Below are positions 1 to 64,000 of a stretch of 64,000 bases of DNA, piece by piece; the stretch's first letter is position 1, and the number at the start of each line of letters is the position of its first letter. The notes beneath the pieces were generated by a model that was not told the origin of the DNA, made no database searches, and saw only the letters and a list, made by a program, of their open reading frames with translations. This stretch comes from Lachnospiraceae bacterium (GTDB taxonomy: Bacteria; Bacillota; Clostridia; Lachnospirales; Lachnospiraceae), in contig JAIKXH010000124.1 of the NCBI GenBank assembly GCA_024684215.1, positions 1 through 64,000 on the forward strand, in the 5' to 3' direction. The translations under genes were made by a program, and so were the position numbers.

Positions 1-1
1 G

Positions 2-1018
2 GCTTGTTCGCTTTTACCGGAAGACGAGGAAAAGTATCAGCTTACCTTGTCCGGAGTGGAGACGGAAATCGAATACGAACTGGCTCAGGTTACAAAAGGA
101 GATGTAGTACTCACAAAAAAATTATATGCTCTTTATCAGGAAGAAAACGGCGAGGAACTCTCATTCGGTGTAGACGGGCGAGAGGTGGAAGCCGTTTTTG
201 TCGTTAAAGGAGAGGAAGTTAAAAAAGGCACGCTTTTATGCAAACTTGCAAGCGACGACCTTGAGGAAGAAAAGGCAAAACTAAGCTATACCATAAACCG
301 AAACAAAATGCTTATTGATCAAGCCAAGGAACTTATGGAATATGACAAAGAAAAACTTGCGGAGAGAAAGCTCAGTAGCATTGATTACAACAATGCGATT
401 TACGATCTTGAAAAAGCACTGTCTGATGAGTGCGAAAGCTATGAGGATGCCATAGCGGTAGCTGCTTTAAAGCTTTCCGAGATAAATGAAAAGCTAAAAG
501 GATGTAAGCTGTATGCCGGTATGGACGGAACGGTATCATATATCAGTGCGGCGCTTACTTCGGGAAACAACAATTATTCCAAGGATATGACTGTAATGAG
601 AATAGTTGACACGTCAAGGTGCGTTTTTGCCTTAGAGACTGAGGACTATAAAGATTATCCGGAATTTTTTGCCGAAGGAAATACCGTGGTTTTAACCAAC
701 AATTCAGGTGAGGAATATCCGACTACCGTTCTTCCTGTAAATGAAGAAACAGGAGAAATGACACTTGAGCTAAACGAATTGGATGACAGATTAACCATTG
801 GTACCAGACTGTTTTGCATAATTACGGTAGACGAAAAAAAGAATGTTTTGAGATTGCCGCCGGCAGCAGTACACCAGGCGATGGATACTTACTATGTATA
901 CAAGACCGATGAGAGCGGACTTAAACAGATCCAATATGTTTCAGTCGGACTTGTCGGCGACGATATGGTGGAAATAACCGATGGATTAAAGGAGGGAGAC
1001 GTAGTTGTTAAGAAGTAA
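2..1018 (+). CDS. Membrane-fusion (HlyD/RND-type) adaptor lipoprotein, 5' partial
   Basis: The frame is open to the window edge and 338 residues are visible. It starts ACSLLPEDEE, so the Ala-Cys is probably the end of a lipobox and only the signal peptide is missing. A charged helical hairpin (about residues 85-155) is followed by a barrel-like half and the closing ITDGLKEGDVVV, the usual end of efflux adaptor (MFP) proteins. By family it should link a MacB/FtsX-type ABC exporter to its substrate on the outer face of the membrane. It is the first of three similar adaptors in a row; its last 14 nt overlap the next gene. An ATPase is expected upstream, outside the window. The adaptor family is fairly sure; the substrate is unknown. 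Confidence 0.75.
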   Translation, partial: ACSLLPEDEEKYQLTLSGVETEIEYELAQVTKGDVVLTKKLYALYQEENGEELSFGVDGREVEAVFVVKGEEVKKGTLLCKLASDDLEEEKAKLSYTINRNKMLIDQAKELMEYDKEKLAERKLSSIDYNNAIYDLEKALSDECESYEDAIAVAALKLSEINEKLKGCKLYAGMDGTVSYISAALTSGNNNYSKDMTVMRIVDTSRCVFALETEDYKDYPEFFAEGNTVVLTNNSGEEYPTTVLPVNEETGEMTLELNELDDRLTIGTRLFCIITVDEKKNVLRLPPAAVHQAMDTYYVYKTDESGLKQIQYVSVGLVGDDMVEITDGLKEGDVVVKK

Positions 1019-2045
1019 GATGTTTTTTTTAAGCGTTATCGCCTCCCTTGCACTTGTTTTACCGGGATGCGCTCAGAGCGAAAGTACTGAGGCTGCGCCG
1101 GAGCTTTTAGAGCCTGCGATGGGAACCGAGAATACTGCGTTAGCCGAATACGGCACTGTTTACGTATATAACGGATATACAAGCACTGTGATTCCAAAGA
1201 CGGAGGAATTGTCGTTTTCGGACGGTGGAGAACTAAAAGAAATATATGTAACCATCGGTGAAAAGGTTACCGAAGGTCAGGTGCTGGCCGATTTAAAAAA
1301 CAGTTCTGAAGCGTACGATGAACTGGTTAAAAAACTTAAGGATATGCAGGCGGAAAATGCGGCAGCTGCCAGACAAAGACAGATTGAAATTGAGATTATG
1401 AAGATTAATCTTCAGGATTTTACGAGGCAGGCACTTATCGACAGGCAGAAAAACGAGCTCGCGGCTTTAGATGAGAATTATCTGAAAGGACTTATAGCCA
1501 CTGAAAAAGAAAAACTTTCTGCCAGTACGATAGTAGCGCCTTTTGACGGAGAAATAGTTGCGGTCGGAACTAATAAAAGGGGCGAATATATTGATGAAGG
1601 CGTGCCTTTCATAGTTATTGCGTCAAACAGCGAATGTTTTGTATATTGCGATTATATATCCGAAAAGGCTATAGAGCTTTATGACAAAACGGTTGCAATA
1701 ATAGACGGCGATGAATTTGAAATAACCTATGTGCCGTACGGCGAAGGTGTTATTACCAAACTTATGGCCGACGAGGAAGACTATTATTCAATATTTAAGG
1801 TTGAGAGGGGAGGAACGGCTCTTATCGGACTTCCCGCGAGTATCGGGCTTGTAAAAAATGTAAGAGAGAACGTCCTCAGAGTACCGGTTAAAGCCGTACA
1901 TAAAGAAAACGGTACCAGCTATGTATATGTCGACAATAACGGTACAAGGCAGGCAGTTAGCGTTAAAACCGGTGTTATGGGACTTATGTACGCCGAGATA
2001 ACCGAAGGTTTAAAGGAAGGAGATGTTGTATATGTTGCGGATTAA
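1005..2045 (+). CDS. Membrane-fusion adaptor lipoprotein (second of three)
   Basis: 346 residues with a lipoprotein signal (hydrophobic stretch ending LPGC at about residue 22). A lipoyl-like beta segment, a coiled-coil hairpin (about 105-165) and the closing ITEGLKEGDVVY match membrane-fusion adaptors. The start is taken as TTG at 1005: an AAGGAGGG ribosome site at 989-996 lies 8 nt before it, whereas the ATG at 1020 would be 24 nt away. The gene overlaps the first adaptor by 14 nt and the third by 14 nt, so the three are probably translationally coupled. Its exported substrate cannot be told from the sequence. Confidence 0.75.
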   Translation: MLRSKMFFLSVIASLALVLPGCAQSESTEAAPELLEPAMGTENTALAEYGTVYVYNGYTSTVIPKTEELSFSDGGELKEIYVTIGEKVTEGQVLADLKNSSEAYDELVKKLKDMQAENAAAARQRQIEIEIMKINLQDFTRQALIDRQKNELAALDENYLKGLIATEKEKLSASTIVAPFDGEIVAVGTNKRGEYIDEGVPFIVIASNSECFVYCDYISEKAIELYDKTVAIIDGDEFEITYVPYGEGVITKLMADEEDYYSIFKVERGGTALIGLPASIGLVKNVRENVLRVPVKAVHKENGTSYVYVDNNGTRQAVSVKTGVMGLMYAEITEGLKEGDVVYVAD

Positions 2046-3087
2046 AAAAGTAGCTCCTTTCTGCCTCGCGATAGCCATTTCTCTTACCGGTGTTATGAAC
2101 GCTTCTGCTATAACGCCGTCAACAAGGATTCTTTCAAAAGAGGATTTAGTTCTTACGGCGGAAACCGGTGTTAATCTTTGTTACACCGAGTACGCGGACA
2201 TAAAATACGAGTCTGACTATTCGGATGCTTCATATGTACAGACACTCGTAACAAAAGGTACATATGTAAACGAAGGCGATCCCATAATCGAAATCTACGG
2301 AAATGTTGATAAGGCGGATATTTTAGAAGCAGAGCTCAAATTAAAAAGAGCCCGTGAGGACTATAACGATTTAGCAGATGAGAAAACCGAAAATGTCAGG
2401 GAAACGCAGGAATTTATAGACAAGATGTATGGCTGGGGTGCCGAGGAACAGATTAAAGTAGGTGAGCTTAGGATGGAGGGAGTAAATATAAAATATGATG
2501 CTCTTCTTGCTAAGCAACAGGCTGTTATAGATGACCTCGTAAAAACGCTTAAAGACATGTATAAAAACAGAGATACCACGTATATCACAGCACCTATAAG
2601 CGGAGAGATCGCTTCCGTAGAGTTTCTTCATAGGGATGATGTATTAAAGGATGGACAGGTTTTGGGAACCATTTATAAAGCTGAAAATGCTTTATATCAG
2701 ACCAACGATTCGGGGAATATGTTTTGGTACGGAATGAAGGTTACTCTGGATGATTATCACGGAAATACCTATGAGGGAAGAGTTGTTTCATGCAAGAATC
2801 CTACCCTTACATCCAAGATTACCTCTGATACGGCTTATATCAAGATTGAAGGAGAACTTCCGGAAACCTTGCCGCTTAGGCTTGGGGCAACTTATGAAAC
2901 GGTATCTTTTAAAAATGTAATTGTTTTAAGTGCAAACGAGTATCATAAGGATGAGTACGGAAGTTATGTTTTGGAAGTTACTGACAGAGGAAATATAAGG
3001 CATTATTTCACGGCGGGAAGAACCATATCCGGAAAAACCGTCGCACTTGACGGGCTTTATGAAGGCATGGAAATAATTACCAGATAA
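2032..3087 (+). CDS. Membrane-fusion adaptor-like secreted protein (third of three)
   Basis: 351 residues with an N-terminal signal peptide (MLRIKKVAPFCL, then a hydrophobic run ending near MNASA) and no lipobox cysteine, unlike the two genes before it. Paired beta segments surround a helical hairpin (about residues 90-180), as in membrane-fusion adaptors; the end (LDGLYEGMEIITR) is a diverged form of the family ending. ATG 2032 is preferred over ATG 2023 because AAGGAG at 2017-2022 is 9 nt from it. It overlaps the previous gene by 14 nt and is followed, after 42 nt, by the permease gene. Assignment rests on family resemblance and context. Confidence 0.65.
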   Translation: MLRIKKVAPFCLAIAISLTGVMNASAITPSTRILSKEDLVLTAETGVNLCYTEYADIKYESDYSDASYVQTLVTKGTYVNEGDPIIEIYGNVDKADILEAELKLKRAREDYNDLADEKTENVRETQEFIDKMYGWGAEEQIKVGELRMEGVNIKYDALLAKQQAVIDDLVKTLKDMYKNRDTTYITAPISGEIASVEFLHRDDVLKDGQVLGTIYKAENALYQTNDSGNMFWYGMKVTLDDYHGNTYEGRVVSCKNPTLTSKITSDTAYIKIEGELPETLPLRLGATYETVSFKNVIVLSANEYHKDEYGSYVLEVTDRGNIRHYFTAGRTISGKTVALDGLYEGMEIITR

Positions 3088-3129
3088 ATAATTAATTTTT
3101 AACGGGTTTTTCAATATAGGAGATAGATT

Positions 3130-5919
3130 TTGTTTCACATAATGCTACAAAAGCTTTTGCATAAGAAGTGGATGATGCTTTGCATGGTACTTGGAAATGT
3201 TCTGCTGATTGCAATAGCATGTGCATACCCGATGTTTAGGGATGCATCACTTACAAGAATGCTTAAGGATGAATTTGTTTCTTACGAAAAAAGAACCAAT
3301 AAAGATTCATCGGTTATAAGCATCACGGGAAAGCTTAGAAAAAAAGGAAATACAAAAGGATACGAGTGGTCAAAGGATAAGGCGGAAAATCTTTTAAACG
3401 ATATGCAGCTCGATGGGGGACTCCTCTTAAAGTACAATTATCTGCAAACCACATCCGCGACACCCACCGTAATGAGGGAGAGTAGCTTAAAGGACGGCAG
3501 ATATACGCTCTGCAGTATGGACGGACTGCAGGATAACATCGAACTCATAAGCGGAGATATGTTTTCCGGTGAAATCATAGACGGGGATACCATAGAAGTT
3601 ATGGTGACGATAAACTGCTTTGTGAGAATGGAGCTTTTGGTGGGCGAAGAACTGGAGTTTAAATATATTAAACTTCCAAACGGTAATCCGCTAAAAGTAA
3701 AGGTCTGCGGCGTGTTTGCTCCCTTAGAGGAAGCAGCCGATTATTGGCAAAAGGATGTCAATCTGCTTTCAAGCGATTTCTTCGTAATGGATACTCTCTA
3801 TAATGAGATATTCCTTGACAATCCTTTGGATTACGATCAAAACACCACATGGTATATCGGATTTGACTATACTACACTTACATACGATAAAGTTGATAAG
3901 CTTCTTGGCGATACTTACATGCTTTTAGACGAATCGTCGGAGTACGGTGAGGTTGAAAGGCCTGCTTATCTGAAGTTTTTGGAAAACTATCTTGTAAACG
4001 AGAAAAAGATTCAGGCAACGCTTATTATTTTGCAGGTTCCGGTGCTTGTACTTTTGCTTGCATTCATATATATGATTTCAGGACAAATGTACAGTATGGA
4101 ACAAAACGAGATATCTGTAATGATGAGCCGAGGAGCAAGCAAGGGTCAGATACTTTCGCTTTATTTAATGCAATCCGTGCTTGTAAGCGCTATAGGATGC
4201 GTTATAGGCCTTCCGCTTGGAGCGCTTTTGTGCAGAGCTCTGGGCTCGGCAAGTGCATTTTTGGAGTTTAGCGGCAGAAGAGCTTTATCTGTAACCATAA
4301 CCCCCGGGGTACTTATCTATATGGCGGGAGCGGCGGTCCTTTCAGTACTTATGGGAGTATTGCCATCGGTTATAGGAAGCAGAGGCTCCATCGTAAAGAC
4401 TCTTGCATCAAGAGCAAGGAACAAGACGCCTCTTTGGCAGAAATTATTCTTGGATGTAATATTCCTTGGTGTATCCATATATGGATATTACAATTTTTCA
4501 AGACATAAGGATGCTCTTGAGGCCAGCGTACTAGCGGGGGAATCATTAGACCCTCTTTTGTATTTGAGTTCCTCTTTGTTTATACTCGGAGCGGCGATGC
4601 TTATGCTCAGGCTCATTCCGCTACTTGTCAGGCTTATAAACCGCATAGGAGAGAGAACATGGCCGGCGTTTGTTTATGCATCATTTTGTGAAATAATCAG
4701 AAGTGTTAAGAAACAGTACTTTATTATGATTTTCCTTATCCTTACCGCATCACTGGGAATATTTAACACCACTGTGGCAAGGACGATTGCCTCCAATAAC
4801 GAGAGAAATCTTGAGTATAAAGCCGGTGCGGATATTGTATTAAAGGAAACATGGGCCAACAATAAATATATAGTGGCCATGGATTCGGATATTCCTCTTG
4901 TATATACGGAGCCTGACTTTGGAAAGTATGAAATGTTATCCTGTGTAGATAAAGCGGCAAGAGTTTACGAGGATGATATGGCAACCTTCAAGGGCGATTA
5001 TATTAAGGTGATGGGAATTAATACCAAGGAATTCGGTGAGGCCACAGCACTACCCGCAAATCTCCTTGAAAAGCACTATTACGACTATCTCAATGCCATG
5101 AGTTATGAGACAAATCTGATACTTGCTTCATCGAGCTTCAGGGATGTTTTGGAATACGGAGTGGGAGACAGCATAACATATAAACTCTCAGGTGAAGAGG
5201 TAACCGGAGTTATAGCGGATTTTGTTGAATATTTCCCCGGATTTGAAAATCAGATTACTGCGTATAATGCGGACGGAACCGTATATAAAAAGACGCAGTA
5301 TCTTATAGTCGCACATTTGTCTGAACTTCAGGGTGCAATAGGCGTTAAGCCATACAAAGTATGGATAAAACTAAAAGATGGTGCAAACGCCGATGAGCTG
5401 TATGACTATATAAGGGATAACGGAATAAAGGTTTCTGAGTTTGAAGACCTTTCACTTGAAATAGAGGATATGAAATCCGATACACTTTTCCAGGGGACAA
5501 ACGGAATCCTTACCCTGAGCTTTATGGTTATTTTGGTTCTTTGTTTTATAGGTTACCTGATATATTGGACACTGACGATCTCCTCGAGAGAGCTTTTGCT
5601 GGGTGTACTCCGCGCAATGGGTATGTCAAAAAACGAAGTGTTCGGTATGCTTATAATAGAGCAGTTTTTCTCTGCAATAATTCCGCTAGCCTGTGGCGCC
5701 GGAATAGGAATACTTTCTTCGAAGCTTTTTGTTCCGCTTATTCAGATCGCGTACTGCGGAGGAAATATGATCCTGCCGTTAAAGCTTGTTACCCTTCCGG
5801 GAGATATGATACGAATGTTTGTGATAATCATAGTCATGATACTTGCTTGCTTTATAGTACTTGCCAGACAGGTTTCCGGACTGAAGATATCTCAGGCTCT
5901 TAAACTGGGAGAGGACTAA
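3130..5919 (+). CDS. FtsX-type ABC transporter permease
   Basis: 929 residues. There is one membrane helix near the N-terminus, a large extracytoplasmic domain (about 40-285), three or four helices (about 290-420), further helices (about 435-545), a second extracytoplasmic domain (about 550-790) and a closing set of helices (about 790-915). This duplicated MacB/FtsX layout is typical of mechanotransmitting ABC permeases of Gram-positive bacteria. The sequence QNEISVMMSRGASKGQ resembles the coupling segment after the first FtsX helix. The start is TTG 3130, with AGGAG at 3118-3122 placed 7 nt before it. No ATPase gene is visible; it probably lies upstream of the window. It likely exports or extracts a peptide or lipid together with the three adaptors. 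Confidence 0.8.
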   Translation: MFHIMLQKLLHKKWMMLCMVLGNVLLIAIACAYPMFRDASLTRMLKDEFVSYEKRTNKDSSVISITGKLRKKGNTKGYEWSKDKAENLLNDMQLDGGLLLKYNYLQTTSATPTVMRESSLKDGRYTLCSMDGLQDNIELISGDMFSGEIIDGDTIEVMVTINCFVRMELLVGEELEFKYIKLPNGNPLKVKVCGVFAPLEEAADYWQKDVNLLSSDFFVMDTLYNEIFLDNPLDYDQNTTWYIGFDYTTLTYDKVDKLLGDTYMLLDESSEYGEVERPAYLKFLENYLVNEKKIQATLIILQVPVLVLLLAFIYMISGQMYSMEQNEISVMMSRGASKGQILSLYLMQSVLVSAIGCVIGLPLGALLCRALGSASAFLEFSGRRALSVTITPGVLIYMAGAAVLSVLMGVLPSVIGSRGSIVKTLASRARNKTPLWQKLFLDVIFLGVSIYGYYNFSRHKDALEASVLAGESLDPLLYLSSSLFILGAAMLMLRLIPLLVRLINRIGERTWPAFVYASFCEIIRSVKKQYFIMIFLILTASLGIFNTTVARTIASNNERNLEYKAGADIVLKETWANNKYIVAMDSDIPLVYTEPDFGKYEMLSCVDKAARVYEDDMATFKGDYIKVMGINTKEFGEATALPANLLEKHYYDYLNAMSYETNLILASSSFRDVLEYGVGDSITYKLSGEEVTGVIADFVEYFPGFENQITAYNADGTVYKKTQYLIVAHLSELQGAIGVKPYKVWIKLKDGANADELYDYIRDNGIKVSEFEDLSLEIEDMKSDTLFQGTNGILTLSFMVILVLCFIGYLIYWTLTISSRELLLGVLRAMGMSKNEVFGMLIIEQFFSAIIPLACGAGIGILSSKLFVPLIQIAYCGGNMILPLKLVTLPGDMIRMFVIIIVMILACFIVLARQVSGLKISQALKLGED

Positions 5920-5986
5920 AAAGTACCGGAGTGTTTTCAAGTTCGTAATAAGGAGAAATACATAATCTCAATAAGCGAGAGATAAC

Positions 5987-6034
5987 AGACCAAATAAAAA
6001 ACAAAATAATAGACCAAATAAAAAACAAAATAAA
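5987..6034 (+). repeat. 24-bp tandem repeat, two copies
   Basis: Copies at 5987-6010 and 6011-6034 differ only in the last base. Each is A-rich and begins AGACCAAAT. The pair sits about 70 nt after the permease stop and directly before the terminator hairpin. Confidence 0.85.
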
Positions 6035-6080
6035 AAAACAGGCGATAGAGTAAGTAATTACTTTACCGTCTGTTTTTGTA
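6034..6080. terminator. Bidirectional intrinsic terminator
   Basis: A roughly 20-bp imperfect stem (AAAAACAGGCGATAGAGTAA pairing with its near-complement at 6058-6077, including G-U pairs) has a 4-nt loop, with A-rich and T-rich flanks. It lies between the convergent permease gene and the minus-strand lipoprotein gene and can serve both. Confidence 0.75.
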
Positions 6081-6140
6081 TGTTATGACATCTTGTTATA
6101 TGTCACTAAATGTTTAAATCAATAAATGTTACGTGATTAT

Positions 6141-7262
6141 TTATTTCTGTCTGGTATAAAAAGTATAATACGTAGGTGCACATGCTGCGGTGATTTTTTC
6201 GTCAATTCCGTAGGATGATAAGATATCGTCTGTCATTTTGATGATATCATCATGTGAGCAGATTTTTAATCCGTATTCAGAACACTTTGTCATGTAATCA
6301 TCATCGGGCATTACACCGTTTGAAACAGCATCATAGAAAACATAGTATTTGTTTTTTACAAGCTCTTCATAATAGGTTTCGTAGTCCTCGTCGGCATTTT
6401 GCTCTCTGAAATCTTCAAATGAGTATGCATCGCAGGTATAGTCTTCGGAATACTCCATATTCGCAGGAACAAGATCGTCTATCCAGCTTATGGGAAGAGC
6501 ATCCATGGGAATTATGGGAGTGCTGAGTCCTGAATAAGTTGTGCATGAGAAGAGCCTGTATGTCTCACCGTCGGAAGATATAAATGAAGATGAGGAGTAA
6601 TATATAGCAGCTCCGCCGCTACCGTCCTCTATGATGTATCCGGCATAGTTGATATTGGTATTTGAACGGTAGAATGTCTGCTTTGCACAGATAAGGGTGA
6701 GTTCGTCAAACATAGGGCGAATAACAAGATAATCGATAAGCTGTTCGGAGTATTCCTCACCTCTGTCGTAAGTAAGTTTAAGCAAAAGCTCGGGTTCGCC
6801 GTTTAAGCAGCAATCAATGAATGCATACTCCGCAGAAACAAGGTCTGAGGGAAGAGAATCTGTGTCAAGTCCCTCTTTGTGTCCGTCCAGGAGATCTTCA
6901 TATGAATATGTACCGTCATTAAAATACTGAGTGGCGTTTACATATACATTTTCATTTCCCAAAAGAAAGTTTTTGTATCTTTCGATTGAAGCAAGAGCGG
7001 TTTCTGAGGTGAAAGCTGAAGTGTCAGCCTCGTCAAAGACTGAAGTGCCTGAATCTGCTGCGGGCTCTGAAACGGGCTCTGAGGCAGGCTCGGTTACTTC
7101 TGATTCGGTACTTGATGCGGTATTTGCATCATCCGAAACGTTTTGGTTATCGGTTACGATGGGCTCAGAGGGTAATTCCTGAGAGCTGTCTTTTGCGCTG
7201 CAACCTGAAAGAACAGCAATAAGTGCAGATGAAAGAATTAATGCTAATAATCTTTTTTTCAT
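6141..7262 (-). CDS. Uncharacterised lipoprotein
   Basis: 373 residues with a lipoprotein signal peptide (MKKRLLALILSS, lipobox LSGC). A low-complexity Ser/Glu/Pro linker (about 25-75, including EPASEPVSEPAA) precedes a folded region (about 85-373) rich in Tyr, Asp and Glu with several Cys. I recognise no family; the layout of signal, acidic linker and globular domain is common for surface lipoproteins in Lachnospiraceae. An AAAGGAGAG ribosome site lies 7 nt before the ATG. It is a single-gene unit, convergent with the permease operon and divergent from glyA. Confidence 0.7.
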   Translation of the reverse strand: MKKRLLALILSSALIAVLSGCSAKDSSQELPSEPIVTDNQNVSDDANTASSTESEVTEPASEPVSEPAADSGTSVFDEADTSAFTSETALASIERYKNFLLGNENVYVNATQYFNDGTYSYEDLLDGHKEGLDTDSLPSDLVSAEYAFIDCCLNGEPELLLKLTYDRGEEYSEQLIDYLVIRPMFDELTLICAKQTFYRSNTNINYAGYIIEDGSGGAAIYYSSSSFISSDGETYRLFSCTTYSGLSTPIIPMDALPISWIDDLVPANMEYSEDYTCDAYSFEDFREQNADEDYETYYEELVKNKYYVFYDAVSNGVMPDDDYMTKCSEYGLKICSHDDIIKMTDDILSSYGIDEKITAACAPTYYTFYTRQK

Positions 7263-7369
7263 GGTTTTTCTCTCCTTTATAAAATGAATATATGTTTAAA
7301 TTTGCACGGTGTCAATCGGCAGCGTACTAAAAATTGTTAATAATTTAGAGTTTTTTTAAAAGATTATTA

Positions 7370-7398
7370 TTGAAAGAAATATATATATAAATTATAAT
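7370..7398 (+). promoter_or_regulatory. SigmaA-type promoter for glyA
   Basis: TTGAAA (7370-7375), a 17-bp spacer and a perfect TATAAT (7393-7398) lie 50 bp upstream of the glyA start. No riboswitch-like fold is apparent in the short leader. Confidence 0.75.
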
Positions 7399-7448
7399 GT
7401 AACCAATTTCGTTTAAAAATTTGCATATTTATGCAAAAGGAGGATTAT

Positions 7449-8690
7449 ATGTATTCACTTGATGAAGTTAGAAACGTTGACCCCGAGATCGCCGAAGCGA
7501 TAGTTGCCGAAACCAACAGACAGCAGGAGCATATTGAACTCATCGCTTCAGAAAACTGGGTAAGCAAGGCAGTTATGGCAGCTATGGGCAGCCCTCTTAC
7601 CAACAAATACGCTGAAGGATATCCCGGAAAGCGTTACTACGGCGGATGCGGATGTGTTGATGTGGTTGAGGATCTTGCAAGAGACCGTGCTATGAAGCTT
7701 TACGGATGTACTTATGCAAATGTACAGCCCCATTCGGGAGCACAGGCTAATCTTGCGGTTCAGTTTGCTCTTTTACAGCCCGGCGATACCGTTATGGGTA
7801 TGAACCTCGATCACGGCGGACACCTTACTCACGGTTCACCCGCTAATATTTCAGGCGCATATTTCCATATTGTTCCTTACGGAGTTAACGACGAAGGCTT
7901 CATCGATTACGATAAAGTAGAAGAAATTGCTAAAGAATGCAAACCCAAGATGATCATCGCAGGCGCTTCCGCATATGCGAGAACCATCGACTTCAAGCGA
8001 TTCAGAGAAATTGCCGATGAGGTCGGAGCTTTCCTTATGGTTGATATGGCTCATATTGCGGGACTTGTGGCAGCAGGACTTCATCCCTCACCCATTCCCT
8101 ATGCGCATGTTACCACCACTACCACTCACAAGACACTTCGCGGACCCAGAGGCGGTATGATCTTATCAAGCGCAGAGTTTGCAGAGGAGCATAAGCTCAA
8201 CAAGGCTGTATTCCCCGGAATCCAGGGCGGCCCTTTGATGCATGTTATCGCTGCAAAGGCTGTTTGCTTCAAGGAGGCACTCGAGCCTTCATTTAAGGAA
8301 TATCAGACACAGATCGTTAAGAATGCTCAGGCTCTTTGCAAGGGACTTCAGAGCCGCGGAATCAAGATCGTATCGGATGGTACCGACAATCACCTTATGC
8401 TTATGGATCTTACTCCTTTCGGACTTACCGGTAAGGAGGTTGAAAAGCTCCTTGATGAGGCACATATCACTGCCAACAAGAACACCATCCCCAACGATCC
8501 CAAGTCACCTTTTGTAACCAGCGGTATCCGTCTCGGAACTCCCGCAGCTACATCAAGAGGACTTAAGGAGGATGACTTCGATAAGGTCGCAGAAGCTATC
8601 GCTCTTGTTGTAAAGGGCGGAGCAGATAAGGTAACAGAAGCCAGAGCAATCATCAAGACTCTTACTGACAAATATCCTTTGAATGCATAA
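7449..8690 (+). CDS. glyA: Serine hydroxymethyltransferase
   Basis: 413 residues, the usual length. The enzyme interconverts serine and glycine with tetrahydrofolate, supplying one-carbon units in the cytoplasm. Visible signatures are IELIASENW near the start, [10 protein letters not shown], the [12 protein letters not shown] stretch and the PLP-binding lysine in [17 protein letters not shown] (about residue 225). The start is ATG 7449, not ATG 7431, because AAAAGGAGGA (7435-7444) sits just upstream of 7449. It has its own promoter and terminator, so it is likely monocistronic. Confidence 0.97.
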
Positions 8691-8724
8691 ACATCAAATA
8701 TAAAAAAGTTATTACGATAATATT

Positions 8725-8760
8725 GCACCTCTGCGTAGAACGGCAGGGGTGCTTTTTCTT
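8725..8760 (+). terminator. Intrinsic terminator after glyA
   Basis: GCACCTCTGC (8725-8734) pairs with GCAGGGGTGC (8743-8752) around an 8-nt loop, with one G-U pair, followed by a T-rich tail. Confidence 0.85.
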
Positions 8761-8844
8761 TAATATATGAAGAGAAAAGAGGAGAGTATAAATATTTGAA
8801 CAAAAAAAATAAAAAGAAATTGTTAAAAAAGTATATATTTAACA

Positions 8845-8873
8845 TTGTAAAATTTTTATCATTTTGTTATTCT
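8845..8873 (+). promoter_or_regulatory. Putative promoter of the nucleoside-transport operon
   Basis: TTGTAA (8845-8850), a 17-bp spacer and TATTCT (8868-8873). The predicted leader carries a small GTGCC-AAAA-GGCAC hairpin (8892-8905) shortly before the ribosome site. No purine riboswitch signature was seen. Confidence 0.5.
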
Positions 8874-8927
8874 ATCTTTCGTAAAGTAACCGTGCCAAAA
8901 GGCACAGAATTTCAGAGGAGAAAAATT

Positions 8928-10157
8928 ATGAAAAAGTTTTCTAAAATCGCCGCAGTAGCACTTGCAGCAATCTCTGCTTTTGCTCTTTGCGCATGTGGAA
9001 ACAACGGATCCGCAGAAAACAACGCTGCAAACACCGACGCAGCAACTTCAGGACTCAAGGCCGGATTTATCTGCCTTCACGATGAGAACTCAACCTACGA
9101 CCTCAACTTCATCAACGCAGCAAAGGCTGCTTGTGACAAGCTTGGCGTAGAGTGCGTTATCAAGACAAATATCCCCGAGGGACAGGAAGCTTACGATGCA
9201 GCAGTTGATCTTGCAGATGCAGGATGCAATTTCGTATTCGCTGACAGCTTCGGACACGAGGATTACATCATTGAGGCTGCTAAAGAGTATCCCGATGTAC
9301 AGTTTTCACACGCAACCGGAACCAAGGCTCACACCGAGGGACTTTCAAACTTCCACAACGCTTTCGCTAACATCTACGAGGGACGTTATCTTGCAGGTAT
9401 CGCTGCAGGTATGAAGCTCAACGAGATGATCGATAACGGAACCATTACCGCAGACCAGGCTAAGATGGGTTACGTAGGTGCTTACACTTACGCTGAGGTT
9501 ATTTCAGGATATACTTCATTCTATCTTGGAGCTAAGAGCGTTTGCCCTACCGTTACCATGGAAGTAACCTTTACCGGTTCATGGTATGACGAGACCGCAG
9601 AGAAGACCGGAGCTCAGACTCTTATCGATGACGGCTGCGTTCTTATTTCTCAGCACGCTGACTCAATGGGTGCTCCTACCGCATGTGAGACCGCAGGTGT
9701 TCCTGACGTTTCTTACAACGGAAGCACTGCTTCAGCTTGCCCCAATACCTTTATCGTTTCTTCAAGAATCAACTGGGAGCCTTACTTTGAGACCGTTCTT
9801 ACCGCTATCGCAAACGGAGAGAACTATCCTGTAGATTTCTGCGGAACCCTCAGCGACGGTTCAGTTGCTCTTACCGATCTTGGTACTGCAGCAGCAGAAG
9901 GCACTGCAGAAGCAATCAAAGAGGCAGAGGCTAAGCTTACTGCCGGAGAGCTTCATGTATTTGATACCGCTACCTTCACTGTAAACGGTGAGACTCTTAC
10001 CTCTTACATGGCTGACGTAGATTCAGATGCTGATTACACTCCCGATCACGAAGCAATCGTTGACGGATACTTCAACGAGTCCGGTGACGGACTTAGAAGT
10101 GCTCCTTTCTTCGATATCCAGATCGACGGAATTACTCTTCTTGATACCAAGTTCTAA
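8928..10157 (+). CDS. BMP-family substrate-binding lipoprotein (nucleoside-type ABC transporter)
   Basis: 409 residues with a lipoprotein signal (MKKFSKIAAVAL, lipobox LCAC). The mature part follows the BMP/PnrA/Med fold: LKAGFICLHDENSTYDLNFI at its start, FADSFGHED, MGYVGAYTYAEV and a PYFETVLTAI hinge. Family members bind purine nucleosides or related ligands outside the cell. The start is ATG 8928, with AGAGGAG at 8914-8920; in-frame codons further upstream lack a ribosome site. It is the first gene of a four-gene transporter operon and is separated from the ATPase gene by two strong hairpins, which may raise its expression relative to the membrane parts. Acidic, Ala/Thr-rich composition suits an abundant surface protein. 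Confidence 0.9.
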   Translation: MKKFSKIAAVALAAISAFALCACGNNGSAENNAANTDAATSGLKAGFICLHDENSTYDLNFINAAKAACDKLGVECVIKTNIPEGQEAYDAAVDLADAGCNFVFADSFGHEDYIIEAAKEYPDVQFSHATGTKAHTEGLSNFHNAFANIYEGRYLAGIAAGMKLNEMIDNGTITADQAKMGYVGAYTYAEVISGYTSFYLGAKSVCPTVTMEVTFTGSWYDETAEKTGAQTLIDDGCVLISQHADSMGAPTACETAGVPDVSYNGSTASACPNTFIVSSRINWEPYFETVLTAIANGENYPVDFCGTLSDGSVALTDLGTAAAEGTAEAIKEAEAKLTAGELHVFDTATFTVNGETLTSYMADVDSDADYTPDHEAIVDGYFNESGDGLRSAPFFDIQIDGITLLDTKF

Positions 10158-10195
10158 TTAAAGAGAGTTTAAATCAATATTTTATAAGATTAATA

Positions 10196-10225
10196 CAGGC
10201 TCGGCGTTTCATTGCGCCGAACCTG
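10196..10225 (+). promoter_or_regulatory. Intercistronic hairpin 1 (binding protein / ATPase gap)
   Basis: CAGGCTCGGCG (10196-10206) and CGCCGAACCTG (10215-10225) form an 11-bp stem with one mismatch. There is no T-run, so it looks more like a processing or stabilising element than a full terminator. Confidence 0.6.
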
Positions 10226-10250
10226 CATTGTCATATAAAGGCAAAACTAT

Positions 10251-10286
10251 TTTACAGATATCTTCAAATTTGGAGATATCTGTAAA
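10251..10286 (+). promoter_or_regulatory. Intercistronic hairpin 2, perfect 13-bp stem
   Basis: TTTACAGATATCT (10251-10263) and AGATATCTGTAAA (10274-10286) are perfectly complementary around a 10-nt loop. There is no following T-run. It lies about 50 nt before the ATPase start. Confidence 0.65.
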
Positions 10287-10339
10287 GTTGCTTTGTAAAG
10301 ACGGGCAAAATAAGTATTTGTTTTTAGAAGAGGGATGTA

Positions 10340-11866
10340 ATGGAAAATAGAATACCCGCTGTAAAACTCACAGGTATTTCCAAACGTTTCGGTGCTGTCG
10401 CAGCCAATTCAAATGTAAACATGGAAATATATCGCGGTGAGATACTTGCACTTCTGGGTGAAAACGGAAGTGGAAAAACAACACTCATGAATATGCTTTC
10501 AGGCATATACTTCCCTGATGAAGGAAATATTCAAATTGACGGAAAGCCTGTTACGATTGCGTCTCCCAGAGATGCATTCGAACTCGGTATAGGTATGGTT
10601 CACCAGCATTTTAAGCTTGTGGATGTACTTACTGCGGCTGAAAATATTGTTCTCGGACTTGACGGTAAGCTCGATATTAAAGGCGCAACCAAGAAAATTA
10701 ACGAGATTTGTGAGAAGTACGGATTTGAGGTTAATCCTTCTCAAAAGATTTACGATATGTCCGTTTCTCAGAAGCAGACTGTTGAGATAGTAAAGGTATT
10801 GTTCCGCGGAGCAGAGATACTTATTTTGGATGAACCAACCGCGGTACTTACTCCTCAGGAGACTGAAAAGCTTTTTGATGTACTTAGAAAAATGCGTGAT
10901 GACAATAAGGCTATCGTTATCATCACTCATAAAATGCACGAGGTCGAAAGCCTTTCCGACCGTGTAGCGGTACTTAGAAAAGGTGAATATATCGGCGATA
11001 TGATGACAAAGGATACCAATGCCGAAGAGATGACCAATATGATGGTCGGACGCAAGGTATCTCTTAATATAAGGCGTCCCGAGCCTGTTGGGGTAAAGGA
11101 GAGAATCAGAGTTAAAAATCTGACCGTAAGAAATGAAGAAGGTATTGTAAAGCTCGATAATGTAAGCTTTAGTGCCAACAGCGGAGAAATTCTCGGAATA
11201 GCCGGTATTTCAGGCTGCGGACAAAAAGAGCTTCTTGAGGCTATTGCGGGATTGCAGGTAGTTGAGTCCGGTTCAATTGAGTATATCGAGGACGACGGAA
11301 GCGCAGAAGAACTTATCGGAAAGGACCCCAGAAAGATTCGCGATATGGGAGTGTCTCTTTCATTCGTTCCTGAGGACAGACTCGGAATGGGACTTGTAGG
11401 AAACATGAACCTTGCCGACAATATGATGCTTAGATCTTTTGAAAAGGGCGGTAGTCCTTTTACAGACAGAAAGGCTCCCTATGAGCTGGCAAAGAGCGTT
11501 GTGGAGGAACTCGAAGTAGTTACACCCGGAATTTCCACGCCGGTAAGGCGCCTTTCCGGAGGAAATGTACAAAAAGTACTCGTAGGAAGAGAGATAGCTT
11601 CAGCACCCAGAGTACTTCTTACCGCTTATGCCGTAAGAGGACTCGACATCAACTCTTCTTACACCATTTATGATTTGATCAATAAACAAAAGCAGGCCGG
11701 CGTTGCGGTTATATTCGTCGGTGAGGACCTGGATGTCCTCATGGAGCTTTCAGACAGAATTCTGGTTCTTTGCGGAGGATGCGTCAGCGGAATAGTGGAC
11801 GGACGTACCGCGGACCGTGCACAGATTGGACTTATGATGACAAGTACGGGAGGAAAAAATGAGTAA
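10340..11866 (+). CDS. ABC transporter ATP-binding protein, tandem NBDs (nucleoside/BMP type)
   Basis: 508 residues containing two ATPase domains. The first has Walker A GENGSGKTT (about 37-45), Q-loop MVHQHFKLVD, a signature MSVSQKQTVEI and Walker B ILILDEPTAVLTPQE. The second has the degenerate Walker A GISGCGQKE and signature RLSGGNVQKVLVGREI; its Walker B position reads LLTAYAVRGLD without the usual acidic pair, which is common in the second half of this sugar/nucleoside ATPase family. It energises uptake through the two permeases encoded next and overlaps the first permease gene by 8 nt. Confidence 0.92.
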   Translation: MENRIPAVKLTGISKRFGAVAANSNVNMEIYRGEILALLGENGSGKTTLMNMLSGIYFPDEGNIQIDGKPVTIASPRDAFELGIGMVHQHFKLVDVLTAAENIVLGLDGKLDIKGATKKINEICEKYGFEVNPSQKIYDMSVSQKQTVEIVKVLFRGAEILILDEPTAVLTPQETEKLFDVLRKMRDDNKAIVIITHKMHEVESLSDRVAVLRKGEYIGDMMTKDTNAEEMTNMMVGRKVSLNIRRPEPVGVKERIRVKNLTVRNEEGIVKLDNVSFSANSGEILGIAGISGCGQKELLEAIAGLQVVESGSIEYIEDDGSAEELIGKDPRKIRDMGVSLSFVPEDRLGMGLVGNMNLADNMMLRSFEKGGSPFTDRKAPYELAKSVVEELEVVTPGISTPVRRLSGGNVQKVLVGREIASAPRVLLTAYAVRGLDINSSYTIYDLINKQKQAGVAVIFVGEDLDVLMELSDRILVLCGGCVSGIVDGRTADRAQIGLMMTSTGGKNE

Positions 11867-12971
11867 CAATAAAAAACATGAACCTCTCTTTCATATTGTC
11901 AAAAGAGATACAATGACCTTTAAAAAGGCAGTAGGTATCAGATTGCTCGCAATCGTCGCTGCACTTTTACTTTGTGCAATCATAACCATGGTCGTTACAG
12001 GGGAGAATCCTATCAGTGTATACGGAACCATGGGCATCGGAGCTTTCGGTACAGCCAGAAAGACCTGGGTTACATTACAGAATGTTTCGATCCTTCTTTT
12101 GATTGCGCTTGCGCTTACACCTTCATTTAAGATGAAATTTTGGAATATCGGCGGCGAAGGACAGGTCCTTATCGGAGGACTTGCGGCAGCTACCTGCATG
12201 ATCAAACTCGGAGACAAGATCCCCAACGGATTACTTATCTTAATCATGTTTGTCGCATCACTTCTTGCCGGAGGAATATGGAGCGTTATCCCCGCTATTT
12301 TCAAGGCAAAGTGGAACACAAACGAAACACTTTCAACACTTATGATGAACTATATTGCAACTCAGCTTGTTGCATTTTTTACCGTTCTTTGGGAAGTGCC
12401 CAAGGGATCCGGTAAAATCGGTATTATCAACCAGGATACTACAGCCGGATGGCTTCCAAATATCGGAGACGGTTTTACCGGTTCAAAATATCTTTTAACA
12501 ATTATTGTTGCGCTTCTTGTAACTGCCGGAATGTTTATTTATCTTGCCTTTTCAAAACAGGGCTACGAAATATCCGTTGTTGGAGAGAGTGTTAACACAG
12601 CAAGATATGTCGGCATTAAGGTAGAAAAGGTCATTATCAGAACAGTTTTCATTTCCGGAGCAATTTGCGGACTTGTAGGTCTTTTGCTTGTGGGCGGCAT
12701 AAACCATACACTGACCACGACCATTGCCGGCGGTCAGGGATTTACAGCGGTTATGGTTTCATGGCTCGCTAAATTCAATCCCATTATTATGATCTTTGCC
12801 AGCCTTCTGATTGTGTTCTTGTCAAGAGGCGCAGGTGAAGTTGCTACAGGATTTGGATTAAACCAGTCGTTTTCCGATATACTTACAGGAATAATTTTAT
12901 TCTTTATCATCGGATGCGAATTCTTTATTACATATAAGATTTCATTTAAAAGAGGAGGGCATAAGAAATGA
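11859..12971 (+). CDS. ABC transporter permease (nucleoside/BMP type), subunit 1
   Basis: 370 residues with about nine membrane helices. The block NIGGEGQVLIGGLAAA is the conserved permease signature of BMP-associated transporters (BPD_transp_2 family), and a later GGINHTLTTTIAGGQGFTAV stretch fits the same family. The hydrophilic N-terminal leader (about 25 residues) is normal for this subunit. The start overlaps the ATPase gene by 8 nt and the stop overlaps the second permease as ATGA, so the three are translationally coupled. Confidence 0.92.
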   Translation: MSNNKKHEPLFHIVKRDTMTFKKAVGIRLLAIVAALLLCAIITMVVTGENPISVYGTMGIGAFGTARKTWVTLQNVSILLLIALALTPSFKMKFWNIGGEGQVLIGGLAAATCMIKLGDKIPNGLLILIMFVASLLAGGIWSVIPAIFKAKWNTNETLSTLMMNYIATQLVAFFTVLWEVPKGSGKIGIINQDTTAGWLPNIGDGFTGSKYLLTIIVALLVTAGMFIYLAFSKQGYEISVVGESVNTARYVGIKVEKVIIRTVFISGAICGLVGLLLVGGINHTLTTTIAGGQGFTAVMVSWLAKFNPIIMIFASLLIVFLSRGAGEVATGFGLNQSFSDILTGIILFFIIGCEFFITYKISFKRGGHKK

Positions 12972-13969
12972 TTAATTTTGCTTTACTTATCCCTAAGGCA
13001 GTAGTACAGGGTATTCCTCTTTTATACGGAAGTACGGGAGAAATTCTCACCGAGAAATCCGGAAACCTTAACCTTGGAATCCCCGGAGTTATGTATGTGG
13101 GAGCTATCAGCGGAGTTATAGGTGCATTTTTCTATGAGCAGGGACTTACAAAGGCGGGCGCTTCCGCAAATGGATTTTTAGCCATTATGATTCCCATGCT
13201 TTGTTGCCTTTTGGGGTCACTCCTTATGGGACTTCTATATTGCTTCTTGACTGTTACATTAAGAGCAAATCAGAATGTTACCGGTCTTGCAATGACCACA
13301 TTCGGTGTGGGGTTCGGTAACTTTTTCGGAGGAAGCCTTATAAAGATTTCGGGAGCTGATGTTCCTTCCATAGCACTTTCGACAACAAGTAAGTATTTTT
13401 CTGCAGGACTTCCTTTTGCTGATAAAATGGGATGGGTAGGAAATATATTCTTCTCATACGGATTTTTGGCTTACCTTTCGATTGTTATCGCTGTATTTGC
13501 TGCGATTGTACTTAAAAAGACGAGAACCGGACTCCATCTTCGTGCAGTCGGAGAAAATCCCGCAACTGCCGATTCAGCAGGAATTAATGTTACTATGTAC
13601 AAATACGGGGCAACCTGCATAGGATGTATGATAGCAGGACTCGGCGGACTTTATTATGTAATGGACTATGCATGCGGTGTATGGTCAAATGACGCTTTCG
13701 GAGACAGAGGATGGCTTGCCATTGCACTTGTAATATTTACTATCTGGAAGCCTGATTTAAGTATTTTTGCATCAATCTTATTCGGTGGTCTTTATATTTT
13801 ATATTTATACATTCCTACCGGAATGGACCACATGGAATTGCAACAGCTCTACAAGATGATTCCTTATGTTGTAACACTGGTTGTTCTTGTTATAACCAGT
13901 ATGAGAAACAAGAGAGAGAATCAGCCTCCCGCTTCACTGGGATTACCTTATTTCCGTGAGGAGAGATAA
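12968..13969 (+). CDS. ABC transporter permease (nucleoside/BMP type), subunit 2
   Basis: 333 residues with about eight membrane helices. LTEKSGNLNLGIPGVMYVGA near residue 28 and LRAVGENPATADSAGINV in the middle are hallmark blocks of the second permease of BMP transporters. It starts by ATGA overlap with subunit 1. No strong terminator follows; a weak ACCGGAC/GTCGGT hairpin without a T-run lies just after the stop. Confidence 0.92.
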   Translation: MINFALLIPKAVVQGIPLLYGSTGEILTEKSGNLNLGIPGVMYVGAISGVIGAFFYEQGLTKAGASANGFLAIMIPMLCCLLGSLLMGLLYCFLTVTLRANQNVTGLAMTTFGVGFGNFFGGSLIKISGADVPSIALSTTSKYFSAGLPFADKMGWVGNIFFSYGFLAYLSIVIAVFAAIVLKKTRTGLHLRAVGENPATADSAGINVTMYKYGATCIGCMIAGLGGLYYVMDYACGVWSNDAFGDRGWLAIALVIFTIWKPDLSIFASILFGGLYILYLYIPTGMDHMELQQLYKMIPYVVTLVVLVITSMRNKRENQPPASLGLPYFREER

Positions 13970-14132
13970 TTAAACCGGACGATAATGTTAAAATCAGTCG
14001 GTATAAAAATGCATTTGAGTTAATATACAGTCTTGTATGAGTGGCCGGGGATATGATAAAATATTTAGCTAAGCATGACTTTTTGAAGAGTGTGTTCATG
14101 TATAAATATGAACAAAAAAGGAGAATTGGCAA

Positions 14133-15344
14133 ATGGTTAAAGTCGCAGTACTCGGATATGGCACCGTAGGAAGCGGAGTCGTACAGGTTATAGGTGATAA
14201 CGGAGACCTCGTAAGTAAAAAATCAGGAACAGAGGTTACGGTTAAATATATTTTAGACCTTCGTGATTTCCCCGGAGACCCTTATGAAAACCTTGTGGTT
14301 CATGATTTCAATACTATTTTGGAGGATCCCGAGATTAATGTTGTCTGTGAGACAATGGGTGGGGTCGGAGCTGCTTATAATTTTACAAAGCAGTGTCTTG
14401 CTGCCGGAAAGAGCGTATGTACATCCAATAAGGAACTTGTAGCTAAGCATGGCCCCGAACTTTTAGAGATTGCAAAAGCAAATAATTGCAGCTATCTTTT
14501 TGAGGCGAGTGTCGGAGGCGGTATTCCCATCATAAGACCTATCATGGATGCGTTAAGTGCAGAGAAGATAGAGAGAATTCTCGGTATCTTAAACGGTACG
14601 ACCAACTATATTTTAACCAAGATGGAAAAAGAGGGAGCCGACTTTAATGATGTATTAAAGCAGGCACAGGATCTTGGTTATGCTGAGAGAAATCCCGAAG
14701 CGGATATCGAGGGACATGATGCGTGCCGCAAGATTGCCATTCTTGCTTCTTTAATGCTTGGAAAGACTGTTGATTCCGAAAAGGTTTATACCGAAGGAAT
14801 CACAAAGATTACTTCAGATGATTTTGCTTTTGCATCAAAAGCAGGATATACAATCAAAATTTTAGGCGTCAGCGAAGCTAAGGGTGAAGACTCTGTGCTT
14901 ACTTATGTTTCTCCTTTCTTCATTAAGAAGTCACATCCTCTTGCTATGGTAAATGACGTATTCAATGCGATTTTTGTTACCGGTAACATGGTTGGAGATA
15001 CTATGTATTACGGTAAGGGAGCAGGTAAGCTTCCGACCGCAAGCGCTGTAGTTGCCGATGTTATCGATGCCGCAAGACATGTTGGCAAAAATGTTCCTTG
15101 CTATTGGGATGCTGAGGAAGCTAAGCTTGCAGATATTAAAGATGCATCTTTCAAATATTTTGTAAGAGTTAAGGCTGAGAGTTTAGAGCAGATTAAAGGC
15201 ATCGCACCCGGCGGAAAGGTCGTGGACGGAGATGTAAGTGGACAGGCAGGATATATTACACCGGTTCTTTCCGAAAAAGTATTTGCGGAAATAGCTGAAA
15301 AGCTCGGCGATAATATGCTCGGCAGAATCCGCGTATATTGCTGA
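14133..15344 (+). CDS. hom: Homoserine dehydrogenase
   Basis: 403 residues. It reduces aspartate semialdehyde to homoserine, the branch point to threonine and methionine. Visible are the NAD(P)-binding VLGYGTVGSGVV (residues 6-17), CTSNKELVAKHG, the substrate signature GILNGTTNYILTKM and NPEADIEGHDACRK. The C-terminal part is shorter than in many 430-residue forms but still resembles a regulatory ACT-like tail. A GAG-rich ribosome site (AAAAAAGGAG) precedes the ATG, and a TGTTCAT/ATGAACA hairpin (14093-14114) sits directly in front of that site. Aspartate kinase follows after 71 bp, so the two likely form one pathway unit. Confidence 0.95.
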   Translation: MVKVAVLGYGTVGSGVVQVIGDNGDLVSKKSGTEVTVKYILDLRDFPGDPYENLVVHDFNTILEDPEINVVCETMGGVGAAYNFTKQCLAAGKSVCTSNKELVAKHGPELLEIAKANNCSYLFEASVGGGIPIIRPIMDALSAEKIERILGILNGTTNYILTKMEKEGADFNDVLKQAQDLGYAERNPEADIEGHDACRKIAILASLMLGKTVDSEKVYTEGITKITSDDFAFASKAGYTIKILGVSEAKGEDSVLTYVSPFFIKKSHPLAMVNDVFNAIFVTGNMVGDTMYYGKGAGKLPTASAVVADVIDAARHVGKNVPCYWDAEEAKLADIKDASFKYFVRVKAESLEQIKGIAPGGKVVDGDVSGQAGYITPVLSEKVFAEIAEKLGDNMLGRIRVYC

Positions 15345-15415
15345 TTTTTTTTGAACTTAATACCTCATATTACAGAGGAATAAATATATTTATCCAAGGG
15401 AGATAATTTTTAGTC

Positions 15416-16735
15416 ATGGCAAAGGTAGTTAAATTCGGCGGAAGTTCACTTGCGAGTGCTGAACAGTTTGAAAAGGTCGGAAGCATTATTCGTGCTGAGA
15501 GCGACAGGAGATTTGTCGTTCCTTCCGCTCCCGGAAAGAGATATAAAGAGGATACCAAGGTTACCGATATGCTTTATGCATGTTATGACCTTGCCGAAAG
15601 AGGAAAAGATTTTTCCAAAGAGCTTGCAGAGATAAAGAAAAGATACGATGAGATCATAAAGGGACTTAAACTTAAAATGTCTCTTGATGATGAATTTGTC
15701 GAAATTGAAAAGAATTTCAAGGATAAGTCCGGAAAAGACTATGCCGCTTCAAGAGGTGAGTTTTTAAACGGTAAGATAATGGCAAATTATCTCGGATTTG
15801 AATTTGTTGATTCAGCAACCGTTATCTTCTTTAAAGAGGACGGAAGCTTTGATGCTGACAAGACTCAGGAAGTTTTATCCGCAAAGCTTGCCAATATGAA
15901 AAATGCGGTTATCCCCGGATTCTACGGAGCTTATGCCGACGGTAAGGTAAAGACTTTCTCAAGAGGCGGTTCCGATATTACCGGATCTATAGTTGCAAAG
16001 GCTATTCATGCGGATGTATACGAGAACTGGACTGATGTGTCCGGATTCCTTGTTGCCGATCCCAGAATTATCGATAAGCCCCAGAAAATCGAGATAATCA
16101 CCTACCGTGAGCTCAGAGAGCTTGCATATATGGGTGCCAGCGTTTTACATGAGGATGCTATTTTCCCCGTTAGACAGGAAGGCATTCCCATCAATATCAA
16201 AAATACCAACGATCCCGGAAACAGCGGAACATGGATTGTGGGAAGCACCGGACAGAAGTCTAAATATACCATCACCGGTATTGCGGGTAAGAAGGGCTTC
16301 TGCGCAGTTAATATCGAAAAAGATATGATGAACTCCGAGGTCGGATTCGGCAGAAAGGTCCTTCAGGCATTTGAAGAGAGCAATATCTCATTTGAACACC
16401 TTCCTTCCGGAATTGATACCATGACTGTATTTGTTCATCAGGATGAGTTTATAAACAAAGAGCAGAAGGTTGTTACCGCTATACAGCGTATGGCAAAGCC
16501 CGATACCATTGATATCGAGTCAGATTTAGCGCTTATTGCTGTCGTAGGACGCGGTATGAAGAGTATGAGAGGTACCGCTGCACGTATTTTCTCAGCTCTT
16601 GCACATGCACATATCAATATAAAAATGATTGACCAGGGATCTTCTGAGATGAATATTATCATCGGCGTTGCAAATGAAGATTTTGAGGGTGCAATCAAGT
16701 CTATTTACAATATTTTTGTTGAAACTTGTCTTTAA
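15416..16735 (+). CDS. Aspartate kinase
   Basis: 439 residues, monofunctional. It phosphorylates aspartate, the first step toward lysine, threonine and methionine. The kinase core shows KFGGSSLA (residues 6-13), a nucleotide-binding FSRGGSDITGSIVA block and the conserved ENWTDVSGF segment. The C-terminal third carries two ACT regions (TGIAGKKGFCAV and LALIAVVGRGM) that normally bind an inhibitory amino acid. PSAPGKRYKEDTKVTDML replaces the more usual VVSA form at the start of the second motif, a variant common in Clostridia. Context with hom suggests the threonine branch. Confidence 0.93.
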   Translation: MAKVVKFGGSSLASAEQFEKVGSIIRAESDRRFVVPSAPGKRYKEDTKVTDMLYACYDLAERGKDFSKELAEIKKRYDEIIKGLKLKMSLDDEFVEIEKNFKDKSGKDYAASRGEFLNGKIMANYLGFEFVDSATVIFFKEDGSFDADKTQEVLSAKLANMKNAVIPGFYGAYADGKVKTFSRGGSDITGSIVAKAIHADVYENWTDVSGFLVADPRIIDKPQKIEIITYRELRELAYMGASVLHEDAIFPVRQEGIPINIKNTNDPGNSGTWIVGSTGQKSKYTITGIAGKKGFCAVNIEKDMMNSEVGFGRKVLQAFEESNISFEHLPSGIDTMTVFVHQDEFINKEQKVVTAIQRMAKPDTIDIESDLALIAVVGRGMKSMRGTAARIFSALAHAHINIKMIDQGSSEMNIIIGVANEDFEGAIKSIYNIFVETCL

Positions 16736-16763
16736 TATTTTATAGTGGGGAACTTAAGGTTTT

Positions 16764-18524
16764 ATGTCTAAAAAGAAGAACAAGAAAAATAAAAATAATT
16801 CGGTAACCTCTGAGACTGTTGTTGAAAATCAGGATATTCAAAGCACTGGTGAAGAAGCTATAGCAAAAGAGACTGCAGAAAATGCATCAGATAATTCAGC
16901 AGAAGGAGCGAATGCAGTAAACGAAGCAGACGATGCCAAATCCGGTGCTGAAGAAAAATCTGAAACTTCTGAGCCTGAAAGTGATCGCTTTGAGGACAAA
17001 GTAAGAGAAAGCCTTGATAAAGCCGAAGAGGCTGAGGAAAATGTAGAAAAGCTTACAGATGAGGAAGCCGAACCTGGAAGCGAATATTGCACAAAGGCCA
17101 GAGAAGAATATAAAAAGGCTCGTTTAGAGCAGCAAAAGCAGGCTCAGAAAAAGAGTGAAGAACGCAAGGAAGAGCTTGAAAAATCTCCCGAGATGGATGA
17201 GAAACGACTTGCAAGAAGAAAGAGAAGAATCAGAAATCAGGTAGCTTCGTATTTGTCGGTATTCATTTTCTTGGCTGTAGTTATTGTTGGCGGTTATGTT
17301 CTTTTAAGAGTATTTGTGTTTGACAAGACCGGAGATAAACAGCCCGAGGAACCGGTGGTTACCGAGCAGCAGCAGGAGATTATAAATGAGCTTGTAGGTG
17401 AGGAAGAAGAACTCCCCGAGCCGGAGCCCGAACCGGAACCGGTTGTAGAGGAACCCGAGGTTGTGGTTGATGAGGAAGCTCTTGCTGCAGCAAAGCTTGA
17501 CGAGTATATAGATGGTATTATTTCAGGTATGACTTTGGAGCAGAAGGTTGCGGGAATCATTATGACTTCCCCGGAAGCTCTCACAAAGGTTAACCTGGCT
17601 ACCATGGCCGGAAACGGCACTAAAACGGCTCTTGAAAAGTATCAGGTAGGCGGAATAATATATGCGCCTCAAAACGTTGTAAGTCACGATCAGTTTTACG
17701 ATATGATCACAGGTACTATTGGAATGCTTACAAATCCTACATTCCTTGCCATATCTGAAGAGGGCGGACAGAGTCCTCTTGCAAAGGCCGGTTTCTATGA
17801 GGCTGCAAGCACTGCTGCTGAGGTTGTAGAGACAAACGATGTGCAGAATGCATATAATGCCGGAGGAACGATCGGCACCGCAATGGCACAGCTTGGATTA
17901 AATGTAAACCTTGCACCTGTTGCCGACCTTTCAAGTGATAATAACGAAGTTCTTGACGGAAGAACATACGGAAGCGCAGCAACCGAAGCTATGGGATATA
18001 TCAGTTCCATGGAGGACGGACTTGAATCCGGCGGAGTCACTGCATGTCTTAAGTATTTCCCCGGACAGGGTTATGCAACTACGGATCCTGCAAACGGAAG
18101 AACAGTAATTGACAAAACAGAAGAAGAATTCAGAAGCGGTGATTTGCTTATTTATCAGGCATCCATTCAAAACGGAACCAAGATGATAATGGTAAGTAAT
18201 GCAGTGGTTACTGCATTTGATGATTCTGTACCCGCTACATTTTCAGAAAAGGTAGTAACAGAGATTTTAAGGAATGAATTTGGATATAACGGAATCATTC
18301 TTTCCGGAAATCTTGGAGATAAGGCTATCGTAGATTATTACGGAGCTGATGAAGCCGCTATCATGGCGCTCAGAGCAGGATGCGATATGCTTGTTAATCC
18401 CTATGATTTTGAAGTCGCATATAATGGCATTATTGCTGCTGTAGGTGACGGAACCATCTCTGAGGAACGTATAAATGATGCATTAAAGAGGATTTATCGT
18501 ATAAAATATGCAGACAGCATCTGA
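16764..18524 (+). CDS. Membrane-anchored GH3-like protein lacking catalytic residues
   Basis: 586 residues. A long acidic and then basic cytoplasmic region (1-157, partly coiled coil) comes first, followed by a single helix (about 160-182), a Glu/Pro linker (about 213-240, repeated EP) and a GH3 N-acetylhexosaminidase-type domain (about 245-584) outside the cell. The intact GH3 protein encoded at 50.5 kb has KHFPGHGDTLEDSH and VVITDSLQ; here the same positions read KYFPGQGYATTDPA (430-443) and IILSGNLG (511-518). The Asp-His acid/base pair and the Asp nucleophile are all gone, and the DEEGGRVAR substrate loop has become SEEGGQSPL. The fold is clear, but hydrolase activity is very unlikely. 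A role as a cell-wall-binding or scaffold protein is an inference. Confidence 0.85.
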   Translation: MSKKKNKKNKNNSVTSETVVENQDIQSTGEEAIAKETAENASDNSAEGANAVNEADDAKSGAEEKSETSEPESDRFEDKVRESLDKAEEAEENVEKLTDEEAEPGSEYCTKAREEYKKARLEQQKQAQKKSEERKEELEKSPEMDEKRLARRKRRIRNQVASYLSVFIFLAVVIVGGYVLLRVFVFDKTGDKQPEEPVVTEQQQEIINELVGEEEELPEPEPEPEPVVEEPEVVVDEEALAAAKLDEYIDGIISGMTLEQKVAGIIMTSPEALTKVNLATMAGNGTKTALEKYQVGGIIYAPQNVVSHDQFYDMITGTIGMLTNPTFLAISEEGGQSPLAKAGFYEAASTAAEVVETNDVQNAYNAGGTIGTAMAQLGLNVNLAPVADLSSDNNEVLDGRTYGSAATEAMGYISSMEDGLESGGVTACLKYFPGQGYATTDPANGRTVIDKTEEEFRSGDLLIYQASIQNGTKMIMVSNAVVTAFDDSVPATFSEKVVTEILRNEFGYNGIILSGNLGDKAIVDYYGADEAAIMALRAGCDMLVNPYDFEVAYNGIIAAVGDGTISEERINDALKRIYRIKYADSI

Positions 18525-19683
18525 GCTTGAAATTTATATTCATGTTCCATTTTGCGTACAGAAATGCAAATATTGTGATTTCCTTTCTTTTCCAAAGGGA
18601 AAGGAAATCCAATATGAATATCTGTGTGCGCTGTTAAAAGAAATAGAAAGTTTTAAACAAACGGAAGCAGCACATGAGCTTAAAGAAGCTCATATTGTTA
18701 CTTCCGTTTTTTTTGGCGGCGGAACACCGTCTTTGTTTGAAAGCGATTGGATAGACAGAATATTAAATACCATAAGAAAAAATTTTGATATAGACTCTGA
18801 TGCGGAAATAACATTAGAATGTAACCCCGGTACAATTTCAGAGGGCTATTTAAAAAGTATTAGAAAAGCCGGAGTAAACAGGTTGTCTATAGGTCTTCAG
18901 AGCGCTTTGGACAAAGAACTAAAAAACATAGGCAGAATTCATACATATCAGGATTTTTTAAATACATATGATGATGCCGTAAAAGCCGGATTTACCAATA
19001 TCAATGTGGATATAATATCTGCTCTTCCAAATCAAAAAAAGGAAGATATAGATAAGACCCTTGAAAAGATTCTAAGCCTGAATCCAACACCTAAGCATAT
19101 TTCCGCATACAGTTTAATATTGGAGCCGGGAACGGAATTTATGAAACTTTATGAAAAAGGTGAGCTTGTGCTCCCGGACGAAGATGAAGAGAGGGCTTTT
19201 CACTGGAATATAATAGATACTTTAAATAATCGGGGCTATGAGCTTTATGAACTCTCAAACATGGCGATTCCCGGGTATGAATGCAGACACAATATTGGTT
19301 ATTGGACCGGAAAAGAATATATAGGCTTTGGACTTGGTGCAGCTTCATACGTAGGTGATCTGAGATTTTCAAATACAAGATCTTTGGATGAATATTTAAA
19401 GTCTTTTTCCGGTGGAAATATAGGTCCGATATATTCAGAATCTGAAAGACTAACCGGCGGTGATAAAATGTCTGAATATATGTTTTTGGGACTCAGACTG
19501 ACCAGAGGAATTTCTGCTGTAGATTTTAATATTAAATTCGGTCAAGAAATAATGGATATTTTTGGACCGGCAATAGAAAAGCACTTAGATGAAAAACTTC
19601 TAGAAAGAGACGGAGATATGATTAGACTGACGCGCAAAGGGCAGGACGTTGCAAACTACGTTTTCGCAGACTTTATTATATAA
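18508..19683 (+). CDS. hemW: Radical SAM heme chaperone HemW / coproporphyrinogen III oxidase-like protein
   Basis: 391 residues. The radical SAM cysteines C16, C20 and C23 lie in VPFCVQKCKYCDF; FGGGTPSLF, RLSIGLQSALDKELKNIGR and the HNIGYWTGKEYIGFGLGA stretch are HemW hallmarks. HemW inserts or delivers heme rather than oxidising coproporphyrinogen; older annotation calls it an oxygen-independent oxidase. The start overlaps the previous gene by 17 nt without a clear ribosome site, which suggests translational coupling. A second, different member of the wider family (hemZ) is encoded near 29 kb. Confidence 0.9.
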   Translation: MQTASELEIYIHVPFCVQKCKYCDFLSFPKGKEIQYEYLCALLKEIESFKQTEAAHELKEAHIVTSVFFGGGTPSLFESDWIDRILNTIRKNFDIDSDAEITLECNPGTISEGYLKSIRKAGVNRLSIGLQSALDKELKNIGRIHTYQDFLNTYDDAVKAGFTNINVDIISALPNQKKEDIDKTLEKILSLNPTPKHISAYSLILEPGTEFMKLYEKGELVLPDEDEERAFHWNIIDTLNNRGYELYELSNMAIPGYECRHNIGYWTGKEYIGFGLGAASYVGDLRFSNTRSLDEYLKSFSGGNIGPIYSESERLTGGDKMSEYMFLGLRLTRGISAVDFNIKFGQEIMDIFGPAIEKHLDEKLLERDGDMIRLTRKGQDVANYVFADFII

Positions 19684-19697
19684 GCTTTATGTTTGTC

Positions 19698-19755
19698 TTA
19701 TTTGAAATATCTGTTTTGTTTATTTGAAAAACCTGTTTTATTATCTGAATTACTG
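19698..19755 (+). repeat. 22-bp tandem repeat, 2.6 copies
   Basis: Copies at 19698-19719 and 19720-19741 share TTATTTGAAA...CTGTTTT and differ at 4 positions; a decayed third copy covers 19742-19755. The block starts 14 nt after the hemW stop. The rest of the gap to 19869 is AT-rich with nothing else recognised. Confidence 0.75.
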
Positions 19756-19869
19756 CCATGCGATACTTGATTTTATTTATGCATTTATTATATAATCTAA
19801 ATTGTCAGATTATTTTATCGTATTAAAACTTTAAAATGTGAAAAATAATTCAAAGGCGGGAGCAGATAG

Positions 19870-20985
19870 ATGAAATTTGTCAGAATGGAAAATCTCAAAA
19901 CGGGAATGAGACTGGCCAGACCGATTTATTCTAAAAGCGGCGTTTTACTTTTTGAACGAGATTCACAGCTATCGTCTTCGGCTATAGAGAGCGTGAAAAA
20001 TTTCGGACTTTTGGGGATCTATATTTTGGAGCCCGCTGAGCCGCTTCCTCCGATGTCAGATGAAGATAAAGAGTTTGAGAGATTCCAGACCATGATGGTC
20101 GCATCCATTCAGGATGAACTTGAACGCATTATAAATACCAAACATTCAAAAAATATCTTAAACGTAGCGACGCAAATTATACGTAGCTACGGTCATGTTG
20201 AAAATAAGATTAATTTTTATCAGAACCTTCGAAGCAGAGATGATTTTGTTTCCAGACATTCATTAAACGTAGCAATGTTGTGTGTGCTTATGTCACACAT
20301 ATTAAATCTTCCGCGTGATGAGCAGCAAAGACTCGTTTTTGCGGCTTTGGTACATGATATCGGAAGGTTAAAATCAAAGAATGAAGCGATTTTCGACGTT
20401 ACCGCCGATCAGGAACTAAAGGATGCTTTATACAGAGAGACAACTTCGGCATATGACATTATAGAAGAGGTATTTGCTACCGAAGGGCCGATGATAAAGC
20501 GTATCTGTAATCAGGCATTAAGAGTACAAAAGGACAAGGAAGACGGTAAAGAAGAAACTATTCCCATGGACAGAATGGTAATAGGATCAAAGATTCTTCT
20601 CGTAGCCAATGTTTATGATGAAAAAACCGCTATGAACTTAAGCGGTGAGAGTGAATCAGAAGTTAAAGCAATCAAGGAATTTTTGGACCACCCGGAAATA
20701 TATGACAAGGATGTGGTAAATGCCTTAATTGCTTCAATAAATATCCTTTTCCCGGGTGTTAGCGTAGAGCTTTCTACCGGAGAGAAAGCACTGGTTCTTA
20801 CTGAAAATGTGTTTAATATCTTGCAACCCACAGTGCTTTGCTTCAAGGATAATTCAATACTTGACATGTCACTTAAGGCAAATAATGATATCTATGTTAT
20901 GGATATAATGAAAACTCTTGATAATCGTTATATTATGGACACAGATAAATTAAAAAATTTAACCGGGGGTACTGAAAATGCTTGA
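19870..20985 (+). CDS. Degenerate HD-GYP domain protein
   Basis: 371 residues. The N-terminal 65 residues resemble the small domain that precedes many Lachnospiraceae HD-GYP proteins (LKTGMRLARPIYSKSGVLLF). The HD core has RHSLNVAMLCVLMS and the metal-binding pair in ALVHDIGRLK, but the following HHE...DGxGYP motif that names the family is absent: where it should be the sequence reads NQALRVQKDKEDGKEE. The C-terminal region (SINILFPGVSVELSTGEKA) is the usual small beta domain. Cyclic-di-GMP hydrolysis is therefore doubtful; the protein may bind the nucleotide or serve as a regulator. It overlaps pilT by 8 nt, suggesting control of pilus retraction. Confidence 0.75.
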   Translation: MKFVRMENLKTGMRLARPIYSKSGVLLFERDSQLSSSAIESVKNFGLLGIYILEPAEPLPPMSDEDKEFERFQTMMVASIQDELERIINTKHSKNILNVATQIIRSYGHVENKINFYQNLRSRDDFVSRHSLNVAMLCVLMSHILNLPRDEQQRLVFAALVHDIGRLKSKNEAIFDVTADQELKDALYRETTSAYDIIEEVFATEGPMIKRICNQALRVQKDKEDGKEETIPMDRMVIGSKILLVANVYDEKTAMNLSGESESEVKAIKEFLDHPEIYDKDVVNALIASINILFPGVSVELSTGEKALVLTENVFNILQPTVLCFKDNSILDMSLKANNDIYVMDIMKTLDNRYIMDTDKLKNLTGGTENA

Positions 20986-22033
20986 TATCGAAGAAGTTCT
21001 TAAAAAAGCAAAGGAAGCAGGAGCTAGTGATGTACATATCACTGTAGGTATTCCGCCCAAAATGCGTGTAAACGGAAATCTTATCACAATGGATGAATAT
21101 CAGAAGATGCTTCCCGCTGATACTCTTGATGTCGTACTCAATATTACCAGTGAGTCTCAGAGAGCTAAGTTCGAAGAGCGTGGTGAGTTCGATATGTCTT
21201 TCTCTATTCCTAATGTCGGACGTTACAGAGTAAACCTTTATCACCAGAGAGGCTCCGCAAGCTTGGCGTTCCGTTTGGTAGGAACAGTGGTTCCCACCGC
21301 AGAGAGCCTTGGAGTTCCCCCTTCAGTAATGGAACTTTATCAGAGGAAGAGAGGACTCGTACTTGTTACGGGACCCACCGGAAGCGGTAAGTCAACCACT
21401 CTTGCGGCTATAATCGATAAGATCAACAATTTCCGTGATGCACATGTAATCACTCTTGAGGATCCTATTGAGTACCTGCATCAGCACAAGATGTCAATGG
21501 TTAACCAAAGAGAGATAGGACTTGACTCAAATAATTATGCAAATGCACTTAGAGCCGCACTTCGTGAAGACCCTGATGTTATCCTTGTAGGAGAGATGAG
21601 AGACTTCGAGACTATAAGTGTTGCCATCACTGCTGCAGAGACCGGACACCTGGTGCTCTCAACACTTCATACAATCGGAGCCGCAAGTACCGTAGACCGT
21701 GTAATCGATGTATTCCCTCCTCATCAGCAGCAGCAGATTAGAGTTCAGCTTGCTAATGTACTTGAGGCAGTTGTATCACAGCAGCTTATTCCTACAGCAG
21801 ACGGAAAAGGCCGTGTAGCTGCATTTGAGGTTATGCATGCAAACCATGCTGTCAGAAACCTTATCCGTGAAGGTAAGTCACATCAGCTTGCATCCGTTAT
21901 GCAGACAAACCGTAAACTTGGTATGATTACTATGGATGAGGCAATACAGCAGCTTTACTATGATGGAAAGATCGACAGGGAGCAGGCAATCAACTTCTCC
22001 CAGGATCCAGATGCTATGGAGATGAAGCTTTAA
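20978..22033 (+). CDS. pilT: Type IV pilus retraction ATPase PilT
   Basis: 351 residues. The hexameric ATPase depolymerises pilin for twitching and DNA uptake, at the inner face of the membrane. Present are Walker A GPTGSGKST (about residue 132), Asp box TLEDPIEYLHQH, Walker B REDPDVILVGEMRD, His box GHLVLSTLHT and the PilT-specific VRNLIREGK near the C-terminus. It is coupled to the HD-GYP-like gene by an 8-nt overlap. No pilin or assembly genes are in the window, but the competence genes dprA and comM lie just beyond on the other strand. Confidence 0.95.
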   Translation: MLDIEEVLKKAKEAGASDVHITVGIPPKMRVNGNLITMDEYQKMLPADTLDVVLNITSESQRAKFEERGEFDMSFSIPNVGRYRVNLYHQRGSASLAFRLVGTVVPTAESLGVPPSVMELYQRKRGLVLVTGPTGSGKSTTLAAIIDKINNFRDAHVITLEDPIEYLHQHKMSMVNQREIGLDSNNYANALRAALREDPDVILVGEMRDFETISVAITAAETGHLVLSTLHTIGAASTVDRVIDVFPPHQQQQIRVQLANVLEAVVSQQLIPTADGKGRVAAFEVMHANHAVRNLIREGKSHQLASVMQTNRKLGMITMDEAIQQLYYDGKIDREQAINFSQDPDAMEMKL

Positions 22034-22040
22034 TAATTTT

Positions 22041-22113
22041 GGCATTACATCTTTTGCCAAATCAGGGTATTAAATCTTTTGCCAATCAAGGCATTACATT
22101 TTTTGCCAATACG
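22041..22113. repeat. 24/25-bp tandem repeat, three copies, overlapping the comM stop
   Basis: Copies at 22041-22065, 22066-22089 and 22090-22113 each follow the pattern GGCATTACATCTTTTGCCAA with small changes. Each unit contains TTGGC/TTGCCAA arms, so each can fold. The third copy encodes the last residues of ComM. It lies between convergent pilT and comM and may act in termination. Confidence 0.85.
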
Positions 22114-23632
22114 AGGGATTTGGTCTAAAGGATGCGGCTTCATAGAGATGCTTAATCTGTATTTCTTCCGATTCATCGAGATCGGCAAGTGTGCGTGAAA
22201 TCCTAAGCATTCTGTGGTATGAGCGCAGACTGAGTGAAAGCTTCTCGTAAAGGGTCTCGGCCAAGGCTTTTTCCTTTTCTCCGAGATGGCAGTATTTTTC
22301 TATATCGGAACCTTTTAGTTCGCTGTTAAAGCGGTACGCAGTATTTGCGTATCGCTTTTTTTGCATATTTCTGGCAGATATAACCTTTTGTCTCATTTCA
22401 AGGCTGCTCATGGTATTGTTTCCGGCTTTCATATCCGAGAGCTTGATTGGTGTCATTTCCACGCACAAATCAATACGATCCAAAACCGGTCCCGAAATTT
22501 TTCCCAGATATCTTTTAATCTCGGGTTCCGTACAGTTGCATTTATTCCTGTCGGGATAATATCCGCAAGGGCAGGGATTCATAGCACATACCAGTAAGAA
22601 ATCGGCAGGAAATTCGACTTGATAATTCACCCTAGATATATGTACCTTTTTATCCTCTATCGGTTGCCTCAATGCATCCAATGTATGTCTGTCGAACTCG
22701 GTGAGTTCATCCAGAAACAGAACCGATCGGTGTGCCAGCGTGACGGCTCCGGGCTTTGGCGTAGCCCCACCTCCCAACAGGCCGTGAACGGTTATGGAAT
22801 GGTGAGGCGCTTCAAAGCCCCTGCTTTTTATAAGGGCTTTTTTATCGGACAGCTTTCCTGCAACCGACATTATAGTTGTCATTTCGATTTTCTCTTTTTC
22901 CGAAAGAGGGGGTAATATTCCCGGTATGCACTTTGCTATTAGGGATTTACCCACCCCCGGAGGGCCGCTCATAAGCATGCTGTGAAAGCCGGCGGCCGAA
23001 ATGATCGAAGCTCTTTTTGCAGTCTCTTGGCCGCTTACCTGTATAAAATCGTACTCCGGAGAAAGAAGGTCGTCTGATTCCGAATCATCCGTATATTCAG
23101 GTGAATCTAAAGGAGCTGAATTGGGATCCTTTAAATAGTTGTAGACAGATGAGATATCTGTCGCACAAAGGATATTTATTCCTCTTATCAGTGTCGCTTC
23201 GCCGGCATTTCCGGCAGGAACTATAATATTTTTTACACCTAAGCTCGAAGCTTTTGCCACAACGGGTAATACACCCTTTACAGGCTTTACTTCTCCGTTA
23301 AGTCCAAGTTCACCTATCATCCAGGTGTCTCTTATTATTTCGGTTTTAAGCTGCCCGGAAGATATCAGTATTCCAACTGCAATCGGCAGATCGAGACCGG
23401 TTCCGTCTTTCCTGAGGTCGGCAGGATACAGATTTACCGTTATTTTCGAAAGAGGAGCTCCCAGACCTGAATTCTTAAGGGCTGTAAATACTCTGTCTTT
23501 TGCCTCCTTTATTTCGGCTCCCGGAGATCCCACAACAGAAAATGATGGCAAGCCCGGAGATACATCCACTTCTACGTTTATAGGTATGGGGTCCACACCT
23601 AATACAGAACATGATGTTATATTACAATACAT
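22094..23632 (-). CDS. comM: YifB/ComM-type Mg-chelatase-like AAA+ ATPase
   Basis: 512 residues. An N-terminal Lon-protease-like fold (about 1-170, with SFSVVGSPGAEIKEAKDRV) is followed by the AAA+ core with Walker A SGPPGVGKSL (about 218), Walker B VLFLDELTEF and an arginine-finger region, then the C-terminal Mg-chelatase domain containing LRSYHRMLRISRTLADLD. ComM of Vibrio is a branch-migration helicase in natural transformation. It lies 23 nt downstream of dprA on the same strand, which supports a recombination or competence role. The C-terminus is encoded by a copy of the tandem repeat. Confidence 0.92.
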   Translation of the reverse strand: MYCNITSCSVLGVDPIPINVEVDVSPGLPSFSVVGSPGAEIKEAKDRVFTALKNSGLGAPLSKITVNLYPADLRKDGTGLDLPIAVGILISSGQLKTEIIRDTWMIGELGLNGEVKPVKGVLPVVAKASSLGVKNIIVPAGNAGEATLIRGINILCATDISSVYNYLKDPNSAPLDSPEYTDDSESDDLLSPEYDFIQVSGQETAKRASIISAAGFHSMLMSGPPGVGKSLIAKCIPGILPPLSEKEKIEMTTIMSVAGKLSDKKALIKSRGFEAPHHSITVHGLLGGGATPKPGAVTLAHRSVLFLDELTEFDRHTLDALRQPIEDKKVHISRVNYQVEFPADFLLVCAMNPCPCGYYPDRNKCNCTEPEIKRYLGKISGPVLDRIDLCVEMTPIKLSDMKAGNNTMSSLEMRQKVISARNMQKKRYANTAYRFNSELKGSDIEKYCHLGEKEKALAETLYEKLSLSLRSYHRMLRISRTLADLDESEEIQIKHLYEAASFRPNPSYWQKM

Positions 23633-23655
23633 TTTTCCCCCCGTATTTTATATAT

Positions 23656-24804
23656 TTATTTAAAGACTCTGACATAGGATCCCTGTCCTATCTGTGATAT
23701 ATGACCGTCTATGAGAAGCTGCATTAAGAGCATTGACAAGGTTGCATAGTCAAATTCCGGAAGCTTTAAAGAAAGCTCGTCGGCGGTAATTGGAGACAGT
23801 GACAGGCTTTCAAGAACCTTCTTTTCCTCACCGGAAATATCAAGATTTTCCTCATTTCCGCTAAATCCTCTGTGCTTTTTTTTGGTATCTTCGGATAATT
23901 GCAGCGGTTTAAAATGACCTGTTTTGGGATGGTATTCTCCTTCCTTTTTTGCTTCAAATAACTCCGAAAGCTCACAAAGGAAAATCTCCGGAGAGAGAAA
24001 TACATTTGCGCCCTGACCTATTAGGGCGTTACAACCGTCACTAAGTCTATCGGTGATGCGCCCTGGGACAGCAAATACCTCGCGCCCTTGCTCTAAAGCC
24101 ATATCGACAGTAATGAGAGTACCGCTTTTTTGCCGGGCTTCTATAACTATTACAGCATCGCACAGACCACTGACTATGCGGTTTCTTGGCGGAAAATTGA
24201 TAGGCAGGGCCTTGGTGCCGGGTTTGTAGGTGGATATGATGCACCCGTCCTTTTTAAGCTTTTCGTATGTGTCAAGGTTAGATGCAGGGTAGCATATGTC
24301 TACGCCGCTCCCCAAAACAGCGGCAGAGTAACCGCCCGAGTCCAAAGCGGCTCTCTGGGCTATGCCGTCTATTCCTCGTGCTAATCCGCTGATTACCTGA
24401 ACTCCGCTTTTGGCAAGGTATGTTCCTATGGTTTTTGCTATATAGGCTCCGTAATCCGAGCAATCTCTTGCGCCGATCACAGCTACGGACGGTAGCTTTT
24501 TGTCCGGCAATTTTCCGTAATACCAAAAGCCCAGAGGCGGATCGGAGATTTTTTTCAGAATAAGGGGATATTCTTCGTCGTAAATCGATACGAATGAGTA
24601 ATGGTTATCTTTATCCTCATAATCTGCCTTCATGAGATTTTTAAACATGCTCGGCTTAAGCAAAGAAGCAAGCGTTTTTTCATCGGCTGAAAACAGGTTT
24701 TCGGCACTTCCGAAATGATTTATTATATCTATTCCCAATCTGCCGTTAAAGGATGGCACAGAACACAATTTTTTTATAAAGTACAATTCATTTTCTTTTA
24801 TCAT
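23656..24804 (-). CDS. dprA: DNA-processing protein DprA
   Basis: 382 residues from ATG 24804, which has GGGGGA just in front; in-frame codons further upstream lack a ribosome site. The Rossmann-like DprA core shows GARDCSDYGAYIAKTIGTYL, SGLARGIDGIAQRAAL, LGSGVDICYPASN and VIVIEARQKSGTLITVD. A winged-helix tail (about 320-382) closes the protein. DprA loads RecA on incoming single-stranded DNA during transformation. It is transcribed ahead of comM. Confidence 0.95.
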   Translation of the reverse strand: MIKENELYFIKKLCSVPSFNGRLGIDIINHFGSAENLFSADEKTLASLLKPSMFKNLMKADYEDKDNHYSFVSIYDEEYPLILKKISDPPLGFWYYGKLPDKKLPSVAVIGARDCSDYGAYIAKTIGTYLAKSGVQVISGLARGIDGIAQRAALDSGGYSAAVLGSGVDICYPASNLDTYEKLKKDGCIISTYKPGTKALPINFPPRNRIVSGLCDAVIVIEARQKSGTLITVDMALEQGREVFAVPGRITDRLSDGCNALIGQGANVFLSPEIFLCELSELFEAKKEGEYHPKTGHFKPLQLSEDTKKKHRGFSGNEENLDISGEEKKVLESLSLSPITADELSLKLPEFDYATLSMLLMQLLIDGHISQIGQGSYVRVFK

Positions 24805-24981
24805 TTTTCCCCCGATCACGCCCAAAGGCTAGGGCAAATAATAGCGGTTTAAGCAGCCCGGAGTCAATATGTAAAAGCCGACAAGATATTGCATGGCGAT
24901 TTGGATTAAGTGCATAAATATTTTGATGAAAAAAGCCTCTATGACGCGTGGTAAAGGTATTTTTAGCGACTGCATCCCCTC

Positions 24982-25010
24982 TTGTCTTAACGGACATTTT
25001 GTTATATACT
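24982..25010 (+). promoter_or_regulatory. Putative promoter for the SEC-C protein
   Basis: TTGTCT (24982-24987), a 17-bp spacer and TATACT (25005-25010), 53 bp before the start codon. Confidence 0.55.
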
Positions 25011-25063
25011 AGATGTTGTATTTTTTCAAATAAAAATAATATTACACAGAGGTGAATAAAAGT

Positions 25064-25567
25064 ATGGCACTTTTAGAGCAGTGGCGCGAAGTAGCGTATA
25101 ACGAAAATATCGATCAGAAGAAGCTTCAGGCTCTTTGGGCAAAGTATTTCCAGGATGAAAAGGAAATCTATTCTCAGCTTCTTAAAAATCCGGATGATGT
25201 AGTTTCGGGAAGCGTTAAAGAACTTGCCGAGAAATATAATGTAACAATTATGACCATGACCGGTTTCCTTGACGGCATCAACGACAGCTTAAAGGAAAAG
25301 AATCCTATTGAAGAGATGGACGAGGACACGGTGGTTTCTCTCGGTTTTGATAAAGAGCTCCTTTACAAGAATATGGTAGGAGCTGAAGCCGATTGGCTTT
25401 ACAATCTTCCCGAGTGGGACGACATATTCGACGAGAATACCCGCAAAGCCCTTTACAAAGAGCAGAAATCATCCACCACAATCGTTAAGGAAGCAAAGAT
25501 TTATCCCAATGATCCTTGCCCTTGCGGAAGCGGTAAAAAGTACAAGAAGTGCTGCGGAAGAAAGTAA
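25064..25567 (+). CDS. SEC-C zinc-motif protein
   Basis: 167 residues. A helical region (1-140) precedes a C-terminal SEC-C zinc-binding motif, [16 protein letters not shown], as at the end of SecA. Such proteins are often accessory to secretion or translation-linked processes, but this particular family is uncharacterised. The start is ATG 25064; GTG 25052 lies inside the ribosome site AGAGGTG. A weak AGGGCT/AGCCCT hairpin (25575-25601) follows the stop. Confidence 0.8.
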
Positions 25568-25639
25568 TTGTTAAAGGGCTAACCCGATGAGGGAGAGCCC
25601 TAATTCTTTTAAGAAGGTTTTTAGGGAGGTTTATTCTAA

Positions 25640-26164
25640 ATGAAAAAGCTTGAGGAGTATATCAGAACAATTCCGGATTTTCCCGAGAAGGGCATAATGT
25701 TCAGAGACGTTACCAGCGTACTTGAAGATGCCGAAGGATTTAAGCTTGCAATCGATACAATGACCGATCTTGTCAAGGATTTACAGATTGATGCCATAGT
25801 CGGAGCAGAGTCCAGAGGATTCATTTTCGGCGCACCCATTGCGTACAATATGAACAAGCCTTTCTGCCTTATACGCAAAAAGGGAAAGCTTCCTTGCGAG
25901 ACTATAGAAGAGACTTATGATCTTGAATACGGAACCGCAACCATTGAGATTCACAAGGACTCAATCAAACCGGGACAGAAGGTACTTTTGGTAGATGACC
26001 TTATTGCTACGGGCGGAACCACAGAAGCTATGATAAAGCTTGTAGAAAAGCTCGGCGGCGAGGTTGTTGGTGTTGTTGTACTTATCGAACTTGCCGGTTT
26101 AAAGGGCAGGGAGAAAATTGCCGGCTATCGTCTTGATGCGGCTGTTACTTACGAAGGAAAATAA
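25640..26164 (+). CDS. apt: Adenine phosphoribosyltransferase
   Basis: 174 residues, standard length. It converts adenine and PRPP to AMP (purine salvage). The sequence has IPDFPEKGIMFRDVT near the start, VGAESRGFIFG, the Apt-typical RKKGKLPCET and the PRPP-binding VLLVDDLIATGGT (about residues 115-127). An AGGGAGG ribosome site lies upstream. The relA gene follows 18 nt later, an arrangement (apt-relA) common across Firmicutes. Confidence 0.97.
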   Translation: MKKLEEYIRTIPDFPEKGIMFRDVTSVLEDAEGFKLAIDTMTDLVKDLQIDAIVGAESRGFIFGAPIAYNMNKPFCLIRKKGKLPCETIEETYDLEYGTATIEIHKDSIKPGQKVLLVDDLIATGGTTEAMIKLVEKLGGEVVGVVVLIELAGLKGREKIAGYRLDAAVTYEGK

Positions 26165-26182
26165 TTATCAGAGGTTAATTGT

Positions 26183-28492
26183 ATGGCGGAAGAAAAAGTG
26201 GTATCCAGCGCGGCTATTGATACCAGCCATATAACTAAATATGAGGATTTTGTTTCACCGGATGAGCTGTACGGACAGCTTATTAGTGCTGTGGGAAAAT
26301 ATCACCCCAGCGATGACCTTACCATGATTGAAAAGGCCTATAAAGTGGCATCAAATGCCCATAACGGCCAGGTAAGAAAGTCCGGAGAGCCATACATCAT
26401 CCATCCGCTCAATGTAGCCATTATATTGGCTGAGCTTGAGATGGATAAGGAAACCATTGCGGCGGGTCTTTTGCATGATGTTGTAGAGGATACCGTTATG
26501 ACCGAGGAAGACCTTGAAAGAGAGTTTGGTTCCGATGTCGCTATACTGGTCGACGGTGTAACAAAGCTTGAAAAGCTTCCTCTTTCAACTTCCATAGACC
26601 AATCCGATGCAAAGCTTGAAATGCAGGCTGAGAACCTGCGTAAGATGTTCCTTGCCATGGCAAAGGATATCAGAGTTATCATGATCAAGCTTGCGGACAG
26701 GCTTCACAATATGCGTACGCTTCAGTACCAAAAGCCCGAAAGCCAGATCAGAATAGCCAGAGAGACTCAGGAGATTTATTGTCCCATTGCACAGAGGCTT
26801 GGTATCAGTAAGTTGAAGGTTGAGCTTGATGACCTTTCACTTATGTATCTCGATCCTGAGGCCTTTAATGAGCTTTCAACAAAGATTGAGATGGGACGTA
26901 CCGAGAGGGAAGAATATATCGCCAGCATCGTGGCTGAGGTCAGCGAGCATATAAAAAATGCAGGAATAGAGGCTAAGGTTGACGGTAGAGTTAAGCACTT
27001 TTTCTCCATCTATAAAAAGATGAAGAATCAAAACAAGACTCTTGACCAGATTTATGACCTTTTTGCAGTCAGAATCATTGTTGATACCGTCAAGGACTGC
27101 TATGCCGCGCTTGGTGTTATCCATGAAATGTATAAGCCCATCCCGGGCAGATTTAAAGACTATATCGCTATGCCCAAGCCGAATATGTATCAGTCGCTTC
27201 ATACGACTCTTATCGGCTCAAGCGGACAGCCTTTTGAAATACAGATTCGTACCTTTGAGATGCATAAGGCCGCTGAATACGGTATCGCAGCTCACTGGAA
27301 ATATAAAGAGACATCTGCCGGAACAGGTGGTGTACACGGTGAGGAAGAAAAGCTTTCATGGCTTCGCCAGATCCTTGAATGGCAGAGGGATATGTCTGAC
27401 AACAGGGAATTCCTTAATCTTTTAAAGAATGATCTTGATTTGTTTGCAGACAATGTCTACTGCTTTACCCCGAGTGGTGAGGTTAAAAACCTTCCTGCAG
27501 GGTCTTGTCCTATCGATTTTGCATACAGCATTCACTCCGCTGTAGGAAACAGAATGGTTGGAGCAAGGGTTAACGGAAAGCTTGTACCTATAGATTACAG
27601 GATTAAAAACGGTGATCGTATCGAGATAATCACCTCTCAAAATACAAAAGGCCCAAGCCGTGACTGGCTTAGCCTTGTAAAAAGTACTCAGGCGAAGACA
27701 AAGATTAACCAATGGTTCAGAAATGAATCAAAGGATGTCAATGTCGCAAAGGGCAAGGAGTACCTACTTAACTATTGTAAATCGAAGGGTATCGATCTTT
27801 ACGCTATTTTGACTCCGGATTACCAGGCGGAGCTCGTTAAAAAATACGGTCTCCATGATTGGGAGGGCGTACTTGCCGCCGTAGGACACGGAGCATTAAA
27901 GGACGGTCAGGTAGTTAACAAGATCAAGGAATTGTATGATGCAGATCATCAGCAGGTACTCACTAAAGAAGAAGTCATGGAGGCTATTGCCGAAAATGCG
28001 GCTGCTGCAGCAAACAAGCCTAAGATAAAGAGTAAGAGCGGAATTGTGGTTAAGGGTATAACCGATTTATCGGTTAGATTCTCAAAATGTTGTTCACCTG
28101 TGCCGGGAGACGAAATTGTTGGATTTGTAACAAGGGGCAGAGGTATTTCAATCCATAGGACCGACTGTATTAACATTATCAGTCTTCCGGAATTCGACAG
28201 AGTACGTCTTATCGATGCAGAGTGGGAGGATGACGGAAAACAAGCAAACGGAAAATATGTTGCGGAAATCAAGATTTTTGCTAATGACAGAAACGGACTT
28301 TTGGCTGATGTATCCAGAGCTCTTACGGAAAAGAATATCAATATATTGTCAATGAATACCAAGACAAACAGGCAGGGTATTGCTACCATGAAGATGTCGT
28401 TTGAGACCAGTGGCAAGGAAGAACTCAAGAATGTTGTCGAAAAGATCAGAAGCATCGACGGAATCATAGATATCGAAAGAGCTATAGGATAA
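26183..28492 (+). CDS. relA: Bifunctional (p)ppGpp synthetase/hydrolase, Rel
   Basis: 769 residues, full length. Domains in order: HD hydrolase (AAGLLHDVVEDT, about residue 95), synthetase (about 230-390, with DLFAVRIIVDTVKDCYAALG and PKPNMYQSLHTT), TGS (YCFTPSGEVKNLP), helical/CC region (CCSPVPGDEIVGFVTRG) and a C-terminal ACT domain. It makes and degrades the stringent alarmone in response to uncharged tRNA. It follows apt by 18 nt. The stop codon lies in an 11-bp tandem duplication. A second, small synthetase is encoded near 47.6 kb. Confidence 0.97.
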   Translation: MAEEKVVSSAAIDTSHITKYEDFVSPDELYGQLISAVGKYHPSDDLTMIEKAYKVASNAHNGQVRKSGEPYIIHPLNVAIILAELEMDKETIAAGLLHDVVEDTVMTEEDLEREFGSDVAILVDGVTKLEKLPLSTSIDQSDAKLEMQAENLRKMFLAMAKDIRVIMIKLADRLHNMRTLQYQKPESQIRIARETQEIYCPIAQRLGISKLKVELDDLSLMYLDPEAFNELSTKIEMGRTEREEYIASIVAEVSEHIKNAGIEAKVDGRVKHFFSIYKKMKNQNKTLDQIYDLFAVRIIVDTVKDCYAALGVIHEMYKPIPGRFKDYIAMPKPNMYQSLHTTLIGSSGQPFEIQIRTFEMHKAAEYGIAAHWKYKETSAGTGGVHGEEEKLSWLRQILEWQRDMSDNREFLNLLKNDLDLFADNVYCFTPSGEVKNLPAGSCPIDFAYSIHSAVGNRMVGARVNGKLVPIDYRIKNGDRIEIITSQNTKGPSRDWLSLVKSTQAKTKINQWFRNESKDVNVAKGKEYLLNYCKSKGIDLYAILTPDYQAELVKKYGLHDWEGVLAAVGHGALKDGQVVNKIKELYDADHQQVLTKEEVMEAIAENAAAAANKPKIKSKSGIVVKGITDLSVRFSKCCSPVPGDEIVGFVTRGRGISIHRTDCINIISLPEFDRVRLIDAEWEDDGKQANGKYVAEIKIFANDRNGLLADVSRALTEKNINILSMNTKTNRQGIATMKMSFETSGKEELKNVVEKIRSIDGIIDIERAIG

Positions 28493-28503
28493 GGATAGGA
28501 TAA
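28484..28503 (+). repeat. 11-bp tandem duplication across the relA stop
   Basis: ATAGGATAA at 28484-28492 (its TAA is the stop) is repeated at 28495-28503 with a GG spacer. Confidence 0.7.
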
Positions 28504-28576
28504 ACAGTAATAACCGGAAATCCGGGGCTTTTACAGTTATATTTTATCGTTCCTAAAGATTCAGAATGGGGAAAAG

Positions 28577-29209
28577 ATGGCGGATATTAAGATTGGTCGT
28601 ATGGTTATAGGCGTAGCAGCCACCAATTGTTATTTTGTATATCGTGAGGGCAACAAGAACTGCGTTGTTATCGATGCACCCGACAAGGGAAAAGAGATTG
28701 CTGCAGCTCTTGCCAAACACGGATTTAGTGTAGAGGCACTTCTTCTTACTCATGGTCATTTCGATCATATCTGGGGAGCCAGCGAGCTCAGACAGGCTAC
28801 AAGCGCAAAGATTTATGCCCTTGATGCGGAACAGCCGCTTCTTGAAGACTCGAGATTAAATGTATCGGCGCAGTCGGGCAGACCCGCTACCGTAAAAGTG
28901 AATAAATACTTATCTGACGGAGAGGAGTTTACTTTAGCTGATATTACGTTTAAGGTAATAGCTACTCCCGGACATACTGCCGGAAGCTGCTGCTTTTACA
29001 TAGAGGAAGCAGGCATATTGATCGCGGGAGATACACTCTTTTTAGAGTCTGTGGGAAGAACGGATTTGCCCACCGGAAGCGGCGCTACTCTTGAAAGAAG
29101 CGTTAAGGAAAAGCTTTTTGTACTGCCCGATGAAACTGTATGCTACCCGGGACATGGCGATGAGACAACTATAGGTCACGAGAAAAAGTATAATCCTTTT
29201 CTTGTATGA
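28577..29209 (+). CDS. Metallo-beta-lactamase-fold hydrolase (glyoxalase II-like)
   Basis: 210 residues. The zinc site THGHFDHIWG (about residues 56-65), later ATPGHTAGS, AGDTLF and the final PGHGDETT give the full set of MBL-fold ligands. Proteins of this size next to relA/hemZ in Clostridia are annotated as glyoxalase II family thioester hydrolases; the true substrate is not determined by sequence. It overlaps the region before hemZ and is likely in the same transcript as apt and relA. Confidence 0.85.
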   Translation: MADIKIGRMVIGVAATNCYFVYREGNKNCVVIDAPDKGKEIAAALAKHGFSVEALLLTHGHFDHIWGASELRQATSAKIYALDAEQPLLEDSRLNVSAQSGRPATVKVNKYLSDGEEFTLADITFKVIATPGHTAGSCCFYIEEAGILIAGDTLFLESVGRTDLPTGSGATLERSVKEKLFVLPDETVCYPGHGDETTIGHEKKYNPFLV

Positions 29210-29229
29210 CTGTATTTAAAGGCGAATTA

Positions 29230-30699
29230 ATGGCAACAAGTTATTTAAAAATCAATCACGAAAAATACGGATATGATGTTCTTGCATTGTTTCAATCATT
29301 TTATCCGGAAGATAATTGGCAGCTGGTTTTTCCGGGATGCCGAGAACAGATTACAGAAAAAGCCGAGGAGATCGGCTTTTTTGCTGAGCTTAATTTTGAA
29401 GAGGGCGACAATGCCCCTGTCGATATAGTTTTTTTGGACGGTAATAAATACAGATATCCAGGCAATATCGGCAGCGACAGAAAAGAAGGCTTTGGAAATT
29501 TCCTCTACGATTTATTGTCTGAACGGACAAATGTAAAGCTTCCCTGGGGAACACTCAACGGAGTTAGACCCACCAAAATTGCATATAAAGGATTAGAAGA
29601 AGGCAAGTCTCACGAAGAGATAATGGATATTTATCTCAATGACAGAAGGGCATCCAAAGAAAAAGCCCGTCTTGCCATAGAGATTGCCGAAAGGGAGCGT
29701 AGGATATTAAAGCCTTTAAATCTCACAGACGGTTACAGTCTGTACGTAGGTATACCCTTTTGCCCCACTACATGCCTATATTGTTCCTTTACTTCATACC
29801 CGTATTCGGTATATAAAAAGGAAGTTGACAATTATCTCGATGCCATGATAAAGGAACTTAAGTTTGTAGCGGAGACTATGGGCAAAAATCCCGATACCGT
29901 CTACATCGGTGGCGGTACGCCCACCACTCTTGATGAGGAAAGGCTTGAGAGACTGTTATCCGCTTTGGATGATATGTTTAATATGGACAGAGTCTTTGAG
30001 TTTACAGTGGAGGCGGGAAGAGCTGATTCCATTACGGAAGAAAAACTTGCAGTCCTTAAAAAACATAAGGTTTCAAGAATTTCTATCAATCCCCAAACCT
30101 TTAACCAGGAGACTTTGGACTTTATAGGAAGAAGAGCTTCCGTAGAGCAGTTTGAACATGTTTGGCCTATCGCGAGAAAACTTGGATTTGACAACATAAA
30201 TATGGATATTATCCTTGGACTTCCGGGGGAAAATGAACCTGAGGTAAGAAAGACCATGGAGATGGTTAAGCTCTATAGGCCTGATTCTCTCACAGTCCAT
30301 TCGCTTGCCATAAAAAGAGCATCAAAGCTCTCGCAGTGGATTGTTAAAAACGGTAAGAGTACGATAAATAATTCTGACGACTTGATGAAAATTGCCTCAG
30401 AGGGAGCCAGGCAGCTTAATTTAGTGCCTTATTATCTTTACCGTCAAAAGAATATGAGCGGAAATCTTGAAAATGTCGGATTTTCCTCAGAAGGAAAAGA
30501 AGGAATATACAATATTTTGATAATGGAAGAACTTCAAAATATAGTCGCAATCGGTGCCGGAACGGTTACAAAAAGAGTGTTCTACGAAAACGGAGAAGTA
30601 AGGAAACTTACTAGGTGCGAGAATGTTAAAGAGGTTCCGATGTACTGCGAAAAAATAGATGAAATGATAGACAGAAAGAGGAAACTCTTTTTTGACTAA
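29230..30699 (+). CDS. hemZ: Coproporphyrinogen dehydrogenase-type radical SAM protein HemZ
   Basis: 489 residues from ATG 29230. An ATG at 29206 would overlap the previous stop but has no ribosome site, so the start is uncertain by 8 codons. Radical SAM cysteines are C178, C182 and C185 (PFCPTTCLYCSF), followed by YIGGGTPTTL and RISINPQTFNQETLDFIGRR. The N-terminal 165 residues are the HemZ-specific extension. HemZ is the second, longer family member in Firmicutes beside HemW; a role in heme synthesis is known in Bacillus but uncertain in anaerobes. Confidence 0.88.
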   Translation: MATSYLKINHEKYGYDVLALFQSFYPEDNWQLVFPGCREQITEKAEEIGFFAELNFEEGDNAPVDIVFLDGNKYRYPGNIGSDRKEGFGNFLYDLLSERTNVKLPWGTLNGVRPTKIAYKGLEEGKSHEEIMDIYLNDRRASKEKARLAIEIAERERRILKPLNLTDGYSLYVGIPFCPTTCLYCSFTSYPYSVYKKEVDNYLDAMIKELKFVAETMGKNPDTVYIGGGTPTTLDEERLERLLSALDDMFNMDRVFEFTVEAGRADSITEEKLAVLKKHKVSRISINPQTFNQETLDFIGRRASVEQFEHVWPIARKLGFDNINMDIILGLPGENEPEVRKTMEMVKLYRPDSLTVHSLAIKRASKLSQWIVKNGKSTINNSDDLMKIASEGARQLNLVPYYLYRQKNMSGNLENVGFSSEGKEGIYNILIMEELQNIVAIGAGTVTKRVFYENGEVRKLTRCENVKEVPMYCEKIDEMIDRKRKLFFD

Positions 30700-30702
30700 A
30701 AC

Positions 30703-30731
30703 TTGTAGAAAATGAAATATAATGGTATTAT
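30703..30731 (+). promoter_or_regulatory. Possible promoter for the flavodoxin gene
   Basis: TTGTAG (30703-30708), 17 bp and TATTAT (30726-30731). A TATAAT also occurs at 30718-30723 but without a well-spaced -35. Confidence 0.35.
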
Positions 30732-30772
30732 AAAGTGTAGGGTTTTTCCGATATATTGTAAGGAGGATACAA

Positions 30773-31246
30773 ATGGGAAAGACATTGGTAGCTTTTTTCA
30801 GTGCTAGCGGAGTGACGGCAAGAGTTGCGGAAAGGCTGGCCAAGGTGGCGCAGGCAGATTTGTTTGAAATTAGTCCGAAGGAGTTATATACTGAGGCGGA
30901 TTTAAATTGGAACAATAAAGATTCCAGAAGTACCGTTGAAATGAAAAATCCGGATTGCAGGCCTGAAATATGGTCTGAGGTTTCGGATATGTCAATTTAT
31001 GATACGGTCTACGTTGGATTTCCCATTTGGTGGTACAGAGAGCCTTCAATTATTGATACTTTTATAGAAAGCTATGATTTTTCCGGAAAAAAGATCATTC
31101 CTTTTGCAACTTCGGGCGGAAGCGGACTGGGAGATGCTCCCGATAATATATCAAAGCTTGCTCCGGGAGCAACTGTTTTGCCCGGAAAGAGAATGTTTCC
31201 CGATGAATCGGAAAAAGATATGAAAAAGTGGATTGAAGAGATGTGA
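30773..31246 (+). CDS. Flavodoxin
   Basis: 157 residues. TLVAFFSASGVTARVAERLA at the N-terminus is an FMN phosphate-binding loop of the flavodoxin_4 type, and the middle VYVGFPIWWYREPSIIDTF is characteristic of this subgroup. These small FMN proteins transfer single electrons in anaerobic metabolism. An AAGGAGG ribosome site precedes the ATG. It follows hemZ by 73 bp and may have its own promoter. Confidence 0.9.
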   Translation: MGKTLVAFFSASGVTARVAERLAKVAQADLFEISPKELYTEADLNWNNKDSRSTVEMKNPDCRPEIWSEVSDMSIYDTVYVGFPIWWYREPSIIDTFIESYDFSGKKIIPFATSGGSGLGDAPDNISKLAPGATVLPGKRMFPDESEKDMKKWIEEM

Positions 31247-31315
31247 TTTATTATTCAGAGCCTTACTTTTTTATAAATTGCTTTAAATTAATAATAAATG
31301 GAGAACTAAAGAAAG

Positions 31316-31690
31316 ATGCAGGATAAAAGAACTTATCCAAGAATTGACGTATTAATACCGGCACTTATTACAGAAGGAAGAAAGCACAGGGAGATTCCCT
31401 GTACAATAAAAAACATCAGTGAAACCGGCATTTGTTTTGAAATGCCGATGGAAGAGAAATATCTTGAAAGCGTACAAAAGGGGGATGCCGTACATTTTCA
31501 GTTTATTGATACATATCAGTATGGCAGAAATATCCAGACCGATGTGCTTTCAAATGATTGCACTATAAGGCATATCAGAGTTAACGGTAATTGTATCACT
31601 GTAGGAGGATATGTCACTGAGGAAGATTACAGAAAATATGCTGTTAGAAGAGAAATAATGTCACTCGGATATTATAAGGCGATGGCATAG
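31316..31690 (+). CDS. PilZ domain protein (cyclic-di-GMP receptor)
   Basis: 124 residues. RTYPR (residues 4-8) is the RxxxR motif and KNISETGICFE (about 31-41) is the (D/N)xSxxG motif; together they form the cyclic-di-GMP binding site of PilZ domains. There is no further effector domain, so it probably works through a protein partner. The ribosome site is GGAG, 12 nt before the ATG. It ends before a strong terminator. Confidence 0.88.
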   Translation: MQDKRTYPRIDVLIPALITEGRKHREIPCTIKNISETGICFEMPMEEKYLESVQKGDAVHFQFIDTYQYGRNIQTDVLSNDCTIRHIRVNGNCITVGGYVTEEDYRKYAVRREIMSLGYYKAMA

Positions 31691-31738
31691 GATATCTCAG
31701 TATTTTATACGAATAAAAATAACTATACGGTAAAATGA

Positions 31739-31768
31739 AACCGAGAGCGAAAAGCCCTCGGTTTTTTT
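31739..31768. terminator. Intrinsic terminator
   Basis: AACCGAG...CTCGGTT stem (with an inner GC/GC pair) followed by seven T (31762-31768). It lies between the PilZ gene and the convergent minus-strand membrane-protein gene. Confidence 0.85.
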
Positions 31769-31842
31769 GCGCATTTTTATAAAGATTTGTTTGTATATTC
31801 TTAAGATGTGTTTTTAGAGTGTGAATCGAAAAATATGCGATA

Positions 31843-32304
31843 TTACAGTCCGCAGCTTCTTAAAAATTCTATACAGCTGATGATGAGTATAATTACGGCC
31901 AGCACTGAAACAGCAAAGATTCCGATGTAAACCCACATAAGAACTTTTGCAAATACGCTTTTTTTAAATTTTACTCTGGCGATGATCATAAGTACCCATG
32001 CTGCAATATAGGAAATGCTGCCGAGGGCGGAGCCTATAGAAGATAAAACGCTCATAACGGGAGTTTCGCTTACACCGACAATTTCAAGTAAATAAAGAGG
32101 TATGGATATAACACTTGGGCCTAAAATGTATAAGCCTAATGACAGAAAGCAGAGAAGTCTTTCAAGCTTTTTGCTTTCCGAAGGCTCTGCAGAAGCCTCG
32201 GGCTGAATTATATTTTGTGTACCGGGTTCTGAAGGAACCTCTGGCTCAACATTTACAGTTTGTACATATGGGCCGATGTTTTGATTAAGCTGATTTTTAT
32301 CCAT
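31843..32304 (-). CDS. Small multi-pass membrane protein of unknown function
   Basis: 153 residues. A Pro/Glu-rich soluble N-terminus (1-48) is followed by three or four hydrophobic helices (about 50-72, 80-105, 112-118 and 123-147) and a short Cys-containing tail (SCIEFLRSCGL). No family recognised. Its start overlaps the end of the Lgt-like gene by 8 nt, so the two are coupled. The N-terminal composition resembles zinc-ribbon-type membrane proteins that have lost the ribbon, but this is only a resemblance. Confidence 0.6.
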   Translation of the reverse strand: MDKNQLNQNIGPYVQTVNVEPEVPSEPGTQNIIQPEASAEPSESKKLERLLCFLSLGLYILGPSVISIPLYLLEIVGVSETPVMSVLSSIGSALGSISYIAAWVLMIIARVKFKKSVFAKVLMWVYIGIFAVSVLAVIILIISCIEFLRSCGL

Positions 32305-33034
32305 TTTTTATGCCTTTCTTTTTAAGAAAAATTCTGTCTAAAGTGTTTATCAGCACAAGGGCCAATATACCCATGCATAGGGCAAGTATCTGATTCTCTG
32401 AAAGTGCTGTCTCAGATTCATAATGGGATGCCCTTAAATAATCAAGGGAAAATTTGCCTATAACCGACATGGCAATCACGATTTTTGAAGTGAGGATTGG
32501 CTTTGAAGTAGCTAGCAGCAGTATAAGACCAATAAGGAATATTAAAGTGAAAACTGCTGATTCCGTAAGCTGAACCGGAAAGCGACTGATATGATCGCTC
32601 TCATAAATAATCTCGACTCTTCCGTGATAGGGGATGCCGTAGCAACATCCGGCTACATGACAGGCAGTCTTTGCAAGCCCGTACATAAGAGGGGCGGAAA
32701 CTACCCAGGAGGCCAGCATTTCTTCTTCGTGGTCTCTGTGGATGAAGATAGAAGCACAAGCACCTATAAGCAGCCCGAGGGCACCTCCCGCACCGGTAAA
32801 ACCTATGCTGCGCAGATTGCCTGTGAGTGTCACATTGAGACCAAGCCCGAAAACCAGAATACACACAAACGTAAGAAGGCATGTGTATATTATAGTTGAG
32901 CGCTTTAATCCCTCCCGGTACATAATTATGCAGGCCATAACTATACCCAGGATGATTGAACCTATAACGATGGTCGAATATATTGGAAATCGCATATTTG
33001 CGATAGAGACATTAAACATGTTTGTCATGTTCAC
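32297..33034 (-). CDS. Lgt-like (prolipoprotein diacylglyceryl transferase family) membrane protein
   Basis: 245 residues with about seven helices. The central block KTACHVAGCCYGIPYHG (about residues 125-141) aligns with the Lgt signature, and RFPVQLTESAVF matches the RxPxQLxE segment of Lgt. However, the RIGNFxNGE core of true Lgt is replaced by a Cys-rich form, so it belongs to the divergent GCCYG branch whose reaction is not established. No good ribosome site is visible; GTG 33034 is used, and ATG 33028 is an alternative. Confidence 0.7.
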   Translation of the reverse strand: MNMTNMFNVSIANMRFPIYSTIVIGSIILGIVMACIIMYREGLKRSTIIYTCLLTFVCILVFGLGLNVTLTGNLRSIGFTGAGGALGLLIGACASIFIHRDHEEEMLASWVVSAPLMYGLAKTACHVAGCCYGIPYHGRVEIIYESDHISRFPVQLTESAVFTLIFLIGLILLLATSKPILTSKIVIAMSVIGKFSLDYLRASHYESETALSENQILALCMGILALVLINTLDRIFLKKKGIKNG

Positions 33035-33138
33035 AGTATAAGTTGTTTTGCCTTCTTTAGCAAGTAATTTTGCATATTCAGGGGTATTTAAAAATATGAT
33101 TTTTATAGGATTTGAATATACATCTATGGCAAAGATTT

Positions 33139-33146
33139 GTTATAAT
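33139..33146 (+). promoter_or_regulatory. Extended -10 promoter of the polyamine operon
   Basis: TG-T-TATAAT (TATAAT at 33141-33146), 39 bp before the speA start; the -35 region is poor, as allowed for extended -10 promoters. Confidence 0.55.
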
Positions 33147-33184
33147 TAGAATACTATGTATTTTTACAAGTGGGGAAGAAAACT

Positions 33185-34633
33185 ATGGATCTAGAAAAAC
33201 AAAAATCTGCGCCTGTTTATGAGGCTTTGGAGCGATTCAGAAAGCAGCGGGTAGTGCCTTTTGACGTACCGGGACATAAGCGTGGAAGAGGTAATCCGGA
33301 GCTTGTAGAGCTCCTCGGAGAAAGGTGCGTCGGACTTGATGTCAATTCCATGAAGCCCCTTGATAATCTATGCCATCCGGTATCGGTTATCCTGGACGCT
33401 GAAAACCTTGCCGCCGAAGCTTTTGGAGCAGCACATGCATACTTTATGGTAGGAGGAACCACTTCGGCTGTACAGAGTATGGTGCTTACTGCCTGTAAGG
33501 CCGGTGATAAGATCATTTTGCCGAGAAACGTACACAGAAGTGTTATAAATGCTCTAGTTTTGTGCGGAGCAGAGCCTGTATATGTAAATCCCGAGGTGGA
33601 CAATCATATAGGAATAGCACTCGGTATGGAGCTGTCTTTGGTTGAGGAGGCGATTTTAAAACATCCCGAGGCAAAGGCAATACTTGTAAACAATCCGACC
33701 TATTACGGTATTTGTTCCGACTTAAGGTCTATTGTAAAAATGGCTCATGAGCACAATATGATGGTGCTTGTTGATGAAGCCCACGGCACTCATTTGTATT
33801 TTAATGAAAATCTTCCTGTTTCTGCGATGGAAGCGGGGGCGGATATGGCTGCGGTCAGTATGCATAAATCCGGCGGAAGTCTCACCCAGAGTTCACTTCT
33901 TTTGTTGGGACCAAATGTGAACACCCGTTATGTTGAACAGATTATCAATTTGACGCAGACCACGAGTGCAAGCTACTTACTTCTGTCAAGCCTTGATATT
34001 TCAAGGAGAAACCTTGCTCTTAGAGGAAGAGAATCCTTTGAAAAGGTTAAAAATATGGCTGAGTACGCCAGAGAAGAGATCAATTCCATTGGCGGATATT
34101 ATGCATACGGAAAGGAACTTGTAAACGGCGGAAGTATATTTGACTATGATGTTACAAAACTTTCGGTATATACCAGAGATATTGGACTTACCGGAATTGA
34201 AGTCTATGATCTTTTGAGAGACGAATACGATATTCAGATAGAATTTGGGGACATAGGAAATATTCTCGCATATATCTCTATCGGAGACAGAATGCAGGAT
34301 ATTGAGAGGCTTGTGGGAGCTTTAGAAGATATAAAGAGGCTTTACTCAAGACCTTCGTCAAGACAACATAATGCGGAATACATTACGCCTATAGTTGCCG
34401 CCACTCCCCAAAAGGCATTTTATGCCGAAAAGGAGCTGGTTCCCATCAGAGAAACCGCGGGAAGGATATGCGGAGAGTTCGTAATGTGTTATCCACCGGG
34501 TATTCCGATTTTGTCTCCAGGAGAGATGGTTACAAAGGAGATAATAGATTACACTTTGTATGCCAAGGAAAAGGGATGTTCCATGCAGGGACCTGAAGAC
34601 GGGACGCTTCAAAGGTTAAATGTACTCAAGTAG
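33185..34633 (+). CDS. speA: Arginine decarboxylase (Orn/Lys/Arg decarboxylase family)
   Basis: 482 residues; a fold-type I PLP enzyme of the short YaaO/SpeA class. DVPGHKRGRGN near residue 26, the FMVGGTTSAVQSM block, LVDEAHGTHL and the PLP lysine in SMHKSGGSLTQSS are all present. Arginine is the inferred substrate because agmatine-processing genes aguA and aguB are in the same operon; lysine or ornithine cannot be excluded by sequence alone. The start is ATG 33185 (GGGGAAG upstream) rather than GTG 33170. It is the first gene of the polyamine operon. Confidence 0.88.
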   Translation: MDLEKQKSAPVYEALERFRKQRVVPFDVPGHKRGRGNPELVELLGERCVGLDVNSMKPLDNLCHPVSVILDAENLAAEAFGAAHAYFMVGGTTSAVQSMVLTACKAGDKIILPRNVHRSVINALVLCGAEPVYVNPEVDNHIGIALGMELSLVEEAILKHPEAKAILVNNPTYYGICSDLRSIVKMAHEHNMMVLVDEAHGTHLYFNENLPVSAMEAGADMAAVSMHKSGGSLTQSSLLLLGPNVNTRYVEQIINLTQTTSASYLLLSSLDISRRNLALRGRESFEKVKNMAEYAREEINSIGGYYAYGKELVNGGSIFDYDVTKLSVYTRDIGLTGIEVYDLLRDEYDIQIEFGDIGNILAYISIGDRMQDIERLVGALEDIKRLYSRPSSRQHNAEYITPIVAATPQKAFYAEKELVPIRETAGRICGEFVMCYPPGIPILSPGEMVTKEIIDYTLYAKEKGCSMQGPEDGTLQRLNVLK

Positions 34634-34696
34634 TTTAAATTACAGATATTATTTAATACACTATAATTTTTTTTTTGCCCGGAGGAATAAGTAGAA

Positions 34697-35569
34697 ATGG
34701 AATTTTGGTTTTCCGAGAAACACACAGACAATGTAAAAATGTCTGTCAGAGTGGATAAGCAGTTATTTTCGGGAACCAGCGATTTTCAGAGGCTGGATGT
34801 GTTTGATTCCGCTGAATACGGAAAATTTATTACATCGGACGGAAATCTGATATTCGCTGAAAAGGATGAATTTATATATGACGAAATGATAGTTCATGTA
34901 CCCATGTCGGTTCATCCAAATGTAAAAAAGGTACTTGTCATCGGCGGAGGTGACGGAGGCGTTGCCAAGGAACTCAGCTACTATGACGAGATAGAAGAGA
35001 TTGATGTCGTGGAGTCAGATGAACTTTTCGTAAGCGTTTGCAAGGAGTTTTTCCCTGAAAACGCATGCGGACTCGATGACCCAAGAGTTAAGCTTCACAA
35101 TCGTGACGGACTCAGATTTCTAAGAGGAAAGTCCGATGAATATGACCTAATCATAAACGATTCCACAGATCCGCTCGGACATACGGCCGGACTTTTTACA
35201 AAAGAGTTTTACGGATCTTGCTTTAAGGCATTAAAGGAAGACGGTATAATGGTCTATCAGCACGGCAGCCCCTTCTTTGACGAGGATGAGGAAAACTGCA
35301 GAGCCATGCACAGAAAAGCGTTTAAGAGCTTCCCCATAAGCCGTGTTTATCAGGCGCATATTCCCACCTGTTCTTCGGGATATTGGCTTTTCGGTTTTGC
35401 CAGCAAAAAATATCACCCTCTTAAAGATTTCGACGAAAAGCGCTGGAACGATCGAAAAATTGAGACCTGGTATTATACTACAAACCTTCACCGCGGAGCG
35501 TTTATGCTTCCCAAATATGTGGAAGATTTGCTCGAGGAAGAAGAGGGAAGATATAAAGAGAACAAATAA
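34697..35569 (+). CDS. speE: Spermidine synthase (polyamine aminopropyltransferase)
   Basis: 290 residues. YGKFITSDGNLIFAEKDEF, the decarboxy-SAM binding IGGGDGGVAKE (about residues 83-93), VVESDE and the proton-acceptor segment NDSTDPLG are SpeE signatures. It moves an aminopropyl group from decarboxylated SAM to putrescine. No speD (SAM decarboxylase) is present in the operon, and the next two genes encode the alternative carboxyspermidine route. A CCCGGAGGAA ribosome site is clear and a TATAAT (34662-34667) may give an extra promoter. Confidence 0.9.
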   Translation: MEFWFSEKHTDNVKMSVRVDKQLFSGTSDFQRLDVFDSAEYGKFITSDGNLIFAEKDEFIYDEMIVHVPMSVHPNVKKVLVIGGGDGGVAKELSYYDEIEEIDVVESDELFVSVCKEFFPENACGLDDPRVKLHNRDGLRFLRGKSDEYDLIINDSTDPLGHTAGLFTKEFYGSCFKALKEDGIMVYQHGSPFFDEDEENCRAMHRKAFKSFPISRVYQAHIPTCSSGYWLFGFASKKYHPLKDFDEKRWNDRKIETWYYTTNLHRGAFMLPKYVEDLLEEEEGRYKENK

Positions 35570-35626
35570 AGAGAAGAAATATAGATAATAAAGAAATATA
35601 GAGAATAAATAATAGAGAATAATTAT
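35555..35626 (+). repeat. Tandem duplications at the speE stop (13 bp x2, then 17 bp x3)
   Basis: AAAGAGAACAAAT (35555-35567, running into the stop) is repeated as AAAGAGAAGAAAT (35568-35580). It is followed by A-rich units at 35577-35593, 35594-35610 and 35611-35626. Confidence 0.7.
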
Positions 35627-35652
35627 AGAGATTGTTTTGGAGGATATTTGAT

Positions 35653-36906
35653 ATGAAGCTTATGGTAATCGGATGTGGCGGAGTTGCCACAGTTGCAATT
35701 TATAAATGTTGTGAGAACCCAATTTTTACAGAGATTTTGCTCGCAAGCAGAACCGTATCCAAGTGTGATGCTCTTGCTGCTAAGCTAAAGGACAAGACAA
35801 ATGCAAAAATAACAACTGCTACCGTTGATGCCGATTCAAAGGAATCGCTGGTTAAGCTTATGAAGGAGTTTGGTCCTCATACTGTTCTTAATGTGGCACT
35901 TCCCTATCAGGATCTCACCATTATGGATGCCTGCCTTGAAGCGGGTGCAAACTATATAGATACTGCCAATTATGAGGCTGAGGACACTGAGGACCCCGAG
36001 TGGAGAGCCATCTATGAAAAAAGATGTAAGGAAAAAGGCTTTACCGCATATTTTGATTACAGCTGGCAGTGGGCTTATGACGAGAAATTTAAGGCTGCGG
36101 GACTTACAGCGCTTTTGGGAACAGGCTTTGATCCCGGTGTAACACAGGTATATTCCGCATATGCTCTTAAGCATTATTTTGACGAGATTAATTATATCGA
36201 TATCCTTGACTGCAACGGCGGTGATCACGGATATCCTTTTGCCACAAACTTTAACCCTGAGATCAACCTTCGCGAAGTATCTGCCAATGGCTCATATTGG
36301 GAGGACGGTCACTGGGTTGAGACTAAGCCTATGGAAATCAAGCGTGTGTTCAACTTTGAAGGTGTGGGAGACAAAGACATGTATCTTCTTCATCACGAGG
36401 AGATTGAGTCACTTGCAAAAAATATCCCCGGAATCAAGAGAATCCGTTTCTTTATGACTTTCGGACAGAGCTATCTGACACATATGAAGTGTCTTGAAAA
36501 CGTCGGAATGCTCAGAACCGACCCTGTAATGTTTGAAGGCAGGGAAATAGTTCCCATCAAGTTTTTGAAAGCACTTTTGCCCGACCCTGCTTCCCTCGGT
36601 CCCAGAACCGTCGGAAAGACAAATATCGGATGTATTTTTACCGGTAAAAAGGACGGAAAAGAAAAGAGCATCTACATTTATAATGTTTGCGACCACCAGG
36701 AATGCTTCAAGGAAACCGGCGCTCAGGCAATAAGCTACACAACAGGTGTACCCGCTATGATAGGTACTGCGATGGTTGCTAGCGGAACCTGGAATAAGCC
36801 CGGTGTGTTCAATGTAGAGGAGTTTGATCCCGATCCTTACATGGAGGCACTTAACAAATACGGTCTTCCCTGGGTGGTTGATGAAAATCCCACCCTGGTA
36901 GATTAG
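35653..36906 (+). CDS. Carboxynorspermidine/carboxyspermidine synthase (saccharopine dehydrogenase family)
   Basis: 417 residues. The NAD(P)-binding VIGCGGVATVAIYK at the N-terminus, GTGFDPGVTQVYSAYA and DCNGGDHGYPFATNFNPE fit the CASDH family. The enzyme condenses aspartate semialdehyde with putrescine (or diaminopropane) reductively, giving carboxyspermidine (or carboxynorspermidine). The next gene encodes the matching decarboxylase. TTGGAGGA lies 8 nt before ATG 35653, which decides the start. The stop lies inside a 34-bp tandem repeat. Confidence 0.9.
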   Translation: MKLMVIGCGGVATVAIYKCCENPIFTEILLASRTVSKCDALAAKLKDKTNAKITTATVDADSKESLVKLMKEFGPHTVLNVALPYQDLTIMDACLEAGANYIDTANYEAEDTEDPEWRAIYEKRCKEKGFTAYFDYSWQWAYDEKFKAAGLTALLGTGFDPGVTQVYSAYALKHYFDEINYIDILDCNGGDHGYPFATNFNPEINLREVSANGSYWEDGHWVETKPMEIKRVFNFEGVGDKDMYLLHHEEIESLAKNIPGIKRIRFFMTFGQSYLTHMKCLENVGMLRTDPVMFEGREIVPIKFLKALLPDPASLGPRTVGKTNIGCIFTGKKDGKEKSIYIYNVCDHQECFKETGAQAISYTTGVPAMIGTAMVASGTWNKPGVFNVEEFDPDPYMEALNKYGLPWVVDENPTLVD

Positions 36907-36981
36907 GAAAATGGATGAAAACCCCACCCTGGTAGTCTGAGAAAATAGATGAAACCCTACCTTGGTAGACTGGGACAAGGA
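36880..36981 (+). repeat. 34-bp tandem repeat, three copies, spanning the CASDH stop
   Basis: Units start at 36880, 36914 and 36948, each beginning GATGAAA and containing a CCCACCCTGGTAG core (CCTACCTTGGTAG in the third). The first encodes the protein C-terminus; the last supplies the AAGG before nspC. Confidence 0.88.
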
Positions 36982-36988
36982 ATTATTG

Positions 36989-38122
36989 ATGATAGTAAAT
37001 TATCCTGTATTTAACACAATTAAAACCCCTGCTTATGTTATAGATAAGGCAAAGCTTATCGGTAATCTTGAGATTTTAAAGCAGGTAAAGGAAGCTGCGG
37101 GCTGCAAGATACTTCTTGCCCAGAAGGCATTTTCAGCATTTGCGGTTTATCCCGTTATTGAAAAGTATTTAGACGGAACCACCGCAAGCGGACTCTATGA
37201 GGCAAAGCTCGGAAAAGAGGAATTTAAAGGCCAGGTGCATGTATTTGCGCCTGCTTTTAAAGAGGATGATATGAAGGAAATTGTAAAAATAGCCGATCAT
37301 ATTGTCTTTAACTCCGTATCACAGTTAAAAAAATACAAGGATGAATGCAAGGATATAAGCATAGGACTTCGTGTAAATCCGGAGTGCTCGACTCAGGATG
37401 CCGCTATATATGATCCTTGCGCTTATGGATCGAGGCTTGGTGTTACAGAAGCTTTGATAAATGATGAGATTATAGATATGGTGGACGGGCTTCATTTCCA
37501 TACGCTCTGCGAGCAGGGAAGTGATGCTTTGGAAATAACCTTAAAAGCTTTCGAAGAAAAGTTTGGAAAGTATTTGCATAAGCTTAAATGGGTGAATTTT
37601 GGCGGCGGACATCATATCACAAGAGATGATTACGACAGAGATCTTTTAATCCGCTTAATAAAGCAGTTTAGGTCTAAATATGATTTGGAAGTATATTTAG
37701 AGCCCGGAGAAGCTATAGCCCTTAACGCCGGATATTTGGTAACAAGTGTTATGGATATAGTGAAAAATGGCGTAAAAACGTTGATACTTGACGCTTCAGC
37801 CGCATGCCATATGCCGGATGTTTTGGAGATGCCATACAGACCGCCTCTTTTTGCATCGGGAAAAGAAGGCGAGAAAAAATATGATTACAGATTATCTTCA
37901 TGCACATGTCTCGCCGGAGATATAATCGGAGATTACTCATTTGATGAGGAGATTAAAATCGGAGACAGGCTTGTATTTGAGGATATGGCCATATATTCCA
38001 TGGTGAAAAATAACACTTTTAATGGAATGCCCCTTCCCGATATAGATATTTTAAATGAGGATGGCCGCGTAGAAGTGATTAAAAGCTTTGGTTACAAGGA
38101 TTTTAAGGAGAGGCTTTCATGA
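36989..38122 (+). CDS. nspC: Carboxynorspermidine/carboxyspermidine decarboxylase
   Basis: 377 residues, an alanine-racemase-fold PLP enzyme. TPAYVIDKAKLIGNLEIL at the start, the PLP lysine in LLAQKAFSAF, RVNPECSTQDAAIYDPC, FGGGHHITRDDYD and the C-terminal SCTCLAGDIIGDY match NspC. It decarboxylates carboxyspermidine to spermidine. The start is ATG 36989 with AAGG 8 nt before. Its stop overlaps the aguA start (ATGA). Confidence 0.93.
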   Translation: MIVNYPVFNTIKTPAYVIDKAKLIGNLEILKQVKEAAGCKILLAQKAFSAFAVYPVIEKYLDGTTASGLYEAKLGKEEFKGQVHVFAPAFKEDDMKEIVKIADHIVFNSVSQLKKYKDECKDISIGLRVNPECSTQDAAIYDPCAYGSRLGVTEALINDEIIDMVDGLHFHTLCEQGSDALEITLKAFEEKFGKYLHKLKWVNFGGGHHITRDDYDRDLLIRLIKQFRSKYDLEVYLEPGEAIALNAGYLVTSVMDIVKNGVKTLILDASAACHMPDVLEMPYRPPLFASGKEGEKKYDYRLSSCTCLAGDIIGDYSFDEEIKIGDRLVFEDMAIYSMVKNNTFNGMPLPDIDILNEDGRVEVIKSFGYKDFKERLS

Positions 38123-39249
38123 TTTTTAACTCACTTCCCGCAGATGACGGGTTTTATATGCCTGCGGAGTATGACAGGCACAGTGCTACTATAATGATTT
38201 TTCCGGAAAGGCCGGGATCATGGCCTTACGAAGCAAAAGCTGCGAGAAAGGCTTTTGCACAAATAATCGCAAATATTTCCGTATCTGAAAAGGTATATGT
38301 TATCGTAAGTGACAATTCATATAAAGAAGCGGAGCGTATGCTCAAAAAGGAACCGGACGTAACCATAAAGGATATTATTGTAAAAGATAACATTTTGCTA
38401 TTAAACATACCTACAGACGATGCTTGGGCCAGAGATACGGCCCCGACTTTTGTGAAAAACAGTGAAGGAAAGGTCAGGGGAATTAACTGGAAGTTTAACG
38501 CATGGGGCGGAGATGTCGACGGGCTTTATGCTCACTACGAAAAAGATGATGCCCTTGCGCCTACTTTTTGCGATGAGACAAGATTTGACTATTACGATGC
38601 CGGTGATTTTGTTTTGGAGGGGGGATCGATCCACTCTAACGGCAAAGGAACCGTACTTGTTACCGAAAGCTGTCTTTTGAGTAAGGGCAGAAACCCCTCG
38701 ATGTCCAAAGAGCAAATAGAAGAGAAGCTTAAGGGATATTTGGGAGCTGAAAAGATCATATGGCTTCCCAGAGGAATATATAATGATGAAACAAATGAGC
38801 ATGTAGATAATGTATGTGCTTTTATATCGGATAATGAGGTTGTTTTAGCATGGACCGATGATGAAAACGACCCTCAGTATGAAATGTCCTTGGCCTGCCT
38901 TAAAGTACTTTTGGATGAAGGAATAAAGGTGTATAAGCTGCCTATCCCTAAAAATCCGGTGCGTGTTGAAGCAAAGGATTTGGAGGGATATGTATTTGAG
39001 GAAGGCGAAGATGTAAGAGAAGCCAGCGAAAGATTAGCTGCTAGTTATGTAAACTTCTATTTTACCAATAATGCCGTTTTGGTTCCGCAATTTGGCGGGG
39101 ATAATACAGAGAGTGACGAAAAAGCGGTAGAGATACTTGACGGATTATGTAAACCTAGAAGGGTGATTCCGATACCCGCGAGAGATATTATTTTAGGCGG
39201 GGGCAATATTCACTGTATCACACAGCAGATTCCCAAGATTATAGGATAA
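38119..39249 (+). CDS. aguA: Agmatine deiminase
   Basis: 376 residues, standard. It hydrolyses agmatine to N-carbamoylputrescine and ammonia. Visible are MPAEYDRHSATIMIFPERPGSWP, DAWARDTAPTFV, the GGSIHSNGKGTVLVTE block and the catalytic cysteine in GGGNIHCITQQ near the C-terminus. Start by ATGA overlap with nspC. Confidence 0.96.
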   Translation: MIFNSLPADDGFYMPAEYDRHSATIMIFPERPGSWPYEAKAARKAFAQIIANISVSEKVYVIVSDNSYKEAERMLKKEPDVTIKDIIVKDNILLLNIPTDDAWARDTAPTFVKNSEGKVRGINWKFNAWGGDVDGLYAHYEKDDALAPTFCDETRFDYYDAGDFVLEGGSIHSNGKGTVLVTESCLLSKGRNPSMSKEQIEEKLKGYLGAEKIIWLPRGIYNDETNEHVDNVCAFISDNEVVLAWTDDENDPQYEMSLACLKVLLDEGIKVYKLPIPKNPVRVEAKDLEGYVFEEGEDVREASERLAASYVNFYFTNNAVLVPQFGGDNTESDEKAVEILDGLCKPRRVIPIPARDIILGGGNIHCITQQIPKIIG

Positions 39250-39328
39250 ATTTGATGATTGTACAATCTCAGTGAGAGAGGACACATCTCTAAGCGTGGA
39301 ATTATTGAATTATAAGGAAAGGCACTAT

Positions 39329-40204
39329 ATGAGAAAAGTTAAAGCCTGCGCTTTGCAGTTTAGCTGCACAAAAAATGTTCAGGAAAATATTGATAAAGCA
39401 GCTACGCTTATAAAAAAAGCAGCTGCAATGGGAGCACAGATAATACTTTTGCCCGAGCTTTTTGAAAGGCAGTATTTTTGTCAGGAAAGAAGATATGACT
39501 ATTATGATTTTGCAAAGAAAGTATCTGAAAATGATGCTGTAAAGGCTCTTTCCCCTCTTGCAAAAGAGCTTGGAGTAGTGCTTATTATCAGCTTCTATGA
39601 AAAGGACGTCAATGTTTTGTATAACAGCGTTGAGATAATTGACTGCGACGGAACTGATCTTGGAACATACAGAAAGACTCATATTCCTGACGATCATTAT
39701 TATCAGGAGAAGTTTTATTTTACCCCGGGTAATACGGGATTTAAGGTTTTTGATACAAAATACGGAAAGATCGGCGTAGGTATCTGTTGGGATCAATGGT
39801 TCCCGGAGACCGCAAGATGTCTTGCGATAAATGGAGCAGAGCTTTTGTTTTATCCGACCGCGATAGGCTCTGAGCCAATACTTGAGAGTGATTCAATGCC
39901 TCATTGGCGCAGGACTATGCAGGGACATTCGGCTGCTAACGTAATACCTGTTATTGCGGCTAACAGATACGGAACAGAAACGGTTGAACCTTGTGATGAA
40001 AACGGGGGACAGAAGTCATCTCTTAATTTCTACGGATCGTCTTTTATAACAGACGAAGTGGGAGAGATAGTTGAATCTGCCGACAGGGAAGGCGATGCCA
40101 TTCTTATTCATGAATTTGATCTGGATGAGGTAAACAAAGCCAGGTTTGACTGGGGGCTTTTTAGAGACAGGCGCCCTGAGTGTTATGGAGACATTACCGG
40201 ATAA
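39329..40204 (+). CDS. aguB: N-carbamoylputrescine amidase
   Basis: 291 residues of the carbon-nitrogen hydrolase family. The catalytic triad E43 (LLPELFERQYF), K116 (TYRKTHIPDD) and C153 (VGICWDQWFPE) is intact, and the AguB-specific HIPDDHYYQEKFYF stretch is present. It releases putrescine from N-carbamoylputrescine. The start is ATG 39329, with AAGGAAAGG just upstream; in-frame codons before it lack a site. It is the last gene of the polyamine operon. Confidence 0.95.
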   Translation: MRKVKACALQFSCTKNVQENIDKAATLIKKAAAMGAQIILLPELFERQYFCQERRYDYYDFAKKVSENDAVKALSPLAKELGVVLIISFYEKDVNVLYNSVEIIDCDGTDLGTYRKTHIPDDHYYQEKFYFTPGNTGFKVFDTKYGKIGVGICWDQWFPETARCLAINGAELLFYPTAIGSEPILESDSMPHWRRTMQGHSAANVIPVIAANRYGTETVEPCDENGGQKSSLNFYGSSFITDEVGEIVESADREGDAILIHEFDLDEVNKARFDWGLFRDRRPECYGDITG

Positions 40205-40256
40205 AGGGCTTAATTAACGCATAAAGGAATGGGTTACCGGATAAAAGGATTAATTG
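40194..40256 (+). repeat. 40-bp spaced tandem duplication across the aguB stop
   Basis: TTACCGGATAAAGGGCTTAATT (40194-40215, containing the TAA stop) recurs as TTACCGGATAAAAGGATTAATT (40234-40255). Confidence 0.7.
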
Positions 40257-40306
40257 TAATTGTGATTTAACTGTTTTTCGTATAGTAAATATTTTGGGTT
40301 AATACT

Positions 40307-41017
40307 ATGATTGAAGAATTTTCAAGGACCGGGCTTTTGATAGGAGAAGATTCTCTTGAAAAGCTTAAAGGAAAAAGAGTAGCCGTTTTTGGAATCGGAG
40401 GAGTGGGAGGATATGTTTGTGAAGCTCTCATAAGAAGCGGAGTGGGAAAATTCGACCTCTTTGATAAAGATACGGTTTCGGTCAGTAATTTAAACAGACA
40501 GATAATAGCTTTAAAATCTACAGTAGGTAAGCTGAAGGTGGACGTTATGAAGGAGCGTATGCTGGATATCAATTCGGATGCGCTTGTTAGCGTTCACCCG
40601 GTTTTCTTTTTACCTGAGAATGCTGATGAATATGACTTTTCACGGTATGACTATGTGGTTGATGCAGTGGATACTGTTACGGCTAAACTGGAGATAATCG
40701 TCAGGGCAAAAAAAGCCGGCGTGCCTGTTATATCAGCCATGGGAGCAGGAAATAAGCTCCATCCCGAAATGTTTAAGGTGGCAGATATCTATGATACAAA
40801 GGTTTGCCCCTTGGCAAAGGTAATGAGAAAAGAGCTTAAAGCCAGGGAAATAAAAAGCCTGAAGGTGGTTTATTCCGAGGAGGAGCCTGTTAAAAATTCA
40901 GCCGTATCGGAAGACCCCGGAAGACGTTCTACTCCCGGAAGTATAGCTTTTGTACCTTCTGTGTCCGGGCTTATCATCGCCGGAGAGGTCATAAAAGACC
41001 TTGCAGGTATAAAATAG
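40307..41017 (+). CDS. tcdA: tRNA threonylcarbamoyladenosine dehydratase (ThiF/E1 family)
   Basis: 236 residues. FGIGGVGGYVCEAL (about residues 29-42) is the ATP-binding loop, followed by DTVSVSNLNRQI, KVDVMKERM and DAVDTVTAKL, the E1-like core. The C-terminal region carries DPGRRSTPGSIAFVPSVSGL, typical of TcdA (CsdL/YgdL). It cyclises t6A37 in tRNA to ct6A. It stands 102 bp after aguB and 61 bp before the MATE gene. Confidence 0.9.
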   Translation: MIEEFSRTGLLIGEDSLEKLKGKRVAVFGIGGVGGYVCEALIRSGVGKFDLFDKDTVSVSNLNRQIIALKSTVGKLKVDVMKERMLDINSDALVSVHPVFFLPENADEYDFSRYDYVVDAVDTVTAKLEIIVRAKKAGVPVISAMGAGNKLHPEMFKVADIYDTKVCPLAKVMRKELKAREIKSLKVVYSEEEPVKNSAVSEDPGRRSTPGSIAFVPSVSGLIIAGEVIKDLAGIK

Positions 41018-41078
41018 CCGGAGAGATTACAAGGGACTTTACATGGGGAAAATAGCGGATAATTCATAAGGAACCTAT

Positions 41079-42419
41079 ATGAAAGATTTAACAAAAGGAA
41101 ATATCTTAAAAGTAATATTACAATTTGCGCTTCCCGTATTTATAGGAAATCTTTTTAACCTTGCTTATAACCTGGCCGATACAAGGATTATCGGAAGCTA
41201 TCTTGGCAGCGATGCACTTGCGGCTGTCGGAAGTGTGAGTACGTTGTCGGATCTGATTGTCGGATTTGTTTTCGGACTGGCAAATGGCTTTGCTGTTATA
41301 ACCGCAAGATTTTTTGGGATGAAGGATGATGACAGTGTGAGAAAATCCTTTGCACTTTCACTTGAACTGGGAGTCATTATTTCGATTATCATTGCTCTTG
41401 TAAGCTATTTTGGTTTACCCGGAATATTCAGATGGCTCAATGTAAATCCTCAACATGAAATTCAGGCCAGAGCTTATATTGTGATAATCATTACAGGGCT
41501 TATATTTTCATGTATATACAATGTCCTTGCTTCGTCGCTGAGAGCAATAGGGGACGCTTATACACCGCTTATATTCTTAATAGTATCAGCTGTTATCAAT
41601 GTGGGACTTGATATTTTGTTTGTCGGCGGCTTAGGAAAAGGCGTAGCAGGTGCGGCGATGGCAACAGTGATCTCACAGTTGATATCCGCGGTACTTTGCT
41701 TTATTTATGCGCTTGTAAGATACCCGATATTCAGGTTTAAAGGAAAAGATTTAGTGCCTGTAAGAGCGTTTACAGCGCAGCTTTTGTCAGGCGGATTTTC
41801 CATGGGACTAATGTCAAGCCTTGTGGCTTTTGGTACACTTTCGCTGCAAACGGCTATAAACAGGCTCGGAAGCGATATAATTGTCGCTCATACAGGAGCC
41901 AGAAAACTTACAAATCTATATATGATGCCCTTTAGCGTATTCGGCACAACGATGGCCACCTTCAGCGGTCAAAACTACGGTGCTAAGAGAATAGACAGAA
42001 TTAAAGGCGGACTAAAGACTGCTTTAATAATAAATCTCATATGGATAAGTCTCGTGATCATTATGAGCTGGACCATATGTCCTATGCTTATAAAACTAAT
42101 CACAGCCGTAGACAAAAAAGAAATCATTGACAATGCCGTGAGATATCAGCGGTTTGACACAGCTTTTTATCCTATAGCAGCAATGGTCACGCTTTTCAGA
42201 AATACTTTACAGGGAATGGGGGACCATATTTCACCGGTTATTTCAAGCGGACTTGAGCTTGGCGGAAAGGTGATCATAGCTATAACACTTACCCCTATTT
42301 TGGCGTATTGGGGAATAATCATAGCAGAGCCTATAGTGTGGGCGATAATGGTGATCCCGCTTATAATAAGCCTTGTTATCAGGTTGAAAAAGGCACAGGC
42401 AGTTACCGCGGATAATTAA
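41079..42419 (+). CDS. MATE family efflux transporter
   Basis: 446 residues with twelve predicted helices in two halves. KVILQFALPVFIGNLFNLAYNLADTRIIG at the N-terminus, then GSDALAAVGSV, and the second-half SGGFSMGLMSSLVAFG with GMGDHISPV follow the DinF/NorM-like MATE pattern. It should export drugs or metabolites in exchange for Na+ or H+. Substrate unknown; proximity to polyamine genes makes an amine possible but unproven. AAGGAA precedes the ATG. Confidence 0.9.
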   Translation: MKDLTKGNILKVILQFALPVFIGNLFNLAYNLADTRIIGSYLGSDALAAVGSVSTLSDLIVGFVFGLANGFAVITARFFGMKDDDSVRKSFALSLELGVIISIIIALVSYFGLPGIFRWLNVNPQHEIQARAYIVIIITGLIFSCIYNVLASSLRAIGDAYTPLIFLIVSAVINVGLDILFVGGLGKGVAGAAMATVISQLISAVLCFIYALVRYPIFRFKGKDLVPVRAFTAQLLSGGFSMGLMSSLVAFGTLSLQTAINRLGSDIIVAHTGARKLTNLYMMPFSVFGTTMATFSGQNYGAKRIDRIKGGLKTALIINLIWISLVIIMSWTICPMLIKLITAVDKKEIIDNAVRYQRFDTAFYPIAAMVTLFRNTLQGMGDHISPVISSGLELGGKVIIAITLTPILAYWGIIIAEPIVWAIMVIPLIISLVIRLKKAQAVTADN

Positions 42420-42435
42420 AAAAGCGGATAATTAA
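42408..42435 (+). repeat. 16-bp spaced duplication across the MATE stop
   Basis: GCGGATAATTAA occurs at 42408-42419 (ending in the stop) and again at 42424-42435. Confidence 0.7.
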
Positions 42436-42526
42436 TTAGCATATTAATGAGACAATTAATGGCCAAGGATAGACAACACATATTTTTGGCTGTTACTAAA
42501 ATACAATAACAGGAGACATTTGGAAG

Positions 42527-44134
42527 ATGGAAAACTGGTATTCAGACAATGGAGACGGAACATACACAAATCCGGTTCTTTATACGGATTACTCCGATCC
42601 GGACGCAATCAGGGTGGGCGATGATTATTATATGGTGGCAAGCAGCTTTTGCAATACACCTGGGCTGCCTATTCTTCACTCAAAGGACATGGTGAATTGG
42701 ACACTTATAAATTACGCTCTGGAAAATATTCCGTATGAGAGATATAAAAAGCCTATGCACGGATGCGGGGTGTGGGCACCGGCCATAAGATATTTTGGAG
42801 AAGAATTTGTTATTTTCTTTCCTATGCCGGATGAGGGTATTTTTGTTACAAAGGCAAAGGACCCTGCGGATGAATGGTCAGAGCCGGTTGCGGTATTTGA
42901 AGGAAAGGGCTGGATAGATCCCTGTCCGTTTATAGATGATGACGGAAAAGCATATATGGTCAACGCTTTTGCAAGAAGCAGAATAGGCTTTAAAAGTGTT
43001 CTTCAGATAGTGCCTTTATCTAGTGACCTGACCAAAATGGCAGGAGAACCGGTAAGAGTTTTTGACGGTAACACAACGGGGCAGGATACCATTGAAGGCC
43101 CTAAGCTCTATAAACGTAACGGGTGGTATTATATTTTTGCACCTGCCGGAGGAGTAAAGCAGGGATGGCAGACAGTGCTTAGGTCAAAAAATATTTATGG
43201 GCCTTATGAGTTCAGGAATGTAATGGAGCAGAAGGATACCGATATAAACGGCCCTCACCAGGGAGCCTGGGTAGATACACCTGACGGAAGCGACTATTTT
43301 ATCCATTTCCAGGATGTATATGCCGCCGGAAGAATTATTCATGTCCAGCCTATGAGATGGGAGAACGATTGGCCGATCATAGGGGAAGCTATGCCCGGAG
43401 AAATATGCGGAAAACCGGTAACTACTGATGTTAAGCCGGTGCAGACAGCGGAAAATATAGAGATATTTGCTCCCGATACCAGTGATGAATTTGAAGAGAA
43501 TTATTATGGGCTTCAGTGGCAATGGAACGCCAACCATGAGGATGATTGGGCAGTACCGGACGAAAGTACATCAAGTGTTATTTTGAAATCTGTCCCCGCG
43601 GCCGACAGCATTTCAGACCAGCCAAACCTCTTTTTGCAAAAATGGCCCATGCCTGAATTCTCAGCAGTTACAAGCCTTAGCCTAAAAGATCTGCAAGACG
43701 GAGATGAGGCCGGAATTGTAAATATGGGAGTGGCTTATGCGGCACTTTCCGTTTTATACGAGGGCGGAAAATATGTGCTCAGAAGTATAAGCGGCGAGCA
43801 GAAGTTTTCAGGTGAGGTTGCCTCTGCAACAGATGAAATAAAAGTCGTAAATAGTGACTTTAGCTTTGAGAATGATAATAAAGAAATATTCTTTAAATAT
43901 ACGGTAACGCGCGTTATGCCTACCGAGACAAATACTGACGGAAAGTTTGAATTCCCTATTCCACGTGAAATAGTGGCGCTTTCGTATAGCTTAGACGGCC
44001 ACAATTTTAAACCGGCCCATACGTTATACGCACAGGCCGGCAGATGGGTTGGCGTTAAATGCGGTATCTATGTACGAAACATGCTTGGTAAGGAAGGCGG
44101 ATGCCTAAGAAGCAACTATTTCGTATTTGAGTAA
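42527..44134 (+). CDS. Glycoside hydrolase family 43 (beta-xylosidase / arabinofuranosidase type)
   Basis: 535 residues without a signal peptide, so likely cytoplasmic. The five-blade propeller (1-300) carries the general base Asp in YTDYSDPDAIRVGDDYYM, the pKa-tuning Asp in WIDPCPFIDDDGKAYM and the acid Glu in TIEGPKLYKRNGWYYIFAP. A C-terminal beta-sandwich (about 320-535) follows, as in GH43 subfamilies acting on xylo- or arabino-oligosaccharides. An AGGAGA ribosome site is present. The convergent KDG-type kinase next door suggests a plant cell-wall sugar context. Confidence 0.9.
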   Translation: MENWYSDNGDGTYTNPVLYTDYSDPDAIRVGDDYYMVASSFCNTPGLPILHSKDMVNWTLINYALENIPYERYKKPMHGCGVWAPAIRYFGEEFVIFFPMPDEGIFVTKAKDPADEWSEPVAVFEGKGWIDPCPFIDDDGKAYMVNAFARSRIGFKSVLQIVPLSSDLTKMAGEPVRVFDGNTTGQDTIEGPKLYKRNGWYYIFAPAGGVKQGWQTVLRSKNIYGPYEFRNVMEQKDTDINGPHQGAWVDTPDGSDYFIHFQDVYAAGRIIHVQPMRWENDWPIIGEAMPGEICGKPVTTDVKPVQTAENIEIFAPDTSDEFEENYYGLQWQWNANHEDDWAVPDESTSSVILKSVPAADSISDQPNLFLQKWPMPEFSAVTSLSLKDLQDGDEAGIVNMGVAYAALSVLYEGGKYVLRSISGEQKFSGEVASATDEIKVVNSDFSFENDNKEIFFKYTVTRVMPTETNTDGKFEFPIPREIVALSYSLDGHNFKPAHTLYAQAGRWVGVKCGIYVRNMLGKEGGCLRSNYFVFE

Positions 44135-44184
44135 ACAGCATTTAACCATAAATATTTTTCAATGTATTTTACAAAATAAAGGTT

Positions 44185-45270
44185 TTATCTCTTTATATCG
44201 TAGTTCATGTTCATGAGGTTTTTGATGCTTTCAACATCGTCAGTGATGTTGGCATCGCCTCTGATTGTATGCTTTATTACGCTGGAAGCTACGGCAAAGT
44301 TTACCATATCCATGGGCTTGTATCCGTGCATCATAGCATAGATAAGTCCGCTGGCAAAAGCATCACCGCCACCAACACGGTCAAGTATATTAAAGGTGAA
44401 AAGCTTGCTCTCAAAGGTATGATCCTCGTACCAGAGGAAAGCCTTTAAACTGTTTTCCGAACCTGAGTGAGCATAGCGTACATGTCTTGCTATGCATTTG
44501 ATGTTGGGATATCTCTTAACAAAGGCCTGGTTGATCTCATCCTGCTGTTCGTAGGTAGGCTGAAGAGGAACACCGTCCTTAAAATCTCCCTTGGAGTGGT
44601 CGTTATCATCTTTCCAAAGGTGATAAGGCTCTATGCCGAGGAGAACATCTACATAGGGAAGGCACTCAGTGCAAAAATCCCTTGCCTCTTCCCAGCTCCA
44701 GAGCTTACTTCTGAAGTTTCCGTCAAAACTGATGGTAATGCCTTTTTCTTTGGCTTTTTTAAGCACATTTATTGTGAGCTCTCTGCAGTTAGGCGCAAGA
44801 GCGGGAGTGATACCGCTCATGTGCAGCCAGGTATATCCGTCCAAAAGAGCGTCTATATCAAGCTTTGTAAAATCATACTCGGTGATGGCGCTGTGCTTTC
44901 TGTCGTAGATTACCTTGCTGGGGCGGATTCCGTAGCCGGTCTCCAAATAGTAGCTTCCGAGTCTGTGAGTCGGAGTTTCTTCCGGAGTGGAGAGAATCAC
45001 GGGCGTGCAGTGCACATCATTGCTTCTAAGAAGTCTTATTGCGCTTTTTCCGAGCGAATTGTTGGGCACAACTGTAAAGAAAGTGCTCTCAACGCCCAGA
45101 TTTGCCAGTGCCAAAGCAATATTTGCTTCGGAACCGCCATAGCTGGCCTCAAAGCTTGTGGTCATTCTGATCTTTTCATAATTGGGGGGAGTAAGTCTGA
45201 GCATTATTTCGCCGATGGTGATGAAATGCTCGCCACAGCATTCGCTGCGAATAGGGTTTCTATGTTCCAT
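44185..45270 (-). CDS. kdgK: PfkB-family sugar kinase (2-dehydro-3-deoxygluconokinase type)
   Basis: 361 residues. GEIMLRLTPPNYEKIRMTTS and ASYGGSEANIALALANLG form the sugar-binding region, and the catalytic ATP motif is DRVGGGDAFASGLIYAM near residue 300. The pattern fits KDG kinases, which phosphorylate 2-keto-3-deoxygluconate from pectin or uronate breakdown; other ribokinase-family substrates remain possible. An insertion around 215-240 (charged, HLWKDDNDHSKGDF) is typical of the Clostridia form. It is transcribed toward GH43, with no clear terminator between them. Confidence 0.8.
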   Translation of the reverse strand: MEHRNPIRSECCGEHFITIGEIMLRLTPPNYEKIRMTTSFEASYGGSEANIALALANLGVESTFFTVVPNNSLGKSAIRLLRSNDVHCTPVILSTPEETPTHRLGSYYLETGYGIRPSKVIYDRKHSAITEYDFTKLDIDALLDGYTWLHMSGITPALAPNCRELTINVLKKAKEKGITISFDGNFRSKLWSWEEARDFCTECLPYVDVLLGIEPYHLWKDDNDHSKGDFKDGVPLQPTYEQQDEINQAFVKRYPNIKCIARHVRYAHSGSENSLKAFLWYEDHTFESKLFTFNILDRVGGGDAFASGLIYAMMHGYKPMDMVNFAVASSVIKHTIRGDANITDDVESIKNLMNMNYDIKR

Positions 45271-45433
45271 AGAATATTCTCCTTTTCATTTCCTATGGGC
45301 ATAGTATATCACATAAGTTTGAAAGTCTAATAGTTTCATTTGAGATTATTTTTTGATATTATTAAAAAAATGAATTTGAATTATTTTCGATAGATAAAGA
45401 TTGTTAAATTATACGAATTACGGAAGATGCAGC

Positions 45434-47650
45434 ATGAAAACAAAATTTAGTTTAAACAGAACACAACTCAAGATAATAGCGATTATTTCCATGGTCATAG
45501 ACCACACTGCCTGGGGATTTGTGGATTTTTATTCACCTCTAGGACAGGTAATGCATGTGCTTGGCAGATTTACAATACCTATCATGTGTTTTTTCATAGC
45601 CGAAGGCTTTAGAAAGACATCCGATCTTAAAAAGTATATATACCGTATGGCTTCATTTGCTGCTTTTACGATTATTCCTTTTTATCTGTTTTTCGGGGAG
45701 GAATATGATTACAGGCAGAATATTATATTCGACCTGCTTTTGGGACTGTTGGTATTAACGGTCCTTGAGAGCAAAAAACTTAAAACCTTCCCCAAGGTTT
45801 TGCTTACGATCCTTTTATTTGTAGTATCTGCCACTATAGGAGGATGGATAATCACACCTATTTTATTCATTCTTTCTTTTTATTATGGTAAAACGTTTAA
45901 ACAGAAAGCCATTATGTTTATTATCGCGGATGTGGCCACTGTTTTGTTTTTGATGATATCCATATATTTAAATAACATATATCATTTTTCACATTATGAA
46001 TGGGTTTGGTGGGATAAGTCTTATCTGCTCGGATTTATGTTGGCGCTTCCTCTTTTGTATTTTTATAACGGTGAAAAGGGCTCTAATTTTGGTGGACGAT
46101 ATTTCTTTTACTTTTTCTATCCCTCACATTTCTTAGCTTTGTTTTTCATAAAAGAGCTGTTTGTAAAAAAGCCCTCACCATGGGGAATTTACCTCGGACT
46201 TCACATTATTTGCCTCGCGGTTGTGCTTGTTATAACTTTTATGACCGTAAGGGGCACACCCTCTAAGGGACAGTCGTCACTTATTTTGGTGGAATTCGGA
46301 GCGATGATCTATACAGCCGGATTTATACTTGAAATAATCGCGGACACTGCTGAAGGTGTTCACCTTGCCTGCCTTGTGGAATATTTCGGTGAATATATTC
46401 TTTTTGTGGCAATGCTGTTTTTCATCAGCGTACTTTGCGGTAAAAAAGTGCCGTTATTTGTCTACGTCCTATGTTCGTCATTGTCGCTTATATTTTTGTA
46501 TATTCTTGCTTTTACGAGAAAAACAGGATATTTCTACAAAGAGATAGGAGTGGATTTCAGCGGACCTTTCAGCAGACCTCATCTCGTATACGGAATCGGA
46601 TTTTATTTCTCAATCGGATATATATTTTTGCTTTCTGTAGTGGCAATGGTATTTTGTCTTATCAGTTACAGAAAAGGAACTGCAATTGAGAAAAAGAGAC
46701 TTTTGTATGTTTTGGTTGCGGTGCTCTTTTGCTGGCTTCCTTATGTGATAAAGCTTGCCGGACTTACCGGAGGATATGAGATACCTGCTATCGGAATCAT
46801 GTTGGCAGCTATCTGCATGTATATTTGTGTCTATCGTATGGGATTTTTGGATTCTGTAATGATAGCAAGCACCAATGCGCTTGACCATAGCTTTGAAGGT
46901 ATTTTGGTTGTGGACTCAAAATATTGTCTGCAGTACCAAAACAAACAGATTTCCGATATATTCGGAAAATTGCCTGCAAACGTAAGTCTTTTGAACGATC
47001 CTGATCTGGGCCCCGTTTTCAAAAACGAAAAAGCGACCATGAAATTAAACGACAAGATATATGACTTTGTGCAGGAGCCTCTCATGGAGAAGGGTTATAT
47101 CCAAGGCCATATGCTTTGGGTCATTGACAATACAGAGCATTATAGGACAGCAGAGCAGATTCATGAAATGGCTATAAGGGATGCCCTGACCGGCCTATAC
47201 AACAGAAATTATTTCCAGGAGCTTGTGGAGGCTGATTTGGAAGAAGCTATTCCGGGCACCATGGTAATGATAGATATGGACAATTTTAAGCAGGTTAATG
47301 ATAAAAACGGACATCAGTGCGGAGATGCGGTACTGCTTATGCTTTCCGGAATTCTAAAAGATATCCCGGAAAAGAAGCTTTATTGCAGCCGTATCGGTGG
47401 TGATGAATTCTGTGCATTTATCAGAAACTGTGAGGATGAATCCGAAATAGGTGAGCTTCTTACAGGAATAATGAATGAGTTTGAAAAGAAGCTTGTAAAC
47501 AGCGGATACGGCGCAATCACCAGCTTATCAATAGGTGCCGTTCCCGCCGGAAAAGTTGAAAGGGCCAGCTTTAAATCTCTTTATTCAGAATCCGATAAGA
47601 TTTTGTACAAAGCAAAGCTTGCCGGTAAGAAAAGGTATATTATTAAATGA
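45434..47650 (+). CDS. TraX - 7TM - PAS - GGDEF fusion diguanylate cyclase
   Basis: 738 residues from ATG 45434 (GGAAG upstream). Residues about 10-270 form a TraX-type polytopic domain: LKIIAIISMVIDHTAW, then GRFTIPIMCFFIAEGF and YDYRQNIIFDLLLGL. Residues about 285-480 add seven more helices like the HisKA_7TM sensor, followed by a PAS-like segment (about 490-585, EGILVVDSKYCLQYQN) and a GGDEF domain with DALTGLYNRNYFQEL and an intact GGDEF (655-659). The last domain should make cyclic-di-GMP. Fusion of a TraX domain to a cyclase is unusual. The stop overlaps the next start as ATGA. Confidence 0.85.
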   Translation: MKTKFSLNRTQLKIIAIISMVIDHTAWGFVDFYSPLGQVMHVLGRFTIPIMCFFIAEGFRKTSDLKKYIYRMASFAAFTIIPFYLFFGEEYDYRQNIIFDLLLGLLVLTVLESKKLKTFPKVLLTILLFVVSATIGGWIITPILFILSFYYGKTFKQKAIMFIIADVATVLFLMISIYLNNIYHFSHYEWVWWDKSYLLGFMLALPLLYFYNGEKGSNFGGRYFFYFFYPSHFLALFFIKELFVKKPSPWGIYLGLHIICLAVVLVITFMTVRGTPSKGQSSLILVEFGAMIYTAGFILEIIADTAEGVHLACLVEYFGEYILFVAMLFFISVLCGKKVPLFVYVLCSSLSLIFLYILAFTRKTGYFYKEIGVDFSGPFSRPHLVYGIGFYFSIGYIFLLSVVAMVFCLISYRKGTAIEKKRLLYVLVAVLFCWLPYVIKLAGLTGGYEIPAIGIMLAAICMYICVYRMGFLDSVMIASTNALDHSFEGILVVDSKYCLQYQNKQISDIFGKLPANVSLLNDPDLGPVFKNEKATMKLNDKIYDFVQEPLMEKGYIQGHMLWVIDNTEHYRTAEQIHEMAIRDALTGLYNRNYFQELVEADLEEAIPGTMVMIDMDNFKQVNDKNGHQCGDAVLLMLSGILKDIPEKKLYCSRIGGDEFCAFIRNCEDESEIGELLTGIMNEFEKKLVNSGYGAITSLSIGAVPAGKVERASFKSLYSESDKILYKAKLAGKKRYIIK

Positions 47651-48324
47651 TTGAAATTAACGAATTTGATGAGGAGGAAGATGAAATATATCTTCCGCAA
47701 ACCATCGATTATCTGGACATTGAAAAGCAATACAGACAGCTTATGTTTATGCATGAGGCGGCCATTGAACAGGTAACCGCAAAACTAAATATTTTAAAGG
47801 GCGAATTCCAGTTCAGTAACGACAGAAACCCTATATCATCCATATGCAGCCGCATTAAATCCAAAGAAAGCATAGTGTATAAGATGCAAAAGAAGGGGCT
47901 GCCTTTTACAATCAGCGCGCTTATGGAGAATATACATGATATAGCCGGTGTGAGGGTTATATGTCCTTTTATCGAGGATGTGTATTATGTAGCAAGAATG
48001 CTGGCGAGACAGCCTGATATCGAGATCTTGGAAGTGAAGGACTATATCAGAGACCCTAAAGAAAACGGATACAGAAGCCTTCATCTTATAGTCAGTGACA
48101 ATGTAATGTTTTCAAATACATCGAGAGGTGTTACCGTTGAAATCCAGATAAGAACCATTGCTATGGATTTTTGGGCCAGCACGGAGCACCAGCTCAGATA
48201 TAAAAAAGACAAGGAATTTTCAAAGGCAGCACACGATACTCTGAAACACTGCGCGGAGCTTATGGCTGAGGCCGACAGGGAGATTCAGGACCTTGCCGGA
48301 GATTTTGATTTAAACCAGTGGTAA
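47647..48324 (+). CDS. Small alarmone synthetase (RelQ/YjbM-type GTP pyrophosphokinase)
   Basis: 225 residues containing only the synthetase domain. SSICSRIKSKESIVYKMQKKG, MENIHDIAGVRVICPFIEDVY, PKENGYRSLHLIV and the product-binding VEIQIRTIAMDFWASTEHQLRYK are the conserved blocks. It makes (p)ppGpp or pGpp from GTP/GDP and ATP without hydrolase activity. It is translationally coupled to the GGDEF fusion (ATGA), linking two nucleotide second messengers in one transcript. Confidence 0.93.
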   Translation: MIEINEFDEEEDEIYLPQTIDYLDIEKQYRQLMFMHEAAIEQVTAKLNILKGEFQFSNDRNPISSICSRIKSKESIVYKMQKKGLPFTISALMENIHDIAGVRVICPFIEDVYYVARMLARQPDIEILEVKDYIRDPKENGYRSLHLIVSDNVMFSNTSRGVTVEIQIRTIAMDFWASTEHQLRYKKDKEFSKAAHDTLKHCAELMAEADREIQDLAGDFDLNQW

Positions 48325-48337
48325 AAGGTGGATGTTT

Positions 48338-49387
48338 ATGGGAAAAGAATCAGATATTAAAGAGGCAAGAATAGGCCTTACGGTGCTTTTTTCGATACTG
48401 GCTTTTATATGTTTTTCATGTTTTTTTATTTTTAAAGGCATGAGACATGTTGTCACGTATGATTATGTTTCAAAATTAGAAGAGCATATTGACGTGGAAA
48501 AAATAATTGTAAAAAAAATAGCTGAAGCCGTCGGAAATGATATAGTCGATGAAAACGCATCTATTCCCGAAGCTATAGCAGATGTTGCCATTGATAAGTT
48601 AGGTGTAGAGGTTGACAAAGAAAAACTCGAACAGGTCCTTGAAGCCGAAGATGTACAGGAATCTATAAACCAATATCTTTTCAGCATAGCTCCCGATATC
48701 ATGAACGGCAGCCTGGATACTTCTAAAATTGCTGAGGGAATATTAGATTTATATGATGAAAATGCGGAAATCATCAGTTCAATCACCGGTGAAGAGGTGA
48801 ACAGCGAAGCTATGCAGCAGATAAGGGATACCATAGAATCTGTGGAGACACCTATTCTGGAGGTCCCCGATGAAATCTCTGATATAGTTATCGAAACGGA
48901 GGAGAGACTTTCAGATGAAACGATAGAGCGTTTTGAGAAAGCAGATGAAGTTCAGGAGAGAATAATACAAAAGGCTTCAAAATTTCGGGGGATTTTGGAT
49001 AAAAGAGTTATCTACGGAGTTTTGGTTCTCGGAAGCTTGCTTCTAGGGCTGGTGATCTTTTTAAACAGATATTTTATTCCGACGGGTCTTAAGTCATGTG
49101 GGATCGTTTGCCTTGTATGCGGCATTTTGAATTCTCTGGGCGGTCTTATAATCAAACTGGTTCCTACGACTTTTAATTTAATTTTGAATTTTATTTTTAA
49201 AAGATTCTCCGATTTTGAAGTTTTGGGCGATGCTCTAAAAATAGTCATTACAGATGTATTAAAGAGTTTGGCTGATAAAATGCTCTTACCTTCGCTTATT
49301 TTTATGGGCTTTGGAATAGCTCTTTTGATTGCGGCCGGAATAGTAAAGAATATCCAAATGAATAAGCAGGAGACGGACATTTCCTAA
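48338..49387 (+). CDS. Membrane protein of unknown function
   Basis: 349 residues. One helix near the N-terminus (about 14-34) precedes a long acidic, helical extracytoplasmic region (about 40-225), and three helices at the C-terminus (about 228-250, 258-280 and 310-335). The helical region is rich in Glu, Asp and Ile. No family recognised. ATG 48338 is chosen because AAAGGTGG ends 6 nt before it; ATG 48332 abuts the site. It lies 13 nt after the alarmone synthetase, so it probably belongs to the same operon. Confidence 0.7.
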   Translation: MGKESDIKEARIGLTVLFSILAFICFSCFFIFKGMRHVVTYDYVSKLEEHIDVEKIIVKKIAEAVGNDIVDENASIPEAIADVAIDKLGVEVDKEKLEQVLEAEDVQESINQYLFSIAPDIMNGSLDTSKIAEGILDLYDENAEIISSITGEEVNSEAMQQIRDTIESVETPILEVPDEISDIVIETEERLSDETIERFEKADEVQERIIQKASKFRGILDKRVIYGVLVLGSLLLGLVIFLNRYFIPTGLKSCGIVCLVCGILNSLGGLIIKLVPTTFNLILNFIFKRFSDFEVLGDALKIVITDVLKSLADKMLLPSLIFMGFGIALLIAAGIVKNIQMNKQETDIS

Positions 49388-49519
49388 ACTTGAATTCTGA
49401 GAAAATTTCTTAAATTGTGTACATTTTAATGTGGAATATGGCTCTATTTTATGTTAAAATTTACTCAATAATTTGCTTTAGGGGTATATCGCATTGCGGT
49501 ATAGGGAAAGGAGAACACA

Positions 49520-50443
49520 GTGAGACTTGTAACACGTTCAGACTTTGACGGTTTGGTTTGCGGAGCTTTGCTCCTTGAAGCCGGGGTAATTGACCATTGG
49601 AAATTTGCACATCCCAAGGATTTACAGGACGGCCTTGTTGAGATTAATGAGGACGATTGCCTTGCAAACGTGCCTTATGTAGAGGGATGCGGTCTTTGGT
49701 TTGACCATCATTCAAGCGAGTTTGAGCGTCAGCAGCTTGACGGAAAATATAAAGGAGAAAGCAGAGTTACTCCTTCATGTGCAAGAATCATTTATGAATA
49801 TTACGGCGGTAAGGAGAGATTTCCTCAGTATGACGATATCATGATTGCCGTCGATAAGGTCGACTCCGGAAACCTTACAGTTGATGAAGTAATGAATCCT
49901 ACCGGATGGATTTTGATCGGATTTTTGATGGATCCCAGAACCGGACTCGGAAGATGGCGACAGTTCACAGTTTCAAATTATCAGCTCATGGAAAAGCTTC
50001 TTGTTGCATGCAGCAAGAACACCACAGAGGAAATCCTCAATATGCCTGATGTAAAGGAACGTATCGAGGTTTACTATGAGCAGACCGAGAAGTTCAAAGA
50101 GATGGTAAAGGAACACACTCATACCGAAGGGAACGTAATTATCAGCGACCTCCGCGGCGTAGATCCTATTTATACCGGAAACCGTTTCATGATTTACTCC
50201 ATGTATCCTGAGCAGAATATTTCCGCTTGGATCGTAAGCGGAAAGGGCGGAGAAGGATGCAGTGCAGCCGTTGGTTACAGTATCCTTAACAAGACTTCGA
50301 ATGTTAACGTCGGAAGTTTGATGCTTAAATACGGCGGCGGCGGACACAGAAAGGTCGGAACCTGCCAGTTCAGTAACGACAACATGGGAACCGAGCTCCC
50401 CAAGATGCTTGATGAGCTTTGCTTCCTTGCTAACGGACAGTAA
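49520..50443 (+). CDS. DHH/DHHA1-family phosphoesterase-like protein
   Basis: 307 residues. TRSDFDGLVCGALLL (residues 5-19) and WFDHHSSE (about 60-67) are DHH-type metal-binding motifs, and the C-terminal LMLKYGGGGHRKVGTCQ is a DHHA1 substrate motif. DHH enzymes cleave nanoRNA, pAp or cyclic dinucleotides; some members of this size are exopolyphosphatase-related. The start is GTG 49520, with AAAGGAGA 8 nt before it. Downstream of cyclic-di-GMP and ppGpp genes, a nucleotide-turnover role would fit but is inferred. Confidence 0.85.
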   Translation: MRLVTRSDFDGLVCGALLLEAGVIDHWKFAHPKDLQDGLVEINEDDCLANVPYVEGCGLWFDHHSSEFERQQLDGKYKGESRVTPSCARIIYEYYGGKERFPQYDDIMIAVDKVDSGNLTVDEVMNPTGWILIGFLMDPRTGLGRWRQFTVSNYQLMEKLLVACSKNTTEEILNMPDVKERIEVYYEQTEKFKEMVKEHTHTEGNVIISDLRGVDPIYTGNRFMIYSMYPEQNISAWIVSGKGGEGCSAAVGYSILNKTSNVNVGSLMLKYGGGGHRKVGTCQFSNDNMGTELPKMLDELCFLANGQ

Positions 50444-50465
50444 ATATTGATTAAAACATAAAGGG

Positions 50466-50494
50466 GACCCCGGCATGATTTGTCGGGGTCTTTG
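50466..50494 (+). terminator. Intrinsic terminator between the DHH and GH3 genes
   Basis: GACCCCG (50466-50472) pairs with CGGGGTC (50484-50490), followed by TTT. It ends only 12 nt before the GH3 start codon. Confidence 0.7.
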
Positions 50495-50505
50495 TAAATA
50501 TAATT

Positions 50506-51795
50506 ATGAAAAAGAATTGGACACTGATTGGAATAATAACTATAATGCTCTTCCTCTTTCTTGTAGGATATATGCAGGTAACGAAGAATGAAAAAAATGG
50601 GAAAGCTGCAGAAAATGAGACCATTGTAGAAAATGATACTACAGTAGAAAACGCCTCAGATGAAACAGAATCTTCAGACAAAACAGAATCTTCAGACAAA
50701 ACAGAATCTGCTGAAAAGGAAGAATCTGAAGAAAAAACTGAAGAATTAAAATCTGAGGAGTCGGTATCCCCCGAACAGGCTTATATAGACTCCGTCATTG
50801 AATCCATGACCCTTCACGAAAAAGTATGTCAGATGATATTGCCTTCATTTGCCACCTTATCAGGAGTAAAAAAAGCCACCGTTTCAGGTGATATTACAAA
50901 ACAGGCGCTGGAAAACTATCCGGTTTGTGGGATTATTTATGATGCAAGCAATTTTGAGTCTGAGGAACAGACTAAACAGATGCTTTCCGATGTAAAAGAG
51001 TTTTCAAAGATTCCGCTTATTCTTACCCTTGATGAAGAGGGCGGAAGAGTGGCAAGACTGATGCCGAAATTCAGCGATGCGCTTATCGGCCCGATGTTTA
51101 TGTATAAATCCCAGGGGACTGAAACAGCCTACAACAATGCTGCTATAATTGCGGCAAATATAAAGAACTACGGCTTTAATATGGATATGGCGCCGGTAGC
51201 TGATGTCTGGTCAAACTCTGCCAATAAAGTAATCGGCGATAGGGCATACAGTGACGACTACAATGAAGCCGCAGAGCTTGTCTCGGCAGCTGTTTCGGGA
51301 TTTCATAGCGGTAAAGTGGCCTGCACCTTGAAGCATTTTCCCGGACACGGAGATACTTTGGAAGACAGTCATTACGGCGCCGCTTACGTAGGAAAGACGC
51401 TGGACGAATTAAGAGAAGGTGAGTTTCTTCCTTTTAAGGCGGGAATTGATGCGGGGGCGGATGCTGTGATGATAGGGCATCTGATCGTCAGCGACATAAG
51501 CGATGAACCTGCTCTGTTTTCAAAAGAGATCGTTACTGATATTTTGAGGGGTGAACTGGGATTCGAAGGAGTCGTGATTACCGATTCTCTTCAGATGAAA
51601 GCAATGACGGATTATTATGGAGAGGATGAAGTTGCGGTAAGAGCTATCGAGGCCGGCTGCGATATTCTCCTTATGCCGAATGACATCGGGGTCACCGCGG
51701 GCGCTATAGAAAAAGCTATAGAAGACGGACGCCTTTCCGAAGAACGCATCAACGAAAGCGTAAGAAGAATACTTCGCCTCAAGTACTCTTTTTGA
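50506..51795 (+). CDS. GH3 beta-N-acetylhexosaminidase, membrane-anchored, catalytically intact
   Basis: 429 residues. An N-terminal helix (about 5-23) is followed by an acidic Ser/Glu/Thr linker (25-90) and the GH3 domain (about 90-429). LTLDEEGGRVARL is the substrate loop, KHFPGHGDTLEDSH (276-289) carries the Asp287-His289 acid/base pair and VVITDSLQMKA holds the nucleophile Asp360, all as in NagZ-like enzymes that remove N-acetylglucosamine from wall fragments. No Shine-Dalgarno is visible (TATAATT precedes the ATG), and a terminator hairpin lies just upstream. A paralogue without these residues is encoded at 16.8 kb. Confidence 0.93.
   Translation: MKKNWTLIGIITIMLFLFLVGYMQVTKNEKNGKAAENETIVENDTTVENASDETESSDKTESSDKTESAEKEESEEKTEELKSEESVSPEQAYIDSVIESMTLHEKVCQMILPSFATLSGVKKATVSGDITKQALENYPVCGIIYDASNFESEEQTKQMLSDVKEFSKIPLILTLDEEGGRVARLMPKFSDALIGPMFMYKSQGTETAYNNAAIIAANIKNYGFNMDMAPVADVWSNSANKVIGDRAYSDDYNEAAELVSAAVSGFHSGKVACTLKHFPGHGDTLEDSHYGAAYVGKTLDELREGEFLPFKAGIDAGADAVMIGHLIVSDISDEPALFSKEIVTDILRGELGFEGVVITDSLQMKAMTDYYGEDEVAVRAIEAGCDILLMPNDIGVTAGAIEKAIEDGRLSEERINESVRRILRLKYSF
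50665..50718 (+). repeat. 18-bp in-frame tandem repeat in the GH3 linker
   Basis: ACAGAATCTTCAGACAAA at 50665-50682 and 50683-50700 is exact; 50701-50718 is a diverged third copy. It encodes TESSDK repeats in the linker. Confidence 0.9.
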
Positions 51796-51826
51796 CACCC
51801 CATCCCCGTCCCACTGTGTCATTTCA
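51795..51826. repeat. Interspersed GC-rich repeat, copy 1
   Basis: The segment holds CATCCCCGTCCC (51801-51812) and CTGTGTCATTT. Read on the minus strand it is AATGACACAGTGGGACGGG, matching copy 2 near 59.2 kb apart from one or two bases. It starts at the GH3 stop codon. Confidence 0.65.
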
Positions 51827-51831
51827 TTCCC

Positions 51832-52002
51832 TACTGAATACGGAACCTTATACACTAAAGAAAGAATTGGAAGCAATCTCCAAAGTGTGCCGTGAGTACA
51901 GCTTGCCTTTGTTCATTGACGGAGACCGTCTTGGATACGGTAGTCAGATTCGCAACCAGCTGGTCAACTACCGACGAAGATCTTAAGGCACTTGATAAAT
52001 AG
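51832..52002 (+). pseudogene. ltaE: Remnant of a low-specificity threonine aldolase gene
   Basis: One frame encodes YTLKKELEAISKVCREYSLP and then LFIDGDRLGYG, the well-known middle segment of threonine aldolases. Directly after it, in the +1 frame, VRFATSWSTTDEDLKALDK ending at TAG 52000-52002 matches the family's C-terminus. The PLP-lysine region between them is missing, so an internal deletion and frameshift have destroyed the gene. There is no start region, and an interspersed repeat lies at its left edge. Confidence 0.75.
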
Positions 52003-52005
52003 TTT

Positions 52006-52899
52006 TTAAGGATGATAAGTACTTGCGACTGCTTTAGACAACTCCGCTACAAACCTTTTCTGTAGCGGAGTAACGGTATCGTTATTATATCCTATATATG
52101 TAGTACGGGAAATCTTTACCATTTCAGGGGTAGAGATTTCTTTTGCTTTATTGGAATCCAGAATATCTTTAACATAGAGCTTTGGAAGGAAAGAAAGTCC
52201 CATACCGGAAATGACCATTTCCTTGATTAGATCTATGTTCTCAACTTCTATTATCTTATTTAGGGTTACCCCTCTTTGCATCAATTGCTCTTTGATAAAA
52301 CTGTGAAACAGGCGCTCTGCGGGAAAAACAAGAATAGGGCAGGATGACAGAGCGCGGTTACTTATGGCATTTTCTTTCCAGAGGGATGTGGAACCAAAGA
52401 GAACCACTTCATCTACAAGTAGAGGAGAGAATGTCATTCCCGGATTAGCCATGCTGTAGTTTGTAATAGAAACATCTATATTATGTTTTTCCAGTTCCTC
52501 AAGAATGTTGTCTGAGGATCTTGAAATAATGGAGAAACGTGTATTCTCATAGGTCTGCATGAAATAGGGCAGATGGTCCCTTAAGAGGTATTGTATAAGG
52601 AGGTTTGAGGAACCTATGCGAAACTGTTCAGAGCCCTGCACGTGCAAGCCTTGAAGCTCAATTTCCATATCGTTGATTGTCTCTAATATTTTCCTTGCAT
52701 GGGGAAGAAATACCTTACCTGCGGGAGTAAGGGAAAGAGATCTCGCATTTCTTTGAAACAATTTAACATTAAGCTGATGCTCTAATTGTTCCAATCTATG
52801 GGAGATTGTAGATTGCGGAACATAAAGCTTTTGTGCTGCTTTAGAGAAACTGTTACATTCGTAGATTGATATAAAAGTAAGCAATTGCACGTCAGTCAT
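52006..52899 (-). CDS. LysR-family transcriptional regulator
   Basis: 297 residues. The winged helix-turn-helix is at 1-60 (FSKAAQKLYVPQSTISHRLEQLEHQL, split as FSKAAQKLYVPQ then STISHRLEQLE), followed by the effector-binding substrate domain (about 90-295). It is divergent from the ABC transporter operon, the classical LysR arrangement, so it probably controls that operon. Its ribosome site is GAGGATATGCC. A terminator-like hairpin stands between its predicted promoter and start codon. Effector unknown. Confidence 0.92.
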   Translation of the reverse strand: MTDVQLLTFISIYECNSFSKAAQKLYVPQSTISHRLEQLEHQLNVKLFQRNARSLSLTPAGKVFLPHARKILETINDMEIELQGLHVQGSEQFRIGSSNLLIQYLLRDHLPYFMQTYENTRFSIISRSSDNILEELEKHNIDVSITNYSMANPGMTFSPLLVDEVVLFGSTSLWKENAISNRALSSCPILVFPAERLFHSFIKEQLMQRGVTLNKIIEVENIDLIKEMVISGMGLSFLPKLYVKDILDSNKAKEISTPEMVKISRTTYIGYNNDTVTPLQKRFVAELSKAVASTYHP

Positions 52900-52913
52900 G
52901 GCATATCCTCACG

Positions 52914-52949
52914 AAAAAAGCGAATCACTTCCGCACAGAAGCAATTCGC
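52914..52949 (-). terminator. Leader terminator in front of the LysR gene
   Basis: On the minus strand GCGAATTGCTTC pairs with GAAGTGATTCGC (12-bp stem, two wobble pairs) and is followed by six T. It lies 15 nt before the start codon and after the predicted promoter, so it would attenuate lysR transcription. Confidence 0.75.
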
Positions 52950-52970
52950 CTTTGAATTTCTTATAAATAC

Positions 52971-52998
52971 ATTATACATTTTTTTACTATTAAATCAA
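52971..52998 (-). promoter_or_regulatory. SigmaA promoter of the LysR gene
   Basis: Minus-strand TTGATT (52998-52993), a 16-bp spacer and TATAAT (52976-52971). Predicted transcription start is near 52964. Confidence 0.65.
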
Positions 52999-53103
52999 TG
53001 CTGAACAAAGGGAAAAGTACAAAAAACAGCCAAATTCGTTGTGCAAAATATACAAAAAGGCAAAACGTTTGTTGTAAAATTTTATGTATGCAAAAAATGA
53101 ATA

Positions 53104-53120
53104 ATTGAATTCAATATTGA
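53104..53120. promoter_or_regulatory. Possible LysR operator
   Basis: ATTGAATTCAAT (53104-53115) is a perfect 12-bp palindrome, overlapping TCAATATTGA (53111-53120). It lies between the divergent genes, where LysR proteins usually bind. The remainder of the 336-bp gap is AT-rich with no clear plus-strand promoter. Confidence 0.35.
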
Positions 53121-53167
53121 ATATTGATAAACGGAATTGGCCCTCATAAAATGAACACAACAAAAGC

Positions 53168-53202
53168 AAAGGCGCTTGGCAGAAATGTCAGGCGCCCTTT
53201 TT
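53168..53202 (+). terminator. Leader terminator in front of the ABC transporter operon
   Basis: AAAGGCGC and GCGCC-C-TTT form the lower stem, TGGCA and TGTCA the upper stem, capped by a GAAA tetraloop (53182-53185). Five T follow (53198-53202). It ends 34 nt before the first start codon and would attenuate the operon. Confidence 0.75.
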
Positions 53203-53236
53203 GTTAAATAAATACCTGAAGCCGGAGGAAAAAGTT

Positions 53237-54010
53237 ATGAGTGAAAAAGCAATTTTAAAAGTTGTAGGTTTGAGTGTTTCATTCCCAAAGGTGGATGGTA
53301 AACGAGGAGAGAAATATAAAGTAATCTCAAATATGGATCTTGAAATAAACGAAGGTGAATTTGTTTGTGTTCTCGGTCCGTCAGGATGCGGTAAATCAAC
53401 TTTACTGAATTGCGTAGCAGGATTCATTCCTTACGAAGGAATTATATCTTTTAAGAATCACAGCATTACAGGCCCGGGTCCGGAACGCGGAGTTATGTTT
53501 CAGGAATACGGATTATTTCCCTGGTTCAACGTTGAACAGAATATAGGATACGGTCCTAAAAAAAGAAAATGGTCCAAGAAAGAACAGAAAGAGCTGGTAG
53601 ATAAATACGTAAAGATGGTTGGACTTGAGAACTTCAGAAAATCCTATCCGAACCATTTATCCGGAGGAATGAAGCAGAGAGTAAGTCTTGCAAGAGTTTT
53701 GGCGAACAAACCCGAGTTTCTTCTTATGGATGAACCTTTTGCCGCACTTGATGAGCAGACAAGACAGAAACTTCAGGAAGAGCTGTTACAGGTTTGGGAA
53801 CAGGATAAGATCACTTGCATGTTCATAACTCACAGTATCAGCGAAGCGGTTTTCCTTGCGGACAGAGTAATTGTGCTAATGCCCAATCCCGGAAGAGTTG
53901 CACTGAATTTAAGAATCGATCTTCCAAGAATGCGTGACAGAAACGATCCAAGACTCTTGGAATTCAGTAAAGCTATAAGTGATGTTCTGTTTCACAATAA
54001 AGAGGCTTAA
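53237..54010 (+). CDS. ABC transporter ATP-binding protein (nitrate/sulfonate/taurine-type)
   Basis: 257 residues from ATG 53237 (GGAGGA upstream). It has Walker A GPSGCGKST (about residue 51), Q-loop VMFQEYGLFPWF, signature LSGGMKQRVSLARVL and Walker B FLLMDEPFAALDEQT, with the TCMFITHSISEAVFLADRV H-loop typical of the SsuB/TauB/NrtD group. It is the first gene of an operon with permease, binding protein, two hydrolases and an AEC transporter. Substrate unknown. Confidence 0.92.
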   Translation: MSEKAILKVVGLSVSFPKVDGKRGEKYKVISNMDLEINEGEFVCVLGPSGCGKSTLLNCVAGFIPYEGIISFKNHSITGPGPERGVMFQEYGLFPWFNVEQNIGYGPKKRKWSKKEQKELVDKYVKMVGLENFRKSYPNHLSGGMKQRVSLARVLANKPEFLLMDEPFAALDEQTRQKLQEELLQVWEQDKITCMFITHSISEAVFLADRVIVLMPNPGRVALNLRIDLPRMRDRNDPRLLEFSKAISDVLFHNKEA

Positions 54011-54032
54011 GCGTGGAAGGAGAGTGGCAGTT

Positions 54033-54794
54033 ATGAACAAGGCAAAAGGAAAGATTAAAATCGGAATAAACAAATCTGTAGGAATTATAGCAATCATAGT
54101 TATTTGGGCACTGATATCAGGGATAGGAACAGTTTCGGACTCACTTATGCCTTCACCCTTAACGGTATTGAAAAGACTGATTGAACTTTTTACAAACGGT
54201 ACCATGGGAAAACATGTTTTAGTCAGTATGGTCAGAGTAATAAAAGGCTTCCTTATAGCTCTTGGACTGGCACTTCCAATCGGACTTATTATAGGAACTT
54301 CAAAACCAATCCGGCGTGCACTTGATCCGTTGATTGAATTATTTAGACCGATACCGCCTACTGCAATGATTTCACTGAGTATTCTCTGGTTCGGAATCGG
54401 CGAGGCATCAAAGGTATTCATCATAGCATGGGCTTCCTTTTTCCCCATACTTCTGAATGTTGTGGGTGGTGTTCAGCAGGTTGAAAAAATTCATATACTG
54501 GCGGCAAAAACCCTTGGAGCCAACATGTTCGACATTTTTGTGGACGTAATACTAAGGAGCGCTGTTCCCAATATTGTTATCGGTATGAGAAGCGGATTCA
54601 GCATGGCGTTTATTTCATTGGTGGCAGCGGAACTTATAGCGTCGACTTCAGGTATCGGATATTTCATTCAGGATGCAAGGTATATGTACAGAATCGTTGA
54701 TGTTTTTGTAGGAATCATTGTAATCGGATTTATCGGCTTTGTTTTAAACCAGGTCCTTTTGAAACTTGAGAAGAGTTTAATAACCTGGAAGTAA
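54033..54794 (+). CDS. ABC transporter permease (SsuC/TauC-type)
   Basis: 253 residues from ATG 54033 (GGAAGGAGAG, 8 nt spacing), with about six helices. The cytoplasmic EAA-like loop AAKTLGANMFDIFVDVILRS and ELFRPIPPTAMISLSILWFG are typical of the sulfonate/nitrate/taurine permease family. It partners the ATPase before it and the lipoprotein after it. Confidence 0.92.
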   Translation: MNKAKGKIKIGINKSVGIIAIIVIWALISGIGTVSDSLMPSPLTVLKRLIELFTNGTMGKHVLVSMVRVIKGFLIALGLALPIGLIIGTSKPIRRALDPLIELFRPIPPTAMISLSILWFGIGEASKVFIIAWASFFPILLNVVGGVQQVEKIHILAAKTLGANMFDIFVDVILRSAVPNIVIGMRSGFSMAFISLVAAELIASTSGIGYFIQDARYMYRIVDVFVGIIVIGFIGFVLNQVLLKLEKSLITWK

Positions 54795-54849
54795 AAAGGA
54801 TGAAAAAGCGAAATGCTTATTCATATATTTCATGACGGAGGTAAAGATT

Positions 54850-55893
54850 ATGAAAAGAAACATTTTTAAGAAAGTTACCGCTATGGTAGTGGCAGCAGGA
54901 ATGGCAATTGCGTTGGCCGCCTGCGGAGGTGGTAAGCAAGAAACGGGATTGACTTCCGGACTTGAAACTAAGAAACTTTCATTGGGTGCTGCAAGAGATA
55001 CACAGCTTGCTCCCATAATCATGTGTGCTATTGAAAAGGGATATTTCAAGGAGCAGGGATTGGATGTAGAATTGACACTATTTGCGTCGGGAGGAGATTT
55101 AACAGCGGCAGTTGCATCAGGTGATATTCAGCTTGGAAGCGCAGGTGATACTCCTACTACAGCTCTTCTTACATCAGATTACGGAAAATTTGAATTTATC
55201 GCCAGAACAACAAACCTTGGTGGCGCACTTGCACTTGTTACTTCTGAAGATATTCAGACTCCTCAGGATTTGGAAGGAAGAACTATCGGTTACGCGGCAG
55301 GTAACACTTCAGAGGCTTTGTGGCAGGCACTTGTAGCAACAACAGGTATCGATGAGTCAAAGGTTAACCTTGTAGCACTTGGCGCAGCAGACATGCTTTC
55401 AGCATATGAAACCGGTGACATTGAGGGATTTGTTATCTGGGAGCCAACTGTAACCAATGGTGTTAAGCTTGGCGCTCACAGACTTCTTACAGGAAGTAAG
55501 TCATACTTTAACGGTGTTGAAGAAGACTTCGATTGCCTTAACTCATATGCGCTTTTATCAGGAAACAAGGAGTGGATTGAAAAGAATCCAAACACTGTAG
55601 TTGCAGTGCTTACCGCTATGAACGATGCTTGTGAGTGGTTAAACGGCAACATGGGAGAAGGTGCTGAAATCGTTTCTAAGTGGCTTGAACTTGATTATGA
55701 AGACTGCCTTGGCATGATGCAGAGAAATGAATACGGACTTAGTGTGGATGACAGAACTATGGATGATTTGAAAGCCAGTGCGGAGTTCCTCTATGGCGGT
55801 GAAAAGATTCCTTTTGTACCTGAGTTCAGAGAAGTATATGATGGTTCATACCTTGAAAAGATTGATGCAAGTCTTAACGGAGTTACCAAATAA
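54850..55893 (+). CDS. Substrate-binding lipoprotein of the SsuA/NMT1 type
   Basis: 347 residues from ATG 54850 (GGAGGTAAAG upstream), with a lipoprotein signal ending ALAACGGG. The mature part reads LGAARDTQLAPIIMCAIEKG, FASGGDLTAAVASGDIQLGS and GRTIGYAAGNTSEALW, the fold of aliphatic sulfonate, nitrate, taurine and pyrimidine-precursor binders. The ligand cannot be read from the sequence; the two downstream amide-type hydrolases suggest a nitrogenous compound. Confidence 0.9.
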   Translation: MKRNIFKKVTAMVVAAGMAIALAACGGGKQETGLTSGLETKKLSLGAARDTQLAPIIMCAIEKGYFKEQGLDVELTLFASGGDLTAAVASGDIQLGSAGDTPTTALLTSDYGKFEFIARTTNLGGALALVTSEDIQTPQDLEGRTIGYAAGNTSEALWQALVATTGIDESKVNLVALGAADMLSAYETGDIEGFVIWEPTVTNGVKLGAHRLLTGSKSYFNGVEEDFDCLNSYALLSGNKEWIEKNPNTVVAVLTAMNDACEWLNGNMGEGAEIVSKWLELDYEDCLGMMQRNEYGLSVDDRTMDDLKASAEFLYGGEKIPFVPEFREVYDGSYLEKIDASLNGVTK

Positions 55894-55905
55894 AGGAGTT
55901 TGAAA

Positions 55906-56580
55906 ATGCGTAAGATTATAGATTTAACATGTCCTCTCGGACAGGAATACGTAACGGTTTTATCGGGACATCCTGCTGTGGAATATGAGATGATCCACAC
56001 TCACGAAAAAAATAAGAGAACCAATGCCTGGATTAAATTCAGTATTCACGTCGGCACTCATATCGACCCGCCTTATCATTTTGATCCGAATGGAAAAACC
56101 ATAGATGAAATACCGCTTGATTATTTTATAGGTGACGCCTATGTGGCAGAACTTGTAGGAAAACTCGAACCTCAGGCAGCCATTTCTGTGGCAGATATTA
56201 AGAATGCCGGAATAACTGAGGAGATGATTCATGACAGTTATTTGATCATTCATTCCGGATGGTCCGAGAAGGCATACGGAACACCGGATTATTACACAAA
56301 GAACTATACCTTGAGCGTTGAACTTTGCAAGTGGCTTGTGGAAAACAAGGCACGAGGAGTATGCATGGACCATCCCTGTGATCCCGATGCACATGAACCC
56401 TTTGACGGAACGGAATGTCCCGCGCATCGCGCACTTTTACCTAACCACTGCCTGCTCATAGAGTGCTGTACTAACTTTAGTGCTCTATCAAAGAAAAAGG
56501 TGGAGTTACACGCTATTCCCTTGAAAATAGCTCACGGTTGCGGCGGACCTGCCAGAGTATTTGCTATTGAAGAAGATTAA
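55906..56580 (+). CDS. Cyclase-family (kynurenine-formamidase-like) metal-dependent hydrolase
   Basis: 224 residues from ATG 55906 (AAAGGAG upstream). HVGTHIDPPYHF (about residues 47-58) is the HxGTHxDxPxH metal-binding motif of the family; DHPCDPDAHEPF and the C-terminal H/E region complete it. Members hydrolyse N-formylkynurenine, isatin, cyclic amides or form small lactams. The encoded protein is cytoplasmic and sits directly after the transporter. Confidence 0.88.
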   Translation: MRKIIDLTCPLGQEYVTVLSGHPAVEYEMIHTHEKNKRTNAWIKFSIHVGTHIDPPYHFDPNGKTIDEIPLDYFIGDAYVAELVGKLEPQAAISVADIKNAGITEEMIHDSYLIIHSGWSEKAYGTPDYYTKNYTLSVELCKWLVENKARGVCMDHPCDPDAHEPFDGTECPAHRALLPNHCLLIECCTNFSALSKKKVELHAIPLKIAHGCGGPARVFAIEED

Positions 56581-56603
56581 CTAAACTGAAAGAAGGTGGC
56601 AGC

Positions 56604-57467
56604 ATGGAATACATGGTAGCGGCAGCTCAGATGGGTCCAAACTCAGAGGATGTAATGGTCAATGCTAAAAGAATATGCGATATGATGGCGAAAGCAGCAG
56701 ATCAGGGAGCGGATATCGTTGCTTTTCCTGAAATGAGCTTGTCGGTATATTACTGCGTTGATTATATGAGAGATTACTACAAATACCATATTTCGGACGA
56801 TCATCTCGCAATCAAAATGATTCGTGAGAAGGCTAAGGAACTTGGAATAAACGTAGCCTTTGGCTATGCAGAGGAGGCCGACAAAATATACTATAATTCA
56901 GCGCTTCTTATTGACAGAAAAGGAAAGGTGGCCGGAAAGTACCGAAAGGTACACATCCCTTCACCGATGGTTAGCGAACATGCCGCCAATTTCGAAAAGA
57001 ACTACTTCGCTGCAGGAAATCTTGGATTTCCTGTAGTGGAAGTGGACGGAGTAAAAATCGGAATGCAGATTTGCTATGACAGGCACATGCCGGAAGGATA
57101 CAGAGTAATGGCTTATCATGGTGCGGATATTGTATTTAATATGACGGCTACTGTTTCTTATGGTGTGGGCTGGAGAAGCGAAGCATGGGAGCTTTTGCTT
57201 AGGGCAAGAGCTTTTGAAAACGGTATTTTTGTTGTCGGAGTTAACAAGTCCGGAGATGAGGAAGGACACGGGAAAGGCTATTACGGCCACAGCATGGTGA
57301 TCACACCTGTGGATGCAGGCAAAATATTAAGCCGATTGGATACAACAACCGAAGATACGCTTTTGGTTCAAAAGATAAACCTTAAAGATATTCATGAAGC
57401 TAGAAATCGTGTGGGCTGGATGAGAGATTTGGTGGCTCAGGAACGTGCATGGTATGACGGAGTATGA
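56604..57467 (+). CDS. Carbon-nitrogen hydrolase (nitrilase superfamily amidase)
   Basis: 287 residues. The triad E43 (VAFPEMSLS), K115 (KYRKVHIPS) and C157 (MQICYDRHMPEG) is intact. The pattern is that of the amidase branch (N-carbamoylase / omega-amidase / formamidase-like), not a true nitrilase. With the cyclase-type enzyme it could open and then deaminate a cyclic amide or ureide. Its stop overlaps the next start as ATGA. Confidence 0.9.
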   Translation: MEYMVAAAQMGPNSEDVMVNAKRICDMMAKAADQGADIVAFPEMSLSVYYCVDYMRDYYKYHISDDHLAIKMIREKAKELGINVAFGYAEEADKIYYNSALLIDRKGKVAGKYRKVHIPSPMVSEHAANFEKNYFAAGNLGFPVVEVDGVKIGMQICYDRHMPEGYRVMAYHGADIVFNMTATVSYGVGWRSEAWELLLRARAFENGIFVVGVNKSGDEEGHGKGYYGHSMVITPVDAGKILSRLDTTTEDTLLVQKINLKDIHEARNRVGWMRDLVAQERAWYDGV

Positions 57468-58453
57468 TTGACAGTTTAGTATATGCATTTCATGCTATTA
57501 CACCAATTATATTATTGATCCTAACCGGATATCTGCTGAACAGGAAAGGTTTCTTTAGCGACGAATTCTTGAAACGTGCAAACAAGCTGGTATTCTATGT
57601 TTTACTTCCATGCACTTTGTTTACCAATATTTATCAGGTTGGAGATATCGGAGAAATCAACTGGCGTCTGGTTTTCTATGCGGTATTCACAGTAACGGTG
57701 ATTTTCTTTCTGGGAATTATTGCAGCGCTGTTATGGGTTAAAGATGATAGACAAAAAGGTGTCGTGATCCAATGCGTTTTCAGATCAAACTACGCCATAA
57801 TCGGACTGTCATTTGCACAGGCCCTTGGCGGAAATGGCGCAGTTGCGGTTGTGGGTGTCCTGAGTGCATTTACAATCCCGTTGTTTAATATACTTGCAGT
57901 TGTTTCCATGGCGATATTTATCAAGGATGGAAAAAGACGGGTTGATATAAAGAAAATCCTTAAAAGGATAATTACAAATCCATTGATAATTGGATGTGTT
58001 CTCGGGTTGATAGCGCTGGCAATTAAGAGTGCGCTGCACTATGAAGGAAACGGATTTTCATTTGTTCTGACCTATCTTTCCTATCTTGCAAAGGCATCCA
58101 CAGCCATTGCGCTTTTGGTTTTGGGAGGACAGTTTAACTTTACAGCGGTGGGTGGACTTTTAAGGCAGATAACCATTGGCACAATCGGAAGACTGGTGAT
58201 TGCGCCCGCTGTCGGAATTGGAGCGGCTTATCTTATATCGACGTATACAGGATTTCTTGATCTCGGAACAGCTGAATATTCTGCTTTGATCGGATTATTT
58301 GCTTCTCCCGTGGCGGTATCAAGCGCAGTAATGGCAACAGAAATGGACAATGATGCAACATTGGCGGGCCAGTATGTATTCTGGACAAATGTAGGAGCCA
58401 TAGTATCCGTTTTTCTACTGGTGGTAATAATGAGAAATTGCGGATTATTATAA
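57464..58453 (+). CDS. AEC (auxin efflux carrier) family transporter
   Basis: 329 residues with about ten helices. ITPIILLILTGYLLNRKGFF, LVFYVLLPCTLFTNIYQV and the C-terminal FASPVAVSSAVMATEMDND are AEC hallmarks. Bacterial AEC proteins export or import small organic acids. It likely removes or takes up the product of the pathway encoded upstream. It ends the operon, and a strong terminator follows. Confidence 0.9.
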   Translation: MIDSLVYAFHAITPIILLILTGYLLNRKGFFSDEFLKRANKLVFYVLLPCTLFTNIYQVGDIGEINWRLVFYAVFTVTVIFFLGIIAALLWVKDDRQKGVVIQCVFRSNYAIIGLSFAQALGGNGAVAVVGVLSAFTIPLFNILAVVSMAIFIKDGKRRVDIKKILKRIITNPLIIGCVLGLIALAIKSALHYEGNGFSFVLTYLSYLAKASTAIALLVLGGQFNFTAVGGLLRQITIGTIGRLVIAPAVGIGAAYLISTYTGFLDLGTAEYSALIGLFASPVAVSSAVMATEMDNDATLAGQYVFWTNVGAIVSVFLLVVIMRNCGLL

Positions 58454-58477
58454 ACAAATATAATCAAGCACTATCAC

Positions 58478-58517
58478 AAAAAAGTTCCCAATCAGGTGCC
58501 AGTTGGGAACTTTTTTT
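58478..58517 (+). terminator. Intrinsic terminator after the AEC gene
   Basis: AAAAAAGTTCCCAA (58478-58491) pairs perfectly with TTGGGAACTTTTTT (58503-58516) around an 11-nt loop, ending in a T-run. Confidence 0.92.
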
Positions 58518-58571
58518 GTAGTTAATATAAGTCAAATTATGATACTATGTTTTAGAGAATTGAGGTGACTT

Positions 58572-58848
58572 ATGAAAAGTGAAGAGCTTCTGCAGTACTT
58601 AATTACATTCAGGATATATTTGGTGAGAAAATAATATCTGCTCAGCAGGAATCCCTTTGGAAAGGTTCACCGGACTATGAGATGAATTATGTCCTTTAGG
58701 CTTCTGGAAAGCTTCCGGCTATGCGCGGTCTTGACTTCATGCAAAACGACTTCGAAGGCGTTATAAAAAGAGCCATAGAGTGGGACAAAAAGGCGGACTT
58801 GTGACCATATGTTGGCACACAGGCGTTAAGAGCAGTAGTTACAAGTAG
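58572..58848 (+). pseudogene. Fragment of a GH26 beta-mannanase gene
   Basis: From 58604 one frame encodes YIQDIFGEKIISAQQES, LWKGSPDYEMNYVL, a TAG stop, then ASGKLPAMRGLDFMQNDFEG and VIKRAIEWDKK. A frameshift then gives GGLVTICWHTGV. This is the N-terminal third of GH26 mannanases (GxPDYEMNYI, PAIRGLDFMHND, VTICWHTG). The catalytic domain beyond is absent. An in-frame stop, a shifted start (the ATG at 58572 is in another frame) and truncation show a dead gene. Confidence 0.8.
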
Positions 58849-59183
58849 TCCCAGGAAGACAATCAGGAATTTTCAAAGCCAATATTGACAGAATTGAAAA
58901 ATATGTGGATATTAAAGATAACGAGAATATCAAGGAAGGGGTGAAACGCATGACCGGACTTGGAGAAAGTATCTATATCAAAGCGTATAAAGAGGGCGAG
59001 GAGACGGGAAGAGCACAGGGTATCTCTCAGGGAATTTTCCAGGGAGAGGCAAGTGCAACATTCAAATATGTTCAAAAAGGAATGCTAACCATTGAAGATG
59101 GGGCTTCTGAACTTGGAATGACTCCGGAGGAATTTAAGGAAAGTATGATGAAGGCGGGCTTCAAGGTGCCTGAAACGGTTTAA
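58848..59183 (+). pseudogene. C-terminal fragment of an Rpn/PD-(D/E)XK-type protein
   Basis: The open frame encodes SGIFKANIDRIEKYVDIKD, then MTGLGESIYIKAYKEGEETG and a Gly/Gln-rich segment ending with a helix-turn-helix-like TIEDGASELGMTPEEFKESM. The combination of a charged EGxxxGR stretch and a C-terminal ELGMTxEEF helix is typical of the tails of Rpn-family recombination-promoting nucleases in Clostridia. The nuclease domain is missing. It follows the mannanase remnant without a gap. A ribosome-like GGAAGGGG lies before an internal ATG at 58950, so a short peptide could still be made. Confidence 0.5.
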
Positions 59184-59189
59184 CAAAAA

Positions 59190-59238
59190 TGACACAGCAT
59201 CCCCGTCCCCGGGGATCATTATGACACAGGGGGACGGG
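59190..59238. repeat. Interspersed GC-rich repeat, copy 2 (two half-units)
   Basis: ATGACACAG-CATCCCCGTCCCC (59190-59210) and ATGACACAGGGGGACGGG (59221-59238) share the core of copy 1 at 51.8 kb. It lies 7 nt after the Rpn fragment's stop. Confidence 0.65.
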
Positions 59239-59256
59239 TGGAAGTCCCTATAAGAC

Positions 59257-59286
59257 AATCCAGGCTGCCGATTGACAGCCTGGATT
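59257..59286. repeat. Perfect 11-bp hairpin
   Basis: AATCCAGGCTG (59257-59267) and CAGCCTGGATT (59276-59286) with an 8-nt loop. No T-run follows, so terminator function is unsure. The rest of 59184-59643 holds no gene that I recognise. Confidence 0.7.
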
Positions 59287-59364
59287 AGTTATGTCAAAAT
59301 CATAAAAACCTTATGTATCTTACAGTTCTATAAACACCTACAAGATATTCAACATCGATCTTAA

Positions 59365-59392
59365 GGGGTTACACAAAATAATTTACACTCTC
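59365..59392. mobile_element. Solo IS256-like terminal repeat (relic)
   Basis: GGGGTTACACAAAATAATTT followed by ACACTCTC resembles, in reverse complement, the GAGAGTGTAAATT...TGTGTAA ends of IS256-family elements in Clostridia. No transposase is nearby. A short hydrophobic frame (LLLLTAPVMAVLLIISNIK) directly follows and may be a scrap of another gene. Confidence 0.35.
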
Positions 59393-59643
59393 CTTCTACT
59401 GACAGCACCGGTGATGGCAGTGCTGCTGATTATAAGTAACATTAAAGTAACCAATTGAGGTCAGCCGCTCTCGTGACTTTTCGTTTAATTTATATTCTCA
59501 TAGCACCTTATTATTTTCAAAGTACTATACTAAAATCTAAATTCTAAATTCTAAATGTTTTCACACTTATTATCTATATTTTTTTCTTATTATATAATTC
59601 CATTTTATTATTTAGTAATTATATATGAGTAAAGGAGAATTAT

Positions 59644-60252
59644 ATGGAAAAATACGGTTATATCAGAGTATCTTCTCGCGACCAGAATCCTGAAAGACAA
59701 ATTGAGGCACTTAAAGAATATGGGGTAAAAAGTAAAAACATTTTCATGGATTTTATTTCGGGGAAAGATTTTAACAGACCTAAATATAAAGCCTTAATGA
59801 AAAAAATAAAGCCCGGAGATGTTTTCGTAATAAAAAGTATAGACAGACTTGGGAGAAATTATAAGGAAATACTTGAGCAATGGCGAACTATCTGCAGTAA
59901 GAAAAAAGCAGATATAGAAGTTATCGAGTTCCCTCTTTTAAACACTAATCAAAGCAAGGATGGTCTTACAGGAGTATTTATTTCAGATATTACATTGCAA
60001 ATTCTTGCTTATTTATCACAATCTGAACGAGAAATGATAAAAAAACGTCAGGCGGAGGGGATAGCTATAGCAAAAGCAAAGGGAATAAAGTTTGGCGCAG
60101 AAAGAAAAAAAGACCCGGAATCATTTAGTGAGTATTACGATTTGTGGATCAAAGATAAGATATCAACAAGAGATGCAGCCAAGTTAACGGGAATGAGTCA
60201 TTCAACTTTTTACAGACGGTGTATAGAACTAAAAAAAGAAAATATAGTTTGA
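59644..60252 (+). CDS. Serine recombinase (resolvase/invertase family)
   Basis: 202 residues, the size of small resolvases/invertases. YIRVSSRDQNPERQ carries the nucleophilic serine, DFISGKDFNRPKYKALMKK and IKSIDRLGRNYKEI are the next conserved blocks, and SEREMIKKRQAEGI begins helix E. The C-terminal TRDAAKLTGMSHSTFYRRC is a helix-turn-helix DNA-binding domain. It is full length with no lesions. AAAGGAG lies upstream of the ATG. A perfect inverted repeat follows 17 nt after its stop. Confidence 0.93.
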   Translation: MEKYGYIRVSSRDQNPERQIEALKEYGVKSKNIFMDFISGKDFNRPKYKALMKKIKPGDVFVIKSIDRLGRNYKEILEQWRTICSKKKADIEVIEFPLLNTNQSKDGLTGVFISDITLQILAYLSQSEREMIKKRQAEGIAIAKAKGIKFGAERKKDPESFSEYYDLWIKDKISTRDAAKLTGMSHSTFYRRCIELKKENIV

Positions 60253-60269
60253 AAAATGGTTCTTAAGGT

Positions 60270-60365
60270 AGACTTTTTGAAACATCTTATGATACAATCA
60301 TTAAGTCGTATTATCGGTGCTTTTTTCAAATGCAACATCCGCATGGACGCTGTTTCAAAAAGTCT
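60270..60365. repeat. Inverted repeat (15-bp arms, 66-bp centre) beside the recombinase
   Basis: AGACTTTTTGAAACA (60270-60284) and TGTTTCAAAAAGTCT (60351-60365) are exact inverse complements. The centre (60285-60350) has no promoter I can identify. It may be a recombination site pair or the ends of a small element. Confidence 0.75.
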
Positions 60366-60443
60366 GCTTTTTGAAATGAAAAGAACCGAGTTTACGAGAA
60401 TATAATTTTATATAAATCATAGAAATGATTTACGGAGGAAAAA

Positions 60444-61451
60444 ATGTTTTGTAAAAAGTGTGGAGCGGAAATAAAAAACAATGTTGCCTTTTGCCCTAAA
60501 TGTGGCTTTAAAGTCACAGATGGAGGAGAGAATTCGGAAACGAAAAGTGTTAGTACAGAAAAAAGAGCAGAGGTTTGCCGCAAGGATGCTAAGAAACGCA
60601 AAAAAACGATTGCAATCGTTACGCCGATCATTATTATCGCCTGCATTGCGTTTGTGATTGTTCTGACAACGGTTATCATTCCAGGAAACAAGTATAGTTC
60701 TGCAATGGAACTGTATAACTCTCAACAGTACGAGGAGGCATACAAAGCATTTAACTCTTTAAATTTTAAAGACAGTGCCGACAAAGCAGCTGATTGCCTG
60801 TTCCTGCAACAAAAACCAGGACTGACAAACGTAACCGTTGGCTCGACAATAAAATTTGGCTTCTATGAGCAAGATAACAACAGATCTAACGGGAAAGAGG
60901 AAATAGAGTGGAAAGTACTTGCCGTAGAAGGAAATAGAATATTTGTTATCAGTCAATATGCACTGGATTATCAACCGTATAATTCATCGGGTACGAACAC
61001 GACATGGGAAACGAACGTGACATGGGAAACCTGTACACTACGTAAATGGCTTAACGAGACATTTTATAATACGGCGTTTGGAACGTATCACCAGCAAATG
61101 GTAAGCAGCTCTACAGTTACTGCTGACAATAATCCGAATTACGATACAAGCCCCGGTAACAGCACAACGGATCAGGTATTCCTGCTGAGCATCACGGAAG
61201 CAGAGAAATACTTCGGTTCGGACGGTGCGCGTCAGTGTCAAGGAACCGCTTACTGCTATGCGCAAAGACCAGACAAAAGCGACAATGGAAATTGCTCTTG
61301 GTGGCTGCGGACGCCCGGCTACGAGCCGATCGGCTCCGGTTCTTGGGAGTATGCAGATGTCCTCTACGACGGCTCCGTCGAATACTACGGTTCCAATGTC
61401 GGCAACAGCTTAGCAGTTCGGCCCGCTTTGTGGATAAATCTCGGATCTTAA
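60444..61451 (+). CDS. Zinc-ribbon membrane protein with a C-type-lectin-like (DUF6273-type) domain
   Basis: 335 residues. A zinc ribbon (CKKCG...CPKCG, residues 3-21) is followed by a basic linker, one membrane helix (about 53-76), a TPR-like helical pair (YSSAMELYNSQQYEEAYKAF) and a large domain (about 128-335) that should face outward. That domain has FGFYEQDN, IEWKVLAVEGNRIFVIS, LRKWLNETFYNTAF and a C-terminal NCSWWLRTPG...DGSVEYYG...AVRPALWINLGS. The last part resembles the WWLR...GVRPAL ends of lectin-fold proteins diversified by retroelements. Its codons (GGC, GTC, CTC, TCC) and GC are unlike the rest of the gene. GGAGG precedes the ATG. Confidence 0.8.
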   Translation: MFCKKCGAEIKNNVAFCPKCGFKVTDGGENSETKSVSTEKRAEVCRKDAKKRKKTIAIVTPIIIIACIAFVIVLTTVIIPGNKYSSAMELYNSQQYEEAYKAFNSLNFKDSADKAADCLFLQQKPGLTNVTVGSTIKFGFYEQDNNRSNGKEEIEWKVLAVEGNRIFVISQYALDYQPYNSSGTNTTWETNVTWETCTLRKWLNETFYNTAFGTYHQQMVSSSTVTADNNPNYDTSPGNSTTDQVFLLSITEAEKYFGSDGARQCQGTAYCYAQRPDKSDNGNCSWWLRTPGYEPIGSGSWEYADVLYDGSVEYYGSNVGNSLAVRPALWINLGS

Positions 61452-61476
61452 ATCTTCTAATCTGAAATCTTCCACA

Positions 61477-61562
61477 GCGCCGAAGGCGCAAATCTCAGCG
61501 GGCGTAGCCCGCAATCGCAAGTGAGAAGCACTTGCCATATCCGCCGTAAGGCGGTCGCGCGA
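61477..61562. repeat. Array of four short hairpins plus a palindrome
   Basis: GCGCC-GAA-GGCGC (61477-61489), GCGGGC-GTA-GCCCGC (61498-61512), GCAAGTG-AGAAG-CACTTGC (61517-61535), CCGCC-GTAA-GGCGG (61541-61554) and the palindrome TCGCGCGA (61555-61562). All stems are perfect. The array begins 25 nt after the stop of the lectin-like gene and ends at the truncation point of the IS30 fragment. Confidence 0.85.
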
Positions 61563-62057
61563 TATAACCGGAAACAGTGTGGCGAAGACCTCATGTCCTA
61601 ACAGCTCGTAAAGCCTGTTGAAGACCGCTGTAACGCTTCTGGCGGTGTTGTGATCACGGATGAATACAAGCATCAGTGAACAGCTCCTGAAATAGATTGT
61701 GAGGAAGACCTTGCCGCCCTTACGGCCTTCGACCGAGTCCATCTCCACGATGGCTACATCGGGGTTGGTGGCAATGAATTCCTGGAAGTCATCGTAAGTG
61801 CGTCCTACATGGCACTGCTTATCGACACGGACGGGCTTTTTCTTCTTTTGTACTCTGTACCGCACTTTCCTGGGAAGGTCGATGTTGCCAACGGAAAGAA
61901 GCTCTGCATCGATATAGTTGTAGATGGGTTTCTCATCCAGCATGATTTCATCTACGTTCTCAATGCATATGTGATGGATTGACTGTCCCTGCTTCACGAG
62001 AGGAGCGATGATTGCATCAATACGCTTAAGTTCCTCCTCGTAACCCGCGAGCCTTTT
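61563..62057 (-). pseudogene. IS30-family transposase fragment
   Basis: The minus-strand frame opens after TGA (62058-62060) with KRLAGYEEELKRIDAIIAPL and continues through IYNYIDAELLSVGNIDLPRK, HVGRTYDDFQEFI and VEMDSVEGRKGGKVFLTI, where the first catalytic Asp lies. The frame then reads LGHEVFATLFPVI and stops matching exactly where the hairpin array begins; the expected TDNGSEF with the second Asp is missing. The N-terminal helix-turn-helix is also missing. The element is dead at both ends. The gap 62061-62280 is AT-rich with no gene. Confidence 0.85.
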
Positions 62058-62280
62058 TCATGAATTTCCATAAATCTCCACAAATGCTTATAAATCTTGA
62101 TAAAATAAGGATTTCTGAAGTTCAGTACTCACATATAAGTCTATAAAGATTTATATAAGTTCTAAAAAAATGGTACCGACAAAGTATTCGCCATTGCCCC
62201 TATATCTCAGAGGCGACAGCAGATTCGCGGCGCCTGAATTATACAACGCTTTTTAAGTAAGAAATCAATAGGAGAATTCT

Positions 62281-64000
62281 ATGGATTTTAGAAAATTTAT
62301 ATCGTTTTTTTTGATGTTTGTTATTGTTACATCTACTTTCATGGGATGTAGTAACGAGGATAGTAATGAGTCCTATGCGATGAATGAAACAAAGGAAAAC
62401 AGCGATTCTGTTGTCGCTATAGAAGAAACTGTAGAAATATCATTAAATGAGAAGACTGATTATAGTGAGAATAAGGATTCAGCGAACTCTATAGACACTG
62501 TAGAAGTTCCTATTATTTTTTATGATTTGACTTGGGAAGAAGTGGAAAAAGAATTATCTGATTTTTGCACTGAAAGAGAGAATGTCTGTAGGAATAGTTC
62601 TGATCTGTTCCTTGAGAAAGCACGTGAAGAAGTATTTTGCCTTTTGAAGGCTTACGAGGGAATAATACAATTAGAGTACGAGAACTGGGATACACGTGAA
62701 GAAATTTTTAAAGACGAAGTGCTTGATACTATATGCGGAGGAAACTCTATCGCCATGGCTGCGGTAGGAGAAGCGCTGGATTGTTTCGAGAGCGGAAAAG
62801 GAATCAGTGAAACTTTTGAAAGAAGTATGAATGCTGCAGTGGCTGCAATACCTGACTATGTTCAAGGGGAATTTCTTGATATGTTTTGCGGAGGGATTAT
62901 AGGAAAAGTTATTGAAGTATATAACAGCTATGAAAAGAACACCAATATACAGATTAAGTATGCTATCAGCTTGATGCAGAATCAACTTGATGCATCTGTA
63001 CAAAAGATGGTACTGATACTTGGAAATAAAGAAATGACCGGCGATGAGTTAGCCGAATGTATAAAGGAATTTGATGATACTTATTATATCGTTAAGGAGT
63101 TGAATCAACGCTTCAAAATAGAAGCACCGATGGATGAATGGAAAATGCTTTCCTACATGTTAACGGCTAATTATTATGGGTATAAAACAAATCAGTTATT
63201 GTTAGGCTTTTATGAAACGGGGCACAGTGTTGAATTAGATGATTTCGAAGCTTTTAAAAAAAGAAATCCTGAACTTACTGAGGATAAAATGAGAGAAAAG
63301 TATTTGGAACTTGATGATTATTTATTCGGCTTGGATGGGTTTGTTTTAGATTGCTTTGAGATTCCATGCAATGTTGAAGAATTAAATGTTCGCGAGTTTG
63401 ATTATGGGCAAATCGAGGAAGATTCCTTAAAAAATACTGCGGTAGGCTTGGCTAGTGATATTTTTGGGAATTTTATAACGTCAATGTTTGTGTCGGATGA
63501 GGTATATTCAGATAATGCATATGTTGATGAATTATACAATTTGTCTAAGGAATTGGAATCTGCACTGGATACCTACGAAAAAGGTATTAACGACTGGGCT
63601 AAGATCACAGAGGAGATTCAGCAACTATACGGAGAGTGGACCAGTATTCTTGGAGATAATGAAATATCACAAAGAGAGAAAATATTGTTTTGGTTTTTAT
63701 ATGAAAACTATTATGGAACTGAAAGCAAGCCCTCAGAAGCCTTTTATCATGAGCGAATTGTTTCGGATATTAGCGATGTATCAGCTTATAAGATGATACT
63801 AGATCGGTATTTGATAGACTTTGACAGATGCGTTCTGCGCTCTGATTATGAGACGAATAAGAATTATATACATAAAGCAGAAAGATTGAGCGAATATCTG
63901 GGACGAAAATTATCCGATTATGTCGATGAAAACATTGAGACTAGGGATACTTCGTATGTAGTTTCGGCAAGTACAGACAGTTATATTGCTGTTGTCAATA
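62281..64000 (+). CDS. Large putative lipoprotein, 3' partial, unknown function
   Basis: At least 573 residues; the frame is open at the window end. MDFRKFISFFLMFVIV leads to TSTFMGCSN, a plausible lipobox with Cys22. An acidic linker (23-80) is followed by a long, mostly helical region rich in Glu, Asp, Tyr and Cys without any transmembrane segment. I recognise no family. AGGAGAATTCT gives a good ribosome site. It has strong AT codon preference, unlike the GC-rich tail of the lectin-like gene before it. Confidence 0.75.
   Translation, partial: MDFRKFISFFLMFVIVTSTFMGCSNEDSNESYAMNETKENSDSVVAIEETVEISLNEKTDYSENKDSANSIDTVEVPIIFYDLTWEEVEKELSDFCTERENVCRNSSDLFLEKAREEVFCLLKAYEGIIQLEYENWDTREEIFKDEVLDTICGGNSIAMAAVGEALDCFESGKGISETFERSMNAAVAAIPDYVQGEFLDMFCGGIIGKVIEVYNSYEKNTNIQIKYAISLMQNQLDASVQKMVLILGNKEMTGDELAECIKEFDDTYYIVKELNQRFKIEAPMDEWKMLSYMLTANYYGYKTNQLLLGFYETGHSVELDDFEAFKKRNPELTEDKMREKYLELDDYLFGLDGFVLDCFEIPCNVEELNVREFDYGQIEEDSLKNTAVGLASDIFGNFITSMFVSDEVYSDNAYVDELYNLSKELESALDTYEKGINDWAKITEEIQQLYGEWTSILGDNEISQREKILFWFLYENYYGTESKPSEAFYHERIVSDISDVSAYKMILDRYLIDFDRCVLRSDYETNKNYIHKAERLSEYLGRKLSDYVDENIETRDTSYVVSASTDSYIAVVN

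Follow-up and report, generated by a model that had tools for sequence, protein, structure and literature searches.

In the current analysis, we identified a gene for a DUF6273 target-type protein (60444..61451, plus strand) that we read, with a probability of roughly three in four, as an orphaned and degenerate target of a diversity-generating retroelement (DGR), one whose machinery is absent and whose landing site is still recognizable. The gene lies in a window of 64,000 nt (the whole stretch of DNA analyzed: Lachnospiraceae bacterium, contig JAIKXH010000124.1, positions 1 to 64,000 of the forward strand), and its source genome, G000, is a 2.79-Mb assembly. Mutagenic homing would have rewritten the C-terminal loops of the ancestor, a lectin-like DUF6273 protein anchored in the membrane. 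Reverse transcriptase (RT) and Avd would have copied an asparagine-codon (AAY) template RNA, randomizing its adenines, and the cDNA would then have replaced a variable repeat adjoining a GC-rich IMH (initiation of mutagenic homing) and hairpin DNA. In the window lineage, avd, template and RT would have been lost or never brought along, and the tail would no longer be rewritten in the assembled genome; homology ends at 61563, the expected start of avd, and a broken IS30-type element follows. We infer both the ancestry of the tail as a rewritten repeat and the cause of the cassette loss at this locus; the tail is probably no longer writable.

The window protein and its relatives

The gene encodes 335 amino acids (defined by its ORF, Pfam and AlphaFold2) in the order zinc ribbon, basic stretch, hydrophobic helix, short helical-repeat linker and DUF6273. 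The zinc ribbon (CxxC...CxxC, residues 2-24, 60447..60515) matches Pfam PF13240 Zn_Ribbon_1 (E=3.3e-07); a membrane helix is predicted from reading the sequence at residues ~55-80 (60606..60683), with KKRKK just before it; and the DUF6273 domain (PF19789, E=1.1e-25) covers residues 165-332 (60936..61439), all on the plus strand. The ORF, motifs and stop positions listed in an initial annotation of this DNA were all found in place. In the AlphaFold2 model (mean pLDDT 90.3), a helix spanning residues 34-92 covers the predicted membrane helix, which is presumably inserted in the membrane. Structure comparison showed the model to resemble predicted viral DUF6273 proteins, and its best PDB fold match was the T. 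ramosa IgA peptidase (E=2.8e-06), the N-terminal domain of which is DUF6273 (PMC12402451). At a cutoff of E<=0.001, the fold matches included no classical C-type lectin; that DUF6273 has a lectin fold is taken from PMC10743442. A PDB sequence search with an alignment of the protein and a PADLOC search with the protein itself gave no match, and viral contigs yielded no close relative of the whole protein beyond one weak zinc-ribbon match. G000 contains this one DUF6273 gene only, and matches to it in same-genus genomes are all distant.

Relatives were found at 78 loci in the genome collection. Ten of these were scanned: seven contain TIR and end in DUF6273, one combines a kinase with Ig-like repeats, and the other two resemble the window protein in being short, a zinc ribbon being present in one of them. 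The kinase relative (L058:3925-6633) joins a Ser/Thr kinase to Ig-like repeats and DUF6273, and its kinase part resembles the PD-T4-6 and mad6 defence kinases in PADLOC. The succession of cytosolic domain, basic stretch, membrane helix and DUF6273 suggests an outside-facing binding domain tied to an inside domain; judging from charge and domain order, the lectin-like face would be displayed outside the cell. In Thiohalocapsa, DGR-diversified lectin domains are found on TIR, kinase or membrane proteins that have been proposed to be antigen sensors (PMC10907252). Given this domain order and these analogues, a sensing or binding role is our best guess for the window protein. It is probably still functional in binding or sensing, though no longer variable, with the zinc ribbon inside and DUF6273 outside, and would presumably bind a ligand.

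An adenine footprint in relatives and the tail of the window gene

In gut phages, DUF6273 has already been described as a DGR target whose variable region lies at the C terminus of the domain (PMC10743442, PMC11792537). The phage tentaclins and target 2 proteins (PMC10743442) and the targets of Faecalibacterium prophages (PMC11792537) share with the window protein the DUF6273 domain, a C-terminal repeat and edges of the WWLR..P...GVRP type. However, the phage targets adjoin their RT and template, whereas the window protein is of a cellular type, a zinc-ribbon membrane protein without a cassette. In viral contigs L240, L241, L242 and L244, a DGR template lies ~2 kb upstream of a DUF6273-like target, and nearly all mismatches between variable repeat and template (VR/TR) fall at template A. 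Four phage DGRs with DUF6273-like targets had 72 of 73 VR/TR mismatches at template A.

Among cellular relatives, locus L052 (contig DCHY01000046.1, Clostridiales bacterium UBA1740) holds a complete DGR, comprising a DUF6273 target, a hairpin run, Avd (phrog_3206, E=7e-21), a template and an RT (phrog_1423, E=6.7e-118). The target, a membrane protein of the TIR-TPR type, has 46% identity with the window protein over its membrane and DUF6273 part; the two loci also share the same IMH-stop-hairpin DNA, and the final hairpin ahead of avd in L052 has its counterpart at the same position in the window. They differ in the TIR-TPR N-terminal half of the L052 protein and in its locus having retained Avd, template and RT. 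The L052 template is rich in asparagine codons and reads WWLRSPGNNQNNAANVNNDGSVNSNGNNVNNDNDCVRPA. At L052 itself, the assembly has Ns in place of the VR, which is why an automatic scan for VR/TR pairs within loci missed this locus.

We used the L052 template as a ruler for 46 tails of equal length that came from other loci. On average, they matched it at 0.40 of the adenines in AA codons and at 0.79 of the non-A codon positions 1/2; for L041 and both L046 tails, which come from other genomes, the values were 0.39-0.43 at template A versus 0.96-0.98 at non-A positions 1/2. The two L046 targets differ from each other at 23 of 117 bases, 22 of them at template adenines (p about 1e-14), and their upstream domains are merely 70% identical. 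At L071, two tandem DUF6273 domains in one ORF (tails 6499-6612 and 7279-7392) are about 96% identical upstream (13/300 differences) and their variable tails are 27% different (31/114), with the tail differences falling mostly at codon positions 1 and 2 (13, 13 and 5 by position). The window protein thus belongs to a family in which template-matched variable repeats have been demonstrated, both in its relatives and, as published, in phages.

The tail of the window gene carries marks of the same kind. The constant 5′ edge of the repeat, WWLRTPG (TGGTGGCTGCGGACGCCCGGC, 61299..61319, plus strand), is nearly identical at the DNA level between the window gene, its relatives and the L052 template, and it is followed by a variable-repeat-like core (residues 293-324, 61320..61415, plus strand) delimited by codon alignment with that template and with relatives. 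Against the L052 template, the tail matches at 37 of 46 non-A positions 1/2 and at 11 of 26 A positions, counts that depend on gaps placed by hand and on a template from another genome; with the same hand-placed gaps, these rates are close to the family mean. The tail exceeds the L052 repeat by several codons, and its GAG, CCG, TGG, GAA, TTA and GCA codons are not derivable from AAY codons. GAG-CCG is common to L042 and, to judge by the sequence, may be template-constant; the remaining non-AAY codons would need a different template or later drift.

Base composition also sets the tail apart, as the initial annotation had noted. The GC content of the last 55 codons is 0.558 versus 0.38-0.41 in codons 1-240, a value reached by 0.3% of the 165-bp stretches of the window, and C or T occupies the third base in 24 of 32 codons of the variable segment versus 138 of 280 upstream (Fisher p = 0.008). 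The enrichment in TAC, TCC and GGC that had been pointed out is present (3-4 occurrences each in the last 55 codons) and modest. High tail GC is the rule in this family of targets (0.55 vs 0.43; 84 tails, p about 2e-15), which accounts for the shift in the window gene. The broader proposal, that the tail resembles the variable end of a DGR target, is borne out by a domain family with C-terminal variable repeats, by the cassette at L052, by adenine-specific differences in relatives and by the retention of post-stop DNA.

It could be argued that DUF6273 is here an ordinary domain for binding, in which normal selection has varied the exposed C-terminal loops; its likeness to a variable repeat would then come from an inherited fold together with codon bias, and the hairpins would be terminators or a mobile repeat. 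Many DUF6273 proteins do lie far from any RT, several of their genomes having none; the domain is part of a peptidase as well, the IgA peptidase of T. ramosa (PMC12402451); and hairpins after a stop codon could end transcription. We nevertheless consider this improbable, since neither the adenine-specific pattern in relatives, nor the third-base enrichment in C/T, nor noncoding DNA that is more conserved than coding DNA (see below) would be expected from ordinary loop evolution.

The landing site and the place where avd would begin

A putative IMH (GTTCGGCCCGCTTTGTGG, 61416..61433, plus strand) was recognized from a 36-nt identity with relatives; it is GC rich and, on its sequence, sits at the 3′ end of the window repeat. 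From the IMH through the stop, the 36 nt at 61416-61451 share 83-86% identity with six relatives, among them the L052 cassette (83% for L052 itself). Past the stop, 42 nt of conserved noncoding DNA that include the first hairpin (61452..61493, plus strand) are 81-95% identical to L041, L042, L049, L055 and L058, whereas the domain-coding DNA is only 65-72% identical; for L052, the identity over this post-stop DNA is only 65% because of an insertion. Post-stop DNA more conserved than coding DNA is as expected of a conserved target site. The same landing-site DNA is found at L058; because the N-terminal half of that protein is a kinase, the landing site and the domain appear to be common to relatives independently of the rest of the gene.

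Four perfect hairpins follow on the plus strand. Hairpin 1 (GCGCC-GAA-GGCGC, 61477..61489) is present in L041, L042, L052, L055 and L058 and has one stem base altered in L049; hairpin 2 (GCGGGC-GTA-GCCCGC, 61498..61512) is identical in L049; hairpin 3 (61517..61535) is a perfect inverted repeat, GCAAGTG-AGAAG-CACTTGC; and hairpin 4 (CCGCC-GTAA-GGCGG, 61541..61554) has a counterpart directly upstream of avd in L052, L046 and L151. Together they pair 23 bp within 115 bp of the stop, a content reached by none of 3000 dinucleotide shuffles and by no other 120-bp stretch of the window. The run of perfect hairpins had been described as immediately following the stop; the run exists, and its first member begins 25 nt past the stop. 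A universal enrichment in hairpins after DUF6273 genes was considered and rejected: the enrichment is weak (mean 1.24 vs 0.87; three or more hairpins in 11% vs 5%), so the run marks a subset of these genes. As with the IMH of Bordetella phage BPP-1 (PMC3240598), the putative IMH is GC rich and ends the repeat, and hairpin DNA lies downstream. Unlike the Bordetella type, which was defined by experiment and has 7-10 bp stems and GRNA loops 4-34 bp from the VR (PMC3240598), the window hairpins have 5-7 bp stems and 3-5 nt non-GRNA loops, and the first lies ~44 nt past the IMH.

In the window, homology stops at ~61563, the expected start of avd. What follows, on the minus strand, is a transposase remnant truncated at both ends (61566..62057; phrog_4646 transposase, E=8.3e-16), whose translation runs into a stop and which, from a reading of its sequence, appears to be of the IS30 type. 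The initial annotation was right that the 64-kb window holds no RT and no template repeat, and an Rfam search of its 55-64 kb portion gave no match. Upstream, an imperfect inverted repeat (GTAGACTTTTTGAAAC / GTTTCAAAAAGTCTGC, 60264-60375) separates the DUF6273 gene from a serine recombinase gene (59644-60252), and the locus around it may be a site of repeated insertion. On the other side, a long lipoprotein-like ORF (62281-63999) runs off the window end and has no Pfam match.

One might suspect that the join at 61563-61566 is an artifact of assembly and that the real locus runs on into avd, template and RT. Metagenome assemblies break at DGR loci as well as at IS elements, and homology does stop exactly where avd should start. 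However, the cassette should then be found elsewhere in the assembly, and no avd, template or L052-like RT was found there; moreover, the transposase remnant is decayed at both ends and is not the kind of intact repeat that is prone to misjoin contigs. A misassembly is therefore highly improbable. Loss of a cassette can be observed directly at L046, where (7050-7265) ~50 nt of avd are fused in frame to the C terminus of the RT after the same final hairpin; this is a case of cassette loss by internal deletion, beside two diversified TIR-DUF6273 targets.

Missing machinery and probable orphan targets

G000 encodes a single RT, on another contig of 3 kb (C163). It belongs to a complete prophage-type DGR (L001, 211-1876), with the VR ending at ~335 in a tail protein (phrog_5302), the template 338 bp downstream (~551-670) and the RT at 746-1876; over 114 positions, 20 of its 23 VR/TR mismatches fall at template A. 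Since this RT has its own template and its own tail-protein target, it was rejected as the missing partner of the window gene, and its template bears no likeness to the window tail. Chance matches aside, BLAST recovered from G000 only the target itself and an asparagine-rich peptide search recovered no template for the tail; an A-relaxed 40-nt pattern (up to 3 mismatches) likewise found no template, its one extra match being an A-rich stretch with 3 mismatches. An Avd of the L052 type had no match in G000, a search that divergent Avd types could escape. A template able to write the exact window tail was found in none of the genomes or contigs searched. The initial annotation had supposed that a retroelement acts on this gene from elsewhere, had proposed looking in the genome for an RT and for a near-copy of the tail differing at A, and had taken the lack of both RT and template as grounds for refutation. 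The RT is there and a matching template is not, so that half of that lack was found; with no template by three methods, no Avd and an RT that serves an unrelated template, the idea that a retroelement acts on the window copy at present is not supported.

It is nonetheless conceivable that the target is active in trans, with RT, Avd and template in the unassembled part of the genome or arriving at times on a phage or mobile element. The absence of a template is that of an assembly 92% complete in 168 contigs; landing-site DNA has been kept while the coding sequence drifts; and remote targets are documented in Thiohalocapsa (PMC10907252). The tails of G094, a genome 99% complete in which no RT was found, also favor such activity: three of them (L161 and L162 are on G094:C15) differ at 17-21 of 28 template-A columns versus 9-11 of 89 others. 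Either diversification preceded loss of the RT in G094 or the RT came from outside the assembly, and the data fit both. Against trans activity stand the lack of template and Avd in the G000 assembly, the unrelated template of its sole RT and the viral contigs, in which the exact template-edge pattern TGGTGGCTGCGGWCGCCCGGCAAY had no match. Taken together, we regard it as unlikely and favor the orphaned, degenerate target.

The window gene would not be alone in this. We searched for RTs in 30 genomes, picked mostly because they hold related DUF6273 genes, and found none in 13. The RT-less genomes include G053 (93% complete) and, at 99%, G094 and G134, as well as those of L041, L042, L046, L049, L055 and L058, for which completeness figures are not given. 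With no RT detected in 12 or more other genomes that contain such tails, orphan targets look common. A more speculative, and somewhat less probable, extension of activity in trans is that the membrane sensors of gut Clostridia, which pair an outer DUF6273 with an inner TIR, kinase or zinc ribbon, maintain ready landing sites consisting of variable repeat, IMH and hairpin in RT-less genomes and are rewritten by visiting mobile DGRs, the window gene being one such standing target. Such rewriting would be consistent with the template-like appearance of tails in genomes without RT and with the landing site being better conserved than the gene; recent loss of the cassette fits equally well.

Earlier work described DUF6273 targets from phages and, for a single multicellular bacterium, DGR loci that have degenerated. 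That bacterium, Thiohalocapsa PB-PSB1 (PMC10907252), resembles the present case in having cellular targets, in which sensors with a lectin fold are joined to TIR, kinase or membrane proteins, and in its degenerate loci, where RT or template has been lost and transposon remnants have inserted. It differs in lineage and target families, and several orphans there match a remote template, whereas none was found for the window gene. Our results point to numerous cellular DUF6273 targets in gut Clostridia, carried by membrane proteins of the TIR, kinase and zinc-ribbon kinds and mostly lacking adjoining machinery, and it is this wider class of orphans that we find the interesting part of the finding. 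The method of one survey, by its own account, misses targets remote from the RT (PMC8144416). The common landing-site DNA offers a simple handle for the orphan targets that RT-centered surveys miss, and if the proteins are sensors, their tails would be a record of past or borrowed hypermutation.
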